Positions 1-25,751 of a stretch of DNA of 25,751 nt are shown in pieces; position 1 is the first letter of the stretch; each line of letters starts with the position of its first letter. Under the pieces are notes generated by a model. That model saw only the letters and a list, made by a program, of their open reading frames with translations. It searched no databases and had not been told where the DNA came from. The translations under genes were made by a program, and so were the position numbers. The stretch covers positions 1-25,751 of IMG/VR virus record IMGVR_UViG_3300034190_000781. The stretch is one strand, 5' to 3'. This stretch comes from a virus.

Positions 1-45
1 ATCTGCCGTGTATGTTCCGTTTGGAACTTTCAGTTCATATGTCAT
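1..45 (-). CDS. Start of an unidentified phage protein (cut by window edge)
   Basis: Only 15 codons are inside the window (MTYELKVPNGTYTAD). The ATG shares an ATGA overlap with the stop of the gp33-like gene, the usual coupling here, so it is probably a real co-translated gene. The fragment is too short to identify. Confidence 0.5.
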   Translation of the reverse strand, partial: MTYELKVPNGTYTAD

Positions 46-260
46 ACTGGAAGCTGTGCCTGTCGAGGGAGAAAGTTCAAGTCTCGGGCGTTTGCTTCAA
101 TCTTCTCTTTGAGACTCTTGGAAATGAGACGACCTACAGTATCAGGTTCAATCTCTTGACGATGGCAATAGTCAAGGACTGCTTCCAAATGAGTGATATT
201 CTTTTCGTTTGCAATACGTTCGATTTCCATCGAAAATGTCTTTGCGGTATTCAGTGCCAT
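42..260 (-). CDS. 33: gp33-like late-transcription coactivator
   Basis: A 72-aa helical protein. Its pattern (IERIANEKNITHLEAVLDYC, then IEPDTVGRLISKSLKEKI and ARDLNFL) resembles, from memory, the short gp33 proteins of T4-like marine phages. In T4, gp33 bridges the sliding clamp and host RNA polymerase so that late promoters fire. The ATG follows TGGAG at 6-nt spacing. A terminator-like hairpin lies just upstream. TATAAATA boxes elsewhere in the window fit a phage that uses gp33/gp55 late transcription. Identification is by pattern only; a gp55 gene is not in the window. Confidence 0.7.
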   Translation of the reverse strand: MALNTAKTFSMEIERIANEKNITHLEAVLDYCHRQEIEPDTVGRLISKSLKEKIEANARDLNFLPRQAQLPV

Positions 261-270
261 GTGTACTCCA

Positions 271-305
271 GTAAAATAAAAGTTGAGGGGCTAACCGTTG
301 GCCCC
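271..305 (-). terminator. Putative intrinsic terminator upstream of gp33
   Basis: On the minus strand, GGGGCCA (305-299) pairs with TAGCCCC (293-287) around a 5-nt loop with one G-U pair. A T-rich stretch (TCAACTTTTATTTTAC) follows. It would separate gp33 from upstream transcription or attenuate readthrough. Confidence 0.5.
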
Positions 306-311
306 CCACGG

Positions 312-353
312 ATGTATTACGGCATCACCCGAATGTATTACGGCATTACCCGA
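312..353. repeat. Tandem direct repeat, 2 x 21 bp
   Basis: Two abutting 21-bp copies (312-332 and 333-353) of ATGTATTACGGCAT[C/T]ACCCGA differ at one position. They lie in the 132-bp non-coding gap between the HTH gene and gp33. Function unknown; it could be a protein-binding site or a replication-slippage product. Confidence 0.85.
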
Positions 354-380
354 TAGACACTAATTAATGACCTGTCTATC
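352..380. repeat. Inverted repeat next to the tandem repeat
   Basis: GATAGACA (352-359) and TGTCTATC (373-380) form a perfect 8-bp stem with a 13-nt AT-rich loop (CTAATTAATGACC). There is no T-run on either side, so it is not a typical terminator. It sits just after the HTH gene's stop and could be an operator, an RNA-processing stem or a transcript-end stabiliser. Confidence 0.6.
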
Positions 381-392
381 AGTCAAAGGTAT

Positions 393-662
393 TTAGACTC
401 CCTGTGCAAGAGCACGATATCCTGCTGCGATCACAGCACGGGTTGGTTTACCAATACGATACTTATTGTAAACCTTAGTCTCACCTTCAAATACACTAGT
501 GCGTTTATTGAGATATACAGGATATCCCCGCATACGAAGTGAGCTCATGAGCGCTCGAACATTCTTAACACCATATCGAGCGCTAATCTGTTTTGCAGTA
601 AGTTCAGTTCCGCTTTCAAGTGCGGCAATAACCTTATCTGTCTTAGTCATAGTTTTAGTCAT
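393..662 (-). CDS. Small helix-turn-helix protein
   Basis: An 89-aa basic protein. The N-terminal half reads as a winged-HTH-like fold (DKVIAALESGTELTAKQISA, then VRALMSSLRMRGYPVY), and it ends with GKPTRAVIAAGYRAL. Small proteins with this layout recur in marine T4-like phages and probably bind DNA. The ATG at 662 is preferred because AAAGG lies 12 nt upstream, whereas the ATG at 674 directly abuts AAAGG. A strong sigma70-like promoter lies at 717-745. The regulatory target is unknown. Confidence 0.75.
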   Translation of the reverse strand: MTKTMTKTDKVIAALESGTELTAKQISARYGVKNVRALMSSLRMRGYPVYLNKRTSVFEGETKVYNKYRIGKPTRAVIAAGYRALAQGV

Positions 663-716
663 ATTATAATACATCCTTTCTAGATGTTGCCAATGTTATA
701 TTGACATTGTTTATAG

Positions 717-745
717 AGTATAACATAATAATAGTTAAATGTCAA
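717..745 (-). promoter_or_regulatory. sigma70-like promoter for the HTH gene
   Basis: Minus-strand TTGACA (745-740), a 17-nt spacer, then TATACT (722-717). Predicted start is near 710, giving a leader of about 48 nt before the ATG at 662. It lies directly downstream of the tmRNA coding piece. Confidence 0.8.
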
Positions 746-812
746 TACCCTTTCAAGGTGGTAGGTTATTCTGTTGCCAAGGAACCTACCGAAACTCCTG
801 CACACTTACTGC

Positions 813-851
813 TTACGCAGCGAGTGCCAATGGTGCAAAGTTATCGTTTGC
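813..851 (-). other. tmRNA proteolysis-tag reading frame
   Basis: From the resume codon GCA (851-849), the frame reads ANDNFAPLALAA then TAA (815-813). The ANDN start and LAA-type end match alphaproteobacterial SsrA tags (with the charging Ala added first), which direct rescued proteins to ClpXP. The stop lies in a small stem, CTGC-GTAA-GCAG, as in the tag-stop hairpin of other tmRNAs. Confidence 0.9.
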
Positions 852-933
852 ATTTACTAAATTGACCAATAACGCAGTCATCCGACAATTCTCCACTCAT
901 CTATTCCAGCCTGTCGATCCTATTTCGCCCCCA

Positions 934-1068
934 TCAAAAAGAGATTTTACCATAACCTAGTAACAGAGCTATGATACCAGAAATGAGAATGACATCAGCG
1001 CATATACTCCAAAGAATATATAACTTAAACATCGCCACCGATATTTTTTTTACAAGAGGATTCTTCAT
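934..1068 (-). CDS. 44-aa membrane protein inside the tmRNA spacer
   Basis: The sequence starts MKNPLVKKISVAMFKLYILW and continues with a hydrophobic segment (about 15-39), ending GYGKISF. It has a positive N-terminus and one transmembrane helix. AGGGG lies 6 nt before the ATG. The TGA ends at 934, two bases before the 5' end of the tmRNA coding piece (932), so the ORF fills the spacer between the tmRNA halves. Function unknown; a holin-like or toxin-like role is only a guess. It could be a chance ORF, but the Shine-Dalgarno site and hydrophobic profile argue otherwise. Confidence 0.5.
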   Translation of the reverse strand: MKNPLVKKISVAMFKLYILWSICADVILISGIIALLLGYGKISF

Positions 1069-1096
1069 CTGAGTCCCCTGATGTCATCTCTTTCAT
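1025..1096 (-). CDS. Possible 23-aa leader peptide in the tmRNA spacer
   Basis: The acidic peptide MKEMTSGDSDEESSCKKNIG plus GDV has a strong AAGGAG site right after the tmRNA CCA end. It overlaps the start of the 44-aa ORF in another frame. It may be a leader that controls translation of the membrane protein, or spurious. Confidence 0.25.
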   Translation of the reverse strand: MKEMTSGDSDEESSCKKNIGGDV

Positions 1097-1176
1097 ACCA
1101 ATCTCCTTTTGGTGGAGGCGGGGGGTATTGCACCCCCGTCCAGTTCTGTTTTCAATTCGTATCATCAAATTGTATG

Positions 1177-1530
1177 TTATTTATACCACGTTGCGGGGTT
1201 AAAGTCAATGCTCTTTTTGGGTTTATTTTCAATAAAAGCAGCACCCGTACCCGTAGATAATGAACATAACCAATTCGGTTTTGGCATCTCTAATACAGAG
1301 GTTGTACCCTTTTCCCAATTTGCATATAGGAATACAGGAAATTGCGAAGCCGGGTCAATCCAAGCGGATACCATAACTTCATTGTGAAGTTTAACAACTG
1401 ACAAGATTACCTCTGCAGAACCACACACTATAGGTTTCTGAACTTGCACAAATGTTGGTTCTGTATCTTGTGCTAGTGTTTTACTAGACAGCAACAGAAA
1501 CACTGTCAGTGTTGCGATTAGAAATTTCAT
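1177..1530 (-). CDS. Exported protein of unknown function
   Basis: 117 aa with a clear Sec signal peptide (MKFLIATLTVFLLLSSKTLA, cleavage likely before Q21). The mature part is about 97 aa with two cysteines (C36, C89) that could form a disulfide in the periplasm. It has no lipobox. The start lies inside the end of the exonuclease gene (47-nt overlap) and is supported by GGAGAG about 8 nt upstream. I do not recognise the family. Confidence 0.8.
   Translation of the reverse strand: MKFLIATLTVFLLLSSKTLAQDTEPTFVQVQKPIVCGSAEVILSVVKLHNEVMVSAWIDPASQFPVFLYANWEKGTTSVLEMPKPNWLCSLSTGTGAAFIENKPKKSIDFNPATWYK
1178..1208 (-). promoter_or_regulatory. tmRNA promoter: sigma70-like with overlapping late box
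   Basis: TTGACT (1208-1203), a 17-nt spacer ending TGG (extended -10), then TATAAA (1185-1180). The same bases contain the full T4-type late box TATAAATA (1185-1178). Either polymerase form would start near 1172, at the beginning of the tmRNA acceptor piece. The promoter overlaps the stop codon of the exported-protein gene. Confidence 0.75.
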
Positions 1531-2200
1531 TTTTCTCTCTCCATTCCGTAACGGTTTCTACGAGAGAATCAAGATATGAGTGCTTTTCTTTTACAAACTC
1601 CTGTACAGTTCCGTCTTCTGTGACCACTAAGATGACCACTTGGGAGATTTCAATACCTGTTCTTTCTCCGAACATCTCTGCGTATGCAGAACCTTGAATG
1701 TAGTAGTTTTCATTCCACTCATCATTGCGCTCTTTGGTTGATGTCTTGAAGTCGATAATCGACGGCACCCCATTGTACTCTGCAATACAATCAACCCTGC
1801 CCGCTACCTTATATTTATCACTATAAAGTCCTGCTTCTTGTGCGTATATGTTATCAATATTGCATAATGCTTTGTCTGCCAGTTGACCAAAAAGACAATA
1901 TGGCAGGAAATTCTTCTTGTGTTTCGCCCATTCCTTGGGGAAATTGGTCGGCATGTTGTTGAGGTAGTCCTCACACATGTGGTGAACTTTAGTACCACGG
2001 GCTGCAGCGGTTCGTGCTACATGGTTGGCAACATCATTACCAACACGTTTGCGCCACTCCATCAACCCCTTCTTGTTTCGCACTGATAGCACGGTTGTGA
2101 TTGATGGATACTTATTACCCTCTGGTGTCTCATATAGACGAACACCGTCCTTATTAGTTGCTGTTATGGGTTGCAACTCCACCCCTACATGATTAAACAT
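1484..2200 (-). CDS. RecB-like PD-(D/E)XK exonuclease
   Basis: 238 aa. The nuclease core is visible: GRVDCIAEYNG (D137) followed by SIIDFKTSTK (D150 and K152), the D...DxK signature of RecB/MGME1-like nucleases. The N-terminal YPSITTVLS and the helix ARGTKVHHMCEDYL are also typical. Phage proteins of this type degrade or process DNA ends in replication and recombination. The gene overlaps the start of the exported protein by 47 nt. The exact substrate cannot be read from sequence. Confidence 0.85.
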   Translation of the reverse strand: MFNHVGVELQPITATNKDGVRLYETPEGNKYPSITTVLSVRNKKGLMEWRKRVGNDVANHVARTAAARGTKVHHMCEDYLNNMPTNFPKEWAKHKKNFLPYCLFGQLADKALCNIDNIYAQEAGLYSDKYKVAGRVDCIAEYNGVPSIIDFKTSTKERNDEWNENYYIQGSAYAEMFGERTGIEISQVVILVVTEDGTVQEFVKEKHSYLDSLVETVTEWREKNEISNRNTDSVSVAV

Positions 2201-2211
2201 TATTTAATTTT

Positions 2212-2559
2212 CTATTCCTCTTCCCAAGTATTATTAGAGCTATTAAAAACCTTAACTGTACCATCTTCTCCTGTAATTCTGCCAGTTATGTTGTTTGAGG
2301 ACATATATGTATTATATTGATCCCGCCGTTTGATCCAGTTAGGGGCGGGGTTATCTTCACTAGGAAGATTGTTTATATAATCTGCTTTGGATGCCCAAAC
2401 ATAAATACTTGTTTGCACTAAATTATCGCTATCTAAAATAGTGGAGACGGTAACATTTTCGAGAATGCGACCCTCACCACTCAAACCCAAAGCTTCCGTA
2501 GGCCATTGAGTTGAAGTGTTAGGTCTTGTTATAACTCTTGTGACTGTGTAAGTTGCCAT
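2212..2559 (-). CDS. Unidentified late phage protein (115 aa)
   Basis: Begins MATYTVTRVITRPNTS and is rich in T, N, S and W, with beta-type composition, no signal peptide and no cysteines. A perfect late box TATAAATA is 22 nt upstream of the ATG, and GGAG is in the leader, so it is probably made late, perhaps as a virion or tail-associated protein. That role is inferred only from the promoter and composition. Confidence 0.75.
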   Translation of the reverse strand: MATYTVTRVITRPNTSTQWPTEALGLSGEGRILENVTVSTILDSDNLVQTSIYVWASKADYINNLPSEDNPAPNWIKRRDQYNTYMSSNNITGRITGEDGTVKVFNSSNNTWEEE

Positions 2560-2580
2560 ATTTAATCTCCATTTATCATA

Positions 2581-2588
2581 TATTTATA
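2581..2588 (-). promoter_or_regulatory. T4-type late promoter box
   Basis: TATAAATA on the minus strand, with no -35-like element 17 nt upstream. Predicted start is near 2575, leaving a leader of about 15 nt with GGAG before the ATG at 2559. Confidence 0.65.
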
Positions 2589-2590
2589 AC

Positions 2591-2920
2591 CTATGATAAC
2601 GCACGAATCCTTGTCGCAGAAATCTTTTCTATTTCTTCACCAAGATGTTCTTGCTCAATATCATACCCAACATCTCTACCATATGTGATATTCACTATAT
2701 TCGGAACGTGCATAATAATATAATCCTTATCATACTCATATCCGTGATTTTTAAGATCAGCAATAACGTCTGGTTGATCAAACCATCCCTCACCAGTGAG
2801 TCGAACCATTATTGCAACTTGGCCAGTCTTTGCGTGAGCTCTCTTGAAAAGTTCTCTGTGTCCTTTATGCCATGGTTGAAACCGTCCAAGCATTTGAACA
2901 GTTGGTTTGTATCTATCCAT
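2591..2920 (-). CDS. HxGH-type nucleotidyltransferase (cytidylyltransferase-like)
   Basis: 109 aa. GRFQPWHKGHREL near the N-terminus is the HxGH nucleotide-binding motif, and ISATRIR at the C-terminus is the ISSTxxR-type motif. Together they define the NMNAT/FAD-synthase/cytidylyltransferase superfamily, which moves NMP from NTP to a phosphate acceptor. It is short for the family (usually 130-200 aa). Its start lies 112 nt inside the kinase gene in another frame; M1 at 2920 is needed to keep the GRFQP strand. The acceptor is unknown. It sits beside the APS-kinase-like and sulfotransferase genes. Confidence 0.8.
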   Translation of the reverse strand: MDRYKPTVQMLGRFQPWHKGHRELFKRAHAKTGQVAIMVRLTGEGWFDQPDVIADLKNHGYEYDKDYIIMHVPNIVNITYGRDVGYDIEQEHLGEEIEKISATRIRALS

Positions 2921-3276
2921 TTTTCTATCCTTATATCATAATCTTCGGGTTCTATGAAAATCTTATTGGTATCCTCATATTTACCGACACCTATTGTTGC
3001 CATCCATATTATGAAATCTGCGTCAAACTCTCGGCGTGTTTCTTCTGTAGGACAAATGAAGTCTGCAATTGCAACTCCACCAGCCATGACCACCCCATCT
3101 GAAAGGTGTTTCATTCTCTGTGATTGTCGAATACGTCCCTTATCAGAGAAGTCCCAATCATCGTATTTCTCTCTTACTTGATCTGCATTTATCCATATAC
3201 CAAATAAACTTTTGGCCAGAGGTTCAGCAAATGTACTCTTACCTGATCCCGGCAGACCCATCACTAAAATCTTCAT
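2809..3276 (-). CDS. Adenylylsulfate (APS) kinase-like P-loop enzyme
   Basis: 155 aa. Walker A GLPGSGKST is at 7-15. The order WINADQVREKYDDWDFS, R...SQRM, ADFICPTEETR and EDTNKIFIEPE follows the APS-kinase fold. APS kinase uses ATP to make PAPS, the donor for sulfotransferases, and the gene directly follows a sulfotransferase. Start and stop share a 1-nt junction with that gene. The last 37 codons overlap the nucleotidyltransferase in another frame, so the C-terminus may be extended relative to relatives. Related P-loop kinases of other metabolites cannot be excluded. Confidence 0.75.
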   Translation of the reverse strand: MKILVMGLPGSGKSTFAEPLAKSLFGIWINADQVREKYDDWDFSDKGRIRQSQRMKHLSDGVVMAGGVAIADFICPTEETRREFDADFIIWMATIGVGKYEDTNKIFIEPEDYDIRIEKWIDTNQLFKCLDGFNHGIKDTENFSRELTQRLAKLQ

Positions 3277-3872
3277 TATTCTCCAAACTCATAATTATAC
3301 ATTTCGATGTCTTTCTCATACCACTGATGAACTTTCATTATATCTGCATCATCATAGTATTCCCAATAAGGTTTATGGTCTGTCTTGTTATAATGATTAT
3401 AATTTTGGGCCAAATCGACACCTATTTTTGGAAACAAATATTTAACTTCTTCATCATAATTCTCAAACCGTGCTATGTAATCTACATCAGTTAGATAATC
3501 ACATTGAGGTGTGTTATGATCATGAATTAGTCCGTCTTTTCTTAAATTAATATTTAACCATTCTTTAAAAGAAATATCTTCTGGGGGTTTTAATTTTCCA
3601 CCATTAAAAAAATAATTTGATAATTCTCTATCCCAAGGATTTCTTACAAAACCAAATTTGAAATACTCATCCCATTCCAAACCTAATTTTGGAAATACAC
3701 TTTCTTTTATCCAAGAAGATTCAACATGGTGAGTGTCTAGCTTTTTGCCATTACGAATTCTGCGTATAACTTTAGCACCAGAATCATGATGCAACATTTG
3801 TTTAAATATAGTCGTTCCACCAGTTTTAAACACTTTAATAAAGAGATATTTTTTAGTCGATAATATCGTCAT
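3276..3872 (-). CDS. Sulfotransferase family protein
   Basis: 198 aa. VFKTGGTTI (K16-T21) fits the 5'-phosphosulfate-binding loop, and FGFVRNPWDRELSNY (R77, R82) is the 3'-phosphate-binding motif of the carbohydrate sulfotransferase-2-like family. It would transfer sulfate from PAPS to a sugar or other hydroxyl. No signal peptide or membrane segment is seen, so it should act in the cytosol. The start shares ATGA with the lysozyme stop. The gene is clearly more AT-rich than its neighbours, a hint of recent acquisition. Substrate unknown. Confidence 0.8.
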   Translation of the reverse strand: MTILSTKKYLFIKVFKTGGTTIFKQMLHHDSGAKVIRRIRNGKKLDTHHVESSWIKESVFPKLGLEWDEYFKFGFVRNPWDRELSNYFFNGGKLKPPEDISFKEWLNINLRKDGLIHDHNTPQCDYLTDVDYIARFENYDEEVKYLFPKIGVDLAQNYNHYNKTDHKPYWEYYDDADIMKVHQWYEKDIEMYNYEFGE

Positions 3873-4312
3873 GCCAAAGCACGAATCCTGTCAACTAATC
3901 TATCCGCCCGATTGGTTACTTGACGATACCACGCCGAGTCAACCATCTCATCTGCGGCGGCATTCCAATCACGGGAATCTACACCACGTTTCATACCCTT
4001 GAATTTACTCAACCTTGGGCGTCCCATATTGAACATCATGTTAGCAATCACTTGCTGAGCTTCTTCTGGCAGATCGTCAAAGTCTTCGTAAAGGATGTGG
4101 CAGTCTCGCAAGACGTTTTCGCAATCCTGTTCGAAGGCCTCAATGACTCTGGACTCACTGACGGGAGTGCCGAGTGCCGCTCCATATTCTTCATCAGACT
4201 CAAGGACCAAATGGCCGACGCCAAAAGTAGCATAACCAAGATGGTCATTATATACCTCATATTTAACGCCCTCATCGATTTCTAGTTGTTCTCTAAGTTG
4301 TTCTAAATTCAT
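3869..4312 (-). CDS. e: T4-type lysozyme (GH24 endolysin)
   Basis: 147 aa. The N-terminus carries DEGVKYEVYNDHLGYATFGV with the T4 lysozyme triad Glu14, Asp23 and Thr29. The C-terminus has the conserved SAWYRQVTNRADR block. It cleaves the MurNAc-GlcNAc bond of peptidoglycan. No signal peptide is present, so release normally needs a holin. The stop overlaps the sulfotransferase start. Slightly shorter than T4 e (164 aa). Confidence 0.93.
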   Translation of the reverse strand: MNLEQLREQLEIDEGVKYEVYNDHLGYATFGVGHLVLESDEEYGAALGTPVSESRVIEAFEQDCENVLRDCHILYEDFDDLPEEAQQVIANMMFNMGRPRLSKFKGMKRGVDSRDWNAAADEMVDSAWYRQVTNRADRLVDRIRALA

Positions 4313-5025
4313 TATTCCATTCCTATCCCAAGTTTAATCTTATTAATGAGATAACTACGAACGAAGCCACTACGGACAATATCACCGATAGTAAACTCCG
4401 TACAGTTAAACTCATCCATTTCCTCAAGTATTCTGAGGAAGTCATGTAGCCCATTTTTTTCATTTGTCCTCTGTAGATCAGTTTGATCAAAGTCGCCACA
4501 GAACATGATCCGAGAGTCCTGCCCAACACGGGTGGTAATCGTATCCAATTCGTGGAAATTCATATTCTGACATTCATCTACTATAATGATTGCGTTATCA
4601 AATGTCAACCCTCTTAGGAAAGAAGTTGACAAAAAATACAGTGTACCCTGACCCTTGAGACGGTCATACAGATTGTTGAATGACTGTTCGTTAGGTTGTT
4701 CGAACATGAACTGTACCATGTTCTGATACGGCACCTGATAGAGTGCAGCCTTGTCTTCCTCATCACCCGGCAGAAAACCAATCTCCCTTGTAGGGATAAG
4801 TGATCGAACCAGAACCACCTTCTCATATTTGGTTTTCAAATCCATGACTGCTTGCATTGCAAGATACAATGCACAGAATGTCTTACCTGTACCCGCAGCA
4901 CCAAATAGAAACTGGTTCTTATCTTTCTTAAACGTATCAAACACCACCTTTTGATTATCAGTGATAGGTTTGATTGATACTAGATTGTTGTGATTGATCT
5001 CTTTGTTCTTTTTAACGCTTGCCAT
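4312..5025 (-). CDS. phoH: PhoH-like ATPase
   Basis: 237 aa. Walker A GAAGTGKT is at 42-49 and Walker B IIIVDECQN has D150/E151, followed by MFCGDFDQTDL, all typical of PhoH. PhoH is a common marker gene in marine phages; its role is not settled (RNA or phosphate-linked ATPase/helicase). Start is supported by AAGG about 8 nt upstream. It sits behind a 143-nt structured region and a late box, and its stop shares the junction with the lysozyme ATG. Confidence 0.93.
   Translation of the reverse strand: MASVKKNKEINHNNLVSIKPITDNQKVVFDTFKKDKNQFLFGAAGTGKTFCALYLAMQAVMDLKTKYEKVVLVRSLIPTREIGFLPGDEEDKAALYQVPYQNMVQFMFEQPNEQSFNNLYDRLKGQGTLYFLSTSFLRGLTFDNAIIIVDECQNMNFHELDTITTRVGQDSRIMFCGDFDQTDLQRTNEKNGLHDFLRILEEMDEFNCTEFTIGDIVRSGFVRSYLINKIKLGIGME
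4580..4608 (-). promoter_or_regulatory. Possible promoter inside phoH
   Basis: TTGACA (4608-4603), a 17-nt spacer and TATAGT (4585-4580) match the early-promoter grammar exactly but lie within phoH, just before the Walker B codons. It could drive lysozyme and the genes beyond. A chance match is possible, as the bases also encode conserved protein sequence. Confidence 0.35.
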
Positions 5026-5045
5026 TATATATCCTTATAGTAAGA

Positions 5046-5155
5046 AGAGGGGGGTGCCGGGGGCGGCACCCCCCTCTGATGCATGGGCGGATTGACTTCC
5101 CAGCTTGCGTAGACACTGTGCGTCCCTTGCTGAAGTTTGATATCTCGCCCGCATC
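5046..5155 (-). ncRNA. Candidate structured RNA upstream of phoH
   Basis: A non-coding 110-nt block. The outer helix pairs GATGCGGGCG (5155-5146) with CGCCC-AT-GCATC (5089-5078), with a 2-nt bulge. Inside, ACTTCAGC (5136-5129) pairs with GCTG-GG-AAGT (5104-5095), again with a 2-nt bulge, and a further short GGAC/GTCT hairpin can form. Next to it is a perfect 13-bp GC-rich hairpin (5046-5058 with 5065-5077, loop 6 nt). The predicted +1 of the late box is exactly the first base of the outer helix. It could be a discrete small RNA ending at the hairpin, or a structured phoH leader. It matches no RNA family I can name. Confidence 0.55.
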
Positions 5156-5160
5156 GATTC

Positions 5161-5168
5161 TATTTATA
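5161..5168 (-). promoter_or_regulatory. T4-type late promoter box
   Basis: TATAAATA on the minus strand, without a -35 match. Spaced as in T4 (box at -13 to -6), the start is at 5155, the first base of the structured RNA. Confidence 0.65.
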
Positions 5169-5468
5169 CTAGATAACACCATGCTTTTTAAGCACCGCCC
5201 GAGTTTTCTGTTGTTTTGTTGGTTCACCACCATAACGGTCTGCGAGAGCAGAGCCGGGATGTGCAGCTGCAATCCGTTGAAGGTTCTCCGTCATACCACC
5301 GTCCTGTTTAGGACCAACACCCATAAGATGATCGCCAACAGTGGCAAACCCGCCGGGGATTTGGCTGATATGTGGATTATCCTTTAGATACTCTTCACGT
5401 TCAGAATTAGACATCATATCATCCCATTCCTTACCTGTCTTTTTATCATAAAATGTATATGTTGGCAT
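5169..5468 (-). CDS. Conserved phage protein of unknown function (99 aa)
   Basis: The N-terminus MPTYTFYDKKTGKEWDDMMS plus SEREEYLKDNPHI looks like the small FmdB-type phage fold but lacks the zinc-binding cysteines. The C-terminal half is basic and flexible (PTKQQKTRAVLKKHG). It shares a TAATG junction with the 59-aa gene upstream. No enzymatic motif is visible. Confidence 0.75.
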   Translation of the reverse strand: MPTYTFYDKKTGKEWDDMMSNSEREEYLKDNPHISQIPGGFATVGDHLMGVGPKQDGGMTENLQRIAAAHPGSALADRYGGEPTKQQKTRAVLKKHGVI

Positions 5469-5647
5469 TATACGTCTAACTCCAGTTGTTTAGGGTCACC
5501 ACCAAGCAAGGAAACCTTACGTTCTAATTCTTCTACTCTACTGAGTAATTCTCTCTCCATGCTGGTTAGACCAACCTTACCATACATATAATTTCTTTCC
5601 TCATGCATTCGCCGCCCCATGTACTCCCAGTAACTCTCTCTTTGCAT
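5468..5647 (-). CDS. Small coiled-coil phage protein (59 aa)
   Basis: Start chosen at MQRESYW (5647), which has GGAG at 7-nt spacing; a longer start at 5686 lacks support. The C-terminal half (MERELLSRVEELERKVSLLG) is a short coiled coil and probably oligomerises. It overlaps the upstream gene by 47 nt. Function unknown. Confidence 0.65.
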   Translation of the reverse strand: MQRESYWEYMGRRMHEERNYMYGKVGLTSMERELLSRVEELERKVSLLGGDPKQLELDV

Positions 5648-6125
5648 TAAACCACTCCGGCACTGCTCTACACTTCCATGTAGCAAAGTTTGATTTCTCT
5701 ACTATATAGTATTTCTGATAAGCATCAACGGTATCCTCACCTTTGCAGGCTTCGGGCATACATTGAGGTGGGTCAGAAAAGAATGTTTCAAAATCCATAT
5801 TCTTGGGAGACTTAAACAATGGTGCAAGCAACCGTTCTGTAGCATGGTGTTTGCCATACCGATAAGTGTACTCTGCCATAAGAGCAACCATGTGGTCGTA
5901 TAGCCATGTGTAATTTTCCAAACTGGAACGAACCCAAATAGTGCTTGGATGGTTCTTATGCGCCAGTTTATACAGACCCTTACGATCAGCATACTCATCA
6001 CCATCAAGAACACGATGTGCAGTGGAGAGCATCTGTGCGCTCTCCAGTATCATCTTGACCACATGCTTGTCACACATCATCTGTGCAGCAACAACGGGGT
6101 CACGGTCTAGATAGAATATGTTCAT
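5601..6125 (-). CDS. Conserved phage protein, possible DNA-glycosylase-like fold (174 aa)
   Basis: It opens MNIFYLDRDPVVAAQMMCDK and carries HVVKMILESAQMLSTAHR and HPSTIWVRSSLENYTWLYDH. I recall similar proteins as conserved in T4-like marine phages. The helical H...R..NY.WL pattern is loosely like the pyrimidine-dimer glycosylase (T4 endonuclease V) fold, but that is a weak guess. No signal peptide. The start shares ATGA with the 49-aa gene. Confidence 0.8.
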   Translation of the reverse strand: MNIFYLDRDPVVAAQMMCDKHVVKMILESAQMLSTAHRVLDGDEYADRKGLYKLAHKNHPSTIWVRSSLENYTWLYDHMVALMAEYTYRYGKHHATERLLAPLFKSPKNMDFETFFSDPPQCMPEACKGEDTVDAYQKYYIVEKSNFATWKCRAVPEWFNAKRELLGVHGAANA

Positions 6126-6271
6126 TCTTTTTCCTCATCATCTGCATAGGTATCTTGTATCCATTTGTAGTACTCAGGTGTACCGGGCTTAGGAGACTTT
6201 ACCATACCCGGCATATTCATGTCCAATAGTTCCTGTTGTCTCTTCAACCAAGCTTGATCTTCTCTGCTCAT
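6122..6271 (-). CDS. Small phage protein (49 aa)
   Basis: Starts MSREDQAWLKRQQELLDMNM, has PKPGTPEYYKWIQ in the middle, and an acidic tail (DDEEKE). GAGG lies 7 nt before the ATG. The stop overlaps the next ATG (ATGA), and the start overlaps the stop of a 12-codon mini-ORF, so it fits the coupled chain. Function unknown. Confidence 0.7.
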   Translation of the reverse strand: MSREDQAWLKRQQELLDMNMPGMVKSPKPGTPEYYKWIQDTYADDEEKE

Positions 6272-6306
6272 TTGATTTCCTCAAGAGTATCCATGATAGC
6301 ACTCAT
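6268..6306 (-). CDS. 12-codon coupling mini-ORF
   Basis: MSAIMDTLEEIK is joined by ATGA overlaps to the gene before it (stop at 6303) and the gene after it (ATG at 6271). It may serve to carry ribosomes to the 49-aa gene rather than make a functional peptide. Confidence 0.35.
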   Translation of the reverse strand: MSAIMDTLEEIK

Positions 6307-6536
6307 TCTTCTTTCCTTTTCGAATTCAACAATAACATCTTACCTTGTTTTTCATCTAATGTCAAGACCCTTTCAGTCTCAATCATGTCAATAATTATAG
6401 TTGTGATACCAACTTCCTTATCCAACTCAGCAATCTTTCTTTGTAGTTTTATCAGCGTTTCCTGATAATACTCAATCTCCTGTTGTTTCTTGAGTCTAGA
6501 CTCAATCAGGTCTGTCAGTGATATCACCTCTGCCAT
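6303..6536 (-). CDS. Coiled-coil phage protein (77 aa)
   Basis: MAEVISLTDLIESRLKKQQE is followed by a long heptad region (about 12-45: IEYYQETLIKLQRKIAELDK) and a short helical tail. Similar small proteins occur in T4-like marine phages as far as I recall. It probably oligomerises; function unknown. It overlaps the oxygenase gene by 13 nt. Confidence 0.75.
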   Translation of the reverse strand: MAEVISLTDLIESRLKKQQEIEYYQETLIKLQRKIAELDKEVGITTIIIDMIETERVLTLDEKQGKMLLLNSKRKEE

Positions 6537-7018
6537 GATAATCTTTCTATCATTGCATTCTTAGCATTACATTGAAATACGACGATTGGCCGCAATTCCT
6601 GACAATACTTTGAAACTGGTTGCCCTTGATGCATCTGGTCACAACTGAAAATTACTAACCGATTACCAACATATGAAACTAGAGTATCACCAATCAATGT
6701 TCCACCACCCCAATCAGATTGCCAATCCAATTTTGGATAATATATCATAGTGAAGTCACAAGCGTCATAATGCGCTTGTTGTTCCAACCCATGAGTGTGG
6801 CCAAGAATATAAGAGGAGTTAACGCAATCTAAACCCTCTAATTGGATTGATCCTACCAAATCTTTGAACAGGTCATCGATGAAAGGTTTTCCATCTGAAT
6901 ACCAGTGCTTATTGAGTAGTGGTGGAGTTATTGGTTGATACTCGTATGACCATTTTAAATGAGATATCTCCTGATCATATTTATTTGTATCCAGAACATT
7001 ATCAAATATTTCAATCAT
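6524..7018 (-). CDS. 2OG-Fe(II) oxygenase (prolyl-4-hydroxylase-like)
   Basis: 164 aa. The metal and co-substrate residues are in place: HxD at H83/D85 (HYDACDFTMIYYP), the distal His130 in SCDQMHQGQP, and Arg143 in ELRPIVVFQ for 2-oxoglutarate. The GGGTLIGD turn is typical of the double-stranded beta-helix. It should hydroxylate a protein or small molecule using O2 and 2-oxoglutarate. It overlaps the next oxygenase by 4 nt. Substrate unknown. Confidence 0.88.
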   Translation of the reverse strand: MIEIFDNVLDTNKYDQEISHLKWSYEYQPITPPLLNKHWYSDGKPFIDDLFKDLVGSIQLEGLDCVNSSYILGHTHGLEQQAHYDACDFTMIYYPKLDWQSDWGGGTLIGDTLVSYVGNRLVIFSCDQMHQGQPVSKYCQELRPIVVFQCNAKNAMIERLSWQR

Positions 7019-7542
7019 GGATTTTTTCTACTCTTAGGAACGTCCCAAACAAATGTCAACCTATCAACATCACCATTGTTGTATGACATATGTGGACGTT
7101 TATTGTCAAACCAAAAAAATGTGCCGGGTTCGATCTGGTGTGACTCATCTTCAACTGTGTACAAATATGTACCCTGCAAAGATAGATGATACCTATCCCG
7201 TGTCAGATAGTAATCACCTTCATCAACATGCAGACCTAGTGTATCACCCGGCCTCAACCTAAAAAATGCTGCTCGTGAATGTCGATGTAGTTTATAAGTC
7301 TTTAACCATTTCCTGATAGCAGGATAACGATAGTACATCGGCGTGTTCTGTTGTAGAACAGTCTTCTTAGGATCATCGTCAGGATGTTTCACCGCAGCCA
7401 TAGTGAGAGGCAAAAACCCATATGGTTTTGTATCCCCAGCAGCGCCTTGTAGTGACCCTGCGACAGCCCAATCCTCTTCTTTAATATCAGCGAGGATGGC
7501 ACTTACATCAATATTCTTTTCAATAAATCTGAAATGACTCAT
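7015..7542 (-). CDS. Aspartyl/asparaginyl beta-hydroxylase-like oxygenase
   Basis: 175 aa from the ATG at 7542, which shares ATGA with the upstream hydrolase stop; starts further upstream lie inside that gene. The fold residues are H105-V-D107 (LGLHVDEGD), H151 (NKRPHMSYNNGD) and R161 (DRLTFVWDV). Similar enzymes hydroxylate Asp or Asn side chains. It is recognisably related to the oxygenase at 21699-22304. Confidence 0.87.
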   Translation of the reverse strand: MSHFRFIEKNIDVSAILADIKEEDWAVAGSLQGAAGDTKPYGFLPLTMAAVKHPDDDPKKTVLQQNTPMYYRYPAIRKWLKTYKLHRHSRAAFFRLRPGDTLGLHVDEGDYYLTRDRYHLSLQGTYLYTVEDESHQIEPGTFFWFDNKRPHMSYNNGDVDRLTFVWDVPKSRKNP

Positions 7543-8048
7543 CGTTTCCATTTGTAGAAAATATGATCTTGTATTTCTACAGTCCTTGTTTTGGTCTTTG
7601 CCCATGCGGGTGACACATAGTCTGCATGGTAATGTGTTGCGCCATCAGTAATATCATAGAACGGCAGTTCATTTGATAAGATAGAATCAGCAAGACTCAA
7701 CATCTTATTATATGTAGTCTTGCTCTTTGGTTTGTCTGATTTACCATCACAGAACCATGAGAATTGACATCGATGCTTGACAGGAATTTTTACTTTGGGG
7801 TCTTTCCAAGATGGTCTAGTTGGTCCTTCTTGCACCACTTCACAGATTGTATTAGGAAACCTGTCATCATTTACACGATTAAGAACAACCGCCGTGACCG
7901 CCATCCATCCGGCAGTTCCTTGGTTCCTTGCTTCATAATACATGTTCTTTGCAAGACAAGTTGCAGACTCATCATATTGAACAGTGGGTGGATTAGGAGT
8001 TCCTACAACAATCGCAGTCCCAATTATAAATGCTTCAAGTCCGTTCAT
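7539..8048 (-). CDS. SleB-like cell-wall hydrolase
   Basis: 169 aa. A short hydrophobic N-terminus (LEAFIIGTAIVVG) could be a signal or anchor. The body has the hydrolase-2 pattern: LAKNMYYEARNQGTAGWMAV, AVVLNRVNDDRFPNTICEVV, QFSWFCDG and THYHADYVSPAW. SleB/CwlJ enzymes cleave peptidoglycan. With the T4-type lysozyme this gives the phage two muralytic enzymes, one possibly exported. Confidence 0.87.
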   Translation of the reverse strand: MNGLEAFIIGTAIVVGTPNPPTVQYDESATCLAKNMYYEARNQGTAGWMAVTAVVLNRVNDDRFPNTICEVVQEGPTRPSWKDPKVKIPVKHRCQFSWFCDGKSDKPKSKTTYNKMLSLADSILSNELPFYDITDGATHYHADYVSPAWAKTKTRTVEIQDHIFYKWKR

Positions 8049-8230
8049 GCTTCACCCATTTGTTCAGTGATATACCGTTTGGCATACCGAGATGCCTCAG
8101 ACGAACAAAAGAACTTCTCTGCATCCTCACAGATTTCATCAACAGTAAAATCAAACGGTTTCGGAGCATCGAAGAAATAACCATCTACGAACTCTTCGAC
8201 ATCCATCATGAAGTTTTTCATCTTAGACAT
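8045..8230 (-). CDS. Small acidic phage protein (61 aa)
   Basis: MSKMKNFMMDVEEFVDGYFF, then an acidic helix (VDEICEDAEKFFCSSEASRY). AAGGAGG lies 6 nt before the ATG. It overlaps genes on both sides (4 and 8 nt). Function unknown. Confidence 0.7.
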   Translation of the reverse strand: MSKMKNFMMDVEEFVDGYFFDAPKPFDFTVDEICEDAEKFFCSSEASRYAKRYITEQMGEA

Positions 8231-8405
8231 TAACAGCCTCCTTTACATTCCAAACCATACCATCACGCATTGCACTCGCAGTAAGAAAAACCTCATTACC
8301 GTTTATGCCCTCAAAGACCAGATTGATCTTGTCACCGTTACGTTCAACTCGCTTCAGTCCAGCAAGTTTCGTCATTACTGCACCACCCATATCAACTTCA
8401 ATCAT
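8223..8405 (-). CDS. Small phage protein (60 aa)
   Basis: MIEVDMGGAVMTKLAGLKRV, then a beta-rich stretch (KINLVFEGINGNEVFLTAS). No motif recognised. The start shares ATGA with the metallopeptidase stop. Confidence 0.7.
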   Translation of the reverse strand: MIEVDMGGAVMTKLAGLKRVERNGDKINLVFEGINGNEVFLTASAMRDGMVWNVKEAVNV

Positions 8406-8827
8406 ACTGTATATTCCTCTTCAAATTTTTTCAACAGGTCACCCTGCATGGCATATGCCTCAATCTCCCAAGGCTCATCCTCATATGCAGTAGTATTATC
8501 ATAGACCTTACCCATGTACATCTTACGAAATCCATCAAGGTCTTTCATCTTGCGAGTGGCACCCTGCCACACATGCACCATCTCATGACAGACAGTCTCA
8601 ATCAGTTCTCCACCCGTCAGATTCTTATCAACGTCGATATAGAAGTCACGATTGTCTTCACCTTCGTAACACCAACCGGCAACGCCCTCACTCTTGAGGT
8701 TCTTGATATTCACCTCAATCTCAAGGGTACGCATTCGAGGCATCAACTCACTGATGCAAAAGTCAATAACGTCCTTAACGAGAGCACGTTTTAACTTCGT
8801 AGACCCTATGACATTGATGTAGTTCAT
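8402..8827 (-). CDS. SprT-like zinc metallopeptidase
   Basis: 141 aa from the ATG at 8827. HEMVH (H81, E82, H85) in ETVCHEMVHVWQG is the gluzincin zinc site, and EPWEIEAYAMQ could supply the third ligand. The start is fixed by AAGGG at 6-nt spacing and by the promoter at 8853-8881, whose predicted +1 (about 8846) lies downstream of an alternative ATG at 8881. SprT-like proteases act on DNA-protein crosslinks in some organisms; the phage substrate is unknown. Confidence 0.82.
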   Translation of the reverse strand: MNYINVIGSTKLKRALVKDVIDFCISELMPRMRTLEIEVNIKNLKSEGVAGWCYEGEDNRDFYIDVDKNLTGGELIETVCHEMVHVWQGATRKMKDLDGFRKMYMGKVYDNTTAYEDEPWEIEAYAMQGDLLKKFEEEYTV

Positions 8828-8852
8828 ATCAACCCTTTTCCGATTATGTCTT

Positions 8853-8881
8853 ATATTACCATGTCCAGAAGGATTTGTCAA
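8853..8881 (-). promoter_or_regulatory. sigma70-like promoter for the metallopeptidase
   Basis: TTGACA (8881-8876), a 17-nt spacer ending TGG, then TAATAT (8858-8853). The start near 8846 gives a leader of about 19 nt. It directly follows the terminator at 8884-8915. Confidence 0.75.
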
Positions 8882-8883
8882 GA

Positions 8884-8915
8884 GCTAAAATGACCCCCTA
8901 GAGATAAAGGGGGCC
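8884..8915 (-). terminator. Intrinsic terminator overlapping the end of the 116-aa gene
   Basis: GGCCCCCT (8915-8908) pairs with AGGGGGTC (8899-8892) over 8 bp with one G-U, followed by ATTTTAG. The first arm contains the last sense codons and the loop ends in the stop codon. Confidence 0.65.
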
Positions 8916-9248
8916 AGTCCAGTTGATGGTGTAACCACCGTCGAGGATGTTACCCCGTGCTTTGTTCCGAGCAGGAGCATTGTATCCAGCTGCTTTCAGA
9001 ATGTCGCCCTTCTTGAACTTCTTGTCGTTGTCGGTATTGACAACAAAACCCCAAACGCTACCACCTTCGGTAAATACCTTGATGTATTTATTACCAACCT
9101 TGAAGGTAATCTTCTCGTTGAACTCAGCGATCATCTTCTCGTTGATTTCCGTCAGGGCGTCTAGACCCTTGGCACCAGCACACCGTGTGGTCCAGTTGAG
9201 GTAGTCTGCTTTGATGTTCTCAATCAGGGTGGTCATTTCGTTGTTCAT
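8898..9248 (-). CDS. Conserved phage protein (116 aa)
   Basis: It carries ITFKVGNKYIKVFTEGGSVW, then GFVVNTDNDKKFKKGDILKA and ARGNILDGGYTINWTGPLYL. From memory this C-terminal pattern recurs widely in T4-like phages, but I know no function. It has its own sigma70-like promoter and terminator, so it is a single-gene, probably early, unit. AAGG precedes the ATG. Confidence 0.85.
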   Translation of the reverse strand: MNNEMTTLIENIKADYLNWTTRCAGAKGLDALTEINEKMIAEFNEKITFKVGNKYIKVFTEGGSVWGFVVNTDNDKKFKKGDILKAAGYNAPARNKARGNILDGGYTINWTGPLYL

Positions 9249-9277
9249 GTCTCTTTCCTTTTCTCAGTTTATAACTA

Positions 9278-9306
9278 ACTATACCATACGGATTCGGATA
9301 TGTCAA
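9278..9306 (-). promoter_or_regulatory. sigma70-like promoter for the 116-aa gene
   Basis: TTGACA (9306-9301), a 17-nt spacer ending TGG (extended -10), then TATAGT (9283-9278). The start near 9271 gives a leader of about 23 nt. Confidence 0.8.
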
Positions 9307-9334
9307 CAAAAAAATGACCTATTTTGAAAGTTTT

Positions 9335-9832
9335 TTAGCCACCTGATGCCATACCCTTGGCCTGTGGATACTGAGCGGGTTCGATTCGTTTGTATTCATC
9401 ATCCCAATCAAACGCTTCCTTGACCACATTATCAGATAGACCCTTGTACTTACGATGCAGGGACTTATTCTTTGCAGCAACCAACAGTTCAGCCTCATCC
9501 TGCTGAAGTGCTTCAAGCATCTGAACAAACATCATCTCACGTTTATTCTGAGACATGCCGGGATTACCACCTCTGATAAAGTGATACAATTTCCTGACCT
9601 CTTGCTGCAATGAAGTATGCTCTGTTCCGTCTGGTGCATCATTCGGTGTGTATGGTACATCACCTTCGGGTAATTCCCATACGATATTTGGATCAAAAGA
9701 TGATTTGCAGATCATGCGAAGTGCATCAGTCTGGTACTGCCTCAAAAATTGAACTTTATCTTTCTTTGTTTTGATCTTAGAAACCTGTGTTAAGATTTCA
9801 GCAAAACTGCGTGTGTATGTGTCGATTGCCAT
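9335..9832 (-). CDS. Conserved phage protein, DUF6433-like (165 aa)
   Basis: The pattern VSKIKTKKDKVQFLRQYQTD, SFDPNIVWELPEGDVPY, LQQEVRKLYHFIRGGNPG, and LLVAAKNKSLHRKYKGLSDN resembles a T4-like phage family of unknown function often found beside RNase H. It is mostly helical, with no catalytic motif. It shares a TAATG junction with RNase H, with GGAG 7 nt before the ATG. Confidence 0.8.
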   Translation of the reverse strand: MAIDTYTRSFAEILTQVSKIKTKKDKVQFLRQYQTDALRMICKSSFDPNIVWELPEGDVPYTPNDAPDGTEHTSLQQEVRKLYHFIRGGNPGMSQNKREMMFVQMLEALQQDEAELLVAAKNKSLHRKYKGLSDNVVKEAFDWDDEYKRIEPAQYPQAKGMASGG

Positions 9833-10674
9833 TAGAATTCTCCTATCGATTCAACGAGGTTCCTCAACCTCTTCTCTGTAAAATAATTTAGTAGTTTGCT
9901 ACGATCACCTTCTGGTGCATTATGATATGCTGTACAACATTCCATAAACAACTCAGGCGGTGATTCTCTGAGGTCAATCAGTCTCTTGTTTCTCTGAAAG
10001 TTTCGTTTGACCTCATCGTTAGGAAACTCTCCCTCAACCATAGCCTGAATTTTCTTCCTACTCAGAGGTTTCTGTCGCAGCCCATCCACAAAGGTATTGT
10101 CTGGTGATAACACGTTTGGAATACCATCACTACTGTCGCCCTTCAGAACATGCTCACTTAGATAGACATCTGGGTCAACACCATTGACAAACTTCTTGGT
10201 GATGGGACTGTATTGTGTCACATTACGGAACTTCTGCAACTGAATGAAATCCTTGTCGCCTGACAGGATCAACGTCTTACCGTTGTCGAACTCCAGTTCA
10301 CCACACAGTGCAGCAATGATATCATCTGCCTCTGCACCATACACCTCAAGATGTTTGTAGGGAAAGAACTCTTTCAGTTCTGATTTGACTGCGTTCAACA
10401 CTTCGAAGATGGCATCCCAATCATTTGTGGATTTTTCTCTACCCTTCTTACGATTGTGCTTGTACTCAGGATAATAATCCCGACGCCAGTAGTGTTTGGA
10501 GTCATAGCATAGAACCAACTCACCATACTCTTCGCAAAACTTCATGCGATACATGCGTAGTGAATTGAGAATCATATGACGAACCATATCCTCATCAGGT
10601 TTGGTCTGCTTTGTCATATGCAGATGCATCATAACGGATGCAACTGAAATCTGGTTCATATCAACTAAAATCAT
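9832..10674 (-). CDS. rnh: T4-type RNase H (5'-3' flap exonuclease)
   Basis: 280 aa (T4 305). FEN1/RNase H acidic residues are visible: D5, D58 (LCYDSKHYWR), E115/D117/D118 (YGAEADDII), D140/D142 (LSGDKDFIQL) and D180/D183 (LKGDSSDGIPN). It removes RNA primers from lagging-strand fragments. A late box sits just upstream, although host-type transcription from upstream genes is also likely. Confidence 0.93.
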   Translation of the reverse strand: MILVDMNQISVASVMMHLHMTKQTKPDEDMVRHMILNSLRMYRMKFCEEYGELVLCYDSKHYWRRDYYPEYKHNRKKGREKSTNDWDAIFEVLNAVKSELKEFFPYKHLEVYGAEADDIIAALCGELEFDNGKTLILSGDKDFIQLQKFRNVTQYSPITKKFVNGVDPDVYLSEHVLKGDSSDGIPNVLSPDNTFVDGLRQKPLSRKKIQAMVEGEFPNDEVKRNFQRNKRLIDLRESPPELFMECCTAYHNAPEGDRSKLLNYFTEKRLRNLVESIGEF

Positions 10675-10685
10675 AATTTCTCTTT

Positions 10686-11345
10686 CTACTTATTTATAAT
10701 GGTCGCATTGAAGCTCATCATGCGTCGTTCACCTTCTACAGAGAAGGGATACACAAGATGCTTCAACCAAGATGGAAACACAAGGAACTTGCCCACCTCT
10801 GGTTTAAATTTTATATTGTCTGCACGAAATGATTGTGACTCACCAAACCCAAATTCGATCAAACCCTTGGCTGGATAGTGGTCTTGAAAATCTTCTTTCC
10901 ACTCATCATTCATACCATCTGGCACCTTGAGATAAACACCAGCAGAGAAGTCACCGTTGTGGTGGTGAAAGGGATTGAAATCACCAGCATACTGACTTAC
11001 CACCCAACTATGAGTCAGATGGATATTGTCGAGGGTTGGTTTTCTTCCAGTTTCCATTCGGGTCCACGGGTTGTTTCTCTTCTTATCAATCATGTGAAGC
11101 AGATAATCCAGACAGCCCTGTTTCATAGTCTTGAATAGAAATGACCTATCGCCGGGGTCAGTGACAGGAATCAAAATCTCCTTGTTCACCTTACCAACAA
11201 GTTTGTGTGACCAATCCCACTGTTTGCTCTTTTCTTCACTTGACAAAACATCATCAGCAACGTCATTGACGATATCAACAAATCGTTCTGGAACAGTTGT
11301 CTCTAAAATCATAGGACTAAATGGTTCATGAAACTTCGGGGTCAT
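10686..11345 (-). CDS. 2OG-Fe(II) oxygenase (2OG-FeII_Oxy_5-like)
   Basis: 219 aa. FNPFHHHNGDFSAGVYLKVP (H127-H129, D132) and WLKHLVYPF (H196) with SVEGERRMMSFN (R208) give the Fe and 2-oxoglutarate site of the phage 2OG oxygenase family. The ATG at 11345 is preferred: AGAGG is 6 nt away, while it abuts the ATG at 11351. It overlaps the 3' end of the upstream gene by 20 nt. Substrate unknown. Confidence 0.85.
   Translation of the reverse strand: MTPKFHEPFSPMILETTVPERFVDIVNDVADDVLSSEEKSKQWDWSHKLVGKVNKEILIPVTDPGDRSFLFKTMKQGCLDYLLHMIDKKRNNPWTRMETGRKPTLDNIHLTHSWVVSQYAGDFNPFHHHNGDFSAGVYLKVPDGMNDEWKEDFQDHYPAKGLIEFGFGESQSFRADNIKFKPEVGKFLVFPSWLKHLVYPFSVEGERRMMSFNATIINK
10691..10698 (-). promoter_or_regulatory. 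Possible T4-type late promoter box
   Basis: TATAAATA on the minus strand, overlapping the end of the oxygenase gene. The predicted start near 10685 leaves only about 11 nt before the rnh ATG, so it is less secure than the other boxes. Confidence 0.45.
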
Positions 11346-11739
11346 CGTCATCCTCTATCAAATTTGCAAGTTCAACAATTGTTTCGAAGTCAACTTCTGT
11401 TTCAAAAGAACCACCTTCATCATCATGAATATCAACATACTCTTCCATGAACTTCTGTGTTATGTGAGTCATTCCCATATCTCTATATATAGAACCGTTT
11501 ACCATCGAAATAACCATTGCCATGTCACGAATGAAAGTCTTTGCACTAACATCAATACCATTCTCGCTCATAGTGTGAATCATCTGAACCATCAAACTCT
11601 GAGTAAGTTCCTCAGCGAATTGAATGTCCTGTTGCATGGCAATAACATCGGTATCAGGAAGTTTTACTTCTCTTCCGCTTTTTGCGAGCCACGGGCCCTT
11701 TATCACGTTCTCCGGTGGCGTCGTCTCTTGGTCGCTCAT
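11326..11739 (-). CDS. Conserved phage protein with acidic tail (137 aa)
   Basis: Start taken at MSDQETTPPENV (11739) with GAGG 9 nt upstream; an ATG at 11745 is possible. The middle is helical (DIQFAEELTQSLMVQMIHTM), and the C-terminus is strongly acidic (LIEDDDDPEVS). It overlaps the upstream gene by 86 nt. Function unknown. Confidence 0.75.
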   Translation of the reverse strand: MSDQETTPPENVIKGPWLAKSGREVKLPDTDVIAMQQDIQFAEELTQSLMVQMIHTMSENGIDVSAKTFIRDMAMVISMVNGSIYRDMGMTHITQKFMEEYVDIHDDEGGSFETEVDFETIVELANLIEDDDDPEVS

Positions 11740-12283
11740 TTCCATATTCCTCTTCAAACATTTCTTGTGTATAGACGCATCCCATATCAGGATAGAAAGT
11801 ACCTACGTCTCGTTTAGGTTGACCTTTGCGTGGGCCATACCAGTAGTATCCTAATGCAACACATCTGTTGCGTATTTTACCTTGTTGTTGTTCTCCATAG
11901 AACATGTCCACCCAAACACCATCACGAAGGTATTTTTGCATATTACGAATGTACGCATCATGATTAGCAAGTCTTGCTTCTGCACCTTTAACCTTTTGTC
12001 TTACAGCAGCACGTTCAGACTTTGCATAATCCTGTTGAACCTTGATCCACTCCTTAACTCTCTTGGGACTCAGTTGGTGATCATCAGGTAGATCACGCAA
12101 ACTTTCATGGACCCCCGACTTACCATAGTTAGGATTCTTTGCTGCCCGTGCCTCTCTTGCTTTTGCAAGACGTTCTGATGCAGCTGCCCGTTGTTCCTCA
12201 GTCATAGGTTTGCGGGGTTTGCGTTTCTTAGGCGCTTTCCATTCACTATTATCTGTGGTCGCAGTGATTTTCTTTTTAGCCAT
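11654..12283 (-). CDS. Conserved basic phage protein (209 aa)
   Basis: A Lys/Arg/Ala-rich N-terminus (KAPKKRKPRKPMTEEQRAAA) leads into a helical region, then NMQKYLRDGVWVDMFYGEQQ, GYYWYGPRKGQPKRDVGTFY and PDMGCVYTQEMFEEEYG. Proteins with this layout are common in T4-like marine phages; the basic stretch suggests nucleic-acid binding. AAAGGG precedes the ATG. The last 86 nt overlap the next gene in another frame. Confidence 0.8.
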   Translation of the reverse strand: MAKKKITATTDNSEWKAPKKRKPRKPMTEEQRAAASERLAKAREARAAKNPNYGKSGVHESLRDLPDDHQLSPKRVKEWIKVQQDYAKSERAAVRQKVKGAEARLANHDAYIRNMQKYLRDGVWVDMFYGEQQQGKIRNRCVALGYYWYGPRKGQPKRDVGTFYPDMGCVYTQEMFEEEYGNERPRDDATGERDKGPVARKKRKRSKTS

Positions 12284-12285
12284 TG

Positions 12286-12570
12286 TTATCCCTTTAGGAA
12301 ATATTGAAAGATACCGTTGAGAAAGATTGCACAGGCAACTGCGTTCACAACGATGAGTGATCTATCGTTCCACATGATAGAAACCCATAACCAACCAGAA
12401 ACCCCAATAAACTGTAGATACATGTTGTAGGGATAAAGGTTGTTTGTGGTCATAATCATTGCCACGATAAGAACTAGTGACGACGCCCACTTAACGTACC
12501 AACTAAGAGGATGGTCATGTTTAAGCGGAGTAGACGTTGTAGAAGGATTTTGATGTTCCTTCAATTCCAT
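12286..12570 (-). CDS. Small inner-membrane protein, three TM segments (94 aa)
   Basis: A hydrophilic N-terminus (HDHPLSWYVKW) is followed by three hydrophobic stretches (about 27-41, 52-66 and 73-91). Similar proteins occur beside small conserved genes in marine myophages as I recall. No enzymatic motif. AAGGA is 8 nt before the ATG, overlapping the end of bS21. Confidence 0.78.
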   Translation of the reverse strand: MELKEHQNPSTTSTPLKHDHPLSWYVKWASSLVLIVAMIMTTNNLYPYNMYLQFIGVSGWLWVSIMWNDRSLIVVNAVACAIFLNGIFQYFLKG

Positions 12571-12572
12571 TT

Positions 12573-12776
12573 TTAGTATCCTTGTTCAGCCATTCGTTTT
12601 TCAAGATTACGTTTCTGTCGGCGTTTAGCTGCAGCACGTTCGTGTCGCCTCTTCTCACCCTTCGATGTGTAGAACTCTCGTTCTCTAAGTTCATTAAAGA
12701 ACCCGTCTTCTGTGAGTTTCTTTTTCAAAATCCTCATTGCTTTTTCAACATTATTGTTACGCACTTCAACTCTCAC
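12573..12776 (-). CDS. rpsU: Ribosomal protein bS21 homologue
   Basis: 67 aa with the full bS21 pattern: VEVRNNNVEKAMRILKKKLT, FFNELREREFYTSKGEKRR and a basic helix (RAAAKRRQKRNLEKR). bS21 sits near the anti-Shine-Dalgarno region of the 30S subunit and exchanges readily, so a phage copy could bias initiation toward phage mRNAs. Start is GTG, GAAGGAG at 7 nt, in a GTGA overlap with the deaminase stop. It has its own promoter within the deaminase gene. Confidence 0.93.
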   Translation of the reverse strand: MRVEVRNNNVEKAMRILKKKLTEDGFFNELREREFYTSKGEKRRHERAAAKRRQKRNLEKRMAEQGY

Positions 12777-13165
12777 ACTAATTCTCCTTCTTTTGAATAG
12801 TATACACTCTTTAGGTCAAATAAGTCAATGCACTTTTTGCATCCAATACATGGTTTTGACATACCAGTAATCCATTTTCTGTTCGCCTTATCTCTCTTTG
12901 CCCTTACAATATATAGTTCACACTTCGACAAGTCTTCTACATCAACAGACTTGAGTGCGTTCTTGATTGCATGGACCTCTGCGTGAAAAAATACCGCATC
13001 CTTGTTCTTGCGAAATCTAGCTTGAAATGGGTGGGTCTTCTTATGACAATATCCATAAGATACAACCTTACCTTTGCGTACCACTGCTGCAGCAATTCTT
13101 GCACCACGGACAGGTTCTACTGCTTGTGCAAGTTTGAAAGTATCATTGAAGATTTCAGCGTTCAT
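12773..13165 (-). CDS. Cytidine/dCMP deaminase-like zinc enzyme
   Basis: 130 aa from the ATG at 13165 (TGATG junction). The zinc-site signature is present: HAE (H61, E63) in VFFHAEVHAIKNAL and PCxxC (C106, C109) in SKPCIGCKKCI. It probably deaminates a cytosine nucleotide, feeding the same pool as the RNR. It has no ATP or allosteric extension. The substrate (cytidine, dCMP or a modified base) is not readable. Confidence 0.83.
   Translation of the reverse strand: MNAEIFNDTFKLAQAVEPVRGARIAAAVVRKGKVVSYGYCHKKTHPFQARFRKNKDAVFFHAEVHAIKNALKSVDVEDLSKCELYIVRAKRDKANRKWITGMSKPCIGCKKCIDLFDLKSVYYSKEGELV
12799..12828 (-). promoter_or_regulatory. sigma70-like promoter for bS21
   Basis: TTGACT (12828-12823), an 18-nt spacer, then TATACT (12804-12799). 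The start near 12792 gives a leader of about 16 nt with GAAGGAG. It lies in the 3' end of the deaminase gene. Confidence 0.6.
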
Positions 13166-13422
13166 CAAAGATTTTCATTCTTCCATTCCTCAAAATCTGT
13201 ATGGGCCATGTTATACGATAACACGATTTTAATGGAATCTAAATGTTTTTGGATTTCAGTAATGTCTTCTTCTTTATCTGACAAAAAGATACCAAGCGTT
13301 TCTCTACCATCTTTCCGTTGTTCAAGATTGTCAACAAGACCACTATACTGATCTTTTAAAACCTGTAAGACAATGCTATCCACTGCATCATAATCAAGTT
13401 CTACTGTAAACTTACTCATCAT
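13165..13422 (-). CDS. Small acidic phage protein (85 aa)
   Basis: MMSKFTVELDYDAVDSIVLQ, then coiled-coil-prone helices (KEEDITEIQKHLDSIKIVLS). The start is at the tandem ATGs 13422/13419, with GAAGG about 7 nt upstream; longer forms overlap the HNH gene without support. Function unknown. Confidence 0.75.
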   Translation of the reverse strand: MMSKFTVELDYDAVDSIVLQVLKDQYSGLVDNLEQRKDGRETLGIFLSDKEEDITEIQKHLDSIKIVLSYNMAHTDFEEWKNENL

Positions 13423-13426
13423 TCTT

Positions 13427-13729
13427 CTACCTTCCGTGATATTGCCACAGTACTGCATTACAATATGCGTGTACAGCTCCCTCAGTCATTCCTGTATTGT
13501 GGTCGTGTTGTAGATGAACTGGGTTGCTGAGAAAGTTTGGTGGAAACAACTTCCAGTCAATTGGTTTCTTGATATGCTCTGGTGGTTGGAAATCGAGAGG
13601 ACAATTACAGAACATACATAATCCATTCTGCCGCCCCACATACTCTTCACGAACCATGCGTCTAGTATTACTGTTTAGTCGGGTATAGTCTACGGGTAAT
13701 ACCCAACTTTTACCATCTTGGTGCGTCAT
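13427..13729 (-). CDS. HNH/endonuclease VII-like zinc protein
   Basis: 100 aa. CMFC (C38, C41) and VHLQHDHNTG (H72, H75, D76, H77), then GAVHAYCNAVLW (H87, C90, N91), form the zinc-finger plus HNH pattern of recombination endonuclease VII-type nucleases. The ATG at 13729 has AAGGA at 8-nt spacing. Members are conserved in T4-like marine phages. It may resolve or nick DNA, but activity is inferred. Confidence 0.75.
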   Translation of the reverse strand: MTHQDGKSWVLPVDYTRLNSNTRRMVREEYVGRQNGLCMFCNCPLDFQPPEHIKKPIDWKLFPPNFLSNPVHLQHDHNTGMTEGAVHAYCNAVLWQYHGR

Positions 13730-14030
13730 AATCACGATCCTTCCCATAAACAGCAAAACCATCTAGCCCATATGCAGGGCAAACCATAATCTTCTCTGGC
13801 AACCCCATGCTATCCTTCTCGCCTGCTTCACCACAGATAAAGAACACACCAGACCTTTCAGCCATTGCATGTTTGATAATAGTCTCGTACTTCTCAATCT
13901 TTTCTTGTTGAATGTCCCACGCAGCCTTTGCCCAAAGAAGTACATCGGTGTCTTCTAAAGCACGTTCTCGGCGAGTTGCGTAGTTTTCAATCTCGTTCAT
14001 CCAATCATCAAATGAGTTATAATTAGTCAT
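13710..14030 (-). CDS. Unidentified phage protein (106 aa)
   Basis: MTNYNSFDDWMNEIENYATR, a helical middle (AAWDIQQEKIEKYETIIKHA), then a beta-rich end (GVFFICGEAGEKDSMGLPEK). The start at 14030 has GAGG 6 nt away; the ATG at 14036 would share ATGA with the upstream stop and is possible. Function unknown. Confidence 0.7.
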   Translation of the reverse strand: MTNYNSFDDWMNEIENYATRRERALEDTDVLLWAKAAWDIQQEKIEKYETIIKHAMAERSGVFFICGEAGEKDSMGLPEKIMVCPAYGLDGFAVYGKDRDYDAPRW

Positions 14031-14032
14031 AT

Positions 14033-14410
14033 TCATCCTCGCCTCATCTTTGCAACTTCTTCAGCAGACTTCTTGTTCCGTACCGGCACAGCATTGGACT
14101 TGTGCATCTGTGCAATACCAATGATCTCAGTACCAGTGTAAACATTCTCTGGTTTCTTTGACATAGAAGAATTATAAGTAGGTTTGCAGGACTCTAATTT
14201 GGCGCACTCGGCAGGACTCGAACCTGCGACCCACGGTTTAGAAGACCGTTGCTCTGTTCCAGCTGAGCTACGAGTGCCTACACCCATCTTCTTGAGAAAT
14301 TTTGCGTGTTTACGCTCTGCCTCTAAGACAGACTTGGACTTCTTCTTCTGTTTGCGCTTGCGTGTATTCGTAGTCGAATAATACACAGGCAATAAATGCA
14401 TACCGCTCAT
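14033..14410 (-). CDS. Phage protein gene interrupted in frame by a tRNA
   Basis: A 125-aa reading frame in three parts. Residues 1-44 are basic (KSKSVLEAERKHAKFLKKMG). About 45-70 are encoded by the tRNA-Arg gene (GTEQRSSKPWVAGSSPA). The tail is YTGTEIIGIAQMHKSNAVPV, ending VAKMRRG. From memory, the N-terminal and C-terminal patterns belong to one conserved marine-phage family, so a 78-nt tRNA appears inserted without breaking frame. The promoter at 14418-14446 would start near the ATG, making an almost leaderless mRNA. The protein may or may not still be made. Confidence 0.6.
   Translation of the reverse strand: MSGMHLLPVYYSTTNTRKRKQKKKSKSVLEAERKHAKFLKKMGVGTRSSAGTEQRSSKPWVAGSSPAECAKLESCKPTYNSSMSKKPENVYTGTEIIGIAQMHKSNAVPVRNKKSAEEVAKMRRG
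14200..14277 (-). tRNA. tRNA-Arg (anticodon UCU), CCA encoded
   Basis: The complete cloverleaf is 78 nt including CCA. Acceptor GCACTCG/CGAGTGC, D-stem GCTC/GAGC, anticodon stem ACGGT/ACCGT with loop CTTCTAA (anticodon TCT), variable loop GGGTC, T-stem GCAGG/CCTGC with loop TTCGAGT, G73 and CCA. It decodes AGA (and AGG). It is nested in the 125-aa reading frame on the same strand, with a promoter about 140 nt upstream. Confidence 0.97.
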
Positions 14411-14417
14411 GATTCCT

Positions 14418-14446
14418 ACTATATACTATTGATTGGGATTTGTCAA
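14418..14446 (-). promoter_or_regulatory. sigma70-like promoter for the tRNA-bearing gene
   Basis: TTGACA (14446-14441), a 17-nt spacer, then TATAGT (14423-14418). The start near 14411 lies at the ORF's ATG, so the main product may be the tRNA precursor. Confidence 0.78.
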
Positions 14447-14673
14447 GTAGTTTTTTTGGATTCTTTGATTGCTTTTGCAATCAACTCAGAGATGGGAACA
14501 AGTTCCTTGTCACCATCCTTGTCTAGTACTGTTGCAACGAAACCCTCTTTCTCAAGAGTATCTAACATTGTTCCAATGACCAGTTCCATCTTGTTATTAA
14601 TAGACCAGCGACCAGCAAAGTATGCTGCTGCAATTGAACCCACTGCAAGGGCTGTGTGAAGGTATACATCCAT
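14443..14673 (-). CDS. Membrane-anchored small phage protein (76 aa)
   Basis: The N-terminal hydrophobic segment (about 4-22: LHTALAVGSIAAAYFAGRW) is followed by a soluble helical domain (MLDTLEKEGFVATVLDKDGD). One TM and a cytosolic tail are likely. It has its own promoter at 14712-14740. I recall similar proteins in T4-like marine phages but no function. Confidence 0.78.
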   Translation of the reverse strand: MDVYLHTALAVGSIAAAYFAGRWSINNKMELVIGTMLDTLEKEGFVATVLDKDGDKELVPISELIAKAIKESKKTT

Positions 14674-14711
14674 AATTCTATTTATCTCTTTTAATTTCCG
14701 AGTGTCTATAC

Positions 14712-14740
14712 AGTATACACAAAAAAAAGAGTCTTGTCAA
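14712..14740 (-). promoter_or_regulatory. sigma70-like promoter embedded in a terminator
   Basis: TTGACA (14740-14735), a 17-nt spacer containing an eight-T run, then TATACT (14717-14712). The start near 14705 gives a leader of about 32 nt. The -35 lies inside the terminator hairpin of the cyclase transcript. Confidence 0.75.
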
Positions 14741-14743
14741 GAC
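14721..14743 (-). terminator. Terminator at the end of the curli-cyclase operon
   Basis: GTCTT-GAC-AAGAC (14743-14731) is a short hairpin followed by TC and eight T (14728-14721), 16 nt beyond the cyclase stop. The stem is weak but the T-run is strong. Confidence 0.55.
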
Positions 14744-14758
14744 ATTTCTTTGATTATT

Positions 14759-16810
14759 TTATTTAGTTGTGGCTATGAACACACCGTTCCAATCTTTGTC
14801 TAGTGGTTGAGTCTTCATGAACTCACATCGTTCAATCCACATGGTATAGTAGTTTCTCATTCTTCCATCAAACTCTACACTCAAATCATTGCACAAACGA
14901 ATGGCATGGTCAAACTGCTGATTACGATAATACTCATGCATCTTTATGTGTTGGCTTTCTGCAAATCCCCAATTCGTATTCTTCATCATCCAATCCATCT
15001 CACTCAGGACGGTATAGATACGAATACCCACAGACTTACCCTTGACTGCTAGTTCATCGACCTTGAGATAGAAGAAGTCATCCTTGGTCTTGTCATAGGT
15101 GGACTCTCCTACCAGCAACAGACAACCATACTCCTTACACTTAGACTCGATACTAGCAGCAGTCGATACTGCATCACCTAGAACATCATACGAATGACGC
15201 TTGGTACTTCCCATCTCTCCAAGGTAACCAAGACCAGTATTAATACCGGCACCCATACCGACAGGAGGGCGACCTTCAGAAACAATTTTGTCATTAAACT
15301 TCTCCACTGCACTCAACATCTGTAGTCCAGTTTTCACTGCGCTCCTTGGATGGTCATCATCATCAATAGGTGCATTGTGTATGTGCATAGATGCGTCACC
15401 AATATACTTGATAACCATACCATCAGAGTCTAGAATAGGTTGCGTGATTGCATCCATATATCCATTCATGATTTCTGTAAGACCCTTAACATCATCACCA
15501 AAACTCTCACCCAAAGGTGTGAACCCACGAAGGTCAGAGAAGCAAATGCTGATCTCTTTCTTCATACCATCTTTGATGAGTGCCGGGTTTTCCTGTAGAA
15601 GACGAACCACGGTAGGCGAAGCATATCCTGCGAACTGTTTCTTGATTTCCATCTTCTCTTTATATTCTTCCATGAACCGTAGGAAAGCAGCGATGGCCCA
15701 CACCACAAACATGGTGAGAACAGGATAGGACCAATCTACTAGATAACTGTGTTCTGTGAATAGGTAGGATGACCCATAGAATGTACCGACAAGAAATATG
15801 GGTAGTAAGACTGCACCAAAATACCATGCCATTGACAAAACCACCAGTGTTAGGATAAGAGCTCCAACACCACTAACTGCAAGTTCTGCTAGGTCTGTCC
15901 AGAATGGTCTGGTGATATTGCGACCTGTCATCATAGTTGCCAGTGATGCAGCAATGAGGTCATGGGATTGTATAGTGCCGACAGGTGTAGATACGTTACT
16001 CTCTAGTCCTGATGCAGTCATACTCAATATCACAATCTTACCACTGAGATCAGGCAACTTCTCATGCAATGCGTACACGGGTGTCTTCCACTTGAAGTCC
16101 AACCAGATATTGCCGTTGGCGTCTGTGTCGATCATCTTATACTTCGGTATGCGTAGTTTCTCCACACCAGCAATACCTGTCTTCATCTGAAAAGACACAT
16201 CACCAGCAGCTATGCGTAGAATCTCCATACTGATAGATGGAAACAATTTACCATCTGATGCAATGACCAGAGGCATACGACGAGTCACACCATCTTTCTC
16301 TGGAGAGATTACCATCATACCAACCGCATTGGCACTCTCTGCAATTTCTGGAATAGGACCAACCACGCCGGGATATCTATACACCCACGGTTGCCAATCT
16401 TCTCCAACAGTTGCAACACCACGAACCACACCAGTGTTACTCTTGTCGTTGCTGGGTATCTGTCCTATAACTGTAGGAGTCTTTTTGAGTATTCTGGCAA
16501 GTGCATCATCTTTACCAAATCTGTCTGGGTCTGCAAATAGAATAGGGACAACCACGATAGAGGCACCAGCCTGATAGAGTTCTATAATTTTGTTTGCAAC
16601 CTTGTTTCTGTCCCAAGGCCACTGACCCAATGTTCTGATTGTCTGATTGTTAATCTCTACCGTCGCTAGGTTAGAGAGAGTCATTGACTCCTGATTGCGT
16701 TGGTGTTGGTCCAGTGCTTTGAGACGCACCATGTCTAGGAACCACGGGTCTGCAAAACGCAATCCACACAATATTAAAATAACAAATAATGATATAATCC
16801 ACTTTTTCAT
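14759..16810 (-). CDS. CHASE2-domain class III adenylate cyclase-like protein
   Basis: 683 aa. TM1 (about 4-20), an extracytoplasmic CHASE2 sensor (about 25-300), three TMs (about 307-329, 331-350 and 361-379), then a cyclase domain (about 418-600) and an 80-aa helical tail. Metal aspartates are present (FSDLRGF D426, YIGDAS D472), as is the Lys/Asp pair typical of adenine recognition (K468, D542). The helix normally reading GDxVNxAxR is GDAVSTAAS, so the transition-state Asn and Arg are Ser549 and Ser553. Activity may therefore be weak, altered or lost. AAGGG precedes the ATG. It is last in the curli-like operon and probably senses a periplasmic state. Confidence 0.9.
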   Translation of the reverse strand: MKKWIISLFVILILCGLRFADPWFLDMVRLKALDQHQRNQESMTLSNLATVEINNQTIRTLGQWPWDRNKVANKIIELYQAGASIVVVPILFADPDRFGKDDALARILKKTPTVIGQIPSNDKSNTGVVRGVATVGEDWQPWVYRYPGVVGPIPEIAESANAVGMMVISPEKDGVTRRMPLVIASDGKLFPSISMEILRIAAGDVSFQMKTGIAGVEKLRIPKYKMIDTDANGNIWLDFKWKTPVYALHEKLPDLSGKIVILSMTASGLESNVSTPVGTIQSHDLIAASLATMMTGRNITRPFWTDLAELAVSGVGALILTLVVLSMAWYFGAVLLPIFLVGTFYGSSYLFTEHSYLVDWSYPVLTMFVVWAIAAFLRFMEEYKEKMEIKKQFAGYASPTVVRLLQENPALIKDGMKKEISICFSDLRGFTPLGESFGDDVKGLTEIMNGYMDAITQPILDSDGMVIKYIGDASMHIHNAPIDDDDHPRSAVKTGLQMLSAVEKFNDKIVSEGRPPVGMGAGINTGLGYLGEMGSTKRHSYDVLGDAVSTAASIESKCKEYGCLLLVGESTYDKTKDDFFYLKVDELAVKGKSVGIRIYTVLSEMDWMMKNTNWGFAESQHIKMHEYYRNQQFDHAIRLCNDLSVEFDGRMRNYYTMWIERCEFMKTQPLDKDWNGVFIATTK

Positions 16811-16811
16811 T

Positions 16812-17597
16812 TCAATTCCCTTGTGTAACGCTTACACTGCATCCCCCCACTGTCGCACAACTTTGCGATAGACTATACGATTGTGCTGTGCCGCCCTGTT
16901 GTTTTAGGTCTAGAGTTGTTGAGTAAGACCCCGAAACTGTTACTGTAGCACTGTGTGCAGCATTACCAGTTTGTACCATATCAATATTATTAGTATCGTT
17001 ATTCACAGTCAAGTTCATTGTTTTACTCACGTTACTATCTTGTCGCATGTAAATATCGTTACTATCTCCGTATATATAGGTCACCATGCTATGTTCATGT
17101 CCAGAGTTATTTGACCTTTGACTTCCTAAAAATGTATTGCTTGACCCGTGGATATCAAGTATTATAGAATGACCACCATGTTCTACTGTATCAGACGAAG
17201 CAACACCGCCAGTTGTCACGGTATATCCCTGATAAAATTTAACATCATTACTATCGCCCTGTATGTGAAATTCAAACCTGTCTCCACCACAGGTTGATTG
17301 ATTGCATAATTGTTTTACCAATAGAGAATTACTGTCGCCGTCGAGGTCACCACCCCATGATGCACCAGAGCCCCAAGCAGAAGTATATCCAACGTAACCG
17401 TCCTTACCCTCTTGTGTTATGTTGATGGTATTGTTTCCACCGCCATGACTCATATTAATTTCATTATCATTTCCATCTACATCCACAGTGATACTATTCG
17501 AATTACCAGTGGTAACTTGATTGATTATAACTGAATTGCCTGCAAAAGCAATGTTAGTCAGACTGAGTAATAGTAATGATATTAGAAGCGTCTTCAT
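16812..17597 (-). CDS. Curlin-like amyloid subunit B
   Basis: 261 aa with a signal peptide (MKTLLISLLLLSLTNIAFAG, cut near A19). The mature protein is low in Lys/Arg, rich in N, S, T, G and D, with recurring N-x-I/V-x-I/V-x-Q/G-G-x-x-N units (IINQVTTGNSNSITVDVDGN, NTINITQEG, SVSVTQGN). These resemble curlin repeats with degenerate spacing. C97/C103 and C247/C253 could form disulfides. It likely is exported through the CsgG pore and forms or nucleates extracellular fibres. It overlaps the FecR gene by 44 nt and the cyclase ATG follows one base after its stop. Confidence 0.75.
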   Translation of the reverse strand: MKTLLISLLLLSLTNIAFAGNSVIINQVTTGNSNSITVDVDGNDNEINMSHGGGNNTINITQEGKDGYVGYTSAWGSGASWGGDLDGDSNSLLVKQLCNQSTCGGDRFEFHIQGDSNDVKFYQGYTVTTGGVASSDTVEHGGHSIILDIHGSSNTFLGSQRSNNSGHEHSMVTYIYGDSNDIYMRQDSNVSKTMNLTVNNDTNNIDMVQTGNAAHSATVTVSGSYSTTLDLKQQGGTAQSYSLSQSCATVGGCSVSVTQGN

Positions 17598-18615
17598 CTC
17601 TTGTTGTTATCTCCGGCACGGGTGTACCCTGTGTAATGTTGATTGTATATCCATAGTCGTTTATCAAGTCTAGTTCTATTGTATTGTTTCCTACCCTTCG
17701 TATGATTCGTGTGCTGTTTCCGTCTACCAGTGTATTGACTTGTGTTGACTTATTGAATCCACTTGTCCTACCATCTATCAACTCTGACTGAGCCAAAGCA
17801 AGAGCAATCTGGTCAAGGATGTTACCTAGTAACTCCACATCCAAATCGTTAATGTCCAACTCGTTAAACTCAAACAGGTCTTCCTCTAGCTCATTCTTAT
17901 CTAACGCAGCAAACTCAAGAAAATCAATATCAAGTAAATTCTTGTTTGCCTTTGAGTCACTAAGCAATTTGATAAGTTTCTTCTTTGGTGGTTTGATAAT
18001 CAATAAGTTGTTAATCTGGTCTAGTGTCAAATCTAGTATCACTGGTTTGGATGGTTTTGCTTCTCCTGTACCAACCACAGTTGACTGAAATGCTTGATTC
18101 ATTATAACCTGTCCTACATCAGTCTCCACCGATATCTTACCCACTGTCCCGTCTTTATTAGGTAACAGAATAATTAAAGACTTACCAACCTCATCCACCG
18201 TCATACTGAACGCCGTTCCCAACACACCAATTCTTGCTGTTGGTGTCCGAATGTCCACGTTCTGATTATTCAGCTTCGCAATATTACCACTCGCATAACG
18301 CACCGTGCCAAGTGCAATATTCATAACCAACTTCGACCCCTTTCTAGAGTTGGGGTCATAGATAAACTCATCGATAACCAAGGCACTGTGGGCACTCACT
18401 GCTACGTTGGTGTCATCAACAAACTTGATACCAACATCGCCTTTACCAGTTTTCACCGTGTCCTTGAACTCGATATCAGAACCCTTTTGCAAAACAGAGT
18501 TTTCACCTGACCGTTCTACAGAAGCATTCCCTTTGTGTTTCACCACATTTCCAATAGCACCATAAGCACTGGTACTAAAGAGAATGATACTAATCGTCCA
18601 TAGTAATCGTAACAC
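17554..18615 (-). CDS. Exported FecR-domain protein with curlin-like tail
   Basis: 353 aa from a GTG start. Signal peptide (TISIILFSTSAYG), FecR domain (about 22-165: GNVVKHKGNASV, VSAHSALVIDEFIYDP, DIRTPTARIGVLGTAFSM), a Lys patch, then a Leu/Asp/Glu-rich helical segment (about 225-280), and a C-terminus with beta units (NNTIELDLINDYGYTINITQ, NIITITQ) like the neighbouring curlin-like proteins. FecR domains act as periplasmic binding or anti-sigma modules. Joining FecR to curlin-like units suggests it contacts the fibre or its subunits and may link them to the cyclase. Confidence 0.82.
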   Translation of the reverse strand: MLRLLWTISIILFSTSAYGAIGNVVKHKGNASVERSGENSVLQKGSDIEFKDTVKTGKGDVGIKFVDDTNVAVSAHSALVIDEFIYDPNSRKGSKLVMNIALGTVRYASGNIAKLNNQNVDIRTPTARIGVLGTAFSMTVDEVGKSLIILLPNKDGTVGKISVETDVGQVIMNQAFQSTVVGTGEAKPSKPVILDLTLDQINNLLIIKPPKKKLIKLLSDSKANKNLLDIDFLEFAALDKNELEEDLFEFNELDINDLDVELLGNILDQIALALAQSELIDGRTSGFNKSTQVNTLVDGNSTRIIRRVGNNTIELDLINDYGYTINITQGTPVPEITTRDEDASNIITITQSD

Positions 18616-19273
18616 TGTGATTTGACCCCACTGTTGTCACATCTACAGCTCCATCATAGGCACCACCCTGTGTAATTGAAAATGTGCTAGATGAACCAGT
18701 GTGATGAAGAGTTGTGTCTTGATCAGCAGCACCAGTGTGTGTTGATGTAATCGTATTACTCCCACCGATAGCTGTGATGTTCGTCACCTTCTTGTCACCA
18801 ACACCCATTGTAGCGGTGCTGTTTTCATTTACTGTAATAGTATTGCTATCGCCTGTCGCAATGATATCAATATCAGCATCATCGGTTGCAGCATTATTAC
18901 CCACGTTCACTGTTGTTGTATTTGAACTACCAGTGATTGTTTGAATAATACTATTGTCATCAGATGCAGAGTTAGCACCAACAGATACGTTAGACGTATT
19001 ACTATTACCTGTCTGATTTATTGTCAATGTCTGTGTTGCACCGACAACAGATGCAGCAATGGTGTTAGTGTTACCAACCTGATCAATGTCTAACGTCTGG
19101 CTGTCACCTGTTAGGGTAACATCAGTTGTATCATCACCGAACTTATTGGTCTGTCCATCTTGATTGATGTTTGCAGTCAGGCTCGCACCAGACTGTGTTA
19201 TGTATACGTCGCTCGCATAACTCACACTACACATAACAAAGTAAGCGAGTATTGTAAGTATGCCGGTTCTCAT
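18590..19273 (-). CDS. csgA-like: Curlin-like amyloid subunit A
   Basis: 227 aa with a signal peptide (ILTILAYFVMCSVSYA, mature from S21). The mature part is a run of about 20-residue units, e.g. TLDIDQVGNTNTIAASVVGA and TLTINQTGNSNTSNVSVGAN, with Q-x-G-x-x-N steps as in curlin (SxxxxxQxGxxNxxxxxQ) but degenerate toward the C-terminus. It has almost no Lys/Arg and no Cys in the mature part. The start overlaps the CsgG stop by ATGA. A secreted amyloid is the likely role; direct fibre formation is unproven. Confidence 0.8.
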   Translation of the reverse strand: MRTGILTILAYFVMCSVSYASDVYITQSGASLTANINQDGQTNKFGDDTTDVTLTGDSQTLDIDQVGNTNTIAASVVGATQTLTINQTGNSNTSNVSVGANSASDDNSIIQTITGSSNTTTVNVGNNAATDDADIDIIATGDSNTITVNENSTATMGVGDKKVTNITAIGGSNTITSTHTGAADQDTTLHHTGSSSTFSITQGGAYDGAVDVTTVGSNHSVTITMDD

Positions 19274-20058
19274 TTTCCTTTCTCCTTTTTAAATTTCCAT
19301 AATTCTTTTTGTTCACCTTCCTTGATAATTTCAATAACTGCTTGTTCGATTGCCTTCCTCACTGCATAGGTTGTAGACTCATTATCCGTTATCCCAGCCT
19401 CTGTCTCCAGCAATTTAGTTCCCATATCTAAAAACCTAAACACTGTGGCAGATAACTTTGTACTCAGAATAGTTTTTTGAGAACTTACTGCCAAAAGTAC
19501 TTCACCTGTCTGTACAGATATTAATCGTAAAGCCACTGTTACCATGTCCTTACGATATTCATCAGATACACCAATACCCAGATATCTTACCCCCATACCA
19601 CCTGTACTTGTATTGGTGTCATACCCAACTATGCCCCCTGTCAGCAATACTCCCGCAAACAATAGGGGTTTAATCTTTTCTGCCGTATCTCCGTCATAGT
19701 TCTTTCTTGTGTTTCGTATAATCTGTCTTTCTTTTAACAGATTTTCCAGTTCCATTCTTTCTATGACTTGAAACCACTCGCCCTTACCTGCTTTCTTTAG
19801 GGCTTGGATTAACCATATATCTCCACCTTGTGTCACTGCACTACTTAGTAATGCAAGTGATGAGCTGGATTTTCTTTGTCCTGTTACGTCATTGAACTTA
19901 TACACTGCCACCGGCACCTTACGTTCAGGTGGTGTTATGTTGTATAGTTCATCTACTAACGGCACCGTACTAGGTACAGGAGCATCCTGTGGTTGGATGC
20001 TCGCACAACTAGAAAGTAAAGTCGCCAACAGGAACAGTGATAACAGTCGTACTACCAT
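19270..20058 (-). CDS. csgG: CsgG-like curli secretion pore lipoprotein
   Basis: 262 aa. The lipobox LLSSC (Cys18) marks an outer-membrane lipoprotein. Then VPVAVYKFNDVTGQRKSSSS, QALKKAGKGEWFQVIERMEL, NLLKERQIIRNTR, LFAGVLLTGGIVGYDTNTST, RYLGIGVSDEYRKD and LISVQTGEVLLAVSSQKTIL follow the CsgG order. Length is close to E. coli CsgG (277). The ATG at 20058 gives the cleanest lipoprotein signal; 20064 is also possible. It forms the nonameric pore that exports curli subunits. It overlaps csgF by about 50 nt. Confidence 0.93.
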   Translation of the reverse strand: MVVRLLSLFLLATLLSSCASIQPQDAPVPSTVPLVDELYNITPPERKVPVAVYKFNDVTGQRKSSSSLALLSSAVTQGGDIWLIQALKKAGKGEWFQVIERMELENLLKERQIIRNTRKNYDGDTAEKIKPLLFAGVLLTGGIVGYDTNTSTGGMGVRYLGIGVSDEYRKDMVTVALRLISVQTGEVLLAVSSQKTILSTKLSATVFRFLDMGTKLLETEAGITDNESTTYAVRKAIEQAVIEIIKEGEQKELWKFKKEKGK

Positions 20059-20563
20059 TTGCATCCACAATCGTTAAATCTACGGTTTCGCTACTTTTAA
20101 CATAACTAATTGTTGTACCCTCAAACGTAACTGTGCCGGAAGTTGAAGCATCTTCTCCAAACATACTATCTACTAGTTGTTTTGAAAGTTGTGCATATAT
20201 TCTTGATTCTACATTCTTCATAAATTTAGAAAGGTTTGTATTTGCAGCATCTCGTATTGCTTGACGTTCAGCAGCTTCTTTCTTTTCTTTAATTGCTTGC
20301 GACCTTGAAAACTCTTGGTTCTCAATGGTCAAAACATGTGCGCTGTATCCCTGACCACTAAATGCGGGTGACTTCCATGTGTGAGTAAGTTCCCCAGCAT
20401 GTGAAGGTGAGAGGAATGCACATCCGAAAGCAAAGAGCGCACCGACAAATGCCCCTATCAAGAATGATTTGAGCATATCACTATCGTGCCAGATTGCCTG
20501 ATTTTTAAAGAATACATCAGAAGCATGATGACCTGTTTTTAGACTGAAAAAGTTCCTACTCAT
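20009..20563 (-). CDS. csgF: CsgF-like curli assembly factor
   Basis: 184 aa. A hydrophilic stretch (1-29) precedes a hydrophobic signal-like segment (about 31-53) ending SHA; the mature protein would start GELTHTWKSPAFSG, parallel to the GTMTFQFRNPNFGG start of E. coli CsgF that plugs CsgG. The C-terminus (RIYAQLSKQLVDSMF, SSETVDLTIVDANGSTTVIT) fits the family. AAGGAG lies 7 nt before 20563, whereas M30 (20476) has no site, so the long N-terminus may be real and is unusual. It is placed directly before csgG and overlaps it. Confidence 0.87.
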   Translation of the reverse strand: MSRNFFSLKTGHHASDVFFKNQAIWHDSDMLKSFLIGAFVGALFAFGCAFLSPSHAGELTHTWKSPAFSGQGYSAHVLTIENQEFSRSQAIKEKKEAAERQAIRDAANTNLSKFMKNVESRIYAQLSKQLVDSMFGEDASTSGTVTFEGTTISYVKSSETVDLTIVDANGSTTVITVPVGDFTF

Positions 20564-20810
20564 CCTTCTTCTCCTTTTCTATGTCACGAAGTTCCAGAAT
20601 CGTATTGATTTTCTGGTCCATTCTTATCATGTCATTATCAAGCATCCTTACTCTGTCAATTAGAGATATAGTTGTCATCGTAGCTTTGTCGAGTGCGGGT
20701 AAAATTTGTTGAGTCACATACTTCCATATAAAAAATATAAAATAACCCATACCAACAGCCATGACAACAGTTATACCTTCGTCTTGAACCGCTTTAATAA
20801 TATCTTCCAC
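20556..20810 (-). CDS. One-TM coiled-coil protein, paralogue 2
   Basis: 84 aa from a GTG start (AAAGG 9 nt upstream), giving MEDIIKAVQDEGITVVMAVG then a TM (about 13-32, ending YFIFFIWKYV) and a coiled coil (LIDRVRMLDNDMIRMDQKIN). This start makes it the same length and layout as the gene before it; an ATG at 20831 would add seven residues. The two are tandem duplicates. They may be a small membrane complex or a holin-like pair associated with the curli operon. Confidence 0.75.
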   Translation of the reverse strand: MEDIIKAVQDEGITVVMAVGMGYFIFFIWKYVTQQILPALDKATMTTISLIDRVRMLDNDMIRMDQKINTILELRDIEKEKKDE

Positions 20811-20814
20811 ACAA

Positions 20815-21093
20815 CTAATCCTTTCTGGCATCCTCCTTGCCATCGGCCGCAGACATCCTACGGACATCTGGTTTCACACCCAATACATGGCATACCAAAG
20901 AATCTAATCGCACAATTTCATTATTAAGAGTTTTGACACGGTTATCCAGCGCCGAAACCAACATATTCAAATTTGACGCCGCATCCACAACAGAAGCGAG
21001 AATATATTTTAGGAGAATAACAATAAAAACACCACCACCTAGTACAGCAGTGATGGTAAAACCTAACTCAGCAATAACACCAAAGATTTCCAT
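20815..21093 (-). CDS. One-TM coiled-coil protein, paralogue 1
   Basis: 92 aa: MEIFGVIAELGFTITAVLGG, TM (about 9-31), then LDNRVKTLNNEIVRLDSLV (coiled coil) and a charged tail (RRMSAADGKEDARKD). It shares the L-D-N/R-V-x-x-L-N/D-N pattern with paralogue 2. AGGAG is 8 nt before the ATG. First gene of the proposed curli operon. Confidence 0.8.
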   Translation of the reverse strand: MEIFGVIAELGFTITAVLGGGVFIVILLKYILASVVDAASNLNMLVSALDNRVKTLNNEIVRLDSLVCHVLGVKPDVRRMSAADGKEDARKD

Positions 21094-21132
21094 ACGGTAT
21101 TCTCCTATGGATATTTAGGTTATTCGATTCGT

Positions 21133-21471
21133 TTAGGACGATTTTTCGTGTAATTTAACGAAATATTCAGCATCAACCACTACAAGAGGTTTTTGGTTGT
21201 TGCGTTTAATGAACACTACGGGTTCATAATCACCAGAGTTTGACTCTGCTTGTTCGTATGATTTCCACACATTAAGGGATTCTTGGTTCTTACACTCAAT
21301 AGAATACGGAAACTTCTCTCTCGCAGCACGGGCCATGATAAGGTCTTCACCCCCTGCACCCATACTGCGAGACTCTACATCCTCTGGATGTACGTCAAGT
21401 TGTTCAATCAGCTGATCACGAACCCACTGTTGGAATCTGCGACCTTTTGCCTTTGCTGAACTCGTTTTCAC
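21133..21471 (-). CDS. PD-(D/E)XK endonuclease (resolvase-like)
   Basis: 112 aa from GTG at 21471, in a GTGA overlap with the 51-aa gene and with GGAG 6 nt upstream; an ATG at 21513 would add residues that belong to the other gene. KTSSAKAKGRRFQQWVRDQL, then GAGGEDLIM (D43) and YSIECKNQ (E59, K61), form the D-(E)xK nuclease core of the Holliday-junction-resolvase/VRR-type fold. Probably acts on branched or host DNA. Residue 42 Glu may add a ligand. Confidence 0.8.
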   Translation of the reverse strand: MKTSSAKAKGRRFQQWVRDQLIEQLDVHPEDVESRSMGAGGEDLIMARAAREKFPYSIECKNQESLNVWKSYEQAESNSGDYEPVVFIKRNNQKPLVVVDAEYFVKLHEKSS

Positions 21472-21623
21472 CAATGTCTCCAAGCGTTTGCAATAATAGC
21501 AAAACATGTACATATATGTAGTAGAACCCAGACAGTCCTGATTATTGCAACCCTGTCTGCTTTTTTATCTTCATCAAATGCTTTAGACCCAATTGCCTTA
21601 CACCAATATTTCCACATGTTCAT
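21468..21623 (-). CDS. Small membrane protein (51 aa)
   Basis: MNMWKYWCKAIGSKAFDEDK, then one hydrophobic segment (AIIRTVWVLLHICTCFAIIA) and NAWRHW. Proteins starting WKYWCKA...AD.VA.IRT.W recur in marine T4-like phages as I recall. The start overlaps the 28-aa ORF (ATGA) and the stop overlaps the nuclease start (GTGA). Function unknown. Confidence 0.75.
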   Translation of the reverse strand: MNMWKYWCKAIGSKAFDEDKKADRVAIIRTVWVLLHICTCFAIIANAWRHW

Positions 21624-21706
21624 GGTGTAACCGTAATGTCTTTAACTCTATATGGTTGATTAAGAATCCAATCAATCACGCCCACACAAATATAAAAATT
21701 ACTCAC
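21620..21706 (-). CDS. Possible 28-aa phage peptide
   Basis: GTG start; MSNFYICVGVIDWILNQPYR, then VKDITVTP. Joined by ATGA to the 51-aa gene and overlapping the end of the oxygenase gene, with GGAGAG close upstream. It could be a real mini-protein or a coupling ORF. Confidence 0.4.
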   Translation of the reverse strand: MSNFYICVGVIDWILNQPYRVKDITVTP

Positions 21707-22304
21707 ACTCTCTCCAATGCGAACCTTCAACATCAAAAATAAGATTTGTTTTACTTATGTCACCGTGATTATAAGATGAGTGAACATGGGGAAGTTTATT
21801 AGCAAACCACCACAGATCACCCGCTTTAAAATGCTCAGTTTCTTCATCAACTGTAAACATAAACTCGCCAGAAGTTACAAGAGAAAATCTATCTTTTTTA
21901 TAATACATGTTTGTCAAAACATCTTCCGGTGAAAGTCTCGCACCATCAGAGTGTTTTCCTACTCCTTTTTTTGGTAGCGTGTGGTAATACATTGCTCTTG
22001 CTAATTTACCCCCAAATAGTTTTTTAAATAAAAGAAGAAATTTGTGTGTTTGTGGATAATAAAAATAATTTTCAGTTGGCCAAAAATCAGGAAGAAACAT
22101 ATCTTTCATATCTTCTGGCAAACTACCGCTATATCTTTTAAATGGTTCCCAAATAGCCTGTTCATGATTTATAATAATTTGTCCATCTGTATTTTTCCAC
22201 GTTATAGGGTTATGGGCCCCTAAAGATTTTTCCCACAGATTCATGTCAATTTCATCAAATATCGGTGCGACATCAATACCACTTAATAATTTTTTCATCA
22301 ACAT
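21699..22304 (-). CDS. Asp/Asn beta-hydroxylase-like oxygenase
   Basis: 201 aa. H118-S-D120 (VGKHSDGARLS), DRFSLVTSGEFMFTVDEETE, then H173/H175 (KLPHVHSSYNHGD) and NLIFDV give the 2OG-Fe(II) fold. The Arg normally holding 2-oxoglutarate aligns with Lys185 here (R161 in the paralogue at 7015-7542). The gene is AT-rich compared with its neighbours. GAGG precedes the ATG. Substrate unknown. Confidence 0.83.
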   Translation of the reverse strand: MLMKKLLSGIDVAPIFDEIDMNLWEKSLGAHNPITWKNTDGQIIINHEQAIWEPFKRYSGSLPEDMKDMFLPDFWPTENYFYYPQTHKFLLLFKKLFGGKLARAMYYHTLPKKGVGKHSDGARLSPEDVLTNMYYKKDRFSLVTSGEFMFTVDEETEHFKAGDLWWFANKLPHVHSSYNHGDISKTNLIFDVEGSHWRECE

Positions 22305-22306
22305 AA

Positions 22307-22456
22307 TTAATCCTCATACTCTTCTACTTCATCTTCAAGTTCTTCTGCAAGTTCATCTCCACAGAATACACAAAACTTTACAGAATAGTAGTGTTCATCC
22401 ATAGCGTGTTTTATACGAAACTCTGCATCACATTCTTCACATACTATAAGTTTCAA
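22307..22456 (-). CDS. Zinc-ribbon protein (49 aa)
   Basis: Starts at TTG in a TTGA overlap with the NrdB stop, with GAGG 7 nt upstream. CEEC (C6, C9) and CVFC (C29, C32) form a CxxC-CxxC zinc ribbon, with a strongly acidic tail (EELEDEVEEYED). May bind nucleic acid or a protein. Unusual TTG start. Confidence 0.7.
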   Translation of the reverse strand: MKLIVCEECDAEFRIKHAMDEHYYSVKFCVFCGDELAEELEDEVEEYED

Positions 22457-23703
22457 GCCACTGCCTCATATGCGTCATCCCAGTTACCTGATAATCCTGC
22501 CACCTCATACTCTGTGACACGGTTCTCAAAGAAGTTAGTGTGGTCTGCACCATTCAGCACCCATTCTAACCAAGGCAGAGGATTTTCCTTCACCTTGAAA
22601 TTGGTTTTCAAACCCAACTGCAACAAACGTCTGTCTGTTATATACCTTATATATGATTTTACTTCAGACGCATCTAGACCTTCAATCTCACCCATCTTAT
22701 AAGCAAGGTCAACGAACTTGTCTTCCAACTTAACTGCAAGTCGAGCCATTGTATAAATGTCTCCCTTGAATTCATCGTCAACTACCTTGGGGTGTTCGAC
22801 ACAGAACTGACGAAACACTTTTGCGTTTCCTTCGACATGCATAGACTCATCACGGATTGACCACTCGACAACCTTACCCATACCCTTCATCTTACCGAAC
22901 CGTTGAAAGTTAAGAAGCATAACAAATGATGCAAACAGTGCAACACCCTCGTTGAACACAGACTTTGCAAGTGCAAGTCCTAGCCCCTTCATGGTGTTGT
23001 TGTCTGACTCCTGCATGAACTCAATCTTGTTGACCATCTCTTTGTACTCAAGAAATGCATGATACTCACTGTCTGGCAATCCAAGCGTCTCGTTCAACAA
23101 TGCATACGCCCGTTGATGAATACCTTCACGGGCAGCAAACGATCCAAGCATGTTACGCACTTCGTTGTTCTTAAACTTAGGAATGAACTGATCATAATAG
23201 TTCTGACCCACAGCCACATCGGACTGTGTGAATAGACGTAGAATGTTGGTGACGTAATCTTTCTCAACCTGAGTGACCTTACCAGACTTCCAATCAGATA
23301 CGTCCTCTGACAAATCAAGTTCGTCTTCAATCCAATGTGCCTTCTCATGGCGTGTGGTAATCTCTACTGCCCAAGGGTAGTGAAATGGTTTATAGGTCTG
23401 ACTAAACTGCAACAATCCACCACCGCTTCTTTTCTTCAATAGTTCATCACTCATTTTCATCAGGTCATCATACCCACCGATACGTTTGTCATCAATGAAT
23501 ATTTGAGGAACAGAATTTACCCTACGGGAGTTTGTCTCACCTACCACTTCGGTAGCACCGTTGATTGTCTGATAGAACGCAAGACGTTCTTCTTCATTAT
23601 CAATCAACTCCTCTTCATACTCAAATGCATGTTCCTTCAACCAACTCTTAGTCATCGTACAAAATGGACAATCTGTTTTTGTTACTACTCTTATCCCTGA
23701 CAT
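22453..23703 (-). CDS. nrdB: Glutaredoxin-NrdB fusion (class Ia RNR beta subunit)
   Basis: 416 aa from the ATG at 23703 (GAGGAG 8 nt upstream). Residues 1-90 are glutaredoxin, with CPFC (C12, C15) and VNSVPQIFI. Residues 100-416 are the R2 fold with E193/H196 (AREGIHQRAY), radical Tyr200, E252 and E286/H289 (RDESMHV). It forms the diiron-tyrosyl radical for NrdA, and the fused glutaredoxin could reduce NrdA's active site directly. It overlaps nrdA's end by 13 nt. Confidence 0.92.
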   Translation of the reverse strand: MSGIRVVTKTDCPFCTMTKSWLKEHAFEYEEELIDNEEERLAFYQTINGATEVVGETNSRRVNSVPQIFIDDKRIGGYDDLMKMSDELLKKRSGGGLLQFSQTYKPFHYPWAVEITTRHEKAHWIEDELDLSEDVSDWKSGKVTQVEKDYVTNILRLFTQSDVAVGQNYYDQFIPKFKNNEVRNMLGSFAAREGIHQRAYALLNETLGLPDSEYHAFLEYKEMVNKIEFMQESDNNTMKGLGLALAKSVFNEGVALFASFVMLLNFQRFGKMKGMGKVVEWSIRDESMHVEGNAKVFRQFCVEHPKVVDDEFKGDIYTMARLAVKLEDKFVDLAYKMGEIEGLDASEVKSYIRYITDRRLLQLGLKTNFKVKENPLPWLEWVLNGADHTNFFENRVTEYEVAGLSGNWDDAYEAVA

Positions 23704-25496
23704 GCCACACACTCCTCTTGACTCATAGCCTGAGTCTCATAATCTTTCAGTGCTTCACGCACCACTTTAGTTGACACATTCTCTGCTTTGTTTGAAGTTT
23801 CTGTGCGTAGGTAATACAACCCCTTGCAACCCTCTTTCCAAGCATTGTAGTGTACTTTATGTAGGTCTGTCTTCGATGCGCCTGATGGAAAGAATATATT
23901 TAGAGACTGACCCTGACATAGATACTTTTGACGATCTGCGGCTTGAGTTACGATTGCGTTCTGGTTAATTTCAATAGCAGTCCTAAATATACTCTTTACC
24001 TCTGGTGACAGAAAACTTAGATGTTGAACAGAACCACCATTGGTGATGATTGAACTCCAAGTTGTCGCATCATTCTTATTTACCTTCATCAATTCCGCTT
24101 CAAGATACTTGTCCTTGACCAGATGTGAACCAGCACGGGTTCTATGCGTGTATGCATTTGCCTTACTAGGTTCAATAGATGGTGATGTACCACAGATAAT
24201 AGAACTGTTAGCATTAGGTGCAATGGCCAATAGATGGGAATTGCGACGACCTGTGCCTTCCATGTCTGGACACTCACCCCTTTCTGTTGCTAGTTTTAAT
24301 GTCTCTGCAACTGCCTCTGATTTGATATGTTCAAAGATTTGAATGTTCTTAACCGCAGCAGTATCGGACTCAAAAGGAATATGATTCTTGTGTAGATAGG
24401 AATGCCAACCCATTGCACCCAAACCAAGGGATCGTTCTTGTGAAGCAGAGAAACGAGCACGACTAATCTCATCACCAGCATTGTCAATGAAGAACTGAAG
24501 TACGTTGTCTAGGAATCGAATAAGGTCACGAATCATTGGTGTGTCCTTCCATTCGTCATACTTCTCCAGATTGACAGATGATAAGCAACACACAGCAGTG
24601 CGGTCATCATTGGTAGGTAGATGAATCTCATTACACAGGTTAGACCCGTTAATCTTTAATCCTTTGTCTTTCATGGTCTGTGGCAATGCACGATTAGCAG
24701 TGTCAATAAAGTTAAGGTATGGTTCGCCTGTGCGATAACGAATCTCTAGGATCGTCTCCCACAACTTCCTTGCTCGCATACTATCACGGGAATCTTGTTC
24801 GTTAGGGTCAACCAAGTCCCACATCTCATCTCGTTCTACAGCTCGCATGAATGCATCCGTGATATTCACCGCATGGTGCAGATTTAGGTTCTTACGATTG
24901 ACATCTCCTGTAGGAATACGCATATTAAGGAACTCAATAATATCAGGGTGGGATACATCCATGTATGCAGCGTATGACCCCTTACGGGTCTTCCCCTGTC
25001 GATATGCGGTCATATCAGCGTCCACTGTATGAATGAATGGCATTGGGCCGGGGGCCTTATTTGACACTGCACGGACATCACTCCAATGTCCACCAACTCC
25101 ACCACCCTTGACTGACAACCACCGCAACTCAGCAGAATGGTCAATCAGTCCTTCCAGTGTATCGGGGACATATGTAAGAAAGCAAGAGATAGGAAGAGCT
25201 CTTACCTTCTCACCCGGCATAGGAGCATTGGATAACACAGGTGACGCAAACATGAACCACCCATCACTTACATAATTGTAAATCCTCTGAGCAAGTTCCA
25301 TGTCGTCATATGAATACGCAACCGCTGCTCTTGCATATGCCTGTTGTGGTGATACCTCATCCTTTGTCTGGTAGTAATCTGTAAGTAACTTCTTAGCTTG
25401 TTCTGATAGAGATTGATCTTTTGTTCTGTCTATTTTGATCCCAACGTATTCTTCTGTGGTTTCGAGGTATACAACTTCAGCGGTTGCGACTTCCAT
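23691..25496 (-). CDS. nrdA: Ribonucleotide reductase alpha subunit NrdA, no ATP-cone
   Basis: 601 aa against about 760 for E. coli; the N-terminal ATP-cone is absent. The catalytic site is present: C105 (LPISCF), N286/C288/E290 (GSNLCNE), C304, the radical-transfer tyrosines (GLYYLRTETS) and the C-terminal CxxC pair (C596, C599). It reduces ribonucleoside diphosphates to dNDPs for phage DNA. Without the cone it should lack overall dATP inhibition. AGGAG is 6 nt before the ATG. Confidence 0.93.
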   Translation of the reverse strand: MEVATAEVVYLETTEEYVGIKIDRTKDQSLSEQAKKLLTDYYQTKDEVSPQQAYARAAVAYSYDDMELAQRIYNYVSDGWFMFASPVLSNAPMPGEKVRALPISCFLTYVPDTLEGLIDHSAELRWLSVKGGGVGGHWSDVRAVSNKAPGPMPFIHTVDADMTAYRQGKTRKGSYAAYMDVSHPDIIEFLNMRIPTGDVNRKNLNLHHAVNITDAFMRAVERDEMWDLVDPNEQDSRDSMRARKLWETILEIRYRTGEPYLNFIDTANRALPQTMKDKGLKINGSNLCNEIHLPTNDDRTAVCCLSSVNLEKYDEWKDTPMIRDLIRFLDNVLQFFIDNAGDEISRARFSASQERSLGLGAMGWHSYLHKNHIPFESDTAAVKNIQIFEHIKSEAVAETLKLATERGECPDMEGTGRRNSHLLAIAPNANSSIICGTSPSIEPSKANAYTHRTRAGSHLVKDKYLEAELMKVNKNDATTWSSIITNGGSVQHLSFLSPEVKSIFRTAIEINQNAIVTQAADRQKYLCQGQSLNIFFPSGASKTDLHKVHYNAWKEGCKGLYYLRTETSNKAENVSTKVVREALKDYETQAMSQEECVACQG

Positions 25497-25505
25497 TTCT
25501 TGCTC

Positions 25506-25751
25506 CTATATCCTTCTCCACTCTGCGAACCTCAGTTTTGCTGATGCACCTGAGAAGGTATTGTTTGTTATGATTTCTTGTACTTCTTTCTTAGTATAAC
25601 CAGCGATAATCATATCGTTGATATCCTTCTCCTTCATATGATCAGGCCACAGGCATACGCTTTTCCCCTGATCTATCGTCTTCTCTATCTGTTTGTTGAT
25701 CTCCTTGTTTCTAGGTTCATTATCGTAGATAACCGTGAGGTCACCCTTTAT
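25506..25751 (-). CDS. 61: DNA primase gp61-like, C-terminal fragment
   Basis: 81 codons in the window: LTVIYDNEPRNKEINKQIEK, VCLWPDHMKEKDINDMIIAG, then FSGASAKLRFAEWRRI. The pattern VYDNEPRNKEI...KDIN.MI and the WR-end match, from memory, the toprim-side C-terminus of T4 gp61-type primases. It makes RNA primers with the gp41 helicase. The N-terminus lies beyond the window. Confidence 0.8.
   Translation of the reverse strand: MKGDLTVIYDNEPRNKEINKQIEKTIDQGKSVCLWPDHMKEKDINDMIIAGYTKKEVQEIITNNTFSGASAKLRFAEWRRI

Follow-up and report, generated by a model that had tools for sequence, protein, structure and literature searches.

It is puzzling that phages of minimal planktonic bacteria should possess a complete system for amyloid secretion. 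The question is raised by a gene cluster in the 25,751-nt stretch of DNA analysed here (the window), which comes from a marine T4-like virus of bacteria. A first-pass annotation of the letters alone had proposed a phage-borne curli-type secretion operon with its own sensor cyclase at 14759-21093 on the minus strand. All eight open reading frames were found in place, the surrounding genes are indeed those of a T4-like phage, and the identities given to the products (two one-TM coiled-coil proteins, CsgF, CsgG, a curlin-like subunit, a FecR-domain protein, a second curlin-like subunit and a CHASE2/class III cyclase) are borne out. The features are as follows, in the direction of transcription.

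21112..21119, minus strand: late-promoter-like box CCTAAATA (motif scan, relatives)
20815..21093, minus strand: CC1, 92-aa one-TM protein (phrog_18771, 7.5e-25)
20556..20867, minus strand: CC2, paralogue of CC1, longest listed ORF (phrog_18771, 3.8e-29)
20009..20563, minus strand: CsgF-like protein (Pfam CsgF, 4.1e-20; phrog_35372, 8.1e-47)
19270..20070, minus strand: CsgG outer-membrane secretion pore (Pfam CsgG, 3.4e-57; PDB profile, 3.4e-62)
18590..19273, minus strand: curlin-like subunit 1 (relatives, profile, fold model; NCBIfam CsgA, 5.4e-6)
17554..18615, minus strand: FecR/PupR-type protein (Pfam FecR, 2.9e-6; fold match to PupR 6ovk)
16812..17597, minus strand: curlin-like subunit 2 (Curlin_rpt, 0.35; relatives, 5.2e-8 and 1.9e-4)
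14759..16810, minus strand: CHASE2 sensor, TM helices, class III nucleotide cyclase and C-terminal tail (Pfam CHASE2, 7.2e-36, and Guanylate_cyc, 3.8e-15; alignment)
14712..14740, minus strand: sigma-70-like promoter TTGACA-17-TATACT before the next gene (promoter scan)

The matches to CsgG, CsgF, CHASE2, Guanylate_cyc and FecR all lie above the curated Pfam cut-offs, and those to CsgG and CsgF supply the profile support that the annotation had set as a check. The head-to-tail overlaps are present, although not in the claimed size range of 4-50 nt: counted from the longest listed starts, with the true starts of CC2 and csgF uncertain, they measure 53, 8, 62, 4, 26 and 44 nt, and the cyclase gene is preceded by a 1-nt gap. 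That the cluster is an assembly chimera joining phage and bacterial DNA, the outcome that had been named as fatal to the proposal, has a practically negligible probability, since four IMG/VR contigs from other metagenomes (L004-L007) continue from the cluster on either side into the same phage genes and the same cluster is present in isolate phages; no point in favour of a chimera was found.

The combination of pore, subunits, FecR and cyclase had been thought undescribed. It is in fact reported in PMC9599517 (2022) for podo- and myoviruses among the pelagiphages; the cluster is not new and, judged from its sequence, belongs to the pelagiphage-type T8SS (curli) module. Both share the order of one or two 'HK' genes, CsgF, CsgG, CsgA/B, FecR, a second CsgA/B and adenylate cyclase, whereas the small leading proteins of the window have no kinase domain. 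Relative to the parts of PMC9599517 available to us, what is added here is the FecR tail, the exchange of cyclase halves, the coiled-coil proteins without a kinase domain and the rarity of class III cyclases, CsgG and cNMP-binding domains in SAR11-family genomes; no mention of the FecR tail or of cyclase domain exchange was found in those parts, and the main text uses none of the words catalytic, fusion, signal peptide, PA14 and curlin.

The search of marine viruses that had been suggested recovered the cluster in Pelagibacter phage HTVC008M and Methylophilales phage Melnitz, in the same order, and in IMG/VR loci. Among the viral loci whose flanks reach far enough on both sides (from the best 80 of 528), all genes but curlin-2 are present in 38/38 and all eight in 35/38, and curlin-1 is retained in each of the 44 with 5.6 kb downstream (again from the best 80 of 528). 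Because the sample consists of the best 80, many of them near-identical, close relatives are over-represented in these counts, some of which include the isolates HTVC008M (L002) and Melnitz (L003). The cyclase of Melnitz is 86-87% identical to that of the window in its catalytic domain and just 38% in CHASE2. In HTVC008M, CsgG is 53% identical over 82% of the query, the cyclase is 36% identical in its catalytic domain and lacks the C-terminal tail, and curlin-2 bears a PA14 domain. A glutamine riboswitch, reported for the Melnitz tmRNA, was not seen at E<=1 in window positions 600-1700.

Bacterial systems resemble the cluster in part. The E. coli csg T8SS has CsgG, CsgF and curlin repeats in common with it, and the window adds FecR and the cyclase; CsgE, CsgD and CsgC were absent from a Pfam scan of ten window proteins, and CsgE is not counted as defining because alphaproteobacterial modules also lack it (PMC9599517, in the text available). 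A 705-kb contig of the Hyphomonas sp. TMED17 MAG (L087) shares csgF-csgG-curlin-FecR-CHASE2 cyclase, with FecR adjoining the cyclase and the C-terminal cyclase tail included; it differs in that the coiled-coil pair was not found, there is one curlin, and FecR has no terminal curlin motif. A wide spread of the FecR/CHASE2 curli operon in Alphaproteobacteria was considered and rejected: the FecR profile matches 101 of 289 genomes of the class at E<=1e-10, and yet among the matches listed the centre genome alone gives a near-full-length match, the next being partial (1.7e-35). At E<=1e-40 it matches one of the 105 genomes in the centre genome's family, which is the centre genome itself.

CC1 has one TM segment followed by a coiled coil and ends in GKEDARKD. 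Of 50,697 phage records, six have it: two of HTVC008M and four of near-identical Melnitz strains, all with this type of cluster. CC2 aligns best with phrog_18771 over residues 21-98, and its aligned relatives suggest a true start some 15-20 codons further in than that of the longest ORF; the 147 complete ORFs of this kind span 68-144 aa (median 92). By position, CC1 and CC2 are probably the genes published as 'histidine kinases', an identity rejected here on the finding that none of 32 CC1/CC2 rows matches HisKA or HATPase_c at E<=0.05.

The CsgG profile matches E. coli-type CsgG structures, and the protein carries a lipobox, LSSC, at residues 19-22 (by eye); its N-terminus also matches a spanin family weakly (0.011), for which the lipoprotein signal alone could account. 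Translation of csgF probably begins at an internal ATG that would give the protein a signal peptide (by eye), and phmmer with CsgF against PDB sequences returned no CsgF relative. The subunits of the window fall below the Pfam cut-off for Curlin_rpt (0.0047 for curlin-1), and NCBIfam CsgA on curlin-1 is far under the family cut-off; the curlin assignment holds because relatives match. Thus 27 of 37 curlin-1 rows, window included, match Curlin_rpt at E<=0.01, and the curlin-2 homologues of HTVC008M and Melnitz match it at 5.2e-8 and 1.9e-4. Against structures, the curlin-1 profile finds 8c50, a curlin-repeat protein of solved structure (4.8e-10), and E. coli CsgA (8enq, 0.04). Structure prediction, which had been called for, gives curlin-1, behind a signal peptide seen by eye, as a beta-solenoid (pLDDT 85, pTM 0.83), whose best VIA-align row is the solved CsgA 8c50 (Z 19.0, rmsd 8.8 over 196 residues), tied with SufB-type helices (Z 18.3); Foldseek gave no PDB match at E<=0.001. 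Curlin-2 is variable, with extra N-terminal domains in some relatives and no match of the L004 DNA to the window over this gene. Such variable heads point to display on the fibre.

The module is probably expressed late in infection, as far as upstream motifs can tell. The degenerate late box that had been noted exists, as CTAAATA at 21118-21112, and the motif is enriched upstream across loci, but it is not significant in the window alone, where five copies are seen against a mean of 3.24 in shuffles and 20 of 100 shuffles reach five. CTAAATA or TATAAATA stands no more than 120 nt ahead of the first gene in 14 of the 33 non-redundant loci, where 0.87 would be expected with kinship ignored, an enrichment that is overstated because the loci are related. 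The terminator placed at the cluster end did not appear in the scan at 14730-14740; a 5-bp stem followed by T's is visible by eye, under the scan threshold, and the TTGACA-17-TATACT promoter (11 of 12 positions, 14740-14712) overlaps it.

The FecR protein may tell how the parts are joined. A FecR/PupR-type domain at about residues 22-181 (fold match to PupR 6ovk, E 6.8e-4; no FecR structure was matched by the profile in a sequence search) is followed by a linker modelled with low confidence and then by C-terminal beta strands; at the very end comes a curlin-like strand, ITITQSD. In the model (pLDDT 66, pTM 0.50), residues 326-353, which hold this strand, fall below pLDDT 50. The strand motif is present in every one of the 62 complete copies on viral contigs, compared with 3 of 789 control ORFs, kinship ignored, and Gln351 is invariant in 35/35 aligned rows; in one phage-like copy with ambiguous bases (L084) the tail was not seen. 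The sole helix before the FecR domain, residues 2-15, is signal-peptide-like, and neither a cytoplasmic anti-sigma domain nor a TM helix was found by the Pfam scan (one family) or in the model. Given the signal peptide, the missing anti-sigma domain, a domain of the PupR cell-surface-signalling type and the near-universal curlin-type strand, an iron regulator is unlikely and docking on the fibre or pore most likely; the protein is probably not the iron regulator of its label. In a Burkholderia biofilm operon, a LysM-FecR gene likewise adjoins a CHASE2 kinase gene (PMC5192318), and Sinorhizobium CHASE2 cyclases are reported to respond via an outer-membrane barrel (PMC13001267).

In the cyclase, the catalytic half has been exchanged independently of the sensor half between viruses. 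The accompanying AU tests used clades named after the identities had been seen and quick-method trees of 35 chosen loci, and in the catalytic-domain test one set of identical rows on both sides was left free. The residues that we take to be the two metal-binding Asp and the substrate Lys are kept in 53/53 rows, window included. At the presumed transition-state Asn position 32 of 52 rows have Asn and 20 Ser, the window among the latter, and the presumed transition-state Arg is present in 51 of 52 rows, with Ser in the window alone; Melnitz has Ser and Arg at the two positions, HTVC008M Asn and Arg. With Ser at both positions, the window copy may be inactive; the Arg-to-Ser change is a single codon and is perhaps a sequencing error or the mark of a single inactive genome. 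Decay of the family as a whole was rejected, since non-synonymous change is low (pN 0.11 between window and Melnitz catalytic domains, with synonymous sites near saturation) and Arg is lost in the window row only.

Any cAMP made would need a reader. In the SAR11 family, taken as the one to which a MAG named uncultured Candidatus Pelagibacter belongs, 9 of 147 genomes have a cNMP-binding domain, many of the 147 being probably incomplete and SAR11 perhaps not the host of the window; with so few, a cAMP output has no obvious reader in SAR11. The domain was seen in none of 19 phage records (window, HTVC008M, Melnitz and 16 IMG/VR contigs, mostly fragments). Class III cyclases occur in 2/147 and CsgG in 3/147 of these genomes. 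Both contigs with cyclase matches carry the CC pair, CsgF, CsgG, a curlin, tailed FecR and CHASE2-cyclase, no second curlin being recognised, and are judged to be phage contigs by gene content and, for L201, also by other ORFs seen by eye; the third CsgG match sits in the centre genome of the set.

Taken together, a late T8SS module that exports curlins as amyloid, with a FecR adaptor signalling to the CHASE2 cyclase, is the reading in which we place moderate confidence. CsgG and CsgF would form an outer-membrane pore through which curlin-1 and curlin-2, delivered by Sec, would leave and build amyloid of the beta-solenoid type on the infected cell. In the periplasm, FecR would most likely attach to fibre or pore and pass on its state to the CHASE2 sensor encoded next door; the cyclase would in turn make cAMP, with whatever benefit this may bring to the phage. 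Features of the sensor half of the module suggest that fibre, pore and sensor work as one unit. Against this reading stand the lack of CsgE among the ten proteins scanned, the report for Melnitz that infected cells did not clump under the conditions used (PMC9004378), the low model confidence of the FecR strand, the empty Foldseek search with curlin-1, the two Ser of the window cyclase and the few cNMP-binding domains in SAR11-family genomes.

The published proposal for Melnitz (PMC9004378), that the CsgG-CsgF pore is a lysis device whose opening depolarises the envelope and times release, appears unlikely. The late-promoter-like box, the lack of a holin among families matched in the window ORFs scanned and the spanin-like match of CsgG would suit it; however, subunits, FecR and cyclase are needless for a lysis pore, curlin-1 is never lost in the 44 loci above, and the window encodes a lysozyme and an endolysin-family protein. 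Its premise, in the text available, is that Melnitz has csgF/csgG alone without csgA/B, yet the Melnitz record annotates two curlin associated repeat proteins. It is very unlikely that the pore serves uptake of cofactors or siderophores during infection with FecR as an iron-linked regulator, as put forward in PMC7029224 and PMC9599517: the FecR/PupR-type fold fits, but a sigma-factor-binding domain was not found on the protein, no TonB-dependent partner is among the families matched in the window ORFs scanned, and the two conserved curlin subunits and the curlin tail of FecR would be left unexplained.

By analogy with enteric CsgD control, fibres and cyclase could both be real, with FecR and the CHASE2-cyclase controlling the module by way of cAMP and a CRP-type protein of the host. 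cAMP does feed csgD transcription in model Gammaproteobacteria (PMC9599517), but 138 of 147 SAR11-family genomes, many probably incomplete and covering SAR11 hosts alone, show no cNMP-binding domain, nor do the mostly fragmentary phage records, and we regard this route as quite unlikely. In the literature searched, no test of adhesive fibres or cAMP change by the module was found, nor a direct test of the published ideas of sibling capture, lysis pore, uptake or shielding from other phages.

Overall, cAMP readers are so scarce in SAR11 genomes that a straightforward regulatory role is doubtful, and the FecR tail gives the preferred reading a directly testable mechanism, namely whether the tail binds curlin and whether binding switches the cyclase. 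It is improbable that the module is a closed, host-independent envelope circuit, in which a periplasmic FecR cap sharing the strand motif of the amyloid fibre feeds the state of fibre or pore to a CHASE2 cyclase with a lineage-swapped catalytic half, in hosts that, if SAR11-like, show no class III cyclase of their own and for the most part lack a cAMP reader. In that case a phage target or another receptor would receive the signal, which might, for instance, time the opening of the pore or mark the cell as already infected.

Eight minus-strand open reading frames fill positions 14759-21093, and profile searches bear out the eight-gene operon of the first-pass annotation: CsgG, CsgF, the CHASE2 and class III cyclase domains and FecR exceed curated cut-offs, and for the two curlin-like proteins the scores are weak by themselves but improve via their relatives. 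The head-to-tail overlaps are present, but with the listed starts they range over 4-62 nt, plus one 1-nt gap, rather than the 4-50 nt first claimed. PHROGs families exist for six of the eight proteins, every one filed as unknown function.

PHROGs families of the operon proteins
CC1 and CC2 (both coiled-coil proteins): 18771
CsgF: 35372
CsgG: 20175
FecR: 37870
Cyclase: 35576

The T4-like flanks are likewise confirmed by a late-transcription coactivator, PhoH, ribonucleotide reductase subunits and an exonuclease beside the cluster, and contigs from other metagenomes cross both cluster boundaries, which speaks against an assembly chimera. At the DNA level the viral contigs L008 and L009 share 85-86% identity with the window over csgG-FecR and 67-72% over several flanking stretches, which looks as though a section of the cluster had moved between related phages.

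The combination of pore, subunits, FecR and cyclase, which the first-pass annotation had not seen described, was already in the literature: for podo- and myoviruses PMC9599517 (2022) gives the order HK-CsgF-CsgG-CsgA/B-FecR-CsgA/B-AC, detects curli proteins of viral origin at every one of the 65 GOV2.0 stations and reports their expression in metatranscriptomes. The window operon belongs to this published kind. PMC7029224 (2020) presents its CsgF and CsgG as the first T8SS proteins reported from phages, and PMC9004378 (2022) proposes a lysis pore; literature searches turned up no direct test of the phage system apart from a comment in PMC9004378 that no clumping of infected cells was seen. By tblastn, CsgG relatives occur in 12 of 50,697 phage records, six of them at 53% identity (two of Pelagibacter phage HTVC008M, four strains of Methylophilales phage Melnitz), and the cluster order is identical in these two phages. 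Five Brevundimonas phages, each about 350 kb long (ON529851, ON529852, ON529853, ON529855 and ON529860), carry distant CsgG relatives at about 28% identity.

The search proposed for the same cluster succeeded, yielding 528 CsgG relatives in viral contigs, of which the best 80 were analysed. Among these, 44 loci extend 5.6 kb or more downstream; all of them carry curlin-1 and FecR, 41 carry curlin-2 and 43 the CHASE2-cyclase. Of the 73 that reach 1.6 kb or more upstream, 66 have the coiled-coil pair on the same strand. The pair is inverted and beyond the cyclase in four (L046, L050-L052), and none was seen in three (L057, L067, L074), whose contigs are too short to reach the position expected for an inverted pair. 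At L006:12261-12734, between curlin-2 and cyclase, stands an additional ORF of 157 aa that has no Pfam match; L007, whose cluster is otherwise nearly identical, has the same gap. At L023:12256-14068 the cyclase frame is split in two. In the genome collection, FecR, CHASE2 or CC genes accompany 9 loci among the best 80. L087, which lies on a Hyphomonas MAG contig of 705 kb and has bacterial-looking neighbours by eye, holds csgF-csgG-curlin-FecR-CHASE2 cyclase, and no CC1/CC2 was found there; L099 is surrounded by ORFs of T4-like appearance, again by eye, and the other seven (contigs of 3 to 121 kb) are taken as phage contigs in bins.

CC1 occurs in 6 of the 50,697 phage records, the same six that carry HTVC008M/Melnitz-type CsgG and thus two kinds of phage. 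The 147 complete CC1/CC2 ORFs (68-144 aa; redundant loci included) have a single N-terminal TM followed by a coiled coil, and no kinase domain was found in any of 32 rows. The region following the TM is probably cytoplasmic, since it carries more positive charge than the region before it in 25 of 37 (4 opposite, 8 ties). CC1 and CC2 look like an uncharacterised component that is specific to the phage systems.

The FecR protein has a signal-peptide-like N-terminus, a domain that by fold best matches the cell-surface-signalling domain of PupR (E 6.8e-4) and, in the model, a low-confidence linker leading to C-terminal beta strands. The motif [IV]x[IV]xQ, followed by no more than three residues, ends all 62 viral copies whose 3' end is complete (60 IMG/VR loci, HTVC008M and Melnitz; 25 distinct tails), compared with 3 of the 789 other ORFs in the IMG/VR loci that are 120 aa or longer; it also occurs in 37 of 55 curlin-2 and 14 of 72 curlin-1 proteins, and in FecR on the phage-type contigs L201 and L202. 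Of six FecR copies in the genome collection, L099, L102, L105 and L108 have it; it is absent from L084 (ambiguous bases) and the chromosomal L087 (ending GSVFILE). This terminal strand, common to FecR and the curlins, suggests that FecR may dock on, or cap, the fibre. Curlin-2 is a variable part of the system, exceeding 370 aa in 5 of the 62 copies listed: that of HTVC008M has a PA14 domain (2.7e-6), and L036, L078, L082 and L084 have a different N-terminal extension, weakly ThuA-like in L082 (0.052). The window copy carries neither. Such variation would fit displayed heads on a fibre.

Between window and Melnitz the cyclase catalytic domain is 87% identical and CHASE2 38%; the pattern is reversed for L008, L009, L012 and L013 (CHASE2 71%, catalytic domain 43-44%) and for L032-L035 (68% and 37%). 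Trees of the two halves conflict over 35 loci, and AU tests reject grouping the window-like loci into one clade with L008/L009 in the catalytic domain (p 2e-47) or with Melnitz in CHASE2 (p 3e-4). Synonymous sites between window and Melnitz are near saturation in both halves, with non-synonymous change at 0.45 for CHASE2 and 0.11 for the catalytic domain; the shared catalytic type is therefore old and strongly constrained. Unequal rates of the two halves contribute to the contrast between window and Melnitz, but the L008 and L032 identities need an exchange of halves. The metal-binding Asp residues and the Lys are present in 53/53 rows, Ser replaces the transition-state Asn in 20/52, and the Arg is kept in 51/52, the sole exception being the window (codon AGT).

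Elsewhere, the window carries:
722-1202, minus strand: permuted tmRNA gene, alphaproteobacterial-type, tag ANDNFAPLALAA
2591-3872, minus strand: tandem nucleotidyltransferase-like, APS-kinase-like P-loop kinase and Sulfotransfer_2 genes
3869-4312 and 7539-8048, minus strand: two likely cell-wall hydrolases, a Phage_lysozyme protein and an endolysin-PHROG match
14200-14277, minus strand: tRNA-Arg (TCT), wholly within the same-strand listed ORF 14033-14410 (phrog_27048, 3.2e-16)

A search beside the window tmRNA found no glutamine riboswitch, whereas the Melnitz report places one beside its tmRNA. The genes at 2591-3872 are a possible phage sulfation set, the first two matching below NCBIfam cut-offs. 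The endolysin-PHROG-matching protein is presumably SleB-like.

The late box noted ahead of the operon recurs in relatives: 14 of 33 non-redundant loci have a late-promoter-like box upstream, where 0.87 would be expected. The terminator proposed at the operon's end was not confirmed: the site overlaps a near-consensus sigma-70 promoter (14712-14740, minus strand) ahead of the next gene, directly after the operon. On these sequences, the best reading is putative export of a curli-like amyloid late in infection, with a predicted FecR adaptor that would couple the amyloid to the CHASE2 cyclase. In the family to which a MAG named Candidatus Pelagibacter belongs, a cNMP-binding domain occurs in 9 of 147 genomes, class III cyclase in 2 and CsgG in 3, and both cyclase matches sit on contigs with the phage-type cluster and FecR tail; no cNMP-binding domain was found in 19 phage records (two isolate genomes included, most records being fragments). 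If SAR11-like cells are the hosts, the cyclase product would arise in cells without an obvious reader for it.
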